Shown here one piece after another: positions 1-64,000 of a DNA stretch of 64,000 bases. How positions within the stretch are numbered: the first letter of the stretch is position 1; each line of letters begins with the position of its first letter. The stretch lies in NCBI GenBank assembly GCA_021463865.1, contig JAJTXY010000003.1:62001-126000 (forward strand). Direction: 5' to 3'. The DNA is from Anaerolineae bacterium. GTDB taxonomy: Bacteria > Chloroflexota > Anaerolineae > Aggregatilineales > J027. The notes under the pieces were generated by a model, which saw only the letters and a program-made list of their open reading frames with translations, searched no databases and was not told where the DNA came from. The translations under genes and the position numbers were made by a program.

Positions 1-1
1 G

Positions 2-433
2 ACGGCTATTTTTGTGCAAACCGAGAGCCGTGCTCTGATAGTTTGGGATAGTACCAACCCTGAAGAGTACCATTTGGTCGAGGGTCATAGCGGATATGTG
101 AGGGCGATTGCGATCACGGCTGATGGAACGATGCTGGCCTCAGTAGATAGGGAACAAAATCTCATTTTGTGGGATACCGCTACATGGCAGGAAAAAGCGT
201 ATGTCAAGCATATCGGTGGAAACAGCGCCCTCGCCTTTAGCCAAGATGGAGGGCTATTAGCGATAGCTGGCTATGACGGAGAAATTTATCTGTGGAATAT
301 CAGCTCTCAGTCTCTAGTAACGACCCTTCATGGACACACCACGCAAGTGACCAATATGGTTTTTACACAGGATGGCACACGCTTAATTTCGAGTAGTTTT
401 GACGGCACGGTTCGGGTATGGGGTCTGCAATAG
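2..433 (+). CDS. WD40 repeat protein, C-terminal fragment (5' end outside window)
   Basis: Frame open to window edge; repeats such as GHTTQVTNMVFTQDGTRLISSSFDGTVRVWGL. Confidence 0.85.
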   Translation, partial: TAIFVQTESRALIVWDSTNPEEYHLVEGHSGYVRAIAITADGTMLASVDREQNLILWDTATWQEKAYVKHIGGNSALAFSQDGGLLAIAGYDGEIYLWNISSQSLVTTLHGHTTQVTNMVFTQDGTRLISSSFDGTVRVWGLQ

Positions 434-442
434 ACACAAACA

Positions 443-465
443 GGGGAGGTTATAGTGACCTCCCC
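443..465. terminator. Hairpin between convergent genes, possible terminator
   Basis: GGGGAGGT-TATAGTG-ACCTCCCC perfect 8-bp stem; weak T-tract. Confidence 0.5.
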
Positions 466-503
466 ATATGTCTTCTTATGGTATCGAGACAGCCCAAGCC
501 AAA

Positions 504-821
504 TTAGACTTTTTGACCGTTCGAAGCAGATTCGCTGCTGGAAGGTGTGTCACTCTTGACCTTGACCGCTTTATCGGTGGCCGCAGCCACTTGTTCGTCC
601 TGATCTTCCCAACTGACAATCCAGATACACAAGCCAGACACGACAATCGAAGCGACGATCAGCGCAATCCAGTTTGTGGTGGTGAGGCCCACATCACGGG
701 CTTCATAAATCAAAATGGCAATGATGCCAACCGACAATACCACCCATGCCGAAATGCGCGGATAGCGATCAATAATCGCAATCACATTACTCAGGCCGGG
801 GATTTGCTTTAAGCGTTCCAC
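504..821 (-). CDS. Small membrane protein, two predicted TM helices, Ser-rich acidic tail
   Basis: Hydrophobic segments AWVVLSVGIIAILIY and WIALIVASIVVSGLCIWIV; preferred over the opposite-strand ORF. Confidence 0.6.
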   Translation of the reverse strand: MERLKQIPGLSNVIAIIDRYPRISAWVVLSVGIIAILIYEARDVGLTTTNWIALIVASIVVSGLCIWIVSWEDQDEQVAAATDKAVKVKSDTPSSSESASNGQKV

Positions 822-876
822 AAGTCATTACACCTTTGATTCAGAATACGGTCTTGGAAATAGGCCACCCACAACA

Positions 877-2049
877 TCAAATGGGGGTCAATACGCGCTC
901 TTCACGCAGTTTCTTGGATAGGATAATCGTCCCTTGTGGCTGCGAACTGCGAACGGCCTCACGCCATGCCGGGAACTTAATTTCTTCAATTTTGGTGACC
1001 TGATAACCCAATTTATCTTTGAGCAATTGGATAATCGGGGCAGACTCGGCCTCGCGCAGATAGACAAAGGCGACTTCGCTTTGTAGCAATTTGGATGCCT
1101 CTTCCATTTCTTCGATGAGCGGCCCCAATACGGGCGCAACCGGAATACCCGGAGGCAGGATCATTTCGCGCGACTGGGTGATCAGATTTTCGACCACAAA
1201 ACTAATCGCGCCAATAATATTATGCTTGGATTCAGCCACCAAATAGGAGGTCTCGCTGAAACTGAGCATAATATCGGCATCGGTTAGGCGAGTATTTTTG
1301 GTCTTATTGATAAAGGTTGCAATTCGGCTCATGTCTTCGCGCCGAGGCCGACGAATGACGACCTCACCAATTTCCTGATCGGTAACGGTTCGCATCGTGT
1401 CGGTGGTGCGCTTAGGAGCGGGTGTACCCGGTGCGGCGCTGTTCATCTTGGCCCATGCCGCCTGCACTTGTGCCCATGTTTCATTCGGAGTACCAGAATT
1501 TTTTATGACTACCGACGCGGCACGCAGTTTATCAACCTGTGGATTCTGAATAGCAATCCGCTTACGAGCTTCTGTCTCAGAAAGGCCGCGTGTCTTCATG
1601 AGGCGCTGCAATTGAACTTCTAGCGGCGCATCCACGACCCAGATTGCATCTACCCCGCTTCCCAATTGGCCTTCGAGCAGCTTGATAGCCTCCACCACAA
1701 TGACTTTTTGTGGCGCACGACTAATCAAGGTATCAATCGCACGACTGATAACGGGATGGGTGATCGCTTCTAGCTGCTTGAGGGCTTCGGGATGAGAAAA
1801 CGCCACCGCCCCAAGACGGCCCCGATCAATGCGACCATCGGGCGACACAATCCACTTGCCAAACCACTCAATTACGGGACGATAGGCAGGAGCATTGGGA
1901 GCCATTACTTGATGCGCTAATCCATCCGCATCAATTGTATAAGCGCCGAGATGCTGAAGCATATTCCGCACCAGACTTTTGCCGGTGGCAATATTGCCAG
2001 TGATGCCGATTACGTATTTATCTTTCCAACGGCCCACAATACCCTCCAA
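877..2049 (-). CDS. coaE: Dephospho-CoA kinase fused to C-terminal GNAT-like domain
   Basis: N-terminal ITGNIATGKS P-loop, IDADGLAHQV, THPVI; C-terminal half from about residue 220 (IRRPRREDMSRIATFI...YLVAESKHNIIGAISF) resembles an acetyltransferase. Confidence 0.85.
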   Translation of the reverse strand: MEGIVGRWKDKYVIGITGNIATGKSLVRNMLQHLGAYTIDADGLAHQVMAPNAPAYRPVIEWFGKWIVSPDGRIDRGRLGAVAFSHPEALKQLEAITHPVISRAIDTLISRAPQKVIVVEAIKLLEGQLGSGVDAIWVVDAPLEVQLQRLMKTRGLSETEARKRIAIQNPQVDKLRAASVVIKNSGTPNETWAQVQAAWAKMNSAAPGTPAPKRTTDTMRTVTDQEIGEVVIRRPRREDMSRIATFINKTKNTRLTDADIMLSFSETSYLVAESKHNIIGAISFVVENLITQSREMILPPGIPVAPVLGPLIEEMEEASKLLQSEVAFVYLREAESAPIIQLLKDKLGYQVTKIEEIKFPAWREAVRSSQPQGTIILSKKLREERVLTPI

Positions 2050-2312
2050 TTTGCTGCGGTTGATGATGCAGGGCGGGCGATAATTGCTTATAACCCCGTC
2101 ATTTTAGCTTGCCCTGCGTTGGTAAGCAAGATGCTCAAAAAATCCCGTTAGGATGTCACTGGTCAGGAATAGAATGGATTTGTGTGCAAAATTAACCTTA
2201 TTTTAACCACTTTTGGCGCTAGTGCATCATTTTTGGATTGATTTATAATAAATCATAATGGTTTTATGCGAAAAGCGTCAACGGACTATTTATTTATGGT
2301 CGGAGATAACTA

Positions 2313-5300
2313 ATGACATTGCTTGGTAATCGCTACCAACTGCATGAAAAATTGGGTGAGGGTGGAATGGGAGCCGTCTATCGGGCTACAGACCGCCTCA
2401 CAGGACAGGCTGTCGCGCTCAAGCGAGTGTTAATCCCCACAGGCGGGGCATCACCGGAGTCCGATTCCTCCCGACTGCGTTTATCCTTAGCCCGCGAATT
2501 TCAGACCCTTGCCTCCCTGCGTCACCCCAATGTGATCGGGGTCGAGGACTACGGCTTTGATACCAATCAACAGCCCTATTTCACGATGACACTTTTGGAG
2601 AAGCCCCAGACCATTCTCGAAGTTGGCGCAAAGGCCAGTCTTGATCAAAAAATTGACCTACTGATTCAGCTTTTACAGGCGATGGCCTATCTCCATCGGC
2701 GCGGCATCTTACACCGCGACCTAAAACCAGCGAATGTGTTGGTTGAAGATGGTGAAACCGTGCGTGTCCTAGACTTTGGCCTTGCCACCGCCCAAGTACA
2801 GCAGGCAGGTGAAGTGGTCGAAGGCACAGTGACTTATATGGCCCCCGAAGTCATTAGTCGCGCCGGAGCCAGCCAAACCGCCGACTTGTATGCAGTGGGA
2901 GTCATGGCCTATGAGCTTTTTACCGGACGCTACCCTTTTGATACCACCAATATCAATAAACTTATCCGCAGTGTGTTTTATAGTGAACCCGATCTAAAAA
3001 CGATTACCAACTTGACCGCCGAGCAATTGGCAAGTATCAAAACACGCCCGGTTAAAACAGATGTCATTCCCTCAGAACAGGCCCAAATTCATTGGGTAAC
3101 ACAGCAAGATGTGTCAATGCCCTCGCAAGACCTTGCGGCGATTGTTGGCAAGCTGATGGCGAAAGACCCGAAAGCCCGCTATCAAAACGCCCAAGATGTC
3201 ATAAACGAGTTGTATCAGGTTATTGGACAGCCTGTCTACGAAGAAAGCCAAGCGGTGCGCGAGAGCTTTTTGCAGGCTGCCAGCTTTGTTGGACGCGATG
3301 AAGAATTGGGCATGTTATCGGCTGCCCTTATTAACGCGATTGAAGGACACGGTAGCGCGTGGCTAGTCGGTGGTGAAAGTGGCGTCGGCAAATCGCGCCT
3401 ATTAGATGAACTCCGCATCCAATCGCTGGTAGATGGGGCAATGGTCATTCGTGGTCAAGCTGTTGCAGAAGGCGGCTTGCCGTATCAACTCTGGCAAGAC
3501 CCCATCCGGCGTTTGGTGCTCTCAACGGAACTCAATGATATTGAAGCCGGGGTTCTCAAAGAAATTTTGCCGGACATCAGCAGCCTCGTAGGGCGCGAAA
3601 TCCCTGATGCGCCTGTGTTGGAAGGAAAAGCCCGCCAGCAGCGTCTAAATCTTGCTATCATTGATCTATTCCGTAAACAAAAACAGCCGACTCTCTTGCT
3701 GTTAGAGGATTTACATTGGGCCGGAATCAGCCTTCAACCCCTCAAAATGCTCGTTGAAAGCAGCAAACCACTGCCCCTCTTGGTGGTAGGTAGCTATCGC
3801 CACGATGAAATGCCCGAACTGCCCAATGAGCTACCCGGCATTGAACTGATTAATCTGAACCGTCTATCTGAAACCAGTATTGCTGATTTGAGTGTCTCAA
3901 TGTTGGGTGATGCAGGTAAACAGCCACAGGTCTTGGCGTTTTTGCAGCGTGAAACCGAAGGCAATGTCTTTTTCATGATCGAAACGGTGCGGGCGCTCGC
4001 TGAAGAGGCGGGGCGCTTGCAGGCAGTTGGCGCGATGCAGCTTCCTGAACAGATTTTTGCCGGGGGTGTCCAGCAAATTATCCAGCGGCGGTTGGGGCGT
4101 GTGCCGGAATTTTTCCACCCCTTGCTCAAATTGGCAGCGGTTATTGGTCGGCGCTTAGACTTCGATCTCTTGGCTCAACTCGATAGTGACACCGATTTGG
4201 AGGCATGGCTCAATATTTGTGCGAATGTGGCCGTGTTTGACCGCCAAGATGAACAGTGGCGTTTTGCCCACGATAAACTCCGCGAGGCCATCTTAAAAGA
4301 CCTGAATCCACCCGAAAAAATCGCATTGCATCGTCAGGTAGCCGTGGCGATTGAAACCACCTATCCCAATGACAAAGCGCAGGCCGTCAATTTGATGGAG
4401 CATTGGCATCACGCCGGGGATACTGCCAAAGAAGCAAATTATGCCCAAATCGGGGGGGAACAGGCGCTTGCCATCAGCAATTCACGCGGGGCGATTGATC
4501 TCTATAACCGCGCCTTGCAACTCACTCCTCAAGATAAGCAGGCAGTACGGGCGGCCCTGCTGGTTGATCTTGCCAAGTCGCATGAAAATCTGAGTGATTA
4601 CGCCACCGCGACCCAACATCTTAATGAAGGCTTGGCCCTAGCACGTGATGCAAATGACCAGTTGATGATGGTCAAGGCCTTGAATGCGTTGGGGTTGGTC
4701 ACGGAAATGCAGGGGGCTTATGATGAAGCCTTGAAGCTAAACGAGCAAGCCCTTGAGATTGCACGTGCCATCGCAGATCGGGCAGGCACAGCCACCGCCC
4801 TCAAGAATTTGGGCAATATCGCGCGGCTGCGGGGTGATTATGACAACGCCAAGCAGCATTACCAAGAAAGCCTTGCCATCCGCACCGAATTGAATGACAA
4901 ACAAGGGATGGCGGTCTGCCTTAATAATCTCGGCCTCACCTATTATTTTCAGGGCAATATGGAAGAAGCCAAACGTTGTCTGACGGAGGCGCTCGACATC
5001 CACAAACAAATCGGGGCGCGTTTTGAAACCGCCGCTGGTTTGGGCAACTTGGGGGTGATTACTGCCTCATGGGGCGACACCGAGGCCGCTAAACAATACT
5101 TTGAGGAGAGCATGGTAACACGCCGCGAAATTGGGGATCGGGCCGGACAAGCCTCCATGCTCACCAATCTGGGAATGTTAGCCAAAGATGCCAAAGATTT
5201 TGATGAGGCCCATCGCTATTTCAAGGAGGGTCTGACCATTCGCCGCGAAATCGGGGATCGGGCGGGTATTGCCAACTCACTCATTAATCTTGGGGTAGTG

Positions 5301-5639
5301 GCAAGAGGGCATCAACTCATGTTCCAAGCCGAAAAGTATCTACAGGAAGCCCTCAAGGAAGCTAAAGCGCTCGAAGCAATCCCCTTAATGTTAGAGACGA
5401 TGGTCGAGTTGGCTGGCCTTCAGATTGAAAATGGTCAATACACACAGGCGGCTGAATGGTTGGGCATGGTGGTCAATCATCCCGCTCTAGATACGGGGGT
5501 GAAGATGGCCGTTGAACCAATCCTAACGGATTTGGGTCAAAAATTTCCGCCCGATAAATTAAACCCCGCCCTCGAGCGTGGCAAGCAATTACGGCTCGAT
5601 ACGGTGGTAGATGAGCTATTGAGCGTTAAACAAGCGTGA
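2313..5639 (+). CDS. Ser/Thr protein kinase - AAA/STAND-type ATPase - TPR regulator (PknK-like architecture)
   Basis: GEGGMGAVYRA, HRDLKPANVL, LDFGLA; Walker A GGESGVGKS, Walker B TLLLLEDLHW; C-terminal TPRs. Confidence 0.92.
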   Translation: MTLLGNRYQLHEKLGEGGMGAVYRATDRLTGQAVALKRVLIPTGGASPESDSSRLRLSLAREFQTLASLRHPNVIGVEDYGFDTNQQPYFTMTLLEKPQTILEVGAKASLDQKIDLLIQLLQAMAYLHRRGILHRDLKPANVLVEDGETVRVLDFGLATAQVQQAGEVVEGTVTYMAPEVISRAGASQTADLYAVGVMAYELFTGRYPFDTTNINKLIRSVFYSEPDLKTITNLTAEQLASIKTRPVKTDVIPSEQAQIHWVTQQDVSMPSQDLAAIVGKLMAKDPKARYQNAQDVINELYQVIGQPVYEESQAVRESFLQAASFVGRDEELGMLSAALINAIEGHGSAWLVGGESGVGKSRLLDELRIQSLVDGAMVIRGQAVAEGGLPYQLWQDPIRRLVLSTELNDIEAGVLKEILPDISSLVGREIPDAPVLEGKARQQRLNLAIIDLFRKQKQPTLLLLEDLHWAGISLQPLKMLVESSKPLPLLVVGSYRHDEMPELPNELPGIELINLNRLSETSIADLSVSMLGDAGKQPQVLAFLQRETEGNVFFMIETVRALAEEAGRLQAVGAMQLPEQIFAGGVQQIIQRRLGRVPEFFHPLLKLAAVIGRRLDFDLLAQLDSDTDLEAWLNICANVAVFDRQDEQWRFAHDKLREAILKDLNPPEKIALHRQVAVAIETTYPNDKAQAVNLMEHWHHAGDTAKEANYAQIGGEQALAISNSRGAIDLYNRALQLTPQDKQAVRAALLVDLAKSHENLSDYATATQHLNEGLALARDANDQLMMVKALNALGLVTEMQGAYDEALKLNEQALEIARAIADRAGTATALKNLGNIARLRGDYDNAKQHYQESLAIRTELNDKQGMAVCLNNLGLTYYFQGNMEEAKRCLTEALDIHKQIGARFETAAGLGNLGVITASWGDTEAAKQYFEESMVTRREIGDRAGQASMLTNLGMLAKDAKDFDEAHRYFKEGLTIRREIGDRAGIANSLINLGVVARGHQLMFQAEKYLQEALKEAKALEAIPLMLETMVELAGLQIENGQYTQAAEWLGMVVNHPALDTGVKMAVEPILTDLGQKFPPDKLNPALERGKQLRLDTVVDELLSVKQA

Positions 5640-5679
5640 AGCCTGTAAAAAATTTCTTTGAATTTGTATGAGTTTTGTC

Positions 5680-5721
5680 AAGGGCGGGTTTACAACTTGT
5701 AAGGGGTGAAAGCCCACCCTT
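5680..5721. other. Imperfect structured inverted repeat downstream of kinase gene
   Basis: AAGGGCGGGTTT ... AAAGCCCACCCTT arms with one mismatch and one wobble; inner ACAAcTTGT. Confidence 0.45.
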
Positions 5722-6012
5722 AATAAAACTGCTTAGATGCAACTTTTCTGCTATTTTCCCCTTTGCACGTCTCCAAAATAACCAAATCACGCTTCAATTC
5801 ACTGTTACTAGGCAGTATTGAGGCAAATTAGGTTTGTCAATGTGCTGTCAAATTTCGTCAAAGACCATCCTTCATTAATAATTAAGAGAAGAAAAGTTGA
5901 GGCTTTATTCTATAGTATAATGTAATCAAGTTTTATAGACCCTTTTATATGTGCTATCTAGCCGCAATTATCCCATATTCCGAAAAAAATTATGGGGAAG
6001 GGAGCATAGGGG

Positions 6013-8364
6013 ATGTACCACTCAAGATTGTTTAGGATAGTGGTGTTGGCATTGGTACTGCTGACCACTATTTTTAGTCTGTTAGGAATTATGCCCGCTG
6101 CACCAGCCAAAGGTGAGGGCAACCAAGTATCCAGTATCGAAATGTGTGTCCTGACCCCCGAACTGCTGGGTGGACAGGGTTTTTCGGTGACAGGGCTTGG
6201 CTTCTCGGTTACGGGTCTCGGTTTCTCAGTCACGGGTCTCGGTTTCTCAGTCACGGGTCTCGGTTTCTCGGTGACAGGCTTAGGCATTACCCCCGAAGAA
6301 ATTGCGCAAGAAATCCGCGACAATCCCATTTCCAACGACTGGCTTGTGAATTTGCAGCCCGACATCACCAATGGGGCCGGATTTAACACTGAACCTGTCG
6401 CCGTACTGATTGTGGACGACTTCAGCAGTGCAGATTCGCACGGTAACATGGTGATGCGTGTGTTCCAAGACCTTTCGCATGTGGTAGACATGAGCCGCAT
6501 CCGTCTTATCCCCATGGATGTCAGCGGTGCAGATGTTGATTATGCGGTAGATGGCTTGGAAATTGATATTCAACAAACAATTGAAGGGCCGAGTGCCGAA
6601 TTTGGGCCAAACGGATTGATGGGACAGGGCTACAACCACTTTGTCATCAATCTGAGCTTCGGGGTCATCCCCTGCACCCACTCCGGGCCTGTGCTAGAAG
6701 GCGTTCAATATCCCGGTTTTGTATTCGGCGATGCGCTTGAAGCCATTAATGCAGCCAATACACCCCTGCCTCCACAATCGGTTGAACCCGTTTTGGAATG
6801 TGTAAAGCGTCGCGGTTGGGGTCGTTATACTGCCTATTTCGGGTATAACAACCTGAACGATGAAGTCGTCAATATTCCTGCGGGTTGGAACAATTTCTTC
6901 GCCCCCGGTGACTATAACCGTGAACAACCCCGTGTCTTTGAAATGGGACGGCATGAGTATGCCTTTGCGGTAGATTTCAATTTCGCGCTGGCATGGGCAG
7001 TACGTGGGCCAAATGGTCAGTATAAATATGTCATTGCAAGCGCGGCTTCAACCCCTTGCAATCCACAGAACCTGCCCCCACAAACGCGCCAACCCGTCAA
7101 ACCCGTTTTGGAATGCGTCATGGACAATGGTCGCGGCGTCTTCACGGCTCGCTTTGGCTATGAAAATCAAAACAGTGCCTCGGTGACGATTGATGTAGGC
7201 AGCCAAAACAAGTTCACGAATCGCAGCAACGACAGAGGCCAAACCATAACTTTCCTGCCCGGCGTGCATGAAGATGTCTTCCGGGTGCAGTTTAACGGCA
7301 GCAATCTCACATGGCAGCTACGCGGGCCGGATAACCGCCGCTACTCAGTGACCGCCACCAAATATTCCGATCCGTGCATTGATTCGGTGGGCTATGGTTT
7401 GGTGGATTATGTACACGACGAACTGGGTGTCCCAGAAGAGTTGGTAGATGATTACATTGCCGTACTGGTAGATGCTGATGGCGACGAAGGCGACCTGTTT
7501 GATCTGCGCATCCTGCTGCAAGACTATCAACAGCAAAGCGCCACCAGCAATGGCGATTTCGCAGTCATCCCAATCGGTGCTTCCGGCAACTATCGGCCTT
7601 GGCTGTTTGCCCAACCTCTAACCCCGGCGGCATGGCCCGAAGTGGTGGCAGTCGGCGGAACACTGGGTAATTACGGTGATCTGTGGCGCTTCTCGCACGA
7701 TGGCAACGTTCTAGCCCCCGCCGCAGGCTATCCAATAGGCGACAACACCTATATCGCAGGTACATCCTTTGCCGCCCCATTTGCGAGTATGGTCGCTGCA
7801 CAGTGGCTGACCTATCCAAACGCCTGCAATTTTAATGGCACACTCCCGCCGCTGATTGAGAGTGCTCAAACCAAGAGTTCCAATCAGACCTTCGTCGCTG
7901 GGAGCGTCATGCCCTTCGACTGCTCAACCAGTAACACAGTCGCTGGCGGTGACGCTGGTGGTGCATCGGGTGGCAATACAAGCACCCCTGTCTCGTATAC
8001 TGTCGAATCCAATGACCCGGCTGTTGCTCAAGGTGGTGCATGGTCAGACACCGCAACACCCCTCGCCAGTGGTGGCAGCTATCTCAGCAATCACGCCAAT
8101 AATTCAAATGGTAATGCCAACACTGCCTTGACCCTCCAATTTAATGGCACAGGCATCAATGTGAATTACCTGACCGGGCCATCACTTGGAACATTCACCA
8201 TCGTGGTTGATGATGTGGCAATCCGTACCGTGATTTCTTGGTCAGACGCCGCCATATTCGGCAATTGGTCAAACATCAGTGGCCTTGAACCGGGCAACCA
8301 TACCCTCCAAATTGTGGCAACGGACGGCACAGTCGCAATTGACAGCTTCTACATCGTTCAATAA
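6013..8364 (+). CDS. Secreted S8 (subtilisin-like) peptidase with N-terminal heptapeptide repeats, duplicated inserted domains and C-terminal beta-sandwich-like tail
   Basis: Signal peptide; AVLIVDDF..SHGNMV, GASGN, GTSFAAPFASMVAA; GFSVTGL x5; two PVLECV... domains. Confidence 0.85.
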   Translation: MYHSRLFRIVVLALVLLTTIFSLLGIMPAAPAKGEGNQVSSIEMCVLTPELLGGQGFSVTGLGFSVTGLGFSVTGLGFSVTGLGFSVTGLGITPEEIAQEIRDNPISNDWLVNLQPDITNGAGFNTEPVAVLIVDDFSSADSHGNMVMRVFQDLSHVVDMSRIRLIPMDVSGADVDYAVDGLEIDIQQTIEGPSAEFGPNGLMGQGYNHFVINLSFGVIPCTHSGPVLEGVQYPGFVFGDALEAINAANTPLPPQSVEPVLECVKRRGWGRYTAYFGYNNLNDEVVNIPAGWNNFFAPGDYNREQPRVFEMGRHEYAFAVDFNFALAWAVRGPNGQYKYVIASAASTPCNPQNLPPQTRQPVKPVLECVMDNGRGVFTARFGYENQNSASVTIDVGSQNKFTNRSNDRGQTITFLPGVHEDVFRVQFNGSNLTWQLRGPDNRRYSVTATKYSDPCIDSVGYGLVDYVHDELGVPEELVDDYIAVLVDADGDEGDLFDLRILLQDYQQQSATSNGDFAVIPIGASGNYRPWLFAQPLTPAAWPEVVAVGGTLGNYGDLWRFSHDGNVLAPAAGYPIGDNTYIAGTSFAAPFASMVAAQWLTYPNACNFNGTLPPLIESAQTKSSNQTFVAGSVMPFDCSTSNTVAGGDAGGASGGNTSTPVSYTVESNDPAVAQGGAWSDTATPLASGGSYLSNHANNSNGNANTALTLQFNGTGINVNYLTGPSLGTFTIVVDDVAIRTVISWSDAAIFGNWSNISGLEPGNHTLQIVATDGTVAIDSFYIVQ
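6178..6282 (+). repeat. Five tandem 21-bp units encoding GFSVTGL
   Basis: Five consecutive in-frame units; units 3 and 4 identical in DNA, the others differ only synonymously. Confidence 0.97.
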
Positions 8365-8373
8365 GTTGAACTG

Positions 8374-8407
8374 ATAGGAGGTTAGTGCCAAACTAATCTC
8401 CTATTTT
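8374..8407 (+). terminator. Intrinsic terminator
   Basis: ATAGGAGGTTAGT-GCCAA-ACTAATCTCCTAT then TTT. Confidence 0.85.
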
Positions 8408-8510
8408 CGATCCAATCAAATTTGATTTAGCCATCTGCGAATTTCGGGAACAGGTGGCTAATTTTTTTAGGCCACGTGTTAAAATCAAATACAGAGTGTA
8501 AGCCGCACCC

Positions 8511-10592
8511 ATGTATTTGGAGAGAAATATTTTGACGACGCTGCATCCTGCTTTTGATTGGCATGAAGTCGCCCGTTTAGCTCTAACTTCCCGATTGATA
8601 GATGAATTAGAAGAACAAGAACTCGTCCCCAAAGGCCTAGTAAATTATCAATTTTCGGCACGCGGACACGAATTAGGACAGTTGTTATTAAGCCAACTGC
8701 TAACCCGCCCTCATGATGCCGCCAGCCCCTATTACCGCTCCCGCCCTTTTTTATTGGGCAGTGGGCTAACTCCCGAAGAAGCCTTTGCCTCCGACATGGC
8801 TCGTGCGGGTAGCCTGAGCGGAGGGCGAGATGTGGGGGTGGTGTTTAATATGCCCAGTCGAGGCCGAGCCACTATCTTGCCCATGGCCGGAGATGTCGGT
8901 TCGCAATATACCCCGGCGGCGGGTTGGGCACAGGCGCTTGTCTATCATGCCGAGCAGCTCAATAATCCGGACTATGCCGAAAGCATCGGCGTGGTTTGTG
9001 GGGGAGACGGCTCGGTCGCCAGTAATGGTTTTTGGTCGGCCCTGACAATTGCCACCACCCTCGAACTCCCCCTCTTATTTATGATCGAAGATAATGGGTA
9101 CGCTATTTCGGTCAAGGGGCCCGCTCAAACTCCCGGCGCGAATATTGCCGCCAATCTCGCCTCATTTGCTAGTTTGTGCGTTTGGGATGGCAGTGGTACG
9201 CATCCGATTGAAACGGCGGATTTGGTCTACAATGCGGTCAATTATGTGCGTACACAACGCAAACCCGGCCTACTTCGCCTGACCGTCCCCCGCCTATCGG
9301 GTCATTCAAGTGTGGACAATCAAGCCTATAAATCCAAAGAAATTTTGGAAGCCGAGTGGCAGCGCGACCCGATTGCAGCCTTGCATCAAGTCATGGTGCC
9401 GGATTTATTGAGTGAAGCCGAGTGGGATGCCCTTGTCGCCGATGCCAAACAGACCGTACATCAAGCTAGCGCCGCAGCATTGGCCCAACAGCAACCAGAT
9501 GTTCACCAGATTACCCGCTTCGCATTTTCTGATCCAACTCAGCCACAGAAAATGGGGGGATTGATAGTAGAGGGTATCGAACTGCCGCATGGCACGGATG
9601 TCCCTCAAATCACCGACCCCCGTCGTATCAATATGATTGAAGCTGTCCGTCGTACATTGGATGTCGAATTAACCCTCAATCCGCGCTGTGTGGTGTTTGG
9701 CGAGGATGTGGGTGAAAAAGGCGGGGTACATGCTGCGACGATGGATTTGCAGCATAAACATGGGGCTAACCGTGTGTTTGATACCAGTCTCTCCGAAGAA
9801 GGCATCATTGGGCGGGCGGTTGGTATGGCCTATGCTGGATTGATGCCTGTGCCGGAAATCCAATTTCGCAAATATGCCGACCCCGCCACTGAACAAATCA
9901 ACAATTGTGGCACGATTCGTTGGCGCACGGCGGGCAATTTCGCCGCCCCAATGGTTGTCCGTATCCCCGGCGGCTATCGTAAAATCGGCGATCCTTGGCA
10001 CAGTGTTACCAGTGAAATCGTCTTTGCCCATGCTCCCGGCTGGTTATTAGCTTTCCCTTCCAACGCTGAGGATGCGGTGGGTTTATTGCGGACGGCCTTA
10101 CGCGGCAACGACCCCGTGATTTTCTTTGAACATCGGGCTATGCTAGATGCGGCATGGGCGCGGCGACCCTATCCCGGTGACGACTATATGCTACCCTTTG
10201 GCAAAGCCAATATTATCCAAGCAGGCACAGATTTAACAGTAGTGACATGGGGCGCAATGGTTGAACGCTGCGAGGCGGCGGCCCAACCCCTCAATGCCTC
10301 TATTGAGATTATTGATCTACGCACCATCGTCCCGTGGGACAAGACAGCCGTCCTTGCCTCCGTCGCCAAAACAGGCAAGTGCTTGATTGTGCATGAGGAC
10401 ATCAGCTTAGGTGGATTTGGCGGAGAAATCGCTGCCACTATCGCCGCTGAAGCCTTTTTGGATTTGGACGGGCCAATTGAACGGGTCGCTTCGCCTTCTG
10501 TACCCGTGCCCTTCAACACTGGACTGATGGAGGGGGTTGTGCCAACCATCGCCCTAATTCGACAGAAAATGGAAGCACTCTTGGCCTTCTAA
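8511..10592 (+). CDS. 2-oxoacid (branched-chain type) dehydrogenase E1, fused alpha-beta subunits
   Basis: N-terminal TPP-binding alpha region (GGDGSVASNGFWSALTIA...EDNGYAIS) and C-terminal beta region (NPRCVVFGEDVGEKGGV...SEEGIIGRAVGMA). Confidence 0.88.
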   Translation: MYLERNILTTLHPAFDWHEVARLALTSRLIDELEEQELVPKGLVNYQFSARGHELGQLLLSQLLTRPHDAASPYYRSRPFLLGSGLTPEEAFASDMARAGSLSGGRDVGVVFNMPSRGRATILPMAGDVGSQYTPAAGWAQALVYHAEQLNNPDYAESIGVVCGGDGSVASNGFWSALTIATTLELPLLFMIEDNGYAISVKGPAQTPGANIAANLASFASLCVWDGSGTHPIETADLVYNAVNYVRTQRKPGLLRLTVPRLSGHSSVDNQAYKSKEILEAEWQRDPIAALHQVMVPDLLSEAEWDALVADAKQTVHQASAAALAQQQPDVHQITRFAFSDPTQPQKMGGLIVEGIELPHGTDVPQITDPRRINMIEAVRRTLDVELTLNPRCVVFGEDVGEKGGVHAATMDLQHKHGANRVFDTSLSEEGIIGRAVGMAYAGLMPVPEIQFRKYADPATEQINNCGTIRWRTAGNFAAPMVVRIPGGYRKIGDPWHSVTSEIVFAHAPGWLLAFPSNAEDAVGLLRTALRGNDPVIFFEHRAMLDAAWARRPYPGDDYMLPFGKANIIQAGTDLTVVTWGAMVERCEAAAQPLNASIEIIDLRTIVPWDKTAVLASVAKTGKCLIVHEDISLGGFGGEIAATIAAEAFLDLDGPIERVASPSVPVPFNTGLMEGVVPTIALIRQKMEALLAF

Positions 10593-10604
10593 GCGTACAA
10601 TGGG

Positions 10605-11447
10605 GTGTCGGAGGTTGCAGCGATGACCACACCGGATGATGGCACTCCATTTTTCGACTCTGCTTCGGTCAGTATGCTTGAAGTTGAACGTCAGCGCCTT
10701 GCTGCCTTATTAGACGCTGAAATCGGCAAGCCTATTCAGTTGCTGCTGGCTCAAGCCGCCGTCTATGAACAAAGTTTGGCGACAAATCCCCAAGCGCAGA
10801 TGGTCGCATCGGTGCTGGCAAGTTTGGCCCGCCAAGCCCTTCAACAAATCCGCGATCTAGGTGCCGCTTTGCACCCTGCTATGCTGGAATCGCTTGGATT
10901 AACGCCCGCCCTCGAATTGTTGATCGGTCAAACCCTGCGAACGACCCCACTGCGAATGGCATGGGCCATTGACCAACTACCCAAACGCCTTAGCCCTCCC
11001 GTCGAATTGGCTCTATTCCGTGCTATCCAAGATGCACTGACCCATTCTGTGCGTTACGCTACCGACGCCACACTCCGGTTGACAATGCAAAACGAGCAGT
11101 TAAGGCTGTTCTATGAAGACAACAGTCCAAGTTCAGCGGACACGGATTTTTTGAATTTTGCCATCTCAAACCTGCAATCACTTGGCGTCGAGGTTGAATC
11201 ACAATATCGGCCCAATTTTCATATGGTCGCAACATTGAATCTCCCCAAGCTGCCCTTCATGACCGAACGCGAGATTGAAGTGCTGGGTTGGTTGGCAAAA
11301 GGGCTGTCCAATAAAGAAATTGCTGCCCGTATGCAGGTAACGCCGCGCACGGTCAATTTCCACTTGGACAACATCTATTCCAAACTGAGTGTCACCTCCC
11401 GCACCGAAGCGGTGATGGTGGCACTGCGCTATGAACTGGTTAAATAA
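10605..11447 (+). CDS. Degenerate NarX-type histidine kinase-like domain fused to LuxR/FixJ HTH
   Basis: DLGAALHPAMLESLGLTPALE resembles HisKA_3 kinases; C-terminal LTEREIEVLGWLAKGLSNKEIAARMQVTPRTVNFHLDNIYSKLSVTSRTEAV-type HTH (here MTEREIEVL...). Confidence 0.85.
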   Translation: MSEVAAMTTPDDGTPFFDSASVSMLEVERQRLAALLDAEIGKPIQLLLAQAAVYEQSLATNPQAQMVASVLASLARQALQQIRDLGAALHPAMLESLGLTPALELLIGQTLRTTPLRMAWAIDQLPKRLSPPVELALFRAIQDALTHSVRYATDATLRLTMQNEQLRLFYEDNSPSSADTDFLNFAISNLQSLGVEVESQYRPNFHMVATLNLPKLPFMTEREIEVLGWLAKGLSNKEIAARMQVTPRTVNFHLDNIYSKLSVTSRTEAVMVALRYELVK

Positions 11448-11540
11448 ACAGGGTCGGGCTGGTTGTTTGCTCGTTCTGGGGAACTAGGGCAGTGTGCAAC
11501 AATCAGAACTAACCGACCTAAATATCATGGAGAACCTACC

Positions 11541-12620
11541 ATGTCCGACCAACAACTCGCTCTACTTCCCTCACTGGAAGCCGTTTTGCAAGACCCTGAT
11601 GTCATGGAAATTTTGATAGATGGTTATAACCACGTCTATGTGGATAAACACGGGGCATTTGTGGATGTGCCAACCCCCTATCAAAACAATGACCACTTGT
11701 TGACCGAAATCACGGCAATGGCCTCAGCATTGGGGCGTCGCTTGGATGAAGATCACCCGATTGCCGATTTTCGTCTGATGGAAGATGGCAGTCGGATTCA
11801 TGTGGTTTTGCCGCCAATTTCACTAAATGGGCCTGTCATGAATATCCGCAAATTTCTACGCCAACCCCTGACCCTAGATCAGCTTTTGGGCTATGGCTGT
11901 ATCAGCGAGGATATGGCTCAATTCTTAGAGGTATGTGTTTTGGGCCGAATCAATATTGGCGTATGTGGGGGAACTGGATCGGGCAAAACTAGTGTGCAAA
12001 ATATCCTGTGCCAGATGATTCCCGATGAGGAACGCATTATCACCGTCGAACATTCGGCGGAAATCCGGCTTGATAAAAAACGTCGGGTCGCTCTTGAAAC
12101 CCGTCCTGCCAATCCGGACGGGCACGGTGAGGTCTCGATGCGTGACTTGATCTCCAGTGCGACCAAGATGCGCCCTGACCGCCTTGTCATCGGGGAATTG
12201 CAGGGGGGTGAAGTCATTGACATGTTGCTTGCCATCAACATCGGCTATGATGGCAGTATCTTTAATCTACACGCCAATGGGACACGCGATGCTCTCAGCC
12301 GCCTTGAGGTGATGGCGACCACTGGTAATCCGACCCTGCCCTTGTTGGCAGTACGGGAACAAATCGCCAGCGCCGTCCAGTTGCTGACCTATCAGGAGCG
12401 AATGCGCGATGGCACACGCCGCATTATCCGTATCACAGAGGTGGTAGGCTTACAAGGCGATCAAATTCAGACGCAGGACATTTTTGAATTTCGCCAGACG
12501 GGTTATGCGGATGGCAAAATCAGCGGCTACTATACGGCGACGGGGGTAGTACCGCGTTTTATCACCAAAATCCGCAACGCCAATGTGGAGTTACCCATGA
12601 ACATTTTTGAGCCGCGCTAA
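11541..12620 (+). CDS. TadA/CpaF family secretion ATPase
   Basis: GGTGSGKTSVQN Walker A, RIITVEHSAEIRL, MRPDRLVIGELQGGEVIDML; start refined to in-frame ATG 11541. Confidence 0.88.
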   Translation: MSDQQLALLPSLEAVLQDPDVMEILIDGYNHVYVDKHGAFVDVPTPYQNNDHLLTEITAMASALGRRLDEDHPIADFRLMEDGSRIHVVLPPISLNGPVMNIRKFLRQPLTLDQLLGYGCISEDMAQFLEVCVLGRINIGVCGGTGSGKTSVQNILCQMIPDEERIITVEHSAEIRLDKKRRVALETRPANPDGHGEVSMRDLISSATKMRPDRLVIGELQGGEVIDMLLAINIGYDGSIFNLHANGTRDALSRLEVMATTGNPTLPLLAVREQIASAVQLLTYQERMRDGTRRIIRITEVVGLQGDQIQTQDIFEFRQTGYADGKISGYYTATGVVPRFITKIRNANVELPMNIFEPR

Positions 12621-12755
12621 TCTTCTGGTTGATAGGTAATTCGGCGGAATTTCGACGCGCATCGGAACAAAGGGCACTATACTCACGTTATAGATGCTAG
12701 GACTGACAAAAATCTTGGCTATGCAATTCCAATCAAGCTCAACGGGAGATTTTCC

Positions 12756-13433
12756 ATGCGCGTCGAACTGAAACACCAACCTTCCTATTCCTTAGCTGTC
12801 GTCACCCTTGCCCCCAACGAACAAGTCAAGGCCGAATCAAGTGCGATGGTGAGCTTTAGTGATGGTATCAACATCGAAACCAAAGCCGAAGGGGGTTTGT
12901 TGGGTGGCCTTAAGCGAGCCGTATCGGGCGAAAGTTTTTTCCAGAACACCTTTAGCGCTCCTCCTCAAGGTGGCGAAGTGACCTTTGCCCCATCGCTCCC
13001 CGGTGATATGCGCGTCATTCAAATGGGTGGCACGGGCGAATTTATGCTGCAAAGCGGGGCCTATATCGCCAGCGAACTCGGCATAACTACCGATACCAAA
13101 TGGGGCGGATCCAAAGGTTTCTTTGGCAGTGGCAGTCTCATTCTGATTAAAGTTGGTGGTCAGGGCCAATTGTTGATTGGTTGCTATGGCTCGATGGAAG
13201 AGCGCGTACTGGCCCCCGGTCAAAAATACAATGTGGATACCGGGCATATCGTTGGATTTGATGCCTCCATTCAATTCCAAGTTCGGAAGGTCGGCGGCTG
13301 GAAATCCACCATTTTCAGCGGCGAAGGCCTGATTTGCCAACTGACTGGGCCGGGCCGAGTCTTGATGCAAACCCGTTCAGAAGAAGCCTTCCTAAGCTGG
13401 CTGATTCCCCAAATCCCGTCCAAGAGCAACTAA
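12756..13433 (+). CDS. AIM24 / TIGR00266 family protein
   Basis: GGEVTFAPSLPGDMRVIQM...FMLQSGAYIASE...GLICQLTGPGRVLMQTR. Confidence 0.8.
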   Translation: MRVELKHQPSYSLAVVTLAPNEQVKAESSAMVSFSDGINIETKAEGGLLGGLKRAVSGESFFQNTFSAPPQGGEVTFAPSLPGDMRVIQMGGTGEFMLQSGAYIASELGITTDTKWGGSKGFFGSGSLILIKVGGQGQLLIGCYGSMEERVLAPGQKYNVDTGHIVGFDASIQFQVRKVGGWKSTIFSGEGLICQLTGPGRVLMQTRSEEAFLSWLIPQIPSKSN

Positions 13434-13449
13434 CGCACCGCTAATCTCC

Positions 13450-13488
13450 AAGACTCTGGCTGATAATTTTGTCAACCGGAGTCTTTTT
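13450..13488 (+). terminator. Intrinsic terminator
   Basis: AAGACTCTGG/CCGGAGTCTT stem followed by TTTTT. Confidence 0.9.
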
Positions 13489-13594
13489 AATTCCGCCAAA
13501 AATAATCTCAAATTCATACAACGGCCCCTTATAGGCATAGCTTTTTTAGCCTATAGTTAAGAAATTCACAAATAGACTGAGAGGGAAAATTCTC

Positions 13595-14068
13595 ATGCCA
13601 ACTCTGGATACTATGGCGGCTGATTTCCTTGCCCAAAAACGCATTGCCGTTGCGGGTATTACACGTGAAACGGACGACGCTGCCAACCTGATCTATCGCA
13701 AACTGCGTTCTACGGGGCATCAGGTGTTTGCGATTAATCCCAATACGACGATCTTCGACGGCGAACCCTGTTATCCCGATGTCAAATCCATCCCCGAAAA
13801 ACCGGATGCGGTGGTGATTGTAACCAAACCAGAAGTAACTGAGCAGATTGTCCAGCAGTGCGCGGATGCTGATATTCATTACGTTTGGATTCACCACTCA
13901 TTTATGGGCAACAGCAGTTCCGAAAAAGCTGTGCAGTTTTGCAAAGAGCATAACATCAATGTGATCGCAAATGGCTGTCCGATGATGTTCTGTGCCCCGG
14001 TGGATTTTGGGCACAAGTGTATGCGCTGGATAGGCAAAATGACCGGGAAATTGCCCAAAGAGGGTTAA
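13595..14068 (+). CDS. CoA-binding domain protein (YccU-like)
   Basis: KRIAVAGITRETDDAANLIYRKLRSTGHQVFAINPN...NVIANGCPMMF. Confidence 0.85.
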   Translation: MPTLDTMAADFLAQKRIAVAGITRETDDAANLIYRKLRSTGHQVFAINPNTTIFDGEPCYPDVKSIPEKPDAVVIVTKPEVTEQIVQQCADADIHYVWIHHSFMGNSSSEKAVQFCKEHNINVIANGCPMMFCAPVDFGHKCMRWIGKMTGKLPKEG

Positions 14069-14078
14069 TTCAAGGAAA

Positions 14079-14105
14079 GGGCGTACCCACATTATAGGTA
14101 CGCCC
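14079..14105. terminator. Terminator-like hairpin between convergent genes
   Basis: GGGCGTACC-CACATTATA-GGTACGCCC. Confidence 0.75.
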
Positions 14106-14117
14106 CTCTATGTATTG

Positions 14118-17100
14118 CTAATTCGTGGTTTGTGGCACGGTCAGAATAAAAGCATCAATCGCCACAACCCCATCAATCGCCACAATTTGCAGGGTGTGCG
14201 GGCCGGGTTCGAGATAGTCAACTACCGAACGTAGATCGAAACTGGTGGTTTCGCCACTGGTATAGATGCTGCGAACCGCCACCCCATCTATCACAATCGT
14301 GAAACTGCCCAACGCCGGATTTTCCACATACACAATCTCCGCCGATGTCCCGACGAATTCGAGCGTTAGGGTATTTTCTTCTCCGCCGCTGCTATAGAGA
14401 TAGCTACCTCCAGCAGCGGAATTGGCATCTTGGCTAGACCATTGACCAGTCCTCGCAACAGATGGGTCGTCTGATTCAACTAAGCGGCGGATGTAGACCG
14501 TTTCAGGTGTTGATGTGGGTGTTGGCGCAACCACCACTTCGGGGGTAGATTCAGCCCCGCTTGAGCCGCCCGACATCTGTCGCCATGAATCCACATTCAG
14601 CCCGCCTACGTTCCAAGGAATCCCAACTCGTTGATAAATGTGGATGCCGGTGTTCCATTGTAGGTCATTGCGCCGATAGAAATCCCCGCTTAGATAAAAA
14701 AGACCAAAGCTGTCGAGGCCGTCATCATTCCAGTCCCCGGCGACGGCATAGCCATAATCGCTCGTGCTGGGAGTCCCAATATACTGGGCAAGGTTAAACG
14801 TCGCATGGCCTTGTGACGGGGCAATATTGGTGAATGCGATAAATGGCCCACGCCGAACCCCTATCGAATCTAGGCCATCGCCATTGTAATCGCCTGCGAC
14901 GAATTGGTACTCCCCAGAGAAGCCATTTCGATCTGGCAGCACTTCGCTGACCCATTGGAAACTGATCGGCGGGGTAGGGCCGCTGGTCAGATTGCAGGCA
15001 TAATAGAGCGCAAAAACGAGGTATCCGTTCAGCGTGGCACGATCTATGACACCGAGACAATCATTGTTCGCCGACAAACTGAAACGGCCTGCGACGGGTG
15101 GCCCATTGATCCCGATCCAAATGCCTGTCCAATTGGGATTATTGCCGAGTGAGTTGGTATAGAAGAATGCCCCATCAGAATAAACCGCCGGGGTCTTTTG
15201 TCCGTCATTGTTCCAGTCCCCCATGACCCATTGACCCAGACGCGGGGTTCCTGCCGCATAGATCATGAAGTTATTCATGGACGGGGGTGGGCTTTGCAGG
15301 GTATTGATGAGGCTGACCCAGCTATAGGTCGGGTTAAATTGTCCAATCGTATCGGGTTGGGTGACATTGCACGTCACGTTATAGGTAGCAGGTGAATCCG
15401 GCGCGTTATGGGCGACTTGGACAGTAGCGGTATACACCCCCGCTGCGGATGGCGAACAAGTGATATACATCGAGTACCGCTGGACAGAACCCGCCGGAAT
15501 GGTGAATGGTGTGAATCCCGGCACAGTAATTTGCGGCGCACTCCCGCCAACCAGCGAGACCCCGGTCACATTCAACGCCGCCGTCCCACTTCCTGACATG
15601 ACCACTTCGGCAGCGGCAGGGACACCGGTCACCGTATCAATCGTAATCGGCCCCGGTGCTGGCGCAGAAATGAATCCCGGCGTTGGCCCACTGGTGACAT
15701 TACAGGTGATGGGATAGGTCGCAGGACTGCCTGCCGCATTGTGAGCCACTTGCAGGGTGCGGGTATACGCCCCAACAGCCGACGTATTGCAGGCGATGGT
15801 GATATTCTGCGTCTGACCAGAACCATCTACAATCGTAAATGGCGCAAACCCCGTCACACTAATCTGGGTAGAGCCACCTGCCACAAACGAAACCCCGGTT
15901 ACATTCAAATTCGCCGTGCCAGACTCGGAGACAACCAGATTGGTCGTCGCTGGGCTACCCACCACTTGGGAAATGCTAATCGGTTGACCGGGGGCAGGCG
16001 ACGAAGAATAAAGTGGTGTGGGGGCCGCCGTAACATTACATATAATCGGGTAGGAGGCAGGGCTACCCGGTGCATTGTGGGAGACTTGCAGGGCAGCATT
16101 AAAAGTGCCAATCGTGGATCCGCTACAACTCACAGTGATATTCTGCGTCTGGCCCGATCCGTCTACAATCGTAAATGGTGCAAACCCGGTCACGCTGATT
16201 TGCGGGGAACTACCCGCCGCAAATGCGACACCCGTTACGTTTAGGTCAGCATTGCCGCTCTCTGAAACGGTGATGGCCGTCGTGACATTGTTGCCCTGTG
16301 TGGTCGCCATCTGGATCGTGTTGCCAGCCACCGGCGAGGAGCTATAGTTGGGAGAACGGTAGCTGATACGATAGATCGCCCCAGCGAAATCATCCGAAAC
16401 GAGTAGTGCGCCATCTGGCATCTGCTGAATATCTACCGGGCGACCCGTTACACCACCGCTGCTGTTCAACCACCCTTCGGCAAATGCCTCATAACTCACC
16501 GGGATGTTGTTTTGCAGGCGCACCAACGTAATGCGGTACCCAATGGGTGAACTACGGTTCCACGAACCATGTTCCGCGATAAAAATCTGATTTCGATATT
16601 CGGTTGGGAACATAGTCCCAGTATAAAAGCGCATCCCTAGCGCTGCCACATGCGGGCCAAGATTAGTAGCGGGTGGGGTAAATTCACTGCAATTGTGAAG
16701 CGATCCATAGTCCGGGTCAGCAATCGTGCCAGCATGGCAATATGGGAAACCGAAATCCATCCCCATCGTCGGAGCATGATTGAGTTCATCCGGAGGAATA
16801 TTATCCCCCAATAAATCCCGTCCATTTTCTGTGAACCAAAGTTCGCCTGTTTGTGGATGCCAGTCAAACCCAACCGTATTGCGAATCCCGCTGGCATACG
16901 TCTCAACACCCGTGCCATCGGCATTCATCCGCAGCAGCCGATTGTAAGGGTAATTGGCCTCACAGACATTGCAGGGCGCACCCACTGGAACATAGAGGAG
17001 GCCATCTGGCCCAAACCGGATAAACTTCCAGCCGTGTTGCCAATCCGATGGGAAATTGGTATTCAGGATAACCGGGGCGGGTGGATTGTCTAGCTGGTTA

Positions 17101-17540
17101 TCAATATTGTCGAGGCGGAAAAGGCGGTTCGTCTCCATGACATAGAGCGACCCATTTCGATAGGCCACTCCGTTTGGATAAAAGAGATTAATCCCATAGA
17201 GTTGGTTTAGACGATTCGAAATGTTATAGGTCACATCGGCAACATTGTCGCCATTGGTATCACGCACCGCATACAGGGCGGCATCGTCGCGTGTACCGAT
17301 ATATAATGTTCCATTTGGGCTAAGTGCCATCGAACGTGCCCCCGGTAAATTATTGGCATATACCGAGATTTGGAAACCGGGTGGCAAATTAATGTTGCCT
17401 AGATTGATTTGGGCCGAGTCGAGGCGGGGTCTTGGCGGCTGGGTTTGACTTTGTACAGGCATCGCGGGCAAGGCTGCAAAGACAATCAGCAGCAAAATAA
17501 CCCCACTCCGAAGAGTGGCTTTTAATCTCTGTCTGAGCAT
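14118..17540 (-). CDS. Secreted glucose/sorbosone dehydrogenase-like protein with three Ig-like repeats, FG-GAP-like repeats and C-terminal beta-sandwich-like tail
   Basis: Signal peptide; LPPGFQISVYANNLPGARSMALSPNGTLYIGTR...ENGRDLLGDNIPPDELNH; GDWNNDG/GDYNGDG/GDWNDDG motifs. Confidence 0.85.
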   Translation of the reverse strand: MLRQRLKATLRSGVILLLIVFAALPAMPVQSQTQPPRPRLDSAQINLGNINLPPGFQISVYANNLPGARSMALSPNGTLYIGTRDDAALYAVRDTNGDNVADVTYNISNRLNQLYGINLFYPNGVAYRNGSLYVMETNRLFRLDNIDNQLDNPPAPVILNTNFPSDWQHGWKFIRFGPDGLLYVPVGAPCNVCEANYPYNRLLRMNADGTGVETYASGIRNTVGFDWHPQTGELWFTENGRDLLGDNIPPDELNHAPTMGMDFGFPYCHAGTIADPDYGSLHNCSEFTPPATNLGPHVAALGMRFYTGTMFPTEYRNQIFIAEHGSWNRSSPIGYRITLVRLQNNIPVSYEAFAEGWLNSSGGVTGRPVDIQQMPDGALLVSDDFAGAIYRISYRSPNYSSSPVAGNTIQMATTQGNNVTTAITVSESGNADLNVTGVAFAAGSSPQISVTGFAPFTIVDGSGQTQNITVSCSGSTIGTFNAALQVSHNAPGSPASYPIICNVTAAPTPLYSSSPAPGQPISISQVVGSPATTNLVVSESGTANLNVTGVSFVAGGSTQISVTGFAPFTIVDGSGQTQNITIACNTSAVGAYTRTLQVAHNAAGSPATYPITCNVTSGPTPGFISAPAPGPITIDTVTGVPAAAEVVMSGSGTAALNVTGVSLVGGSAPQITVPGFTPFTIPAGSVQRYSMYITCSPSAAGVYTATVQVAHNAPDSPATYNVTCNVTQPDTIGQFNPTYSWVSLINTLQSPPPSMNNFMIYAAGTPRLGQWVMGDWNNDGQKTPAVYSDGAFFYTNSLGNNPNWTGIWIGINGPPVAGRFSLSANNDCLGVIDRATLNGYLVFALYYACNLTSGPTPPISFQWVSEVLPDRNGFSGEYQFVAGDYNGDGLDSIGVRRGPFIAFTNIAPSQGHATFNLAQYIGTPSTSDYGYAVAGDWNDDGLDSFGLFYLSGDFYRRNDLQWNTGIHIYQRVGIPWNVGGLNVDSWRQMSGGSSGAESTPEVVVAPTPTSTPETVYIRRLVESDDPSVARTGQWSSQDANSAAGGSYLYSSGGEENTLTLEFVGTSAEIVYVENPALGSFTIVIDGVAVRSIYTSGETTSFDLRSVVDYLEPGPHTLQIVAIDGVVAIDAFILTVPQTTN
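15358..16350 (-). repeat. Three tandem ~330-bp units encoding Ig-like (choice-of-anchor-D-like) repeats; boundaries approximate
   Basis: Repeated LNVTGVxFxxGxxxQISVTGFAPFTIVDGSGQTQNIT...VxHNAxGSPAxYPIxCNVT; units 1 and 2 visibly near-identical in DNA. Confidence 0.85.
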
Positions 17541-17681
17541 AAGTGAATCACCCCATTAAGACTTGAATCAAGACGATATTTTTTTATGGTAGAGAAGAAA
17601 ATCCGCCGCCTCCACTTACATTTGATTTAATTACCCAAATATTGCCGGATCAAAACAAAATCCCGACAAACCTGAACAGTC

Positions 17682-18833
17682 TTACCCACCTTTAACTTCT
17701 TTGAGGATGGATTCCAGATTGCCCGTCTCATAAATCTTACGATCAATCGTTACAAACGATTCAGGGCGGCGTTCCTGCCCACCTTCGCAGTAGCTATCGT
17801 CCAGTTCCCATTTGACCAGTCGAATCGTCCCCCGGTCTACTTCGATTGCTGTGATGCCATTGATATAAACGCAGCAACCACAATTGAAATAGGCCGGAGC
17901 TAAATCCCCCTTATCCTGCATTTTTTCACGACGCAGCGCATCCCGCGAATTTTTGATCGTGCGTTCAACATATTGAATCGAAGCAAGCAGTTGATAGTAA
18001 TTGGAACGATTGGCATCTGATTTCAATTTCTCTTTAAGCTCTTTCAAGATTTCCTTCAATTGGTCAATCTTGCTATAAGAGCGAAAGATGCCACGATGCG
18101 TATGCCCAGCCACCAAGACTACCCCTTTTTGCTGTGCCCATTGGTAGAGGTAGTTGTCACGTCGAAAACGAATAAGGTTGTTCTGCGCTGCACGTGGACT
18201 ATTGACCAATCCCAGTCTTTGCAGGGGTTCCCACAAAATTGCTGTTAAGCCCCACTCCTGCAAAGGTCGCCAAATATGTTTTACCCAGAAGCGGCTGGCT
18301 TTGGATTTTTGGTCGGATTGTGGGTCGCCCTGATGCCCATGTACGATAAAGATGTTTTCTCCCAGACGGATGGCCGGGTGAACCTTAATTTCACCCAAGA
18401 TCGGCCACAGGTATTTTTGCACCAGCGTTTCATCAGCCCACTCCAAATCGTGATTGCCATAGGTGCGAAAATGATAACCCGGCTTTTGGGCAAACAGGCG
18501 CTCCGCTGCAAAGGCGCCATCGTGATAGGCTTTGATGATATTGGAATATTCTGCTTCCCACCCCTCTTCAACGTCGCCATTTAAAACCAGATGATAATCA
18601 CGCTCAAAATACCATTGCAGGGCATGGCAGAAAATCAACTCATTGGGCAAAAAGTCATCGCTACCTCTTTTTTTATCGCCTTTATGCAAATCGCTGATGA
18701 TGACATAGCGGTCAGCGGTTAGCTCAAAATTGTCTACCACTGCGGCTCGATTCCATGCCTCATCCAGTGCTTTAAAGGTAAATTCCTCTTCAGAAATTCT
18801 GACCCGTGTCATCGCCTTCTCCTCCTCAGTCAA
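17682..18833 (-). CDS. Metallophosphoesterase
   Basis: YVIISDLHKGD, LNGDVEEGWE, YGNHDLEW, IVHGHQGD, VAGHTHRG; start may be the internal Met (MTRVRIS). Confidence 0.88.
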   Translation of the reverse strand: MTEEEKAMTRVRISEEEFTFKALDEAWNRAAVVDNFELTADRYVIISDLHKGDKKRGSDDFLPNELIFCHALQWYFERDYHLVLNGDVEEGWEAEYSNIIKAYHDGAFAAERLFAQKPGYHFRTYGNHDLEWADETLVQKYLWPILGEIKVHPAIRLGENIFIVHGHQGDPQSDQKSKASRFWVKHIWRPLQEWGLTAILWEPLQRLGLVNSPRAAQNNLIRFRRDNYLYQWAQQKGVVLVAGHTHRGIFRSYSKIDQLKEILKELKEKLKSDANRSNYYQLLASIQYVERTIKNSRDALRREKMQDKGDLAPAYFNCGCCVYINGITAIEVDRGTIRLVKWELDDSYCEGGQERRPESFVTIDRKIYETGNLESILKEVKGG

Positions 18834-18946
18834 TCGTCATAGGAAACCCCTTATTTAATATTAATCTGAATTGTCCAAAAACGCCGCATCTGGTAAGCTG
18901 ATATTAATGGGTTACTCTCACTCATACTGTTCAAGGGCGATTTCAT

Positions 18947-21900
18947 TTGCGCTGGACATTCCGAGGGGTCAATATTCTACTGGCAGTGACTAGCCTAGTG
19001 CTGCTTTTCATGCCGCCGCGTGTCAACCAAGTAGCCCATGCCGCCATTTTCGTCGTAGATTCCATCGCCGATCTGCCAGATGCCAATACGGGAGACGGCT
19101 TATGCCAAACGCCGATTGGCACCTGTACCCTCCGCGCCGCCATCCAACAAGCCAATGCCCTTCCCGGCCTAGATGAGATTCATTTTGGTATCGGAACGGG
19201 CCTTCAGACGATTATTCCCTCTGCCACCCTGCCTACCATCACCGACTCGCTCATTATGGATGGCACAACCCAACCGGGGTATATCAGCACGCCAATCATT
19301 GTCCTGTCCGGTACAGGGGGTGGGAATGTCATCGGCTTGAACCTGACGACCAGCAACAGCATTATTCGTGGCTTGGTGATTAATGAATTTGATATTGGCA
19401 TCTCGGTTGATGGCAACAATGCTGTCAACAATTTGATCGCGGGTAATTTTATCGGCACGACAGCGACAGGTCTTGCACCTGCACCCAATCGTACCGCTGG
19501 TATCCGATTAACCAATGGTGCATCCAACAATACGATTGGCGGCACAACCCCTGCTGACCGCAATCTCATTTCTGGCAATCTTGGTGTCGGCATCTTGGTC
19601 ACAAGTCTCAATACCGACCCCAACCTCATTACGGGCAATTTTATTGGCACGGATTTGACCGGAACGCTCATTGACCCTAGCCCCGCGATTGGTGACGAAT
19701 TGGGGAATGGGAGCGATGGCATTTCGGTAACGGGTGGTGCTGACCAACTGACCATTTCAGGCAATGTGATTGCTGGCAACAACGACGGCATCCATTTTTC
19801 GGGCGGAGGTACGACCAGTCATCAAGTGATTGGCAATTTCATCGGCACGGATTTGACTGGAACGGTTGCGTTACCCAATCGTGGTAATGGGGTCAATATT
19901 CTCAGTGGGGCGCAGCGCATCCAAATTGGTGCCCCCGGTTTAGGAAACGTCATTGCTGCTAATACCCTCAACGGGATTCACATCCAGAGTTCGGCCTCCG
20001 CAGCCACGATTCAAAGCAATTATATCGGGACGGATGCCACCCAATCCTTAAATCTTGGGAACACCCTCAATGGCATCTATCTGTCCTATTCAAGTAATAA
20101 TCGCCCCGGTGAAAATTTCATCGGTGGTTCTGGAGCAAATGTTGGGAATGTGATTGCTCATAATGGAGAGGCGGGAATCCGGATTGACTATCCCAACCAA
20201 CCGACGGGCAGTTCCCCCTACGTTGGTGCAGGCAACACCATTTCGAGCAATTCAATTTATGCCAATGGTGGACTTGGCATTGATCTGGTATTGCTGAATA
20301 CCGGCACTGGCCCGACACCGAATGATCCTAGCCCCGACGCCGACAACGGCCCGAATGATCTACAAAATTTCCCCGACCTAACCCGCGTCAGCACCAATGG
20401 CACAGATGCCACCGCCATTCAGGGCAATTTGATCACCCGGCCAAATTTGCCTGTACGCATCGAATTTTTTAACAACCTAGTCTGTGACCCATCGGGCTAT
20501 GGCGAAGGCATGACCTTGCTGGGTTTTTATGATGGTATTACAGACAGCACCGGGGTGTTAAATTTTAATGTCACTCTACCCGTAGGCGTTTCAGTTGGCT
20601 CATTTATTACAGCGACAACGGTGGCCCAAACTGTGCCGCCCAGTAACTTTCGTAATACCTCCGAATTTTCGCCCTGCCTCCCCTCTGTTTCGACCACTAA
20701 CCTTGTTTTGACCAAAACGGACAATATTGATCCCGTAGTGGTAGGGAATAACCTCATTTATACACTCACCGTCAGCAATACTGGGCCTGAAGATGCGACG
20801 GCTGTCACCGTGACCGACCCACTACCGATTGGGACGACGCCAGTAAACGTCTCCCCTAGCGGAATTTGCACTGAAACGAGCGGTCTTGTAACCTGCACGA
20901 TTGGGAATTTACCAGCCGGAGCCTCCACCACCATTCAAATCGAAATTAATGTGACCGCCACGAACGATTTGGTCAATACCGCATCAGTCACAGGTAATGA
21001 GATCGAGAGCAATTATGAGGACAACACAGCCAGCCAAATGACTACCGTGTCGTTTGTATCGCCCACCCCAACCTTCACAAGTACGCCTATTACGGTGACG
21101 GCCACTTCAATATCCAGTACCGTCCCTTCTACTACAACCGCGTTCCCGACTCAGATCGCCAGTGCAACAGCCATCGCATCCAATACGCCAAACAATATTC
21201 AGATGGCTAGCTCGACGGCCTCAAGAACGAGTACACGAACGGCAACGGCTTCGCGCACTGCCACCTCAGTTCCGAGCCAGACTGCCACTCGTACACCCTT
21301 GCCGACACGCACCGCCACCCCTTCAAGAACCCCTATTTCCACCAATACCCATGTGCCAACCTCGACACCCCGTCCATCGCAAACCCCGATTCCGTCAGCA
21401 AGCGCTACCCTTGTTTTGCCGACGATGACCAACAGCCCAACCCCGGTGCCGCTAGAAATCGAAAAAGAACCCGTTGATGATGACACCTACACCATCACGA
21501 TCAGCAATCCCGGGGTGGCTTACGTTACCCAATTATTGCTGACCGAACAGCTACGTCCCGGCATGTCCTTTATTTCGTCGAATCCAAGGTCGCCGACCTG
21601 CCAACAAATTGAGGGACGCATCACTTGTCAGTTAGGTACATTAGCGGGTGGAGCAAGTACAGGTGTACGCATTGAGGTTGATCCAGCGGGGTTAGAATTG
21701 TTATCGGGCCAAACGACTGTCTCGGCGAATGGACAAACCGTTGCCAGCGTAGATCGGCCTTACATTGCCAAGTTTGCCGCACCGGGGTTTGTGGAACCGG
21801 GAGCAGAGATTGTTTGGACAATACAGGTCATTAATCCAACGAACCGCGTCGCCTCGAATGTGCAGGTGGTGGATGTCATTCCTGCCGAATTTGAGATTTT

Positions 21901-22243
21901 AGCGGCTACCTCTACACAGGGTGCGATTTCACGACAGGGGCAGCAAGTCACCTTACGTTTAGCTGTCTTAGAGCCAGTCGATGCACTCACCATTACCATT
22001 CAAACACGGTTGGTAGCGGAGGTCGAAAATCCAGTTATCCCCAATCGTGCCTGTCTCACCACCCGCGAATATCCAACACAGCGGTGTGCCGAGATTAATC
22101 TCCTGCGGGTGCGAACCCTACCTGCCACTGGCGAATCATGGTGGGGACAATGGCGGTTAACCCTTTTGGTTGCCACACTCATTGGGTTATTAAGCGCGAC
22201 GCTTCTCTGCTGGCGATTAAGACGGACGACGCAGCAGCAGTAG
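18947..22243 (+). CDS. Secreted CSLREA/parallel beta-helix/DUF11 surface protein with T/P/S-rich linker and LPATG-type C-terminus (TTG start)
   Basis: FVVDSIADLPDANTGDGLCQTPIGTCTLRAAIQQANALPG; DUF11-like LVLTKTDNIDPVVVGNNLIYTLTVSNTGPEDATAVTVTDPLP; LPATGESWWGQWRLTLLVATLIGLLSATLLCWRLRR. Confidence 0.85.
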   Translation: MRWTFRGVNILLAVTSLVLLFMPPRVNQVAHAAIFVVDSIADLPDANTGDGLCQTPIGTCTLRAAIQQANALPGLDEIHFGIGTGLQTIIPSATLPTITDSLIMDGTTQPGYISTPIIVLSGTGGGNVIGLNLTTSNSIIRGLVINEFDIGISVDGNNAVNNLIAGNFIGTTATGLAPAPNRTAGIRLTNGASNNTIGGTTPADRNLISGNLGVGILVTSLNTDPNLITGNFIGTDLTGTLIDPSPAIGDELGNGSDGISVTGGADQLTISGNVIAGNNDGIHFSGGGTTSHQVIGNFIGTDLTGTVALPNRGNGVNILSGAQRIQIGAPGLGNVIAANTLNGIHIQSSASAATIQSNYIGTDATQSLNLGNTLNGIYLSYSSNNRPGENFIGGSGANVGNVIAHNGEAGIRIDYPNQPTGSSPYVGAGNTISSNSIYANGGLGIDLVLLNTGTGPTPNDPSPDADNGPNDLQNFPDLTRVSTNGTDATAIQGNLITRPNLPVRIEFFNNLVCDPSGYGEGMTLLGFYDGITDSTGVLNFNVTLPVGVSVGSFITATTVAQTVPPSNFRNTSEFSPCLPSVSTTNLVLTKTDNIDPVVVGNNLIYTLTVSNTGPEDATAVTVTDPLPIGTTPVNVSPSGICTETSGLVTCTIGNLPAGASTTIQIEINVTATNDLVNTASVTGNEIESNYEDNTASQMTTVSFVSPTPTFTSTPITVTATSISSTVPSTTTAFPTQIASATAIASNTPNNIQMASSTASRTSTRTATASRTATSVPSQTATRTPLPTRTATPSRTPISTNTHVPTSTPRPSQTPIPSASATLVLPTMTNSPTPVPLEIEKEPVDDDTYTITISNPGVAYVTQLLLTEQLRPGMSFISSNPRSPTCQQIEGRITCQLGTLAGGASTGVRIEVDPAGLELLSGQTTVSANGQTVASVDRPYIAKFAAPGFVEPGAEIVWTIQVINPTNRVASNVQVVDVIPAEFEILAATSTQGAISRQGQQVTLRLAVLEPVDALTITIQTRLVAEVENPVIPNRACLTTREYPTQRCAEINLLRVRTLPATGESWWGQWRLTLLVATLIGLLSATLLCWRLRRTTQQQ

Positions 22244-23617
22244 GTTAAATGGCGCGGTCAGGGTACAGTCCAATTCGGAAAATTCAATAACGGCCTCTCC
22301 GCTAATCAAATCCGGCCCCTCCACTTGCAGCGTATCCCGATGCAGATTCCCGGTATCATCAGTATAGATACGCCGATATTGCGCTTCCGCAATCCGCGTA
22401 AATTCGCCGATGCTCAAAATCAAGGACGCGCCAGAATCTTGAATCGTGACACTGTTGAGGCCAACCCCCTCAAACGAAATCACCGTCCCATCGGGGCACG
22501 TCATGTCCTCTACACCCCACGTAAACCGCCACTCCCCATCGAGTGGGATACCCGGCTGAATTTCCAGTGGCGGAGGAACGGTCACGGGCCGATCGAGCAT
22601 ATTGGTCGGCAGGCTTTGCACATTATTTTCGTCATAGGGTTCGGGTGAATTGGGAACATCGGATGGGGCAAGATTCTCACTCATCGGCACACTGACACTC
22701 GTACCTGCAACTGCTGTGCGCGTCGTCCCATTAGAAGTGACCTGAGCCGACCCTTCCACGACATTGACCGCCATCTCGCCACCCGCTTGTGCCTGCAAGT
22801 ATGCTGTTCCACTGAGTTGGATATCCACTTCGTTCGTCAAAATGGTGACTTCTGCCACGCCTTCCGGTGTCTGAATCAAAAGGCCGCTGTTGGGGGCTTC
22901 GGGACACCCCGCGTCATCCGTCCCCGTTTGGAAATAGAAGGCTTGCATTGGGCCATATTGCGGGCTAGGCGGGGTTTCAGCAAAATGGGCAGGGTCCACA
23001 ATGGGTAAAGTCTCAATATCAATCTCGGCACTGACCAACTCCACAAACACCCATCCTGCCAAATCGGGTTGACCCGGCACCAGCACCCGCAACCACGAAC
23101 TATCGGCAAGGCGTCCGCTGGCCGTGACAACATCACCTGCGGTTAACGTCTCCAAAATTGGACTGACGGTACTTGGTTCGCTGCGAATATTCGCTTGCGA
23201 GATGGCGGTGACGGGCAGTAATTGGGTGGCGTTATCCAGCGTGACGTTGCCAAACATCAAAAAGGTGACATCTTGCGGGGTGGTCTGTTCCAAATCGGCC
23301 TGAATTTTGATCATCGCCACACCCCACGCCCCGGTATTTTCGTCCATCGCGCTCAACCGCAAACTCTTGACTTCGACCACATTGACCACATCCCCCGGCG
23401 CGTCAAAACTAAAATTAGGATAACCTGCTTGTGGCTCGGCATCCAAAACCAAATGCCCATAACAGGCTTGGTTGCGTTCAAGGACATCACAATTGGCGGT
23501 GGTCAAGACAAAGGCCGTTTGCACGATTTGCGGACAATCCGTATCCCCCTGTGCCCGTGCTGAAGCAGGTGTCAATAGCACCACACCCAACAAACCTATC
23601 CATTTTCGTAGGGTCAT
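22217..23617 (-). CDS. Secreted protein with SH3b-like and FecR-like domains
   Basis: Signal peptide MTLRKWIGLLGVVLLTPASARAQ; SQANIRSEPSTVSPILETLTAGDVVTASGRLADSSWLRV; TPEGVAEVTILTNEVDIQLSGTAYLQAQAGGEMAVNVVEGSAQVTS. Confidence 0.75.
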   Translation of the reverse strand: MTLRKWIGLLGVVLLTPASARAQGDTDCPQIVQTAFVLTTANCDVLERNQACYGHLVLDAEPQAGYPNFSFDAPGDVVNVVEVKSLRLSAMDENTGAWGVAMIKIQADLEQTTPQDVTFLMFGNVTLDNATQLLPVTAISQANIRSEPSTVSPILETLTAGDVVTASGRLADSSWLRVLVPGQPDLAGWVFVELVSAEIDIETLPIVDPAHFAETPPSPQYGPMQAFYFQTGTDDAGCPEAPNSGLLIQTPEGVAEVTILTNEVDIQLSGTAYLQAQAGGEMAVNVVEGSAQVTSNGTTRTAVAGTSVSVPMSENLAPSDVPNSPEPYDENNVQSLPTNMLDRPVTVPPPLEIQPGIPLDGEWRFTWGVEDMTCPDGTVISFEGVGLNSVTIQDSGASLILSIGEFTRIAEAQYRRIYTDDTGNLHRDTLQVEGPDLISGEAVIEFSELDCTLTAPFNLLLLRRPS

Positions 23618-23637
23618 AGCCCACCCTTTTTTGACCA

Positions 23638-26600
23638 TTAGGGGCACGTCGCGTGATAATCAGTGGCGGGGAAATAACGCACCCATTCTTCATGACTCAG
23701 ATTGCGGTTGGCGATTTGACAGGCCCGTTTCTGCCACGCCTGTAAAGCGGCCTCCCATACCAACACCTTACCGTCATCCGTCACACTTGCCAAGCGAGAC
23801 CCGTCCGAGCTAAAAGCAACCCCATTGACCCATCCTTGCCGGGTAAAAAACGGCTGGCCCATTGGCTGGCCTGTCTCAATATTCCACCAAATGAGGCTGG
23901 TATCGCGGCTGCCAGATACCAACCATTGCCCATCGGGGCTAAAGGCCAAACTCAACACCCAATGGACATGCCCAGTGAGGGGTTGACGAATAAGTTGATG
24001 GGTCGCCACATCCCACAGCCGAATCGTGTTATCCCGGCTGGCGGTGGCTAATAATTTCCCATCGGGGCTAAAGGCAACGGCTGTCACTTCCGCCGTATGT
24101 CCTGTCAGGGTCTCACCTATGGGTTGATGCGCCGCCACATCCCACAAAATAACCGTATGGTCACGACTGGCACTTGCCAATACCCTGCCATCGGGACTAA
24201 ATGCCACACCCAAAACGCCGTCAGTATGTCCTGTCAGCACCTCATCAATCGGCTGATGCGTCGCCATATCCCACAATATAACCGTACCGTCATCACTTCC
24301 CGATGCCAATAATCGCCCATCGGGGTTAAAGGCGACCTCAAACACAACTTCGGTATGGCCTAGCAACGGTTCACCAATTGGCTGCTGGGTGGCTATATCC
24401 CACAAAATGACTGTCTGGTCAGCGCTGCCAGAAGCCAATATTTTCTCATCGGGACTAAAGGCCACACTCGTGACCGGCCCAATATGCCCCTCCAACAGAA
24501 TCGGATCGCTGTCGGAATCTGCCTTCCATAACCATATGTCGGAACCGCCCCCGACTGCCATCCACTGGCTATCTGGGCTAAACGTCACAGCCGAGGCTGA
24601 ATCAGTGGTATCAAAAATATGTGGATTTAAGGGCACTTGCTGGTGGATGTCCCATAAAATCAGCGTTTTATCGGCGCTTGCCGAGGCTAACAGTGACCCA
24701 TCCGGGCTAAAGGCCACCCGCCACACCGCATCTTGATGGCCTGTGAGGGGTAGGGCGATTAATTCCCCATTTTGGGCTGACCACACACGCAGTGTTCCAT
24801 CGGCACTGCCCGAGACGATCATCTGACCATCGGGGCTAAAAGCGACACTCCGCACCCACCCAGTATGACCTGTGGAAATCTGGCTTAAGGCTTCCCGTGT
24901 CGCCACATCCCAAATGATTAGGGTTGTATCGGCACTACCAGATACCAACCGCTGACTATCGGGACTAAAGGCCACGCTCCACAGCCAATTAGTATGACCC
25001 GTCAGTGGTTCACCAACCGTCTCACCCGTTTCAACATCCCACAATCGCACCGTTCCATCCGCACTCCCCGAAGCGATGAGGCGACCATCAGGACTAAAAG
25101 CGACATCGTACACCGCGTCACTATGACCTGTAAGGGGATTCCCGACTGCCTGCCGTGTCCCAATATCCCACAAAATGATGGTATGATCTTGGCCCGCCGT
25201 AACCAGCATTTTGCCATCCGGACTAAACGCCATCCGCCAAATCGAATCGGTATGACCGGGTAGGGCGTCCCCAATGGATTCACCCGTCTGTACATCCCAA
25301 AGATACACCAGTGCATCTGTTCCACCTGACACCAGCAACCGACCATCGGGGCTAAAGGCAACCGTATTGACCGCTCCCGTCATGCCCAACAATTCACGGA
25401 TGGGTTGATGGGTGTTGGCATCCCACAATATAATCCGCCCATCTTGCCCGGCGGAAGCCAATATTTTTCCATCGGGGCTAAAGGCCACATCGCGTACTCG
25501 TTCGGTGTGCCCATGCAAAAAGGTCAGCAGGCGCGGATTAGATTGCAACAGGGTTAGGAGGCTACTCCGTGATTCAAACGTGTCGGCGGCACGACCACTT
25601 TCGAGGCTCAATAGCAGCGCCACATCCAATCGGTCAGCATGATTCAGTGCTGTCGAAGCCAATTCACGCGAACGGGCAATGGTGGCCTCGCGGTTGGCGC
25701 GATTCCGGTCAAAAACAGCCGTCGTCTCGGCGTGTCGGGCTTGACGTTGGGCTGTCCATGCCAAACCTGCCAACACTAACGCCACTACTGAAAATACGAT
25801 CAACCCCGCTACAAATAGCTGCCCCCGCTGTTTGGCGCGTCGGCGTGCTCGGCTACTGGCGGCAAGATAGGCTTTTTCATGGTCGGTCAATGTAATAAAT
25901 CGCTCATCAGCCAGCAATTCAAATTGGGCCAAACGTGCGCCGCTCGCAAGATAGCCCGTTTCGTGTCCGTTGCTGTCCCATTCAAGGGCAGCAGTAGCAA
26001 GACGGCGCTGAATGAGCAAATTTTGCCGATCTTCCTCAATCCACTGATGCAATCGCCCCCACGTGCGAATGAGAGCTTCATGGGCAACCTCAACCGTCGG
26101 CTCACGGGTAATCGGGTCATGGTCAAAAGTCAGCAGCCGATGTTTGCCAAATTCATCCAACACCGCCCACAGCGGATGGGTTTTGGTAGGCGCAATGGAC
26201 GTTAATTCGCTCCAACGCACCCGCCGACGGGTATCTTCCACCCCTTCGCCAATCGTCACCAAGCGCAAAAAAAGCTGACGAATCGCCTCCCGACCCGTGA
26301 TATTCTGTTTTTCATAGAGTTCATCCGCCCGCCGTGACAACGCCCCAGAAATGCCACCCCCTTTTTGATAGGCGGCATGAGTCAACATGCGCCCTTCACG
26401 CTGTTCAAAAAGCTCGGTCAGCGCATATTGCAGTAACGGCAGCGCCCCGGCCTGTTGGCTTACATCATTTACCATCGCCGCAACTAAATCCGGCTCAACC
26501 TTTAACCCTACTTGTTCGGCAGGTTTGACAATCGCGCTTTCAAGTTCATGGACTTGTAGGGGCAGAATGATTTCCGTCCGGTCACGCAGCAAATCACCAA

Positions 26601-28140
26601 AACCGGGATAGAGCAGGGGGCGGTCATAAAAATCGGCACGTAAGGCAATCACTACTCGTACCCGACTGTCGGGAGCATGTACCGCCGCCAAAAGGTTGCG
26701 TAGGAAATGGGCTTGCTGCTGTGGGTCATCAGCTTGGGTAAAAACTTCCTCAAATTGATCTATCACCAAAACCAATTCATCGCCCACGCTCATGATGTCG
26801 GCTACGACCTCGACCAACCCCTGTGGGCTTTCGTGTAGGCGGCCACTAATCCAATCGCTTTCGCCAAATGCGATGCTCAATAAGGCTGTTTCCAAACGAC
26901 GCAGGGGATTGCGACCGGGCGTCATGCGCGTGACAAACCAATTTTCCGAACCCACCAAATCACCGCGATGCAGGGCTGGGATTACACCCGCGTTAACAAG
27001 GCTTGATTTCCCGCTGCCGCTCGCCCCCACAATTGCCAAAAAGCGCTGATACGGGCCAGTCTCAATGAGTCGCTGCAAAATACGCTGGAGGGTCTTTTCG
27101 CGCCCATAAAAAATTCCTGCGTCAGTTTCCATAAAGGGCCGTAACCCTTTGTAGGGGTTGGGTGGGGAAATGATGGGGGTAATAATTTGCGTCTTGCGTG
27201 ATACCTCTGTTGTTGGCCCAAATTTGACCGTCTGACCACGCGGTCTACCAGGATTTTCGCTAATTTTGCCGCCGCCAGAAGCAATTTGAACCCCTTCTAC
27301 CGATTCGATCATCCGTGTAAAGTCCGCCGCAAAACTCAACACATCGCCATAACGCACATCCAATTTTTTAGCTGTTGCTCGTTGAATCACCTCATTGATT
27401 GCCGGAGGCAGATCACCCCGTATCTCATTGACGGCTGGCACAGGATCAAACAAATGCCGATCCATCAAAGCCGTATCGGTTAGTTCATCAAATGGCAACT
27501 GACGGGTTAGCACCTCAAACAGTAACACACCGAGACTGTAAATATCCGCCTGTGGGGTAATAGCCGCGCCACGAATCTGCTCCGGCGACATATAGGCGGG
27601 GGAACCAAATAGGCCCTCTTCTTGGGTAACGTCCGTTTTGCCCACCAATTTCTTGGCAATCCCAAAATCCGCTAAATAAGCATTGTTTTCTTCATCTAAC
27701 AAAATATTGGAAGGCTTGAGGTCAAGGTGTACCACCCCTTTGCGGTGAGTATGCGACAAGGCGGCAGCCACTTGGTTGAGTAATCGGGCAGCGGCGGTCA
27801 ATCCCCAAGAATTTTTCTGGATAGATTCGCTTAGGTTGCCTCCCTTAAACAGGCGCATCACAATATAAGCGGCATTCGGTTCGCGCCAATAGTCGTACAA
27901 GGGCACGATATGGAGGTGTTCTAACTGCGCAATAATTTGAGCTTCCAGTTCAAAGCGGCGAATGAAATTGGGGTGGTTGGCAAACTGGGGGTCGAAAATT
28001 TTGACCGCCACTTCACGTTCCACCAGCGGCTGGTAGGCGCGATAGACAACGGCAAAACCACCCTTACCAATCACGTATTCCAATTCATAGCCTTTGATGG
28101 TTTGCCCAGTGGAAATGGGGGGAAATGGCGCGTCAGTCAT
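23638..28140 (-). CDS. Ser/Thr kinase - nSTAND1 NTPase - single TM - 14x WD40 protein
   Basis: GKGGFAVVYRA, HLDLKPSNILL, ADFGIAKK; NPYKGLRPFMETDAGIFYGRE, VGASGSGKSSLV, LVLVIDQFEEVF; QLFVAGLIVFSVVALVLAGLAW; 14 VAFSPDG-type repeats. Confidence 0.93.
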   Translation of the reverse strand: MTDAPFPPISTGQTIKGYELEYVIGKGGFAVVYRAYQPLVEREVAVKIFDPQFANHPNFIRRFELEAQIIAQLEHLHIVPLYDYWREPNAAYIVMRLFKGGNLSESIQKNSWGLTAAARLLNQVAAALSHTHRKGVVHLDLKPSNILLDEENNAYLADFGIAKKLVGKTDVTQEEGLFGSPAYMSPEQIRGAAITPQADIYSLGVLLFEVLTRQLPFDELTDTALMDRHLFDPVPAVNEIRGDLPPAINEVIQRATAKKLDVRYGDVLSFAADFTRMIESVEGVQIASGGGKISENPGRPRGQTVKFGPTTEVSRKTQIITPIISPPNPYKGLRPFMETDAGIFYGREKTLQRILQRLIETGPYQRFLAIVGASGSGKSSLVNAGVIPALHRGDLVGSENWFVTRMTPGRNPLRRLETALLSIAFGESDWISGRLHESPQGLVEVVADIMSVGDELVLVIDQFEEVFTQADDPQQQAHFLRNLLAAVHAPDSRVRVVIALRADFYDRPLLYPGFGDLLRDRTEIILPLQVHELESAIVKPAEQVGLKVEPDLVAAMVNDVSQQAGALPLLQYALTELFEQREGRMLTHAAYQKGGGISGALSRRADELYEKQNITGREAIRQLFLRLVTIGEGVEDTRRRVRWSELTSIAPTKTHPLWAVLDEFGKHRLLTFDHDPITREPTVEVAHEALIRTWGRLHQWIEEDRQNLLIQRRLATAALEWDSNGHETGYLASGARLAQFELLADERFITLTDHEKAYLAASSRARRRAKQRGQLFVAGLIVFSVVALVLAGLAWTAQRQARHAETTAVFDRNRANREATIARSRELASTALNHADRLDVALLLSLESGRAADTFESRSSLLTLLQSNPRLLTFLHGHTERVRDVAFSPDGKILASAGQDGRIILWDANTHQPIRELLGMTGAVNTVAFSPDGRLLVSGGTDALVYLWDVQTGESIGDALPGHTDSIWRMAFSPDGKMLVTAGQDHTIILWDIGTRQAVGNPLTGHSDAVYDVAFSPDGRLIASGSADGTVRLWDVETGETVGEPLTGHTNWLWSVAFSPDSQRLVSGSADTTLIIWDVATREALSQISTGHTGWVRSVAFSPDGQMIVSGSADGTLRVWSAQNGELIALPLTGHQDAVWRVAFSPDGSLLASASADKTLILWDIHQQVPLNPHIFDTTDSASAVTFSPDSQWMAVGGGSDIWLWKADSDSDPILLEGHIGPVTSVAFSPDEKILASGSADQTVILWDIATQQPIGEPLLGHTEVVFEVAFNPDGRLLASGSDDGTVILWDMATHQPIDEVLTGHTDGVLGVAFSPDGRVLASASRDHTVILWDVAAHQPIGETLTGHTAEVTAVAFSPDGKLLATASRDNTIRLWDVATHQLIRQPLTGHVHWVLSLAFSPDGQWLVSGSRDTSLIWWNIETGQPMGQPFFTRQGWVNGVAFSSDGSRLASVTDDGKVLVWEAALQAWQKRACQIANRNLSHEEWVRYFPATDYHATCP
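23740..25540 (-). repeat. WD40-coding tandem repeats, ~129-bp period, 14 units (boundaries approximate)
   Basis: Recurring CCATCGGGGCTAAAGGC on + strand at ~129-bp spacing. Confidence 0.93.
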
Positions 28141-28218
28141 ATAATAAGTTTACATCCTTACATAAAATATTCTCAAGTGTAGTGGTAGGAACAATTGTAG
28201 ACAAATTGTCAATAGAAT

Positions 28219-28247
28219 TTGACAATGGAAACGTTTCCAGATATACT
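28219..28247 (+). promoter_or_regulatory. Consensus sigma70-type promoter of lacI-family gene
   Basis: TTGACA (28219-28224) - 17 bp - TATACT (28242-28247). Confidence 0.85.
28226..28239. promoter_or_regulatory. LacI-family operator O1, inside promoter spacer
   Basis: Perfect palindrome TGGAAACGTTTCCA. Confidence 0.85.
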
Positions 28248-28258
28248 GTGGAAAAGAT

Positions 28259-28274
28259 TTGGAAACGCTTCCAA
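28259..28274. promoter_or_regulatory. LacI-family operator O2
   Basis: TTGGAAACGCTTCCAA; centre 34 bp from O1. Confidence 0.82.
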
Positions 28275-28305
28275 ATATCCAAAAAATAGTACCGAAGATT
28301 TTTTT

Positions 28306-29328
28306 ATGAGAACACCAACAATTAGAGACGTTGCCCAAAGAGCAGGGGTAGGAGTTGGAACCGTCTCAAGGGTGATTAATGGCAGTCCACAGGTCGCTGA
28401 TGGTACACGCCAAAAAGTCCTTGAAGCGATAGCCGAACTTGGCTTTAGTCCAAACAAAGCCGCACGCCAACTCTCCGGCGGAAAAACCTCCACTGTCGGT
28501 GTCATCACTCCCTTCCTCACTTATCCCTCATTTGTGGAACGCCTTGCGGGTATTCAAGATGTGTTAGATCACCACGATTATGATTTGGTGCTCTACAGCA
28601 TTCGACATCCACAGCAAACCCAACGGAAATTGCGTGAAATTGGCGCACAGGTTGCGGTTGATGGTTTGATTGTACTCTCATTCCTGCTCCAAACCTTCAC
28701 CCATGAAGAACTCCGCCGCATGAACCTTAAGTTGCCATTGATTGCGGTTGACCATGATCCGCAGGATTACTATCCCCACATTTTTATTGACAATGTGGCA
28801 GGTGGACGGATGGCTGCCGAATACCTTATTAGGAAGGGCCATCGCAAAATCGGCTTCGTCGGGCATGTGATCGAAAGTGCCTTTGAAAACGAATCGGGTT
28901 TTACTAGCAGCCAACGGCGATTTAAGGGTATGAAGGACATGCTGCTCGAAGCGGGTTTACCTATCAACGATGCGTGGTATCAGTTTGGCGCTCCTAATGA
29001 ATACTCCGCTTGCGAACAGGCCCTTCACATCTTGTCAGTGCCAAATCGCCCCACCGCCATTTTTGCAGCTTACGATACCTTAGCTTTTGGCGTGCAAGCC
29101 GCGATAGATAAGTTGGGGATGAAATGCCCGGATGATGTGGCTGTCATCGGATTTGATGATGTCAAGGCCGCCAGTTATATGCGTCTCACAACCGTCAATC
29201 AACAGCTTTTTCACAGTGGTGAACTTGGGGCGCAGTATATGCTTGAACGATTAAAAACTGGCAGTTTTAAGCCGGATCATTGGCATGTGGAGTTGGCTCT
29301 CACCGTTATTGAACGAGCCACTGCATAA
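28306..29328 (+). CDS. LacI family transcriptional regulator
   Basis: MRTPTIRDVAQRAGVGVGTVSRVINGSPQVADGTRQKVLEAIAELGFSPNKAARQL; start moved from 28219, which lies in the promoter -35 box. Confidence 0.93.
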   Translation: MRTPTIRDVAQRAGVGVGTVSRVINGSPQVADGTRQKVLEAIAELGFSPNKAARQLSGGKTSTVGVITPFLTYPSFVERLAGIQDVLDHHDYDLVLYSIRHPQQTQRKLREIGAQVAVDGLIVLSFLLQTFTHEELRRMNLKLPLIAVDHDPQDYYPHIFIDNVAGGRMAAEYLIRKGHRKIGFVGHVIESAFENESGFTSSQRRFKGMKDMLLEAGLPINDAWYQFGAPNEYSACEQALHILSVPNRPTAIFAAYDTLAFGVQAAIDKLGMKCPDDVAVIGFDDVKAASYMRLTTVNQQLFHSGELGAQYMLERLKTGSFKPDHWHVELALTVIERATA

Positions 29329-29543
29329 ACAGGCTAGAGGTCAAAAATTAGACGTGAATACTTCCCAATCCAATGGATTGTTTTGAGAGCTTAAGCGAAT
29401 CTAGTCAAAGGAGGGTTGCATATCGGACGACGTGTTAAACTATCGTTGGGGTGTCAATAGCGGAAGGTCGCCTGCCCTGCAGCGAACCTATTTTGAACAG
29501 TTTTATGACAATCTGACAGAGCAAGAGAGGAAAGGTTTTAGAC

Positions 29544-30860
29544 ATGCTTAAGAAATTGCTAGTTTTTGCTTTGGTTGCGGTGGTTGCCTTCGCAATCGTC
29601 CCGCGTGGGGTAGTTGCCCAAGATGCTGCTGCATTCGATTGCCGGACTGAAGATGAAGTTACAGTTACCGTCATTGCTGGCACTGTTGGCAATGAATTAG
29701 ACGCAGTAAAAGCCCTTGCTGACGATTTTATGGCGCTGTGCCCCAATGTTACCGTTGAAGTGACCACCCGTCCGCAAGACTCGACGGAAACACTCGGTCA
29801 GTATCAGCAATTCTTTGATGCCCAAAGCAGTGAAATTGATGTCTATCAACTTGACGTCATTTGGCCCGGCATTTTTGCTGAACACCTGCTTGACCTGAAC
29901 GAATATGTTAGCCAAGAAACCGTAGACAGCTTTGTACCCTCTAACATCGTCAACAACACCGTTGATGGCCGTCTGGTGGCGCTGCCATGGTTTGCTGGCG
30001 TTGGAATGTTGTATTACCGTACTGATCTATTGGAAAAATATGGCCTCGAAGTTCCCCAAACATGGGAGGAACTAGAAGCAGCTGCAACCGCCATTCAAGA
30101 AGGCGAACGCGCTGCGGGTAATCCGGATTTCTGGGGTTTTGTTTTCCAAGGCAACGCCTATGAAGGCCTAACGTGTGATGCCCTCGAATGGCAGGCCTCT
30201 GTCGGTGGTGGCACAATCCTCAGCCCAGAGGGGGTGATTGAAGTCAACAACGAAGCCACAATTAACATCCTCGACAAGGTTGCCTCTTGGGTTGGTTCCA
30301 TCAGCCCTGACAACGTCATCACCTTCCAAGAAGAAGATGCTCGTGGTGTGTGGCAGGCTGGTAATGCCGCCTTCATGCGTAACTGGGGTTATGCCTACCC
30401 ACTCGGTCAGGCCGATGACAGCCCCATCAAAGACTTGTTTGGTGTCTCGCCGCTGCCCGGTGGTGAAGCTGGGATGAGTGCTGCGACTTTAGGTGGTTGG
30501 CAATTAGGTGTCTCCAAGTATTCCGAAAACCCTGATGCCGCTGTCGCCGTTGTCGAATATTTCACTGGTTATGATGCACAGGTCAAATACACCCTACTGC
30601 GTGGTGAACAACCCGTCAGCCCAGCGGTTTATGAAGATCCCCAAATTCAGGAACAACTGCCCTACATCAGTCTCTTTAAGACCATCATGGAAGCTGCGGT
30701 GGCTCGTCCTTCAACCGTCTCCGGTTCTGGTTACGGTGACGTTTCACAATTATATTTCACTGCCGTTCACTCTGTCCTCACTGGTGAGGCCGATGCCGCA
30801 ACTGCTATGGCAGACTTGGAATTGCAACTTGCCGACTTGGGCTATGAGCTACCTGAATAG
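29544..30860 (+). CDS. Sugar ABC transporter extracellular solute-binding protein
   Basis: Signal peptide; ALADDFMALCPNVTVEV...IDVYQLDVIWPGIFAEHLLDL...ALPWFAGVGMLYYRTDLLEKYGL. Confidence 0.9.
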   Translation: MLKKLLVFALVAVVAFAIVPRGVVAQDAAAFDCRTEDEVTVTVIAGTVGNELDAVKALADDFMALCPNVTVEVTTRPQDSTETLGQYQQFFDAQSSEIDVYQLDVIWPGIFAEHLLDLNEYVSQETVDSFVPSNIVNNTVDGRLVALPWFAGVGMLYYRTDLLEKYGLEVPQTWEELEAAATAIQEGERAAGNPDFWGFVFQGNAYEGLTCDALEWQASVGGGTILSPEGVIEVNNEATINILDKVASWVGSISPDNVITFQEEDARGVWQAGNAAFMRNWGYAYPLGQADDSPIKDLFGVSPLPGGEAGMSAATLGGWQLGVSKYSENPDAAVAVVEYFTGYDAQVKYTLLRGEQPVSPAVYEDPQIQEQLPYISLFKTIMEAAVARPSTVSGSGYGDVSQLYFTAVHSVLTGEADAATAMADLELQLADLGYELPE

Positions 30861-30900
30861 GGCCTCTACCAATCGAATATTGACGATTTGATTTCACTGG

Positions 30901-30918
30901 GGGCAGAGCAATCTGCCC
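30901..30918 (+). other. Short perfect hairpin with GCAA (GNRA-type) tetraloop between SBP and permease genes
   Basis: GGGCAGA-GCAA-TCTGCCC, no following T-tract. Confidence 0.7.
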
Positions 30919-30975
30919 TCACTGCTAGTTATATCCCTCGAAAAATATTTTGATCTTAGAATGGAGGGCTTTTCC

Positions 30976-32886
30976 ATGACGATAATTCCGCCGAGGAGTG
31001 GACGACGACGCCCTACTGAACAGGAGACAATTTCACTAGAACTAGTGAGTGGCCTATTGATGATTATTGGCTTGCTGGCATTTGCCTATCTCTTCTATGC
31101 AATTGCGACCAGCCCTGAGATCAAAGATGCCACACAGGGTTTGAAAATTGAAGGCATCGGGATTGAAATCCGTAAAGTAGAACCCGAAGGGGAAGTAGCC
31201 TATTTCGAGATTATCCCGGCCCCGGGTGGCCCAGCAGAGGAAAAGGGTGTGCGGGCTGGGGATCGGCTTACGAAGGTGGAAGACACTGAAATTACTCCCG
31301 GTTTTTCAGTTGCCCAAGTTGAACGACTTCTACAAGAACCCGATGTTAAAAGAGCCGACGATGATTTTGAAATAAGCATCGAATTCCTGCGACCACTCGA
31401 AAACGGTGAATTTAGCCCACAAGAACGCACCATTATTAAAAATGTCGCCCCCACCTTCATAATTGCCTATCTCAATACTTTTGGCATCATTGTACCGTTC
31501 TTAACCATCGTGATCGGAATTCTCATTTTCCGCTTGGGAGTCCGCCTGCGAAAATTTGATCTCATCTCTGCCCGTTGGGCAATGATTGCCTTCCTTTGGC
31601 TCATCGTTGGTCTAATAGTCGCCGCGATCCGTGCCTTTTGGGTTGATGGCAAAGGTGGACTAGTTGGTGACCACCCATTTGGCTTTAGCAACGCTGTGAG
31701 CGGGGCGATCCCCTATCTCATCACGGCAATCCCCCTCGGTGTGGCTCTCTGGTGGTTGTCACGCATTATTAACGACTTGTTTGAAGGGGAAGAATCTCTC
31801 ACATCCCGCAATACTCGATTTGCATGGAGTTTGCTCATCCCTACGCTGGCGGTATTGATTCTAGTTGCAGCCCAACCATTGGAACAAACCTTCATTGCGA
31901 GCCTGACCGATGAAGAATTTGGAAGCCCCAAACCCAGTCGCTTTGTCGGGCTACGTAACTACCAAGAATTGTTAAGTTTTAAATTTGTGATGGTGGATTG
32001 TAAGAAAGACGATAGTGGAAATTGCGAACGGGTACGTGGAGAAGGGGGAATCGTTTGGGAACCATCTGCCTCTGAGATTGAGGAACGTGAAAAACTACGC
32101 GAGATGTCCTCCGCCGAACGACGCACCTATAAACGCTATCAAGAGGCATATACATGGCAACTATTCGGGGGCGATTCTGGGCTACGTCTGTTAGGTAAAG
32201 ATCCTCAATTCCTCAAGAGCTTTAGCAACACCCTCCAATTCACTTTTATCTCCGTTACCCTTGAACTTCTCTTGGGGCTAATCATCGCTATGGTGGTCAA
32301 CTCCAAATTTACCGGACGTGGATTGATGCGTACTGCTATGCTAGTGCCTTGGGCGATCCCAACCGTCGTTTCAGCAGCCCTGTGGGAAGTCATCATGCGT
32401 GGTGACCAGACCGGTATCCTAAACAAACTACTATTAGATGTAGGCCTCATCTCGCAAGCCAAACAGTGGTTAGCAACCACAGGCCCGTGGATGAATTCAA
32501 TTATTGCAGTAGACGTTTGGAAAACAGCGCCGTTCATGGCTTTGTTGCTCCTAGCAGGTTTACAAACCATTCCCGCCGATGTCTATGAGGCCGCCGATGT
32601 GGATGGCGCTGGCAAAGTCCGCCAATTTTTTACCATCACCCTACCACTGCTGCGTCCCACCATTGCGGTTGCATTGGTATTTCGCACACTGGATGCCTTG
32701 CGTGCCTTCGACGTATTCTCGGTGTTGCTGGATGCAACACGCCCCTCAATGGCCTTATATAACTATGACCGACTAATTCAGGGTGGTCTAACAGGTTATT
32801 CGTCCGCCATTGGCGTGATTATTTTCATGCTCATTCTCATCTTTACCGTTACCTATGTAAGAATTGTGAGGCTAGAGCAAGAATGA
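30976..32886 (+). CDS. MalF-type sugar ABC permease with N-terminal TM plus PDZ-domain extension
   Basis: PDZ-like GGPAEEKGVRAGDRLTKVEDTEI; EAA loop YEAADVDGAGKVRQFFTITLPLLRP; RBS GGAGG supports ATG 30976. Confidence 0.88.
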   Translation: MTIIPPRSGRRRPTEQETISLELVSGLLMIIGLLAFAYLFYAIATSPEIKDATQGLKIEGIGIEIRKVEPEGEVAYFEIIPAPGGPAEEKGVRAGDRLTKVEDTEITPGFSVAQVERLLQEPDVKRADDDFEISIEFLRPLENGEFSPQERTIIKNVAPTFIIAYLNTFGIIVPFLTIVIGILIFRLGVRLRKFDLISARWAMIAFLWLIVGLIVAAIRAFWVDGKGGLVGDHPFGFSNAVSGAIPYLITAIPLGVALWWLSRIINDLFEGEESLTSRNTRFAWSLLIPTLAVLILVAAQPLEQTFIASLTDEEFGSPKPSRFVGLRNYQELLSFKFVMVDCKKDDSGNCERVRGEGGIVWEPSASEIEEREKLREMSSAERRTYKRYQEAYTWQLFGGDSGLRLLGKDPQFLKSFSNTLQFTFISVTLELLLGLIIAMVVNSKFTGRGLMRTAMLVPWAIPTVVSAALWEVIMRGDQTGILNKLLLDVGLISQAKQWLATTGPWMNSIIAVDVWKTAPFMALLLLAGLQTIPADVYEAADVDGAGKVRQFFTITLPLLRPTIAVALVFRTLDALRAFDVFSVLLDATRPSMALYNYDRLIQGGLTGYSSAIGVIIFMLILIFTVTYVRIVRLEQE

Positions 32887-33746
32887 ACCAATCGAACATT
32901 TCTGGAAAGGAAGTAACTCAATTTCTAAGTCGGGGTTTCTTTTGGGTCTTAGTCATTGTTGTCGCCTTTTATACAATGGCTCCCTTCGTCTATGCCATCA
33001 GCATATCCTTCCGCACCAATCAACAAGTGCTGCTAAATGGAGCGCGGTATTTACCAGAAGACCCTAGCCTAGAAAACTTCCAAAACCTACTGAGTGACAG
33101 CGCCTTTATGCGGACAATGCTCAACTCGGCAATTGTCTCCAGCGTAACGGTGGTATTGTCATTGGTCGTCGGCGCATTTGCAGCCTATGCCTTGGGGCGG
33201 GTTCGCTTTCGAGGACGCATGATCATCCTTTATTTAGTATTGGCAATGACCATGTTCCCCCAAATTTCCATCCTTTCCGGTCTAAACCAGACGATAAAAG
33301 ACTTGGGGATTAATGGATCACTGCTCTCACTGATGTTTACTTATCCAATTTTCACGCTCCCCTTTACGGTCTGGGTATTGACGAGTTTCTTCCGAGGATT
33401 GCCCGATGAGATTGAGCAGGCTGCACTAGTGGATGGAGCAACCGCCTTTCAAACTTTTTGGCGTATCCTAATTCCACTTACTGCCCCAGCCCTCGTGACA
33501 ACAGGCCTTTTGGCATTCATCTCAGCGTGGAACGAATATCTATTTGCCCTAACCTTCAACCTAGTCAGCAAAGATGCTCACACCGTACCAGTCGCCATTG
33601 GGCAATTTGCAGGCTATAGCTATGAGATACCCATTGCTGATAAAATTGCCGGAGCAGTGGTCGTCACTGTACCACTCTTGATCCTTGTCTTAGTTTTCCA
33701 ACGCCGCATTATTGAAGGCTTAACCGCCGGCGCAGTCAAAGGGTAA
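32883..33746 (+). CDS. MalG-type sugar ABC permease
   Basis: EQAALVDGATAFQTFWRILIPLTAPALVTTGLLAFISAWNEYLFALTF; ATGA overlap with upstream gene. Confidence 0.93.
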   Translation: MNQSNISGKEVTQFLSRGFFWVLVIVVAFYTMAPFVYAISISFRTNQQVLLNGARYLPEDPSLENFQNLLSDSAFMRTMLNSAIVSSVTVVLSLVVGAFAAYALGRVRFRGRMIILYLVLAMTMFPQISILSGLNQTIKDLGINGSLLSLMFTYPIFTLPFTVWVLTSFFRGLPDEIEQAALVDGATAFQTFWRILIPLTAPALVTTGLLAFISAWNEYLFALTFNLVSKDAHTVPVAIGQFAGYSYEIPIADKIAGAVVVTVPLLILVLVFQRRIIEGLTAGAVKG

Positions 33747-33758
33747 ATATTGGTCTAT

Positions 33759-33790
33759 GGGGTGGTTTTCTGCAACCGCCCCTTATTTTA
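33759..33790. terminator. Terminator between convergent genes
   Basis: GGGGTGGTT-TTCTGC-AACCGCCCC then TTATTTTA. Confidence 0.75.
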
Positions 33791-33791
33791 T

Positions 33792-34283
33792 TTACCCAAA
33801 AACTTCTGGCTCAAACGTCAAAAATGGGGCCGGCACCCATCCTTCATTTTCACCTACTGGCGCTCCCGGAATTTTCACGAGGTAATAATCGAGGACGGGA
33901 TTGGATTGAAAGAGGATAATTTGTACCTCCATGCCATGTGGCGCTTGGGCCACGATTTTTTGGCGTAGGTGGCTGTCGTAGAGATACACAACGGGCTGCA
34001 CCATCGCGCCCTGATAAATGCCATTGAGCCACGCCTGATTGTTGGCTGACCCCCACACCGCTGGAATCCCGCATTGGGTGGGATCAGGATTATCGGGGAA
34101 AGGGAGGGCGGGCACATCTGCCGAGCGAGCTTCTTGATTTATCTCAGTAGGGGCGGCAAATTTCACAAAATTAGCATCGGTCTCACCATTTGACTGCACA
34201 ACATTTATAATGACTCCACCCAAGACAATCAATGCAGCAATTCCCAACAATCCACCACTCAGTTTTAAAAGATTCTGCATCAC
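33792..34283 (-). CDS. Membrane-anchored protein, possible SH3-like C-terminal domain
   Basis: N-terminal TM LLGIAALIVLGGVIINVV; QIILFQSNPVLDYYLVKIPGAPVGENEGWVPAPFL. Confidence 0.6.
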   Translation of the reverse strand: MMQNLLKLSGGLLGIAALIVLGGVIINVVQSNGETDANFVKFAAPTEINQEARSADVPALPFPDNPDPTQCGIPAVWGSANNQAWLNGIYQGAMVQPVVYLYDSHLRQKIVAQAPHGMEVQIILFQSNPVLDYYLVKIPGAPVGENEGWVPAPFLTFEPEVFG

Positions 34284-34425
34284 CCATTCCTTCTAGGTAA
34301 AACGTTAAAATGAGAGTCATCTCTCAGCATTTGCGCTATACTGAACCTAATCACTAAGGGTATTTTGAAATATCTATTATACAAAAAATTAATGCTTCTC
34401 TTAACTCAAGGATGGTGGTGATTTT

Positions 34426-35205
34426 ATGGCGCATGATTCAAAGCGGCCTTCCCCCAAAGGCAAAAAAGTCTCGCTTTTTGTAACCTGCATGATTGATATG
34501 ATGTACCCCGAAACGGGCATGTCTGTTGTCAATATTTTGGAACACCTCGGCATTGAAGTAGATTTCCCAATGGCCCAGACCTGCTGCGGTCAACCCGCCT
34601 ATAATTCTGGCTATCGTACTGAGTCCAAACAGGTCGCTATCCAATTCTTGAAAGCCTTTAAAGATTCTGAAGTGATTGTTACACCCTCTGGTTCATGCGC
34701 GGCGATGGTGTTACATGAATATCCAGTGTTATTTGAAGACGACCCTCAATGGAAAGCCGAAGCGGAACGCCTTGTTTCGATCACATGGGAATTTACCGAA
34801 TTTTTGGTGGATGGCTTAGGCATCACTGATTTGAAAGCACGTTTACCCCAACCCACCACCTTCGCGTTCCATGATTCGTGTCATGGGATGCGGTTGCTTG
34901 GATTGGGTCAAGCAGCCCGCACCCTGCTTGGTAATGTGGAAAACGCCACCATCGCCGAACTCAATGAACACGAAGTCTGCTGTGGGTTTGGCGGCCTGTT
35001 CAGTGTCAAAATGGCGGATGTCAGCGGGGCCATGCTGCAAAAAAAGGTCAACAATATCAACGCCTCCGCCGCCAGTATCATTATCACAGGCGATTCAAGC
35101 TGCCTCACCCAGATGAACGGTGGGTTATCGCGCAAGGGGTCAAGCAAAAAAGTCCGTCACATCGCCGATGTTTTGGCGGAAGGCCTAGCGGGAGAGGGGA
35201 AATAG
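34426..35205 (+). CDS. lutA: Lactate utilization protein A (CCG-domain)
   Basis: TCCGQPAYNSGYR and EVCCGFGGLFSVK motifs; followed by lutB/lutC. Confidence 0.9.
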   Translation: MAHDSKRPSPKGKKVSLFVTCMIDMMYPETGMSVVNILEHLGIEVDFPMAQTCCGQPAYNSGYRTESKQVAIQFLKAFKDSEVIVTPSGSCAAMVLHEYPVLFEDDPQWKAEAERLVSITWEFTEFLVDGLGITDLKARLPQPTTFAFHDSCHGMRLLGLGQAARTLLGNVENATIAELNEHEVCCGFGGLFSVKMADVSGAMLQKKVNNINASAASIIITGDSSCLTQMNGGLSRKGSSKKVRHIADVLAEGLAGEGK

Positions 35206-35209
35206 CACC

Positions 35210-36643
35210 ATGAAGGTCGAATCGCAAAATTTCATCCCGGCGGCCCAAATCGCCATCCGCAATCCCAATATCCAAGAGGCTGTGACAACTGGCACACGCA
35301 ATTCCTATATCAAGCGCAATATCGCCATGTCCACCCCCACATTGGAACACGGCGAGGCCATGCGCCAACAAGCCGCCGAAGCCAAACGCCGCGCCCTGCG
35401 AAATCTGCCCGACCTACTCGAAAAAGCCGAAGCCAATATGAAGGCCAACGGCATCACCGTCGAATGGGCACAGAGCAGCCAAGAAGTGTGTCGGTTGGTG
35501 GTCGAAATCGCCAAAAAACATAATGTCCGCCTTGTGGCAAAAAGCAAAAGTATGGTGACGGAAGAAGTCGCCCTGAATGATGTTCTCGAAGCCGAAGGCA
35601 TGGAAGTCATTGAAACTGACCTCGGTGAGTTCATCGTGCAAATTGGCAAAACTCACCCCAGTCACCTCCTCGCGCCGATTATTCATATGACCAAGCCGGA
35701 AATCCGCGATTTGATGGTCAAAGAACTGGGTATGACCCCCACCGACGATGCTGGTGAGATGACCAAATTCGCCCAAGCCCATTTGCGCCGCTATTTCCTT
35801 GAGGCCGACATGGGCATCTCGGGTGGGAATTTTATCTTGGCGGAAACTGGCTCAATTTGTTTGGTCACGAACGAAGGCAACGGGCGCATGTGTACCACCT
35901 TGCCGCGTGTACATATTGCCATTGTCGGCATTGAAAAAGTGGTCGAAACGGTCAAAGACTATGCCACTTTGACTCAAGTCCTGCCGCGCAGTGGAACGGG
36001 GCAAGTCATGACCGTCTACACCCACATCATTAATGGCCCACGCCAACCCGATGAAAGCGATGGCCCGGAGCATGTGTATGTGATTTTGGTAGACAACGGA
36101 CGCACCAATATTTATGACACCGATTATGCCGAGGCGCTGGCCTGTATCCGCTGTGGGGCGTGCCAAAATGCCTGCCCGGTCTATCGCTCAACTGGAGGTC
36201 ATGCCTATGGTTGGGTCTATGCGGGGCCAATTGGTGCGATTGTCACCCCCTTATTGGTCGGCATCGAAAATGCCAGTCCTCTGCCACAAGCCAGCAGCCT
36301 ATGTGGGGCATGTAAACAGGTGTGTCCGGTTAATATTGACATCCCGCGTATGTTGCTTGATCTGCGTCACGATCTGGTTGAACGCGGTGAAACAGGCAGG
36401 ATTTGGGACATCGGCATAAAGTTCTGGGCCATCGGCAACAAATCGCCCCGCCTGTTCCAGATGGGGGGTGCGATGGCGCGTTTTGGTCGCAACCATGTTT
36501 TGAAAAATAATTTTCCCGGCCCATTAGGGGGGTGGACGGATTATCGAGATTTCCCGAATTTTGCCCCCAAGTCGTTCCACCAACTATGGAAAGAACGCCA
36601 AGCCACGAAAAATAGCAGCAATGGAGGGTCGCATAATGAGTAG
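35210..36643 (+). CDS. lutB: Lactate utilization iron-sulfur protein B
   Basis: CIRCGACQNACPVY and CGACKQVCPVNIDIP clusters. Confidence 0.92.
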   Translation: MKVESQNFIPAAQIAIRNPNIQEAVTTGTRNSYIKRNIAMSTPTLEHGEAMRQQAAEAKRRALRNLPDLLEKAEANMKANGITVEWAQSSQEVCRLVVEIAKKHNVRLVAKSKSMVTEEVALNDVLEAEGMEVIETDLGEFIVQIGKTHPSHLLAPIIHMTKPEIRDLMVKELGMTPTDDAGEMTKFAQAHLRRYFLEADMGISGGNFILAETGSICLVTNEGNGRMCTTLPRVHIAIVGIEKVVETVKDYATLTQVLPRSGTGQVMTVYTHIINGPRQPDESDGPEHVYVILVDNGRTNIYDTDYAEALACIRCGACQNACPVYRSTGGHAYGWVYAGPIGAIVTPLLVGIENASPLPQASSLCGACKQVCPVNIDIPRMLLDLRHDLVERGETGRIWDIGIKFWAIGNKSPRLFQMGGAMARFGRNHVLKNNFPGPLGGWTDYRDFPNFAPKSFHQLWKERQATKNSSNGGSHNE

Positions 36644-37277
36644 CCGTGAAGAAATTCTTGCCAAACTCCGCGCTGCCCCTAAGCCGTTCACTGACTTACA
36701 CACGCGCGACACCTATTTACATATGGTGCCGATTGAGGATAAAACCCCTGTTGCTTTACGAAAACGCTTTGTGGAAGAAGCGAAAAAACTGGCCTGTGAA
36801 GTATCTGAACCCACCAGCCATGCCGATGCCATTGAACAAATTCTGGCGTTGTTTGGCGAAAACAAGTCGGTCATCGCGTGGGATTTCGCTCATATCCCCT
36901 TACCGGGATTAGCCGATGCGCTGTCCACTGCTGGAATCCAAATGGCTGATGTACGCGATGGCTCGGTACGGGTCGGCATCACAGGGGCAGACGCGGCACT
37001 CGCCTCCACAGGCAGCATGGTCTTGGGCAGTGGGGCGGGTAAACCGCGCCAAGCATCCCTCCTGCCTGCTCTGCATATTGCGGTGATAACCCCTGACCAA
37101 ATCATCGCCGACCTCGAAACATGGTTTGATGCTCAATTAGTCAAAGGCTTGCAGCATTTCCGATCTGCCGCCGCGCATGTGGTCATTTCTGGCCCCAGTC
37201 GCACCGCCGACATCGCAATGGAGTTGGTCATGGGGGTGCATGGCCCAACTCGCGTGCATGTGGTGATTCTGCCATAA
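36636..37277 (+). CDS. lutC: Lactate utilization protein C
   Basis: ADVRDGSVRVGITGADAALASTGSMVLGSGAGKPRQASLLPALHIAVI; start refined to ATG 36636 overlapping lutB stop. Confidence 0.9.
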   Translation: MSSREEILAKLRAAPKPFTDLHTRDTYLHMVPIEDKTPVALRKRFVEEAKKLACEVSEPTSHADAIEQILALFGENKSVIAWDFAHIPLPGLADALSTAGIQMADVRDGSVRVGITGADAALASTGSMVLGSGAGKPRQASLLPALHIAVITPDQIIADLETWFDAQLVKGLQHFRSAAAHVVISGPSRTADIAMELVMGVHGPTRVHVVILP

Positions 37278-37298
37278 ATCAGGCACATTGAAACCTTC

Positions 37299-37340
37299 AA
37301 AAACAGAGATGCGTCGGACTCCTATCTCTGTTTTTATTTT
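37299..37340 (+). terminator. Intrinsic terminator after lutABC
   Basis: AAAAACAGAGAT-N13-ATCTCTGTTTTT. Confidence 0.93.
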
Positions 37341-37466
37341 CCCAATCTATTTTTCCGACTTTTGGCGGATGTCGTGTTCAGATATCCGGTGTAAATTCAG
37401 GGGATATTCGAGAAGTGATGTAATGATGAGTAGGCACACGGTAAACGGCCTTATATAGGAGGGCCT

Positions 37467-38108
37467 ATGACGATTCGAGTTCTAATCGCCGATGACCACG
37501 CCGTTGTAAGGCAAGGTCTCAAGATGTTTTTATCGCTTAATTCCGACTTCGAGATCATTGGTGAGGCTACCAACGGCGCGGAAGCCCTGCGTATGGCCCA
37601 TCAATTGAATCCTGATGTTGTGCTCATGGACTTGCTGATGCCGGAGATGGATGGCATCACTGCGACGGCTGCCATTCGGCGTGAACTGCCCGATACGGAA
37701 GTAATTGCCCTCACCAGCGTTTTAGAGGACAAATCCGTTACCGGGGCGATTCGGGCGGGGGCCATTGGTTATCTATTGAAAGACACCGAGTCGGATGAAT
37801 TGATTCGGGCCATCAAAGCTGCCGCCAATGGACAGGTACAGCTATCGCCCAAAGCCGCCGCCCGCCTCATGCGTGAAATCCGCACACCCGAAAGCCCGGA
37901 GGCACTGACTGACCGTGAAACCGAAGTGCTGCGTCTCTTGGCACAAGGCAAGGCCAACAAAGAAATCGCCGCCGAATTGGTGATTGGCGAAAAAACCGTC
38001 AAGACGCACGTCAGCAATATTTTGAGTAAACTGAATGTCAGCAGCCGCACCCAAGCTGCCCTCTATGCCGTCCGGATTGGATTGGTGGAGGAACTCGGTG
38101 AACAATAA
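37467..38108 (+). CDS. NarL/FixJ family response regulator
   Basis: Receiver IADDHAVVRQGL...VVLMDLLMPEMDG and LTDRETEVLRLLAQGKANKEIAAELVIGEKTVKTHVSNIL. Confidence 0.95.
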   Translation: MTIRVLIADDHAVVRQGLKMFLSLNSDFEIIGEATNGAEALRMAHQLNPDVVLMDLLMPEMDGITATAAIRRELPDTEVIALTSVLEDKSVTGAIRAGAIGYLLKDTESDELIRAIKAAANGQVQLSPKAAARLMREIRTPESPEALTDRETEVLRLLAQGKANKEIAAELVIGEKTVKTHVSNILSKLNVSSRTQAALYAVRIGLVEELGEQ

Positions 38109-38128
38109 ACCAATAGAGATATGCCACA

Positions 38129-40852
38129 ATGCAGCACCCACAGGTCAACCACGACGAGCTTGATATTCTCTACGACACCCTGCGTCACATCGCCCGTGCT
38201 TCCAATGCACACGAATTGCTCCTAGCCGCCAGCCGCTATGCACAGGAAAATGGCGCAATCTCGTGTGTATTGTTTTATGTCCACTATTCCCCGCGCCTGC
38301 ACTGGGAATTGGTCGAGACATGGATTGATGTAGGCGGGTTCTCGGCGGAAATCGGCGATAGATTCTATCCCGAACATCAAGCCATGATTGGGGTGCTTGA
38401 AAAACTACCTGATAAATTACTGCTTTTACCAGACATCGAAAATGAAGCCAATCTTGATGAGATTTCGCGGGATACTTATCGCAAGTATGAGATGAGAGCC
38501 AGCGCAGTGATGCCGCTGTGGAATCGCGGACAGTGGATTGGTACGCTGATGTTCAACTGGAATCATCCCTACCACTTCAGCGAACGCGACCAACGCATTT
38601 ACACCGCTCTGATCCAGCAAGCCGCGCCGATTATTGATTCCATCCGGGCCTATGCCGCTGAGGAAGAAGCCCGTAAAGAAAGCGAATTGCTCTATCGCAT
38701 CGGTGAAGGTATCAATGCGGCCATGACTTATCATGAGGTGGTAGAAGCGGTTGCCAAAGTGGATACCGAGTCACAGGCCGTCTATCTCTCGTTGTGGGAC
38801 AATCATGACGGCGATAGCAGTGATTATTTCGAAGTGTTGGGTGTCTTGCGTCAAGGGGATAATGACCGCATTCTCACCCCCGGTCAGCGTTTTACCCGTC
38901 AGATGTTCCCGCTTACGGATACAATGCGAGGATCATCCGTTTGGCTGTTTGAGGACATTGAAACCGACCCGCGTGTAGATGCCAGTTCAAAATTTATGCT
39001 AGAGCAAATTGGGACACGCGCCATGATTGCCACCGATTTGTACTATCATGAGCGTTGGTTGGGTGGCCTTGCTTTTCACGACTCCAAGCCGCGTACTTAT
39101 ACCCAAAGCCAAGTGAGACTTACCATCGGCATTGGGGAACTCGTATCAGCCGCCCTCGAACGCATCCGTCTGCAACAATTGACTGAAAATTCCCGTCGCC
39201 GCGCAGAGACATTGGCGGCGATGAATGCCGCCCTCTCACAAGCCAACAGCGAAGATGAAATCTTAGCGGCGATTGCGGCAGTCGCGGAACCGTATGGCGT
39301 GCAGATGTCCACCCTGTCCTATTCACAAATCAAAGAGGATGGCCTAATTGATAGTGTCACGCCAGTTGCTGTGCGCGGTTTGCAACTATCCGAAAAATCC
39401 CAAAGAACGTTAGCCAAAGTCCCCTATAGATTTGCAGACTACCCTTTGTTGAATTTGGCCTATCAGCAGCCTGATGCTCCCATCTTCATTGAGAACATCC
39501 ATACCGATGTACGGCCTGAAGTTCGGGCAGGCATTGATGAAGCGGGAATTTTTGGGTCATCGGCCCTCATCATCTTTCCCCTACAAATCGGCGATACATG
39601 GCAGGGAGTCGTTTTTATTGCGTGGTCAGCGCCACAGACGTTCTCCGAAGAAATTCGTATCTTGTTTACCGCCGTGCAGCCAGCCATCGCTGCGGTAGTC
39701 GCTCGCCGCCGCGCCTATCTAGCCGAACGTCAACGCGCTCATCAGCTAGAGACCGTCGCCAAAGTCAGCGCCGCCGCCGCCAGCATTCTCGATGTAGATG
39801 ATTTGCTGGATGCCGTTGCCGAATTAATGCGCATCAATTTTGAGAACTATCAGATGTCCATTTTCTTGATAGACCCACATGGCAACTATCTGCTCTCGAC
39901 TGCGCCAACCTATTCGATCCGGGCGACCCGACCCTTCCAAGTGATCGCCATCAACGATGAATATTCACCTATCGCCAAAGCCGCCCGTACCAAACAGGGG
40001 GTCATCGCCAACGATCCCCATCAACTGTCGCAAGTCAGCATTCAACCCAATGCAGGTACAGTTCGCTCTGAAATCGCCGTGCCGATGGTCGTGAATGAGC
40101 AATTAATTGGCGTCTTGGATGTCCAATCGTATGACGAGCATCTCACCAACTCCGATATTTGGGTAATGGCGACCCTTGCCGACCTAATTGCCGTCGCGCT
40201 GCAAAATGCCCGCCTCTATACCCAAGCGCAGGAACTGGCAATTGTGGAAGAACGCAGCCGCCTTGCCCACGAATTGCACGACTCGGTCTCACAAGCCCTC
40301 TATGGCATTGCATTGGGAACCCGTACCGCCCGAATGCTGCTCGATCAAGACCCCATGCGGGTGGCTGAACCACTAGATTATGTGCTGTCATTGGCCGATG
40401 GCGGTCTGAGCGAAATGCGGGCACTCATTTTTGACCTACGCCCCGAATCTCTTGAAGAAGAAGGGTTGCTGGTCGCGCTCAATAAACAAGCCGATGTGCT
40501 GCGTAACCGCCACAATATCGAGGTGGATATGCAATTTGAAGAAAGCATCCGCCTCAAATTGGAAGCCGAAGAAACGCTTTATCGCATCGCACGGGAAGCC
40601 CTTCATAATGTGGTGAAACACGCCCAAGCCACTCGTGTGAGCATCAAAGTAGAGTGCGTCATGACCAGTATCATCATGGAGATTACCGATAATGGGCGGG
40701 GGTTTGATCTAACCCATTCTTTCCCCGGTCATTTGGGGCTTCATTCCATGCGCGAGCGGGCTTTACGCTCACGCGGGATTTTTGATGTCAAAAGTGCGCC
40801 GGGGCGCGGCACAACGCTGCGAGTAACCTTGCCTCCGGACTGTCTTCGGTGA
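38129..40852 (+). CDS. Multi-GAF sensor histidine kinase (HisKA_3)
   Basis: LAHELHDSVSQALYGIALG, REALHNVVKHAQAT, EITDNGRGFDL, HLGLHSMRERA. Confidence 0.93.
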   Translation: MQHPQVNHDELDILYDTLRHIARASNAHELLLAASRYAQENGAISCVLFYVHYSPRLHWELVETWIDVGGFSAEIGDRFYPEHQAMIGVLEKLPDKLLLLPDIENEANLDEISRDTYRKYEMRASAVMPLWNRGQWIGTLMFNWNHPYHFSERDQRIYTALIQQAAPIIDSIRAYAAEEEARKESELLYRIGEGINAAMTYHEVVEAVAKVDTESQAVYLSLWDNHDGDSSDYFEVLGVLRQGDNDRILTPGQRFTRQMFPLTDTMRGSSVWLFEDIETDPRVDASSKFMLEQIGTRAMIATDLYYHERWLGGLAFHDSKPRTYTQSQVRLTIGIGELVSAALERIRLQQLTENSRRRAETLAAMNAALSQANSEDEILAAIAAVAEPYGVQMSTLSYSQIKEDGLIDSVTPVAVRGLQLSEKSQRTLAKVPYRFADYPLLNLAYQQPDAPIFIENIHTDVRPEVRAGIDEAGIFGSSALIIFPLQIGDTWQGVVFIAWSAPQTFSEEIRILFTAVQPAIAAVVARRRAYLAERQRAHQLETVAKVSAAAASILDVDDLLDAVAELMRINFENYQMSIFLIDPHGNYLLSTAPTYSIRATRPFQVIAINDEYSPIAKAARTKQGVIANDPHQLSQVSIQPNAGTVRSEIAVPMVVNEQLIGVLDVQSYDEHLTNSDIWVMATLADLIAVALQNARLYTQAQELAIVEERSRLAHELHDSVSQALYGIALGTRTARMLLDQDPMRVAEPLDYVLSLADGGLSEMRALIFDLRPESLEEEGLLVALNKQADVLRNRHNIEVDMQFEESIRLKLEAEETLYRIAREALHNVVKHAQATRVSIKVECVMTSIIMEITDNGRGFDLTHSFPGHLGLHSMRERALRSRGIFDVKSAPGRGTTLRVTLPPDCLR

Positions 40853-40943
40853 TTTGTGCCAAGAAAACTCCACCCCAGTTTGGCCGTCGCGCTATAATTA
40901 ACTTTTTATGGGAGTCCCAATTTCGATGAAAGGTTAAAAAAGC

Positions 40944-41534
40944 ATGGCGGTTCTTGCGCCTGTGGAAGAACTAAAAGCTCGTATATTGCGAGAAGGCAAA
41001 AATTTAGGCGAAGGCATCCTCAAAATTGACAGCATTTTAAATCATCAACTCCAAAGTGAATTGATTATGGCGTGCGGCGAAGAACTAGCCTCGCGTTTCC
41101 GTGACGCCCAGCCAACCCGTATCCTGACCGCCGAAGTTTCCGGCATCGCCCCCGCCCTCGCCACTGGTTTTGCCCTCAAAGTCCCGGTTGTCTATGCACG
41201 AAAGACCAAACCCGTTACCATGTTTGGCCCGATTTTCCTAGAAACCGCCCCCAGCCACACCAAAGGGATGGAGGTCAATTTGATGGTTGCCGCCGAATTT
41301 ATGCCGCAGGGGGAACGGGTACTGATTATTGACGACTTCCTCGCCTCTGGCAAAACCCTGCATAGTCTGATTCGCATTGTTCGCGCTGCGCAATCTACCC
41401 TCGTTGGGATTGGCTGTGTGGTCGAAAAAGAATTTGAAGGTGGACGGGCAGCCTTAGCCAAATATAATGTACCGATTGAAACCCTCGTCAATATTGTTTC
41501 GATGGATAATGGCAAGATTGTACTGGCAGATTGA
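40944..41534 (+). CDS. xpt: Xanthine phosphoribosyltransferase
   Basis: [45 protein letters not shown]. Confidence 0.9.
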
Positions 41535-43120
41535 GAACCTTAAATTTGACAACCGTACCCACTAAAACCGATGATGCCCGTTTCGGTGGCATTGCTATTT
41601 TGGATTATGGCTCACAAACGACTCAGTTGATTGCCCGCCAAATCCGGGAACAGGGCGTCTACGCCTCGCTGTACCATTGGGATATGCCCGAAGATAAGAT
41701 ACGTGAATTTGCCCCCGCCGCGCTTGTCCTATCCGGTGGGCCAGATAGCGTCTATGGCGATCATGCCCCCACTTTGCCCAATTGGGTGCTGAAAAGCGGC
41801 CTGCCTGTGCTTGGTATTTGTTATGGGGCGCAGCTTTTGGCCTATGTTTTAGGTGGCAAAATTGTAGGGGAGGGCCACCGCGAATATGGTCATGCTGATT
41901 TAAATATTCGCAGTACGGATGATCCACTGTTTACGGACATCCCTGCCGCCTCAGCCGTGTGGATGAATCACGGGGATCGTATTGAATCCCCGCCGCCCGG
42001 TTTTGAGACACTCGGCAGCACCGATAATTCGCCGTATGCTGTTTTTGGTAATCCGCAGCGCCGCATTTATGGCGTGTTGTTCCATCCCGAAGTCCAACAT
42101 ACCGCTTTCGGTGGGGCGCTCCTCCGAAATTTTGCCGTCACTATCAGCCAGATTGAGCCACGCTGGACAACGGGCCTGATGGTGGAGCAGATGGTCGAAA
42201 ACGTGCGCCAACAGGTCGGCAACGGTCAGGTAGTGTTGGGTCTCAGCGGCGGGGTGGATTCATTGGTGGCGGCTACCGTCATTCACCGAGCCATCGGCGA
42301 CCAACTCACCTGCATTTTTGTCAACACGGGTCTGCTGCGGGCCGATGAACCCGAAGAAGTTGTCACCACCTTCCGCGCTATCAATGGGCCAAATTTGATT
42401 GCCGTTGATGCCACCGAGAAATTTTTGGATGCGTTGGCGGGCGTGACCGAGCCGGAACGCAAACGCAAAATCATCGGTGAACTGTTTGTGCGGATTTTTG
42501 AAGAAGAATCCAACAAGCTCCGTGATGTGCGGTTTCTAGCACAGGGCACCATCTACCCCGATGTCATTGAGTCCGCCGCCAAAGAACGCCCCGGCGCTCA
42601 TGTCATCAAGACCCATCACAATGTCGGTGGTCTACCGGATGACATGAAATTGGAATTGGTCGAGCCTTTACGTTATCTTTTTAAAGATGAAGTCCGGCGG
42701 GTCGGCATGGAATTGGGTCTACCGGAAGCGATGGTGTGGCGACAGCCTTTCCCCGGCCCCGGTTTGTCCATTCGCTGTCTAGGTGAAGTCACCTTTGAAC
42801 GGCTCGAAAAACTCCGCGCCGCCGATCTGATTTTTCGTCAAGAAATGGATAAATTGGGCCTCCTGCGCCAGACTGCCCAAGCCTATGCTGCCCTCCTGCC
42901 TGTCAAAAGTGTGGGCGTGATGGGCGACCAGCGTACCTATGCCGAAACGATTGTGCTGCGGGCCGTCACAACCGATAATTTTATGACCGCTGATTGGGCC
43001 AAGCTGCCCTATGAATTGTTGGGACGGGTCAGCAGCCGGATTGTGAACGAAGTCAAAGGGGTGAACCGCGTCGTCTATGATGTCACGACCAAACCCCCGG
43101 CGACGATTGAATGGGAATAG
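41531..43120 (+). CDS. guaA: GMP synthase (glutamine-hydrolysing), TTG start overlapping xpt stop
   Basis: [68 protein letters not shown]. Confidence 0.96.
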
Positions 43121-44484
43121 CCATGCGACGAACGATGGTGTTGTGCGGTTTGATTCTAGCTCTCATCTTATCGGCTTGCGGCGGGGATGATGAAAAATCT
43201 GGCCGTCAACCCACCGCGACCAGTAGCGCCCCAAAAATAAGGGTGGTTGTTTCACAAGCACCGGTATTCGCCTTGCCTGACCGAGCCGCCGAAATCATCG
43301 TCAACCTGTTTGAGGGCGAAACCCGCCACATACTGGGCAAATCCGCGCCAGATGATGTGGGCACGACGTTTTACCAGATTGATTTAGGCAACCGCATAGG
43401 CTGGGTTTTGGAGTCGCAGGTGCAGGTGACAGGCGACATAAACAAAATCGCCCTTGTGGAAGTCACTATACCCACATCAACCCCAACCGCTACTCTTGAA
43501 AGTGCGACGGAAATAGCAACCGAGGCCTCTTCTACCCAGACATCCGGTGAAGTTACCGCCGTGATTAGTGTACCGCGTGCCATTGCTTTGACTGCCCCTT
43601 CGCGGGATGCTGACGAATTGACCACCCTTCTACAAGGGGAACAAGTCAAGGTGTTGCGTCAGACGCTACCCGATGCACTTGGCACAATTTTTTACGAAGT
43701 CGAATTGGGCACGCGGCGCGGTTGGGTGTTAAGTAGCCAAGTCGAAATCAGCGGCGATGTCAGCACGCTCGGCATTGCTTTTGTGCCAACCGCTTCACCG
43801 GAAACCATCGCGCAGGGTGTAACCAGCGTCCCGACCACCGCCGTACCTACTCGCACGCCAACTGCTACCATCGTGACACCTGCCAGCGCCGAACCCACGA
43901 CTCTACCCAACAATATTACCCCTTCAGCCAGTCCCGTGATCGCCAACGATAATCCTAGTATTCAAGTTGGCGAAGCACCCCCATTGACCCTAACCTTACC
44001 CGAAGGCTGGGATCAAGGGCATTTTGTGATGCCAGTGAGTGGTTCGTTGGGGAGTGGGAATGTCAATTTGAGCATTTACGAGGGCGCATTACCTGACGAC
44101 ATGAAGGGAACGATTTGGATTGTTTGGGGTGATTTTCCGCTGGTCATCAATATCCCCGATGTCAATCCCAATGGCACGGTTGATGGGGCGCTCTGGCCTA
44201 CCAGCATCCAATATCTGCGCGGCCTACTGTTTGCAGATTGTAACATCGGCCTCTACACCGATAACCGCCAAACTTATGACATGGGCGGCTACGAAGGGGA
44301 AGGTACGACCTTTTCGGCTGTCAGTTGTGAAGGTGGCGGAAGCGATATTGCGGGTTGGTGGGTCGGTGTACGTGTTAATCAACAGAACTTTCTGTTTTAC
44401 ATGGGCGTAGAACCTGTAGACCGAATCGCTGAGGGGCTTGGCCCTATGCAGGGGATTATTGACACCCTGCAATTTGCGAGCTAG
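43111..44484 (+). CDS. Lipoprotein with two SH3b-like domains
   Basis: Lipobox LILSAC; two [13 protein letters not shown]/[13 protein letters not shown]...[16 protein letters not shown] repeats. Confidence 0.8.
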
Positions 44485-44491
44485 CAGCAGC

Positions 44492-45430
44492 ATGACGAAA
44501 TTTCTATCGGGGCTAGGCCTGTTCTTGGCAGCACTCCTAATTGTAAGCGGTGCCCCAGCTAATGCGTCACCCCAAAGCGAAAGCCATGCCTCAGTGGTAC
44601 AGGAATTTGAATGGATTCGACAGGGGCAGGTCGGCATTTTACATTTATCGGGCGAAGGGATACAATGGGCCTATGCGAAGTTTATGAGGCAAACCTTCCT
44701 GTTTTTCCCCGACCCGCGCTGTGGCGAGAAGTGCGCTGACCAAATTGCTGTGTTGTCCGCGCCCATGACCGCGACCCTCGAATTTCACCCTTTGACCGTA
44801 AAGGTGTATTATGAAAATGGCAGTGATGAAACAATCGAAGACAGCATTCGGGTCGCATATGGTGAATTTGGGGAGGAAGAACTCATCCTGCCAGCAGACT
44901 TAGTGCCCTTGTTGGAGCCAGAGGTCACAGATCGGGAAAATGCCTTTTTGCGCAGCCTGTTAAGCAATTTTCGCCCCGAACAAGACTGGATGAATAGCGG
45001 CTTCAAATTGCCTCGTGAGGGTTATTATGTGTCCATTTATGGCACATGGCGCACCTTCAATGGAGGCAGTCGCTGGTATCGCCATTCTGGGGTGGATTAC
45101 CCGATGCCAACAGGTACACCTATCCAAGCCGCCGCCGATGGCCGAGTCGCTTATGTAGGCACGCTTGCCATACGCGGCAACTACATCGTGCTCGATCATG
45201 GTTGGGGTATCTTCACCGGATACGCCCATGCGTCGGAAATAGTTGTAGAAGTTGGGGATGTGGTACTACAAAATGAAATCATAGGCGCTGTGGGCAACAC
45301 AGGACGCAGTACCGGGCCGCATTTGCACTTTGAAATCGGCGTTGGGGGAGTATGGGTCAACCCACTGGTTGGGGTTCCGCTGTTCAATCAAATCCGAATG
45401 GAGCAGAGTAATGGAAGTGAACAAGATTGA
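44492..45430 (+). CDS. M23 family metallopeptidase (secreted)
   Basis: Signal peptide; YRHSGVDYPMPTGTPIQAAADGRV...GPHLHFEI. Confidence 0.92.
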   Translation: MTKFLSGLGLFLAALLIVSGAPANASPQSESHASVVQEFEWIRQGQVGILHLSGEGIQWAYAKFMRQTFLFFPDPRCGEKCADQIAVLSAPMTATLEFHPLTVKVYYENGSDETIEDSIRVAYGEFGEEELILPADLVPLLEPEVTDRENAFLRSLLSNFRPEQDWMNSGFKLPREGYYVSIYGTWRTFNGGSRWYRHSGVDYPMPTGTPIQAAADGRVAYVGTLAIRGNYIVLDHGWGIFTGYAHASEIVVEVGDVVLQNEIIGAVGNTGRSTGPHLHFEIGVGGVWVNPLVGVPLFNQIRMEQSNGSEQD

Positions 45431-46400
45431 GGATGTAAAGGTAGGGTTGGCGAAGCAGAACTATATCGCCACCGATGAGATTTCGACAGTCGTCTTTCTG
45501 ATGGAAAAACTTGGCAAACCCGCATTGGTCGAAGGGCCTGCCGGAGTGGGTAAAACCGAACTCGCCAAAGCATGGGCCAAAGCCAGCGGTAAACGTTTGA
45601 TTCGCCTGCAATGTTATGAAGGCTTGGACGAAAGCAAAGCTCTCTATGAGTGGGAATATGCCAAGCAGATGCTCTATACCCAACTCCTGCGTGACAAACT
45701 CCAAGACCTGCTGCATGATGCGGCTTCATTGGTCGAGGCCGCCGACAAACTGGCTGCTGAGGAAGATGTCTTTTTCTCAGAGCGATTTTTGCTGCCGCGT
45801 CCTCTGTTGAGTGCGATTACCGCGCCGGAACCCGTTGTGCTGTTGATTGACGAAATTGACCGCGCCGATGCCGAATTTGAAGCATTTTTGCTGGAAGTCC
45901 TCAGCGATTTCCAAGTGACCGTACCGGAACTCGGCACGATTAGCGCCGTACATCAACCGATTGTGCTGCTCACCAGCAACAACACCCGTGAACTTTCGGA
46001 GGCTCTCAAGCGCCGCTGTCTTTATCTCTTCACCGATTACCCGACCTATAACGCAGAATTGGCAATTGTCCGGCTAAAAGTGCCTGAATTGAAAGAAAAA
46101 CTGGCCCAGCAGGCCGTCGAATTTGTGCAAAATTTGCGCCAGATGGATCTGAAAAAATCACCCAGCGTATCGGAAACCCTCGACTGGGCCAAAGCCCTCA
46201 TGATGTTAAACGCCGATCTGTTGGATGAAAAGACGCTGGAAACCACCCTAACCGTTTTGCTTAAACACGAATCCGATGTGCAGAAAGCCAAACGTGCCCT
46301 GCGGCGTGGTGGAGTTGGTGGCAGCAGTGGTGGCGGGGCCGCAGGGCGTGGGCGTGATGATGCCGCGCAACGCCGCCGAAGTGGTGGATGGGATCGGTAA
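45411..46400 (+). CDS. MoxR-like AAA+ ATPase
   Basis: VEGPAGVGKTELAKAWA, VVLLIDEIDRAD, TSNNTRELSEALKRRCLY. Confidence 0.93.
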   Translation: MEVNKIEDVKVGLAKQNYIATDEISTVVFLMEKLGKPALVEGPAGVGKTELAKAWAKASGKRLIRLQCYEGLDESKALYEWEYAKQMLYTQLLRDKLQDLLHDAASLVEAADKLAAEEDVFFSERFLLPRPLLSAITAPEPVVLLIDEIDRADAEFEAFLLEVLSDFQVTVPELGTISAVHQPIVLLTSNNTRELSEALKRRCLYLFTDYPTYNAELAIVRLKVPELKEKLAQQAVEFVQNLRQMDLKKSPSVSETLDWAKALMMLNADLLDEKTLETTLTVLLKHESDVQKAKRALRRGGVGGSSGGGAAGRGRDDAAQRRRSGGWDR

Positions 46401-46402
46401 AA

Positions 46403-46993
46403 ATGCCCGACCAGCGTGAATTGCATAAAGTGGCATGGGAGACCCTCTCACGTACTGACGTATTCGATGCCTCTCCGTGGCTACACGTCTATCGAGAGCA
46501 CGTCCGAATGCCCAACGGGGTTGAGATTCCCGACTTTTATCACGTCCACATGGATGATTACAGCATGACCTTTGCCCTGACCGATGACGGACGGGTCGCA
46601 ATGGTGGAAATGTATAAACAGGGCACGCGGCAGGTCATGTTAGAACTCCCTGCTGGCGTCATTGAACACGATGAATTAACGAACGTACTTGAAGCCGCCA
46701 AACGTGAACTATTAGAGGAAACAGGCATGGTCGCCACTCATTGGACGCCACTTGGCAAATTCAGCATGGACAGCAATCATGGCTGTGGTTGGATGCACGC
46801 CTATCTCGCAACCGGGGCAGTCCAGCAGCAGAGCCAAGATTTGGACGAAACCGAATTGTTGGTGGCCCATCTGATTCCATTAGAAGAGGTGCGCCAAATG
46901 TGGATGAGTGGCAAAATTAATGGCATCTCGTCTGCCGCACTCATTGGTTTGGCGCTGGCCCATCTAGAGAAATTGAAATCGGATCAATCATGA
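46403..46993 (+). CDS. NUDIX hydrolase (ADP-ribose pyrophosphatase-like)
   Basis: ELPAGVIEHDELTNVLEAAKRELLEETGM Nudix box. Confidence 0.92.
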   Translation: MPDQRELHKVAWETLSRTDVFDASPWLHVYREHVRMPNGVEIPDFYHVHMDDYSMTFALTDDGRVAMVEMYKQGTRQVMLELPAGVIEHDELTNVLEAAKRELLEETGMVATHWTPLGKFSMDSNHGCGWMHAYLATGAVQQQSQDLDETELLVAHLIPLEEVRQMWMSGKINGISSAALIGLALAHLEKLKSDQS

Positions 46994-47325
46994 CGGAATC
47001 TAAAGAACCTCCAAAACCGAATATCCCAGCCATCAAAAAATGCCCGCGTTGTGGGTCGAATATCCTGCTCGGTGATACCAAATGTTCCAACTGTGGCTAT
47101 AACGTCACCAGCGCTGCCGATACTTTGCGGGCTACCAGTCCCACGTTTATCGCGGTGGTCTGTTTGTTTATCGGGGCGGCTTTGATGCTGGCCTCGACGG
47201 GTATGGACGACCTGATGCAGTTCATTTTTCTGGCGGGGGGCTTTGCGATTGCAATTGGTGGTGGGGTCTACATGGCGCTCAATATACTCATAACTGACCC
47301 CAAACGCCGCCGCAAAAAGTTGTAA
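46990..47325 (+). CDS. Zinc-ribbon protein with two TM helices
   Basis: KKCPRCGSNILLGDTKCSNCGYNV followed by hydrophobic helices. Confidence 0.8.
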   Translation: MTESKEPPKPNIPAIKKCPRCGSNILLGDTKCSNCGYNVTSAADTLRATSPTFIAVVCLFIGAALMLASTGMDDLMQFIFLAGGFAIAIGGGVYMALNILITDPKRRRKKL

Positions 47326-47437
47326 TGGTCAATTTGGGTAATCGTAGAGGCGTGGTCTCGGACCCGCCCAAATTCTGTATTTCTGTATGAGACATCCCCA
47401 TCGTCCGTTCGAATAGCAGGGTTGGGAAGGAATAGAC

Positions 47438-48820
47438 ATGGATAGGCGAACGGTAGAATTTATACGGGCTTTACGTGCATCGGGGGTACGAATCTCGATT
47501 GCGGAAAGCGAAGACGCCATGTATGCGGTGGATGCAGTTGGCATCCAAAATCGTGAGGAATTTCGCGCCAGTCTGCGGGCCACCCTTGTCAAAGAACAGA
47601 AAGACGTTCGCATCTTTGACTTTTTCTTTCCGCTGTTTTTCGACACCAATGCCCCGCCGATGTGGGACATGAACCAGCAGTTGACCCCCGATCAACAAGA
47701 GATGCTCCAACAATCACTCCAGTCCTTGATGGGGGATATGGAAGCCCTCAAACAGTTGTTGCAGCAGTTAATGGAAGGCAAGCAGTTTAGCCAAGAGCAG
47801 CTTGACCAAATGGCGCAGCAGGCTGGTTTGGAGGGCGCATATCAAATGTATCAACAGCGCTATTTCAGCCGCCAGATGGAACGCCAGATGGGTATGGATC
47901 AACTGCGTGAACTGATTGAAATGTTGATGGAAGAACTGCGCGAGATGGGTATGAGCGAAAAGGCCATCGCAGAAATCCGCGAAATGCTAGAAGAAAATAT
48001 CGGGGCACTGCGCGAACAAATCCAGAATTACGTTGGTCAAAATATCGCCCAACAGCTTTCCGAGCAAGAGCGCGAACCCGTGCGAAATGTCGAAGATTTG
48101 CCTTTCCAGCACCTTTCTGATGAAGAAGCCGACAAAGTGCGTGACGAAATGCGCCGATTGGCTGCCCGCCTCCGCAGTCGTGCTTCACTCCGCCAAAAAC
48201 GCGCCAAGAGTGGGGAGCTTGATCCCAAGAGTACCATTCGCGCCAATCTGAAATATGGGGGCATCCCGTTAGAGCTACGCCATCGTACCCATCATGTCAA
48301 ACCCAAGCTGGTCGTTATTTGTGACCTCAGCGGTTCGATGCGCCACATGTCGGAATTTATGCTGACCTTGACCTATATGCTGCAAGATTTGGTCAAGAAG
48401 GCCCGGTCATTCATTTTCATTTCTGATATGGTCGAAGTCACCGACCACTTTAAGGAACTGCGCCCCGACATCGCTGTTGAAAAAGTGCTGACCGAAAATC
48501 CGCGCGGCTATTACACCACCGATCTCGGTGGCAGCCTTGAAACCTTCTGCCAAACCCATATGGACAGCGTAGACACCAAAACCACGATTATCATTGTGGG
48601 GGATGGACGTAACAACAATCTAAACCCGCGCACTGACCTTGCCCAACAACTGGCCCGTAAATCACGCCGCTGCATCTGGTTCTGCCCCGAACCGGAGCAT
48701 ATGTGGGGGACAGGCGACAGCGACATGCACCTATATGCTCAAGTCGCCAATGGGGTCTATTTGGTGCGTAACCTGCGTGAACTCAGCCTCGCCATTGATA
48801 ACATTTTGGTGGATGGTTGA
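47438..48820 (+). CDS. VWA domain (CoxE-like) protein
   Basis: VVICDLSGSMRHMSEFM MIDAS; IIIVGDGRNNNLNPRTDLAQQLARKSRRCIWFCPEPE. Confidence 0.9.
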   Translation: MDRRTVEFIRALRASGVRISIAESEDAMYAVDAVGIQNREEFRASLRATLVKEQKDVRIFDFFFPLFFDTNAPPMWDMNQQLTPDQQEMLQQSLQSLMGDMEALKQLLQQLMEGKQFSQEQLDQMAQQAGLEGAYQMYQQRYFSRQMERQMGMDQLRELIEMLMEELREMGMSEKAIAEIREMLEENIGALREQIQNYVGQNIAQQLSEQEREPVRNVEDLPFQHLSDEEADKVRDEMRRLAARLRSRASLRQKRAKSGELDPKSTIRANLKYGGIPLELRHRTHHVKPKLVVICDLSGSMRHMSEFMLTLTYMLQDLVKKARSFIFISDMVEVTDHFKELRPDIAVEKVLTENPRGYYTTDLGGSLETFCQTHMDSVDTKTTIIIVGDGRNNNLNPRTDLAQQLARKSRRCIWFCPEPEHMWGTGDSDMHLYAQVANGVYLVRNLRELSLAIDNILVDG

Positions 48821-48832
48821 AATCACTTTTTG

Positions 48833-48863
48833 GGGTGAATCCTGTGATTCGCCCTCCTTTTTT
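48833..48863 (+). terminator. Intrinsic terminator
   Basis: GGGTGAATC-CTGT-GATTCGCCC then TCCTTTTTT. Confidence 0.88.
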
Positions 48864-48880
48864 CTATAGAAGGGCCTATC

Positions 48881-49561
48881 ATGCTTTTTGATGATTTGAA
48901 TTGGATGGATGTGGAGAGTTATCTCCAACACGATGACCGCGTAATTTTAGTTACTGGCGCAACCGAACAGCACGCCTATCTCAGCCTGCTAACCGATATT
49001 CGTATCCCAACCAGTTTGGCGATGGCGGTCTCGCATCACACCCATGTGTTGGTCGCCCCGCCGCTGAATTTTGGTGTCTCGGATTATTTTATGGACTACC
49101 CCGGCACGATTACCTTGACTGAGGAAACCTTCAACGCCGTTGTATCCGATATAGTCTATAGCCTCTCCCGTCATGGTTTCCGGCGTTTCCTAATCCTCAA
49201 TGGGCATGGTGGCAATCCATTTCCGCAGGGGCTTCAAGAATTATCCGCCCTCAAACCAGAGTTGAAAATCGTTTGGCACAATTGGTGGAAAAGCAAAGCC
49301 GTCCAAAAATTTGCTGCCGAAATTTATCAGACCCCCAATCATGCCAATTGGTTAGAGAATTTCCCCTTCACGCGGGTCGCAGAATCCCCCCAAACCATCA
49401 AACCACCCGTTGAATTTGAACGGATTGATGCCGGAGCGAATCGGCGCGAAGTGATGGGTGATGGTAGTTTCGGCGGAGCCTATCAGATTTCCGATGAGTT
49501 AATGCAGACATTTTTTGACAGGTTGGTGCATGAGATTACCGAAATCGTTGAAGACCTCTAG
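48881..49561 (+). CDS. Creatininase family protein
   Basis: VILVTGATEQHAYLSLLTDIRIP...RRFLILNGHGGN. Confidence 0.85.
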   Translation: MLFDDLNWMDVESYLQHDDRVILVTGATEQHAYLSLLTDIRIPTSLAMAVSHHTHVLVAPPLNFGVSDYFMDYPGTITLTEETFNAVVSDIVYSLSRHGFRRFLILNGHGGNPFPQGLQELSALKPELKIVWHNWWKSKAVQKFAAEIYQTPNHANWLENFPFTRVAESPQTIKPPVEFERIDAGANRREVMGDGSFGGAYQISDELMQTFFDRLVHEITEIVEDL

Positions 49562-50171
49562 CGCCAACACGCAAGAGTTTTCCCCAACATTTTCAGAGGA
49601 CGACTTGAAACAAAATCGGCTTGACCAGATTATCGTCATTGACCTAGAGGCAACGTGCTGGGAAACTCCCAAACCCCCACCCGGCCAAGAACGCGAAATC
49701 ATTGAAATCGGCATTTGCACCTTAGATGTGGTCAGTGGCGAGCGCCTTGCCAAACGCAGTATCTTGGTGAAACCAGAGCGTTCGACCATCAGCGCATTTT
49801 GCACCCAATTGACGACCCTAACCCAAGAACAAGTCATGCGTGAAGGGGTATCCTTCAAAAAAGCCTGCTCGATTCTGAAAAAAGAGTATCTTTCGGAGGA
49901 GCGCATGTGGGCCAGCTATGGCGATTATGACCGCGCCAAGTTCGAAAAGCAGTGCCGCCTCTACAAAGTGTCCTATCCGTTTGGCCCGCGTCACCTCAAT
50001 ATCAAAAGCCTTTTTGGATTGATGAACGGCATCCCACGTGAAATCGGCCTAGAAAAAGCGATGGGAGTCCTGAATTTACCAATGGAGGGTACACACCATC
50101 GCGGGGATGATGACGCATGGAACGCCGCCGCCATTTTGTCCACCCTGATGCTGCGGGGTCGCCCCTCATAA
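49530..50171 (+). CDS. ERI-1/KapD-like 3'-5' exonuclease (start uncertain)
   Basis: IIVIDLEATCW, EREIIEIGI, SYGDYDRAKF, THHRGDDDAWNAAAI (DEDDh pattern). Confidence 0.85.
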   Translation: MRLPKSLKTSSANTQEFSPTFSEDDLKQNRLDQIIVIDLEATCWETPKPPPGQEREIIEIGICTLDVVSGERLAKRSILVKPERSTISAFCTQLTTLTQEQVMREGVSFKKACSILKKEYLSEERMWASYGDYDRAKFEKQCRLYKVSYPFGPRHLNIKSLFGLMNGIPREIGLEKAMGVLNLPMEGTHHRGDDDAWNAAAILSTLMLRGRPS

Positions 50172-50179
50172 GACCCCAT

Positions 50180-51856
50180 ATGATCGCAAAGGCCATCTCG
50201 CAGTTTCGCATCCTCCGTACCCATCCCGGTTTATGGCTGGCGCTCGGCATAGGTCTGGCTCTCAAAATCATCTTATTCGCAACCGATAGTGTCAGTTTTC
50301 ATTCCGATGAAGCCGTGCTTGGCCTGATGGCCCGCCATATTTTGCAAGGAAGTCGTCCCATCTTTTTTTATGGACAGTTGTATATGGGGGCACTCGACGC
50401 CTATCTGATCGCCACCTCATTTGCAATCTTCGGGCAGACCGTTTTGGCGATTCGATTGGTGCAGGTCATGCTCTATCTAGCCACGCTCGGCACAACATAT
50501 GGATTGGCATGGCGCATCACCCACAATCGTTTTGCCGCCACTTCTGCTGCCTTGTTATTTGCCATCCCACCCGTGATGGTCAGCGTCTATACCACCGCCA
50601 CGCTTGGCGATTATCAAGAGATTCTGCTGCTCAACAATCTCATCTTTTGGATTGTTTGGGATATTTTCGATGGCAAAAAGCAAAGTGGCGCATGGTGGTT
50701 TTTAGCGGGTATCCTTGCCGGATTGGGTTGGTGGAGTCTAGCCCTGATTATTGTTTCATTAGCCCCCTTGACTCTACAAGGTCTGTGGCATTTTCGCCGT
50801 AAGCTCCCTCTGCAAAAAATCGCTGTTCTGCTGCTCGGTTTTCTGATTGGCGCAGGCCCTTGGGTCTATGCTGTAGCCGATCATGGCCCATCCGCGATCT
50901 TAAATGCCCAATCACGCCCCGAAGGTCAAGAGGACTCCCTTGCCGAAACTGACCTAGAAGGTAGCGGCAATCAAGTCACCCGGTTGATTTCATTGCTGCT
51001 GTTTAACCTACCATCCTTGTTCGGCCTGAAACCTTCTTGGTCAATAGACTGGATCGCTCCGATTATCGGTATCCCGCTGGTGATGATCTATATCTTAATT
51101 TTGTGGGGATTTGTGCGGCGCGTATTGGCCCGAAAAGAAGCCGTTTTCATCCAGATGACTTTTACAAGTATTTTGGTCGGGTCGCTGGCGCTTATGTTCA
51201 CGTTTGTGATGTTCCCCTCCGGTGGCGACCCCACCGGACGTTATATTCTGCCCCTCTATCCACTATTGGCAATTCTCGTCGGGGAATGGATCAGCCGCCA
51301 GCAATCTCAAACATCTATACGGCTCTATCGTGCATGGCTGACCAGTGGTTTTCTGATGTTCCTGCTTGGCTATAACTTGTGGGGCAATGTTCGGTCTATT
51401 CTTGATAATCCTCCGGGACTGACCACCCAATTTAGTGAAATCTCGGATATACCCAATTCTGACGATGACACTCTCATTGATTTTCTGGATTCCATCGGTG
51501 TGAATCGAGGGTATACCAGCTATTGGGTCGGCTACCGATTTGCCTTCCTCACCCACGAACGCATTTTGTTAGTCCCCCTGTTGCCCTATAAAGAAGATTT
51601 GAGTTATGGCGAGGTGGATAATCGCTACCCCAACTATGTGGAAAAAGTGACCCAAGCTGATGAGGTGGTTTATGTAACCGCCAATCACCCCGAACTGGAT
51701 CGCCAGCTTCGAGAAAGATTCGCCGCGCTTGAAATCAGTTTTGACGAAAAACGGATTGGACGCTTCACGATTTTTTATCACCTGTCACGCCACGTTGTCC
51801 CACAGGAACTCACCCCATTTGTGACCCCGGATGAAGCATCAAAAAATTATTCGTGA
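50180..51856 (+). CDS. GT39/PMT-like membrane glycosyltransferase
   Basis: FHSDEAVLGLMARHILQGSRPIFFYGQLYMGALDAYLIA and multiple TM helices; start refined to ATG 50180. Confidence 0.75.
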   Translation: MIAKAISQFRILRTHPGLWLALGIGLALKIILFATDSVSFHSDEAVLGLMARHILQGSRPIFFYGQLYMGALDAYLIATSFAIFGQTVLAIRLVQVMLYLATLGTTYGLAWRITHNRFAATSAALLFAIPPVMVSVYTTATLGDYQEILLLNNLIFWIVWDIFDGKKQSGAWWFLAGILAGLGWWSLALIIVSLAPLTLQGLWHFRRKLPLQKIAVLLLGFLIGAGPWVYAVADHGPSAILNAQSRPEGQEDSLAETDLEGSGNQVTRLISLLLFNLPSLFGLKPSWSIDWIAPIIGIPLVMIYILILWGFVRRVLARKEAVFIQMTFTSILVGSLALMFTFVMFPSGGDPTGRYILPLYPLLAILVGEWISRQQSQTSIRLYRAWLTSGFLMFLLGYNLWGNVRSILDNPPGLTTQFSEISDIPNSDDDTLIDFLDSIGVNRGYTSYWVGYRFAFLTHERILLVPLLPYKEDLSYGEVDNRYPNYVEKVTQADEVVYVTANHPELDRQLRERFAALEISFDEKRIGRFTIFYHLSRHVVPQELTPFVTPDEASKNYS

Positions 51857-51931
51857 TAATATGGTTTATCACTAGGTAATCCCTGCGAGATTGCCATACA
51901 TGACATAGCTGCAATTTTCCTAACTCCCATT

Positions 51932-53440
51932 TCAGCGAGACGCATGTTCAAGTTTCCCCTCAGAAAACTCAAAAATATGCGCGTTCCAAGCGGTCAGGTC
52001 AATATACAATCCGTCTTCTACCATCCGATCCCCATTACGCTCATACTCACGGTGGTTCAGTTTATCGGCCAATTTCCACGACTTGCCCTCTAGTCCGCAA
52101 TCGGTCAATCGCACTCGGCATTGCGCCTGATGGTTGCTAAAATTGACCACGATCAAACGTAGATCACGGTTATAGCGACGAATATAGGCAATCATATTGT
52201 GATGAGAGATATTACCGGGCCACGCAGGGATGGTCTCACGCACTTCCCATATGCCGTTCCGATAGATCGGTTGGTTGGCCTTGTCAAATAACCAGCGATA
52301 GAACTCCACAATTTCTTTATCAGGCAATTCAACAGGGCGGCGTCCCAACTGCACGGGAAGTTTGATCTTATAGCCAAAAGGCTGACCGTCATGCCACAGT
52401 TTTGCACCCGGCAAAGTAGCAACCAGCACGGCGGCCATTTTGGAACGTGGCGCTCCAAAGGCAGTGACGGCCCGCATTTCGTCATGATTTTCGATAAACC
52501 GAATCAATTTGTTTTGATAGGTCAGAGGCGCGTTCAAATGAGCCAAAACACTGGCGGCATTTTCATGGGCCATTCGGTCATACAGGCGCTTGTCGTAACA
52601 ATAATCAAAGCCGAGTTGGTGCAATCGGGCTTCCATATCCCAATATACCTCTGCCAAGAACAGAAACTCGGGGTGCTGCTGGCGAATTTTGGAGATAATT
52701 TCCTCCCAATATTCAACTGACGGCACGTCACCTGCCCGTTCTCCCCATGCCTGTGCAAAAATTTCGCTGACAACCAACATCGCCATATCACAGCGCACGC
52801 CATCACACTGCGCTGCGATGTCCAACAGTGTCTCAACCACTAATTTTCGGAGGGCCGGATTAAACGCACTCACTTGGAGCGTATCTGTCCATGCTGGGAA
52901 ATAAGGGTCGCGCCCATGTGCAAAAATGTGATGGCCCACCTGTAAAAAAGATTCTGGGTCGTTAGCGAGTTCTTTAGATGTGCCCTGTAACAATACTTCT
53001 GGATGGCTTTCGGCCCAAGCATGATCGGTTGCAATGTGATTCGGCACAAAATCCAGAATTAACCCTAAGCCCAATGTTTGCAGACGCTCACGGAAAAACG
53101 CCAACTCCTCACGTCCACCCAAGTGCGTATCTACCACATAACGCCGAACGGCATAGGGTGAACCCACCACATCATCATTGGTGTAATCGGACAGGGCACG
53201 CTGATATTCCGCCTGTAAACCGGGGTGATGACGCGCTATCTGGACACCACGCAGGCTACGCTCCCACACGCCCATCAGCCAAATCGCATCGTAGGGAGTA
53301 TTGGGCCGAGCCAGCATCTTTAATTCTTCATCGGGCACTGAGCCTAAAGTAATGGGGCGTTGATGTTTCACACTTAGGCTATGCAGCCATGTCCAAGTAT
53401 TGATTTCGTAGATGTGGGGAGAGCGCGGGATGACAGCCAT
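51932..53440 (-). CDS. GH13 alpha-amylase family enzyme
   Basis: LILDFVPNH, DGVRCDMAM, FLAEVYWDME, FIENHDE; start refined because ORF upstream part overlaps tRNA. Confidence 0.88.
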   Translation of the reverse strand: MAVIPRSPHIYEINTWTWLHSLSVKHQRPITLGSVPDEELKMLARPNTPYDAIWLMGVWERSLRGVQIARHHPGLQAEYQRALSDYTNDDVVGSPYAVRRYVVDTHLGGREELAFFRERLQTLGLGLILDFVPNHIATDHAWAESHPEVLLQGTSKELANDPESFLQVGHHIFAHGRDPYFPAWTDTLQVSAFNPALRKLVVETLLDIAAQCDGVRCDMAMLVVSEIFAQAWGERAGDVPSVEYWEEIISKIRQQHPEFLFLAEVYWDMEARLHQLGFDYCYDKRLYDRMAHENAASVLAHLNAPLTYQNKLIRFIENHDEMRAVTAFGAPRSKMAAVLVATLPGAKLWHDGQPFGYKIKLPVQLGRRPVELPDKEIVEFYRWLFDKANQPIYRNGIWEVRETIPAWPGNISHHNMIAYIRRYNRDLRLIVVNFSNHQAQCRVRLTDCGLEGKSWKLADKLNHREYERNGDRMVEDGLYIDLTAWNAHIFEFSEGKLEHASR

Positions 53441-53467
53441 AGAGCACTCCTGTTGAATAAAAAAAAG

Positions 53468-53540
53468 TGCCGAGGGCCAGACTCGAACTGGCGACACCTG
53501 CATTTTCAGTGCAGTGCTCTACCAACTGAGCTACCTCGGC
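53468..53540 (-). tRNA. tRNA-Phe (GAA), no encoded CCA
   Basis: Reverse complement folds as GCCGAGG/CCTCGGC acceptor, GCTC/GAGC D-stem, CTGCA-CTGAAAA-TGCAG anticodon arm, GCCAG-TTCGAGT-CTGGC T arm. Confidence 0.97.
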
Positions 53541-53584
53541 AACTAAAATCATATTTAGATGAGCCACATTTTAGCGATTCACCG

Positions 53585-54253
53585 CTAAATGTCAATAGGG
53601 ATTTCTTTAGGTGTTAGGGATAGCAACGCTCGCAGGCGTCCCTCAAACTCACTCAGCATGACCGCTGTCGCTCCCCAGACCATATGACCATTGAGCGCAT
53701 AGTATTTGATGGGGAAGGTTGCCCCATTTCGTGTAATCTCGCCGCTGTGTTTAAGTGCGTCATCGAAAAGGTGATACAGCGAGACCTCCAACACCTCAGC
53801 AACTTCGGCGGGGTCGGGCTGCCAATTGGGGCGACTCGGTGTATAACCGACGTAGGGATAGACAAAAAAATCGCTCGGCGGGATATAGACATTGGAAATA
53901 CGCCCCAACAGTTGAATGTCACTGCTTGGTACCCCAACCTCCTCAAATGTTTCACGCAGGGCCGCTTCTTCAAACGATTCTTCGCCTTCGCGCTGTCCCC
54001 CCGGTAAACTAATTTGACCCCCATGTACACCGGGATAGTCGTGGCGGCGGGTCAATACAAATTGCAACCCCTCATCACCCGGAAATAATAAAATGAGCAC
54101 TGCCGCCATACGTGGACTACCGGGGCGTTCCGGGGGTCGCTGCATGGCCCGCGCCATTGGAGCCATCCGCTGTTGGGCTTGCAGAGCATCAAAATAGGGT
54201 AATTCAAGTGCCTGTTGGATATGTTGAAGTTCGATATTGTGCCAATTCATCAT
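53585..54253 (-). CDS. NUDIX hydrolase, CoA pyrophosphatase-like (start uncertain, 54253-54283)
   Basis: LTRRHDYPGVHGGQISLPGGQREGEESFEEAALRETFEEVGV. Confidence 0.92.
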   Translation of the reverse strand: MMNWHNIELQHIQQALELPYFDALQAQQRMAPMARAMQRPPERPGSPRMAAVLILLFPGDEGLQFVLTRRHDYPGVHGGQISLPGGQREGEESFEEAALRETFEEVGVPSSDIQLLGRISNVYIPPSDFFVYPYVGYTPSRPNWQPDPAEVAEVLEVSLYHLFDDALKHSGEITRNGATFPIKYYALNGHMVWGATAVMLSEFEGRLRALLSLTPKEIPIDI

Positions 54254-54260
54254 AATTCGC

Positions 54261-54728
54261 TTATTCGGGAAGTTCTGTTCCACTACCTTCGACCACTAAT
54301 TGCGGAAAATACTGCACAGTCGAGCGACGATGCCAAATTGGGCTACCGGATTGACGCTGTGTCCGCAGCATAACCGCATAAATCTCATTATAAGCGGTAA
54401 GTATGCGATGACATAGTTCCTGTTCTTGCTCAGTCGGCACGGCAATTTCAAAATAAGCTGGCGGCCTACAGCCAATCATGGGCAATTCTGGTGAGGAATC
54501 AGAGCGATAATCCTCCACAATCTCTGTCATCATTTTGACAACTGCCAATATCAGCCACACTCCGGCCTTGATTCCCCAGCTTTCCACATAACCCGCCAAG
54601 TCTTGCAAGGTCACTTTAACAATGCCGACCTCAGTGTTATCCACCAAAACTGAAATTGCCTCGATTGGCTTGAGCGGATACTTTTCAAGCTGGGCAGGTA
54701 GCTCTGTCGCGTTCCAATCAATTTCCAT
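54261..54728 (-). CDS. Hypothetical protein
   Basis: Intact ORF in the same direction as the downstream NUDIX gene; start likely MEIDWNATELPAQ. Confidence 0.6.
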   Translation of the reverse strand: MEIDWNATELPAQLEKYPLKPIEAISVLVDNTEVGIVKVTLQDLAGYVESWGIKAGVWLILAVVKMMTEIVEDYRSDSSPELPMIGCRPPAYFEIAVPTEQEQELCHRILTAYNEIYAVMLRTQRQSGSPIWHRRSTVQYFPQLVVEGSGTELPE

Positions 54729-54796
54729 AACCAACCTCAAAATTACGCGGTACAATCGCCGCATACGTGTCTGAATTTACCCTGTGAGGAGACCGC

Positions 54797-55192
54797 ATGA
54801 CCTACGAACCCGGTGCCAGCGCCAGCCGTACCAAAACTTTCACCGATGAAGATGTTCGCGCCTTTGCCCATTTGACGGGCGACACCAACCCCGTCCATTT
54901 GGATGCGGACTACGCCGCCGCCACCGTTTTTGGTCAACGTATCGTACACGGCATGTTAACCTCAGCTTTGATTTCGGCTGTTTTGGCAAACGACCTACCC
55001 GGCCCCGGCACCATTTATCTGGGGCAAAACCTCAAATTCAAAAAACCTGTCTTCATCGGCGACACCATCACCGCGACAGTCACGATTTCGCAGGTGCGGG
55101 CTGAGAGAAAAATCGTCACTTTTGAAACCACTTGCACCAATCAAAATGGCGAGGTGGTCATCGAGGGTGAGGCTACGGTCAAAGCACCCTAA
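54797..55192 (+). CDS. MaoC family (R)-specific enoyl-CoA hydratase-like protein
   Basis: FAHLTGDTNPVHLDADYAAATVFGQRIVHGMLTSALIS. Confidence 0.92.
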   Translation: MTYEPGASASRTKTFTDEDVRAFAHLTGDTNPVHLDADYAAATVFGQRIVHGMLTSALISAVLANDLPGPGTIYLGQNLKFKKPVFIGDTITATVTISQVRAERKIVTFETTCTNQNGEVVIEGEATVKAP

Positions 55193-55197
55193 TCTAA

Positions 55198-55800
55198 TTA
55201 CTCAAGAGCGCCCTGCAAGACCATCCGCAACTCGTCCAGCATTTTCTCATTATAGTGTCCACTGCCCTGCCAGAGAATATGCTGGTTTTGATCGAGCAAA
55301 AATAACTGGATGGATTCCAAATCAGGCACATTGACCAGCCGATTAAAGGCTTCAACGTTCGTAAACACGACAACTGTACGCGCACGGTCAACATCACTCT
55401 TGGCAGTCGCCGCCATCCCGCCGATAATAAACACCGAACTATCGGCAGCACTCTTAGGCAGTAGGGGGATATAGTAGCCTGCCAATTGCGGAAATTCTTC
55501 ATTTAATTCTTCTAGCGCGGGCAGCCATTCATCAACATCCGGCTGCTGAGAAACATCGTAGGACACTACCACCAGTTTAAAATCGCCGGATAGCTCGCTC
55601 GGAAAACCAACTTGTTCCAATAACAAGGATGTCCCAACCAATTCAGGGAAAATGGGGCTTTCGTATGAGGCAGCACCCTCAGATGTTTTTACAATAGGGT
55701 CTTCGGTTGGTGTACGCTGACCGATAATATAAACAATGAGCGTACCCAAAAGAATGAGAGCAAAAATCCCAGCGGCGACGAACAGTAAGGCGCGTTTCAT
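55198..55800 (-). CDS. Membrane-anchored protein, possibly thioredoxin-fold (ATP10/SCO-like)
   Basis: N-terminal TM; FKLVVVSYDVSQQPDVDEWLPALEEL...KSDVDRARTVVVFTNVEAFNRLVNVPDLESIQLFLLDQNQHILWQGSG; next to heme A synthase. Confidence 0.55.
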   Translation of the reverse strand: MKRALLFVAAGIFALILLGTLIVYIIGQRTPTEDPIVKTSEGAASYESPIFPELVGTSLLLEQVGFPSELSGDFKLVVVSYDVSQQPDVDEWLPALEELNEEFPQLAGYYIPLLPKSAADSSVFIIGGMAATAKSDVDRARTVVVFTNVEAFNRLVNVPDLESIQLFLLDQNQHILWQGSGHYNEKMLDELRMVLQGALE

Positions 55801-56038
55801 AATTGGGATTACTCCGTAGACTCCCCAGCATTGACTTGTGAAAACAAGCGCAAGTATAGCGAACATAGCGGGCGACTTTAAGAGTCACTCTGTTTGTGGA
55901 GAATTACGTAAAAATGGCATGGGGCGATTCGGTTAGCATATGTTTCGACCTTTTCAATGAATCGAATAACACCGCTTTAATTTAAATTCAGCGCGGCGGA
56001 TTTATCCCCGCGTAGCAACATATATAAGGAGTAAAATC

Positions 56039-57025
56039 GTGTTTACCCGTTTTCAAAAGTGGGCATTGGCGACCACCATTGCCACTTATATCCTGATTAT
56101 GGTTGGCGGCATGGTGCGTGCCTCAGATGCCGGATTGGGCTGTCCCGATTGGCCCAAATGTTTTGGTCGCTACTATCCACCCCTCACCGAATCCCAAGTC
56201 CCAAGCAACATTGACGCCTCCAAATTTGATTTTCAACTGGCATGGATTGAATATACCAATCGTTTTGTTGGGGTGATAATCGGCTTTTTGATTCTCGGTA
56301 CGCTGATTTTAGCCATCCGCAACCACCGCAATAACCGCCGTATCCTCTACCCCTCCATTGGTGCGTTTGTACTGGTCGTGTTCGAGGGTTGGTTAGGTGG
56401 GCAGGTCGTTGCCAGTGAACTAGAAGCATGGGTCTTAACCGCGCATCTAATATTGGCGCTGGTGATTGTGAGTCTTTTATTGTATGCTACTGTCACAGGA
56501 TTTTTTCCCAATTCTAAACCATTCACAAACTTGCCCGTTCATCGGCGGCGATTAGGCTGGCTTGCCATTGCAGTCTTGCTGCTTACATTGGTACAGGTTG
56601 GTTTGGGAACACAACTGCGCGGCGAACTGGAAGACATCGAAGACCAACAAGGTGAATTGCTTGCCCGCAGTAAATGGATTGAGGAAACCAGTTGGGTGGA
56701 TATGGTTCACCGTTCCTATTCTTGGCTCATCGTGGCCGGAATGGTTGGAATTGTTTACTATACCCATCGTAAGATTGACCCCAGTCGCTGGCTCAGAATA
56801 CTGGCAAAAGCAACTGCGGGCCTACTAGCCGTCCAAATTGTCGCTGGTGTAGGGATGGCTTATGGGGGATTACCGCCAGCCTTACAGGTAGTACATCTAA
56901 TCACCGCGAGTTTGTTTGTCGGTGGTTTGACCCTCATCTACTTGTTGGCCGGGCGTGTGAGTGTTGCATCGTCGCACCTATCCAAAGAACAACCTCAATC
57001 CCAAATTTCGCATCAACCAGCCTAG
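56039..57025 (+). CDS. ctaA: Heme A synthase
   Basis: GGMVRASDAGLGCPDWPKCFGRYYPP; multiple TM with conserved His. Confidence 0.94.
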   Translation: MFTRFQKWALATTIATYILIMVGGMVRASDAGLGCPDWPKCFGRYYPPLTESQVPSNIDASKFDFQLAWIEYTNRFVGVIIGFLILGTLILAIRNHRNNRRILYPSIGAFVLVVFEGWLGGQVVASELEAWVLTAHLILALVIVSLLLYATVTGFFPNSKPFTNLPVHRRRLGWLAIAVLLLTLVQVGLGTQLRGELEDIEDQQGELLARSKWIEETSWVDMVHRSYSWLIVAGMVGIVYYTHRKIDPSRWLRILAKATAGLLAVQIVAGVGMAYGGLPPALQVVHLITASLFVGGLTLIYLLAGRVSVASSHLSKEQPQSQISHQPA

Positions 57026-57058
57026 TTGGTTTTGTGTTAGACTATTTGTCGCATATTT

Positions 57059-57088
57059 TTGACAAGAATTTGTGACAAATGGTACAAT
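57059..57088 (+). promoter_or_regulatory. Candidate promoter of cox operon
   Basis: TTGACA (57059-57064) - 18 bp - TACAAT (57083-57088). Confidence 0.7.
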
Positions 57089-57111
57089 TTATTTGTGACA
57101 TTGGGCACAAA
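57068..57111. promoter_or_regulatory. Candidate CRP-FNR-type binding region
   Basis: ATTTGTgACAAAT palindrome (57068-57080) and TGTGA-N6-GCACA within TTTGTG-N8-CACAAA (57092-57111). Confidence 0.55.
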
Positions 57112-57156
57112 TATTGTTTGCAGGGTCGAGAGGGCGTTGTAAGGAGAGTTTAGCGA

Positions 57157-58584
57157 GTGATGAAGCGACCTCAATGGATGGGGACTCTACTAATTCTAGT
57201 GAGTTTCATCGGGATTCTGTTTTTTCTGACTGGGGGTAGGTTTTCATTTGCCCGTCAATTAAGTGGGGATGATGCCTCCGCACTCAATCTAACTGGCGAT
57301 AAAACCGTCCAGTTTATATTGGTGACGGTGGGTGTCCTCGGAGCAATGGGTGGCATGGCTGCCGCAATTGCATTTGTAGTCTGGCGCTTGAATCGTGACA
57401 TCACGCAAGCCCAAACCAGTGCTCCCGAACCAACCAATCCTCTCGATTATCGAATTTATGGTCATCGCGCCGCGCTGGTCTTGATAGGCGGCATTACGAT
57501 TGTGATGCTGCTATTCTGCCAAGCCATCAGCATGATACCCGGCTTTGGTGGTCAGGATATTCTGCCTGTCGCCGCTGGGGAAGAAGCCCAAGCCATTGAC
57601 CGGCTTTTCCTAGTGGAATATATCGTCATGTCGGTGATTTTCGGCTTGGTAGTGGGCCTGTTCCTCCACAGCTTACTCTACTTCCGAACCACCAAAGATG
57701 ACCGTAGCGATGGGATGTTTATTCACGGGCATAATAAGCTCGAACTTGGCTGGACAATCATTCCTGCTATCATCGTGACCGTGCTGGGCATCTACGCGCT
57801 GATCGAATTTATTGGCATTTTTAAAGAAGAAGACAATGAATATGTCATTAAAGTAACCGGTCAGCAGTGGGCATGGTCATTTGAATATCCCGATGATCCC
57901 GATACTGAAGAAGCGGATGGTTTCGTCAGTACAGAATTGGTCTTGTTGCAAAACCAGCCCATCAAGCTCGAAATGAACTCACTAGATGTGATCCATTCCT
58001 TCTGGATACCCGAACTGCGCGTCAAACAGGACGTTACGCCGGGTGTAGAAACCACCTATCGTGTCACCCCCACTGTCGCTGGCGAATATAGTGTCCGCTG
58101 TACTGAAATCTGCGGGTTAAATCACTCGCTCATGCTGGCCGATGTGTTGGTGATGGATCAAAGTTCCTATAACAAATGGGTCGAACAAAAAATTGCTGAC
58201 TTGCAAGACCCCGTAGCCGTCGGACAGACCCTTGCCGCACCATGCCTAACCTGCCACTCTCTTGATGGCAGTCGCATTGTCGGCCCAACATGGAAAGAAC
58301 TCTATGGCAGCGAAGTGCCAATCGAAGGGGAAGGTAGCATCCTCGCCGATGAAAATTATATTCTAGACTCTATCGTCAATCCGAATGGGCAAATCCATCA
58401 GGGCTATCCAGCCGGAGTGATGCCTCAAAACTATGGCTCAACCTTCTCCGAAGTGCAGTTGGGTCAACTCCTAGCCTTCATCAAGTCGCAATCCGAAATC
58501 GGGCGACAAGAATTGGAAGCTGAGTCCTCCGCAGACGAAGAAACGCCAGAAGCTGATTTACAAGTGGGAGCAGTCGTAAACTAA
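57157..58584 (+). CDS. coxB: Cytochrome c oxidase subunit II with C-terminal cytochrome c domain
   Basis: CuA motif RCTEICGLNHSLM; heme-binding CLTCH. Confidence 0.94.
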   Translation: MMKRPQWMGTLLILVSFIGILFFLTGGRFSFARQLSGDDASALNLTGDKTVQFILVTVGVLGAMGGMAAAIAFVVWRLNRDITQAQTSAPEPTNPLDYRIYGHRAALVLIGGITIVMLLFCQAISMIPGFGGQDILPVAAGEEAQAIDRLFLVEYIVMSVIFGLVVGLFLHSLLYFRTTKDDRSDGMFIHGHNKLELGWTIIPAIIVTVLGIYALIEFIGIFKEEDNEYVIKVTGQQWAWSFEYPDDPDTEEADGFVSTELVLLQNQPIKLEMNSLDVIHSFWIPELRVKQDVTPGVETTYRVTPTVAGEYSVRCTEICGLNHSLMLADVLVMDQSSYNKWVEQKIADLQDPVAVGQTLAAPCLTCHSLDGSRIVGPTWKELYGSEVPIEGEGSILADENYILDSIVNPNGQIHQGYPAGVMPQNYGSTFSEVQLGQLLAFIKSQSEIGRQELEAESSADEETPEADLQVGAVVN

Positions 58585-58595
58585 AAGGTGTCATT

Positions 58596-60617
58596 ATGTT
58601 AATACCGAGACCCCTCCGTATTCTCTATCATATTGGGCTTTTACGCGGCCTTGTGGTGGGTATCATCGCTATGATTGCAGGCATGATCCTAACCAACATT
58701 GTACGTGCTGCGTTCGGCATGGACACAATGGACTTGATGCTGCCCCTTAAGGCGCTGTTCGGTTCAACCGTTTGGCAAGCCCGCACCAATCCCGATACTG
58801 CAACTGAAATTGTCACGGGTATGGGTGCAATATTCTTTACCCTCGGCTTTTTGGCCGGGGTAGGGTCTATGAACGATTGGTTTGCTTGGTCAATCGGGCG
58901 CAAAGGTGGTGATGGTCACTTTCACCCCAAAGAAGGCATCCCAACTTGGACGCGCTATTTTAGCTTCGATACCAATCACAAAGTGGTCGGCATTCAATAC
59001 GGCCTGACCTCAGTTTTGGTGTTGATGGTTGGCGGCTTGTTCGCGCTGATTTTCCGTACCGAATTGGCCCAACCCGGTCTGCAATTTCTAAACAACCAAC
59101 AATACAACAACTATATTGGTATTCATGGGCTGTTGATGATTGCCGCCGTCTTGTTAGGTGTCGGGGCGCTGTCTAACTATCTTGTACCCATCATGATCGG
59201 CGCTCAAGATATGGCCTTCCCGCGCCTAAATGGCTTTTCGTATTGGATCGGCGTTCCTGCGGCGATCTTGCTGCTCATGGCCCTGCCAATGGGTGGCTTT
59301 GATACCGGATGGACAGCCTATCCACCGCTGAGTGTAAAAGCACCGTTGGGGATGCAGTTTGTCCTACTGTCTATCTTTATTCTCGGTTTCCAATCCATTG
59401 TCGGTTCCATCAACCTGCTGGTCACGATTTTTATGATGCGTGCCCCCGGCATGACATGGTTCCGTATGCCCATCTTTGTCTGGGGCGTATTGGCAGCCTC
59501 GCTGCTCCAATTCACCGCGACCCAGTTTTTCGGTCTGGCCTTCATCTCCGTCCTGATCGAACGTTGGGTCAACATTCCCTTCTACGATCCTGCACGCGGT
59601 GGCAATGTCACGCTTTACCAGCATATTTTCTGGTTCTACTCGCACCCCACCGTGTACATCTGGGTGCTGCCGGGGTTAGGTGTCATTAGCGAAATTCTCC
59701 CCGTGTTCAGCCGTAAGCCACTCTTTGGTTACAAGCCGATTGCGCTGTCCAGTATGGCGATTGCCTTCATGGGCTATCTCGTATGGGCACATCACATGTT
59801 TACCTCGGCAATGGATCCCTTCCTACGCCTGCCCTTCATGTTGACCACCCTCACCATTGCCGTCCCGACGGGAATTAAATTCTTCAACTGGATCGGTACA
59901 CTTTGGGGCGGCAAGATTCACATCTCGACCCCCATGTTGTTCTCGTTGGGTGCGTTTATCTTGTTCTTGCTCGGTGGTCTGACTGGCCCCCCCAACGGCT
60001 TAGTGGTGACGGGCATTCACCTGCATGATACCCATTGGGTTGTGGCCCATTTCCATATCACGGTGTTCGGTGGATTCCTGTTCTCCCTCTTATCAGCAAT
60101 CTACTTCTGGTTCCCCAAGATGACGGGCAAGATGTTTAACGAGTTTTTGGGACGTGTCCATTTCTGGTTTATGTTCGGGGGGTTCGCCACCTTCGCCCTC
60201 AGCCTGTTCCGCATCGGCGTCTTGGGGATGCCTCGCCGCTACGCTGATTACGACTCAGCGTGGGGTTTTGGCAGTTTGAATATGTTGGCAACCATCGGCG
60301 CGTTTGCTGCGGGTGGCAGTATGCTGATCTTTATTTTCAATATGGCATTTAGTGCCCGTTACGGCGTCAAAGCTGCGCCGAATCCTTGGCGCTCACGCAG
60401 CTTGGAATGGCAAATCGCTTCCCCAGTGCCAGAATTCAACTTCAGCGCTATCCCCGAAATTGTGGGGCATCCCTATGATTACGGTTTGCCGGGGGCGGTC
60501 TATGCCATCTTGAGTCCGGAAGATCAAGTTGCGCCCCTAGAAGACGCCTATACGCCGCTGGATCAACCCGAAGCAGTTGGCAGTGGTATTGCCGCTGTGC
60601 CCGTTGCTGGTGACTAA
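58596..60617 (+). CDS. coxA: Cytochrome c oxidase subunit I, A2-type
   Basis: YIGIHGLLMI, YSHPTVY, WAHHMFTSAMDP, GIKFFNW, HDTHWVVAHFH. Confidence 0.97.
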   Translation: MLIPRPLRILYHIGLLRGLVVGIIAMIAGMILTNIVRAAFGMDTMDLMLPLKALFGSTVWQARTNPDTATEIVTGMGAIFFTLGFLAGVGSMNDWFAWSIGRKGGDGHFHPKEGIPTWTRYFSFDTNHKVVGIQYGLTSVLVLMVGGLFALIFRTELAQPGLQFLNNQQYNNYIGIHGLLMIAAVLLGVGALSNYLVPIMIGAQDMAFPRLNGFSYWIGVPAAILLLMALPMGGFDTGWTAYPPLSVKAPLGMQFVLLSIFILGFQSIVGSINLLVTIFMMRAPGMTWFRMPIFVWGVLAASLLQFTATQFFGLAFISVLIERWVNIPFYDPARGGNVTLYQHIFWFYSHPTVYIWVLPGLGVISEILPVFSRKPLFGYKPIALSSMAIAFMGYLVWAHHMFTSAMDPFLRLPFMLTTLTIAVPTGIKFFNWIGTLWGGKIHISTPMLFSLGAFILFLLGGLTGPPNGLVVTGIHLHDTHWVVAHFHITVFGGFLFSLLSAIYFWFPKMTGKMFNEFLGRVHFWFMFGGFATFALSLFRIGVLGMPRRYADYDSAWGFGSLNMLATIGAFAAGGSMLIFIFNMAFSARYGVKAAPNPWRSRSLEWQIASPVPEFNFSAIPEIVGHPYDYGLPGAVYAILSPEDQVAPLEDAYTPLDQPEAVGSGIAAVPVAGD

Positions 60618-60639
60618 TTTTTAAGGGGGAAAGCCAATT

Positions 60640-60897
60640 ATGGAACACGAAACACACTCACGTAAAGGCAAAGCCGCCGAATATCTACAGGGCATTATTG
60701 TCCTTGTCGTGTTGGGGGTTTTCACCGCCATTGAATATGTCATCGGGACTGCCGATGATATTCCATTGTTTAGCAGCACGCTGATTCCGCTGACCCTTAT
60801 CGCAGTGGTCAAGGCAGGCGTCATCATCAACTACTACATGCACATTTCGCATATGTGGAATCCTGAAGACGAAGTAGACGAGGGGCACGCAGAATAA
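60640..60897 (+). CDS. Cytochrome c oxidase subunit IV-like protein
   Basis: Small three-TM protein (IVLVVLGVFTAIEYVIG...VVKAGVIINYYMHISHM) between coxA and coxC. Confidence 0.8.
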   Translation: MEHETHSRKGKAAEYLQGIIVLVVLGVFTAIEYVIGTADDIPLFSSTLIPLTLIAVVKAGVIINYYMHISHMWNPEDEVDEGHAE

Positions 60898-60899
60898 TA

Positions 60900-61559
60900 A
60901 TGAGTACGACAGCACTTGAACCAATTGCCCATCACAGCACAGTGATCGAGCACGATGGTCATCACGGCGGCCTTATTCCAATCGCGCCCGAACGTCAGCT
61001 TCAATTCAACCGTCTGGGGATGTGGCTGTTTATCATCTCCGAAACCTTCCTGTTCGCCGGGATTCTCATTATGCGCATCGTTTTGGGGCGCAATGAAGAT
61101 GGCTTCACCCGGCCTGAACTCAGCCAATCGTTGGGCTTGTTAATTACCTCCATCCTGTTGGTGAGTAGCTTTTTCGTCAATCGCGCCGAAGTCGCCATCA
61201 AACACAATGACCGCTTCCAATTTAATCTCAGTACCTTTTTGGCGATTCTCTTGGGCTTGATCTTCGTCGGTGGCGTGGTTTATGAATGGGACGAGGCCCT
61301 CAATCACTTCAAGCCAGATGGTCATATTGAAGGCGGCCTGTTCTTTTTCATGACAGGTGTCCACGCCTTGCACGTCATCACCGGCGTGCTTTTCCTGTTG
61401 ATCGTGTTTTTTAATGGCATTCGCGGCCATTATTCTTCCAAGAGCCATTGGGGGGTCGAATCTGCCGCTCTCTATTGGCACTTTGTTGACGTGGTATGGG
61501 TTTTCTTCTATGTCGCCCTCTATCTAATCGGAACCGTGCCGGAGACTGTCGCGCATTAA
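60900..61559 (+). CDS. coxC: Cytochrome c oxidase subunit III
   Basis: LGMWLFIISETFLFAGIL...FFMTGVHALHVITGVLFL...ALYWHFVDVVWVFFYVALYL. Confidence 0.95.
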   Translation: MSTTALEPIAHHSTVIEHDGHHGGLIPIAPERQLQFNRLGMWLFIISETFLFAGILIMRIVLGRNEDGFTRPELSQSLGLLITSILLVSSFFVNRAEVAIKHNDRFQFNLSTFLAILLGLIFVGGVVYEWDEALNHFKPDGHIEGGLFFFMTGVHALHVITGVLFLLIVFFNGIRGHYSSKSHWGVESAALYWHFVDVVWVFFYVALYLIGTVPETVAH

Positions 61560-61601
61560 TCGGCTGCGACTACGCTTTTCTGAAAATCACAATTGAGCAG
61601 G

Positions 61602-61639
61602 GGCGGGTTAAGCAAGTTTGAGATAACCCGCCTTTGTTT
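61602..61639 (+). terminator. Terminator or attenuator-like hairpin between coxC and ctaG
   Basis: GGCGGGTTA-N13-TAACCCGCC then TTTGTTT. Confidence 0.75.
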
Positions 61640-61651
61640 GAAGGTATGTAG

Positions 61652-62542
61652 ATGGATGCAACAACTGAAGCCTTCCTGCAATCATGGGAATGGCGTTGGG
61701 ACGTAATCTTCGTCCTCCTGACATGCGTTTCAATATACGTAACAGGTTGGGTGCGGCTGCGACGTATGGGCGCGAAAATCGCCAACGGTTGGCGTCTTGC
61801 CTCCTACCTCGCGGGCATGGGTTTCATCGCCCTAGCACTACTTTCGGGTATCGGCACATTTGAATCGTTGCTGTTTTTCATCCATATGATTCAGCACATT
61901 CTCATGATGATGTATGCCGCCCCGCTGATTATGCTCGCCGCCCCCATGCCGATTGGGATGTGGGGATTGCCCCGCCCAATTCGGCTGCAACTGGCTAAAT
62001 TCCTCAATCAGAAATCACCACTCCGGCAACTCATTGTCACCATCACCAAGCCGGGGATTATTTGGATGTTCTATACCCTCAATTTGTGGATGTGGCACGA
62101 CTCTGAAATGTACGAACGCGCCACGACTCACAGCACTGTCCATAACATCCAGCATTTGTTGTTTTTCGGCACGGCCCTTGCCATTTGGTGGCACACCACC
62201 GACGCGGCCCCCAAATTTCATAAACACCGCACCTATGGCAAGCGTATGATGTTCGCCGCCGCCACCTATTTCCAAAATTTGCTGCTTGGCATCTATATCA
62301 CGATGTCACCGGAGTTGATTTACACCTATTACGCCACCGTGCCGCGTATGTGGGGGATTGAGGCCCACCGTGACCAAACCATCGGCGGCCTGATTATGTG
62401 GATTCCGGGTGGCATGATGTATGGCTACACCATTTTGATCTTGATTTCGCGGCTGATGGATTATTCCGAGAAGCAGGCCCAAATTAAGGCCAAAAAAGCG
62501 AGTCTCAAACGCCAGCAGACCAAAGGAATCGCAACGCCATGA
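61652..62542 (+). CDS. ctaG: CtaG-type cytochrome c oxidase assembly membrane protein
   Basis: FFIHMIQHILMMMYAAPLIMLAAPMPI...HDSEMYERATTHSTVHNIQHLLFFGTALAIWW. Confidence 0.88.
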   Translation: MDATTEAFLQSWEWRWDVIFVLLTCVSIYVTGWVRLRRMGAKIANGWRLASYLAGMGFIALALLSGIGTFESLLFFIHMIQHILMMMYAAPLIMLAAPMPIGMWGLPRPIRLQLAKFLNQKSPLRQLIVTITKPGIIWMFYTLNLWMWHDSEMYERATTHSTVHNIQHLLFFGTALAIWWHTTDAAPKFHKHRTYGKRMMFAAATYFQNLLLGIYITMSPELIYTYYATVPRMWGIEAHRDQTIGGLIMWIPGGMMYGYTILILISRLMDYSEKQAQIKAKKASLKRQQTKGIATP

Positions 62543-63066
62543 AGCGGTTGGGGCTACTGATGGTATTGCTCGGTGCGACCTTTATCCCAATGGCGCGTAC
62601 AGATGCACATGGCTTGGGCAATCAAAAATTGGAGCAAGTCGAAGCCGGGCCGTACCTAGTTTCGGCATGGACAGACCCCAAAGATGTCACCATTGAGGAT
62701 GAATTACACGTCACTCTCTCGGTACAGGATCAAGAAAAAGACTTTATCTTAGAAGCCGATGTACGAGTAAGCGCGGTTTTGGCATCTGATCCTTCAGTGA
62801 CAAAATCGCAGCAGGCTACCCATGACAACGCCACCCAAAAACTGTTTTATGAAGCCCCTTTGCGGCTGGATAAATTAGGTCGGTGGCAGATCACGATTGT
62901 AATTGAGGATGAACTAGGTCAGGGCACGGCTAGTTTTGAACTTGATGTTGCCGAAGCCTCAAACAAATGGACGCGCTGGTTATGGCCTGTGTTGGGAGTA
63001 ACCGCCGTAGTCATCATCTTGGCATTCGGGATGTATCGCAAGAATAAACCACAAGGGAGTAAATGA
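62539..63066 (+). CDS. Secreted/membrane-anchored Ig-like (FixH/YtkA-like) protein
   Basis: Signal peptide, beta-rich domain, C-terminal TM; ATGA overlap with ctaG. Confidence 0.6.
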   Translation: MKRLGLLMVLLGATFIPMARTDAHGLGNQKLEQVEAGPYLVSAWTDPKDVTIEDELHVTLSVQDQEKDFILEADVRVSAVLASDPSVTKSQQATHDNATQKLFYEAPLRLDKLGRWQITIVIEDELGQGTASFELDVAEASNKWTRWLWPVLGVTAVVIILAFGMYRKNKPQGSK

Positions 63067-63067
63067 T

Positions 63068-63976
63068 TTGAGCATTCGGCAAGACACCAATACCCTTACC
63101 GTTACTAGCGAAGTATCGCTGTGGCAAACACTATCCAGCCTATTCAAATTACGCATTGTCAGCTTACTGTTATTTGCGGCGGTGGGTGGCGCTTTTTTGG
63201 GAGCGGCGGGTCGCCCCGGTCTTCTAGACATGCTTGTTCTCTTGGTGACGGGTGGCCTTTCAGCGGCAGGGGCATCGGCCCTTAACCAATATATCGAGCG
63301 TGACTCCGACGGCGATATGAAACGCACCCGTCAGCGTCCATTGGTGACAGGCCACATCCAGCATCCCGAATACGTCTTGTGGATTGCCCTTGCGATGATT
63401 TTGCTACCTGTCGCGGCGGTCTGGCCCTTCAATCCCGAACTTGGCTTTTTTCTGCTATTAGGGGCAATGATTTACGTTGGCGTCTATACCATTTGGCTGA
63501 AACCCCGCACCATGATGAATATCGTGATTGGTGGAGCAGCGGGAAGTTGTGCTGTATTGAGTGGTGGGGCAGCGGTTGGCGCGTGGAATGATCCCGGCGT
63601 CTTGGCCCTTGCCGCAATTGTGTTCCTGTGGACACCCACCCATTTTTGGGCACTTGCCATTCTATATCGGGATGACTACATCGCCAGCAAAACTCCCATG
63701 CTGCCTGCCCAGACTTCGGCGCGTACTTCCGCCATTTGGGGTTTTGTTCATGCCATCGGCTTGGCAATCTTGGCGCTTGCGCTGGGTGCGGATTCTGCGT
63801 TGGGTCTGCTTTATTTTGTACCTGCCGCGCTGATGACCCTTTATTTCCTGATGCACAGCCTGCGCCTGATTTTTGTGCCAACGCGCCAACAAGCCCTCAA
63901 GTTATTCCTGACCAGTAATCTCTATCTCGCTGTGATTATCCTGTTTGTGTGCATTTCATCGGTGGCGGGCTACTAA
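63068..63976 (+). CDS. ctaB: Protoheme IX farnesyltransferase (TTG start)
   Basis: ALNQYIERDSDGDMKRTRQRPLVTG; WTPTHFWALAILYRDDY. Confidence 0.95.
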   Translation: MSIRQDTNTLTVTSEVSLWQTLSSLFKLRIVSLLLFAAVGGAFLGAAGRPGLLDMLVLLVTGGLSAAGASALNQYIERDSDGDMKRTRQRPLVTGHIQHPEYVLWIALAMILLPVAAVWPFNPELGFFLLLGAMIYVGVYTIWLKPRTMMNIVIGGAAGSCAVLSGGAAVGAWNDPGVLALAAIVFLWTPTHFWALAILYRDDYIASKTPMLPAQTSARTSAIWGFVHAIGLAILALALGADSALGLLYFVPAALMTLYFLMHSLRLIFVPTRQQALKLFLTSNLYLAVIILFVCISSVAGY

Positions 63977-64000
63977 AAATCCGCTCCACTCAACCGAAGG

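Follow-up and report, generated by a model that had tools for sequence, protein, structure and literature searches.

In ABC importers of the OpuA and GlnPQ type, the substrate-binding domain is fused to the permease. Other importers work with a separate substrate-binding protein (SBP), among them MalFGK2-MalE, the maltose importer of the diderm E. coli, in which MalE and the P2 loop of MalF interact throughout catalysis according to a reference cited in PMC3328499. The mycobacterial trehalose importer LpqY-SugABC has a six-TM permease subunit, SugA, and a lipoprotein, LpqY. Microbial PDZ domains have been surveyed mainly in proteases; the words "permease", "transport" and "ABC" are absent from the main text of the 2019 survey (PMC6411480), and the literature that we searched, which was mostly without subscription papers, held no report of a PDZ domain with ABC importers, MalF or SBPs. 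Here we describe a PDZ domain within the permease of an importer, an arrangement that is real, conserved and apparently undescribed.

The window analysed, a stretch of 64,000 nucleotides from an Anaerolineae bacterium (contig JAJTXY010000003.1), belongs to a genome of 4.9 Mb that is 97% complete and whose close relatives are Chloroflexota MAGs. Open reading frames and Pfam matches give a gene order, on the + strand, of a LacI regulator, an SBP, a MalF-type permease and a MalG-type permease, such that the MalF-type permease is flanked by its SBP and by MalG; the SBP-MalF-MalG order is the same in relatives whose contigs span the locus. The best solved relatives of the SBP are 6jai/6j9w and the trehalose/maltose-binding protein 1eu8, and from this homology the imported sugar may be an alpha-glucoside such as maltose or trehalose. 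The features of the locus are as follows.

28303-29328, + strand: LacI-family regulator, first gene of the cluster (Pfam LacI and Peripla_BP_3), 81% identical to its counterpart at the same locus in G002, a genome of the same genus
29544-30860, + strand: cognate sugar SBP of 438 aa with a Sec-type signal peptide and no lipobox (Pfam SBP_bac_1, E=1.7e-33)
30840-30857, + strand: C-terminal tail of the SBP, GYELPE, a candidate PDZ ligand from its conservation across PDZ operons
30976-32886, + strand: MalF-type permease of 636 aa with an inserted PDZ domain (Pfam BPD_transp_1 and PDZ_6; AlphaFold, Foldseek)
31018-31107, + strand: TM1 of the N-terminal bundle (hydropathy; AlphaFold helix 15-44)
31141-31440, + strand: PDZ domain, residues 56-155, with a GIGI-type loop at 60-63 (PDZ_6 above cut-off; the same loop of PDZ-less relatives has no PDZ)
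31456-31779, + strand: TM2-TM4 of the N-terminal bundle, common to PDZ-less relatives (hydropathy, AlphaFold, alignment)
31951-32205, + strand: second hydrophilic loop, at the MalF P2 loop position (Cys342/350 conserved; a PDZ lies in the same loop in G008)
32883-33746, + strand: MalG-type partner permease of 287 aa, ordinary (Pfam BPD_transp_1, E=1.5e-13)

Two neighbouring regions were read from sequence only. Upstream, on the - strand (23638-28140), lies a 1500-aa protein with an apparent Ser/Thr kinase domain, an ATPase-like domain and WD40 repeats; downstream (34426-37277), three genes resemble a LutABC-type lactate utilisation cluster, at least one of which also adjoins the locus in G002.

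The permease reading frame runs from the ATG at 30976, with a further in-frame ATG upstream at 30961. A sequence-only reading of this DNA had described the product as a MalF-type permease of about 636 aa carrying a PDZ domain, and profile searches bear this out, recovering both PDZ_6 (residues 82-122, E=4.2e-8, 33.3 bits against a cut-off of 27) and BPD_transp_1 (residues 431-628, E=8.8e-18, 65.1 bits against 26.4). Only these two Pfam families reach their cut-offs, and no protease catalytic domain was found in the permease by this search. Among solved structures, the permease core is closest in sequence to SugA (E=1.5e-41) and also matches MalF; residues 52-121 come closest to the D1 C-terminal processing protease. 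In the hydropathy profile, TM1 is followed by a hydrophilic stretch, by TM2-TM4 and then by the permease core; the AlphaFold model (mean pLDDT 79.8, from an alignment with 40 homologues) likewise has a TM helix at 15-44, three more long helices within 172-268 and the core thereafter, and places a PDZ-like order of strands and helices at residues 63-154 (block pLDDT about 76-88). Structural comparison with VIA-align matched the model to SugA with a Z of 19.5 and an rmsd of 3.5 over 274 residues, and the core to E. coli MalF chains with a Z of about 17-18. Foldseek returned SugA and MalF and, with E of about 1e-3 in a whole-chain search for which the matched range is not given, CtpA and DegQ. 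Elements of the peptide groove are kept in the alignment, with G60 and G62 invariant and the hydrophobic strand and helix positions retained.

Taken together, profile, fold and topology support the earlier placement of the PDZ domain outside the membrane, and we regard it as extracytoplasmic by prediction, because four helices ahead of the core keep the core in its usual orientation, as judged from helix count and loop charge. The domain resembles those of the CtpA/D1 processing proteases and DegQ in fold, in sequence and in its GIGx-type loop, but theirs serves a protease, whereas the permease has no protease domain. This kinship bears on an alternative in which the PDZ recruits another protein to the transporter, be it a secreted hydrolase, a component of the cell wall or a damaged protein. 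We consider this quite unlikely: although most bacterial PDZ domains serve quality-control proteases (PMC6411480) and the nearest matches here are themselves C-terminal processing proteases and DegQ, the window's own cluster, which was the part of the genome covered by this look, contains no protease or hydrolase, and where contigs extend far enough, it is the SBP and MalG that are conserved next to the PDZ permease.

Comparison with relatives shows what is new in the permease. The PDZ insert, of ~100 residues, lies between ATQG(55) and FIIAYLNTFGI(161 on), where the alignment gives relatives a loop of 2-14 residues between TM1 and TM2. The four-TM N-terminal bundle and the second outer loop are both present in PDZ-less permeases of Chloroflexota and Trueperaceae (e.g., L036, L041, L061), which share the ten-helix layout, the operon order and a second loop with the conserved Cys pair (342/350), but have the short loop instead of the PDZ and, mostly, an SBP without the C-terminal tail considered below. 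As the PDZ fills a short loop and the bundle and second loop occur without it, the insertion was clean and neither element is tied to the PDZ, which alone is the novelty of the permease. The sequence-only reading was therefore right about the layout of one TM, a PDZ and three more TMs ahead of the core, but not in treating the TM bundle as an extra; the hydrophilic insert before FLKSFSNTLQF, which it had also pointed out, is common to PDZ-less relatives and was ruled out as part of the PDZ novelty. We take the position of this second hydrophilic loop to be that of the P2 loop of E. coli MalF. With MalFGK2-MalE the system thus shares a MalF-type core, an outer loop at the P2 position and a soluble cognate SBP, but MalF has a large P2 loop, a shorter N-terminal extension and no PDZ. 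SugA, the closest solved permease by both sequence and fold, differs in having neither an N-terminal bundle nor a PDZ.

A close match to the permease was present in 55 of the 154 genomes of the order, and 19 of those 55 carry the PDZ form, as scored by match range with G005 and G008 added from separate evidence on their loci. Among 298 genomes sampled from the class, the PDZ form did not turn up outside the order, and no further case appeared among 400 genomes sampled from the phylum. PDZ permeases form a single clade in the permease core tree (support 100/100), as do their cognate SBPs in their own tree (100/99); the PDZ was inserted once into the outer loop of the permease and has a single origin. 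The architecture did not prove routine across many families: in the genomes covered it was confined to a single clade of the order, and none of the papers searched describes it.

The number of PDZ domains varies within this clade. Basal members carry extra copies: two, apparently three, or copies in both loop 1 and loop 2. Pfam finds two PDZ stretches in L034 (G006) and one above the cut-off in L014 (G005), where three PDZ-like units can be made out by eye. The permease gene of G008 is split over two contigs (L016 and L017), whose joining we infer from ~33 identical overlapping end residues; its first outer loop holds two PDZ stretches and its second a further one (PDZ_6, E=2.3e-7, residues 170-200 of L017), at the MalF P2 position. 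One may postulate from this variation that the PDZ is an inherited insert which does little and persists because the outer loop is permissive, and the absence of a PDZ from G002 in the same genus would fit such a view. The domain has nevertheless been kept, its core and groove positions invariant, across a clade in which sequences diverge by as much as about 40%, and we judge this explanation distinctly improbable.

The SBPs encoded next to the PDZ permeases share a further character. Their C-terminus could be read in 18 of the 19 PDZ genomes, the contig of G319 stopping before the SBP, and in all 18 it is an [FY]-x-[LFA]-P tail that ends 0-3 residues after the proline; among SBPs of PDZ-less relatives, this tail occurs in 1/38. 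The aromatic residue and the proline are kept in 13/13 distinct SBP sequences of the PDZ clade. The tail is GYELPE in the window and GFELP in most relatives, with endings that vary among P, PE, PEE, PQ and PEME, which is unusual for a canonical C-terminal PDZ ligand. Judged from its conservation, the tail could be the ligand of the PDZ domain. The association statistics must be read with care, as the PDZ and the tail share one origin and branch and the counts therefore rest on one event, not on repeated ones. The single exception, L182 (G375), combines a PDZ-less permease with an SBP that nevertheless ends in GFTVPGE. SBP relatives on plasmids of Pseudomonadota (L237-L241) end in Trp or Trp-His (GGW, GDAW, GDTW, GRW, GSWH), and the permeases at the three annotated of these five loci are of ordinary length (277-328 residues); such tails in PDZ-less relatives show that a tail typical of one clade is not necessarily bound by a PDZ. 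That a GF-type tail is simply ancestral is a less likely possibility: some outgroup SBPs (L064, L066, L072) do have tails containing TGF, but these differ in pattern and length.

The sequence-only reading had proposed the C-terminus of the binding protein as one possible partner of the PDZ, and this gains indirect support from the tail itself, present in every readable PDZ operon and nearly absent from PDZ-less relatives. In an AlphaFold pseudo-complex, made by reading through two stop codons (as Gly) from the SBP tail and intergenic linker into residues 1-275 of the L026 MalF, the tail was left unplaced (pLDDT about 40) and formed no strand; we give this little weight in either direction, as the construct has no free carboxylate, an alignment of 17 rows and a linker that arrives from the wrong side of the membrane. 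An alternative that would accommodate the undocked tail is that the PDZ, as a structural or allosteric aid in coupling docking to transport, touches the SBP or the second outer loop, the SBP tail not being its ligand. The presence of PDZ copies near the expected docking face, in each of the two outer loops, and the conserved tails of PDZ-less lineages would agree with it, but it leaves unexplained why the tail is found in every PDZ operon and hardly in the PDZ-less relatives, and we hold it to be unlikely.

The locus in G002 (L037, L168) provides a comparison at close range, having a PDZ-less permease and a tail-less SBP at the same position. Over the compared region (28200-34600), the flanks of the two genomes are 75-80% identical in nucleotide sequence, against about 46-72% in most blocks of SBP-MalF-MalG; the ribosome-binding site and the codons of the SBP signal peptide are nearly identical, and identity falls right after them. 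This pattern would fit a replacement of the SBP-MalF-MalG cassette as a unit.

The envelope of the host is also relevant. Omp85 is absent from the window genome and present in 7/14 control genomes, which fits a cell with a single membrane and no outer membrane. Lgt and LspA are encoded in the genome, and a pattern check (not SignalP) of its 30 scanned SBP_bac_1 loci (L203-L232), a few of them large or weak matches, found no lipobox. The SBPs of the PDZ-less Chloroflexota relatives examined also have no lipobox; those of Bacillota outgroups have one. Loss of the lipid anchor in PDZ systems only is ruled out by these relatives and by the 30 loci of the genome itself. A protein tether would make sense in a single-membrane cell whose SBPs have no lipobox, but a tether is not strictly needed, since lipid anchors are also missing from SBPs of PDZ-less relatives within the order.

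What is observed is the PDZ, where it sits, that it arose once and that it occurs together with the tail; the explanation that we favour, with a probability of roughly 40%, is that the PDZ docks or tethers the non-lipidated cognate SBP, probably via the C-terminal tail. A PDZ inserted once into the short outer TM1-TM2 loop of the MalF subunit would hold this tail, and an SBP without a lipid anchor would thereby stay at the transporter of a bacterium without an outer membrane. We favour docking because the PDZ copy number varies at outer loops, including in G008 the counterpart of the MalE-contacting loop of E. coli MalF; because the groove elements are kept and the tail is conserved in all readable PDZ operons; because the G002 cassette at the same locus has neither PDZ nor tail; and because the genome has no Omp85 and no SBP lipobox despite encoding Lgt and LspA. 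Binding of the SBP by the PDZ would be one step of this explanation, and retention rather than regulation its presumed purpose. A more specific version, in which capture of the tail is a reversible protein tether that replaces the lipid anchor, its hold tuned by how many PDZ domains are present (one to about three, spread over one or two outer loops), is possible but rather doubtful. Docking would recall the OpuA and GlnPQ type in that an added domain keeps the binding function at the permease, although there the binding domain itself is fused and here only a possible docking module.

The genes for the PDZ and for its candidate ligand lie side by side, so that the idea is directly testable by a single binding experiment. 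If the PDZ does hold the SBP, this would be a new means of keeping the soluble partner of an importer close to it, with implications for how SBPs are retained in bacteria without an outer membrane, such as this one, in which none of the 30 scanned SBP loci has a lipobox.
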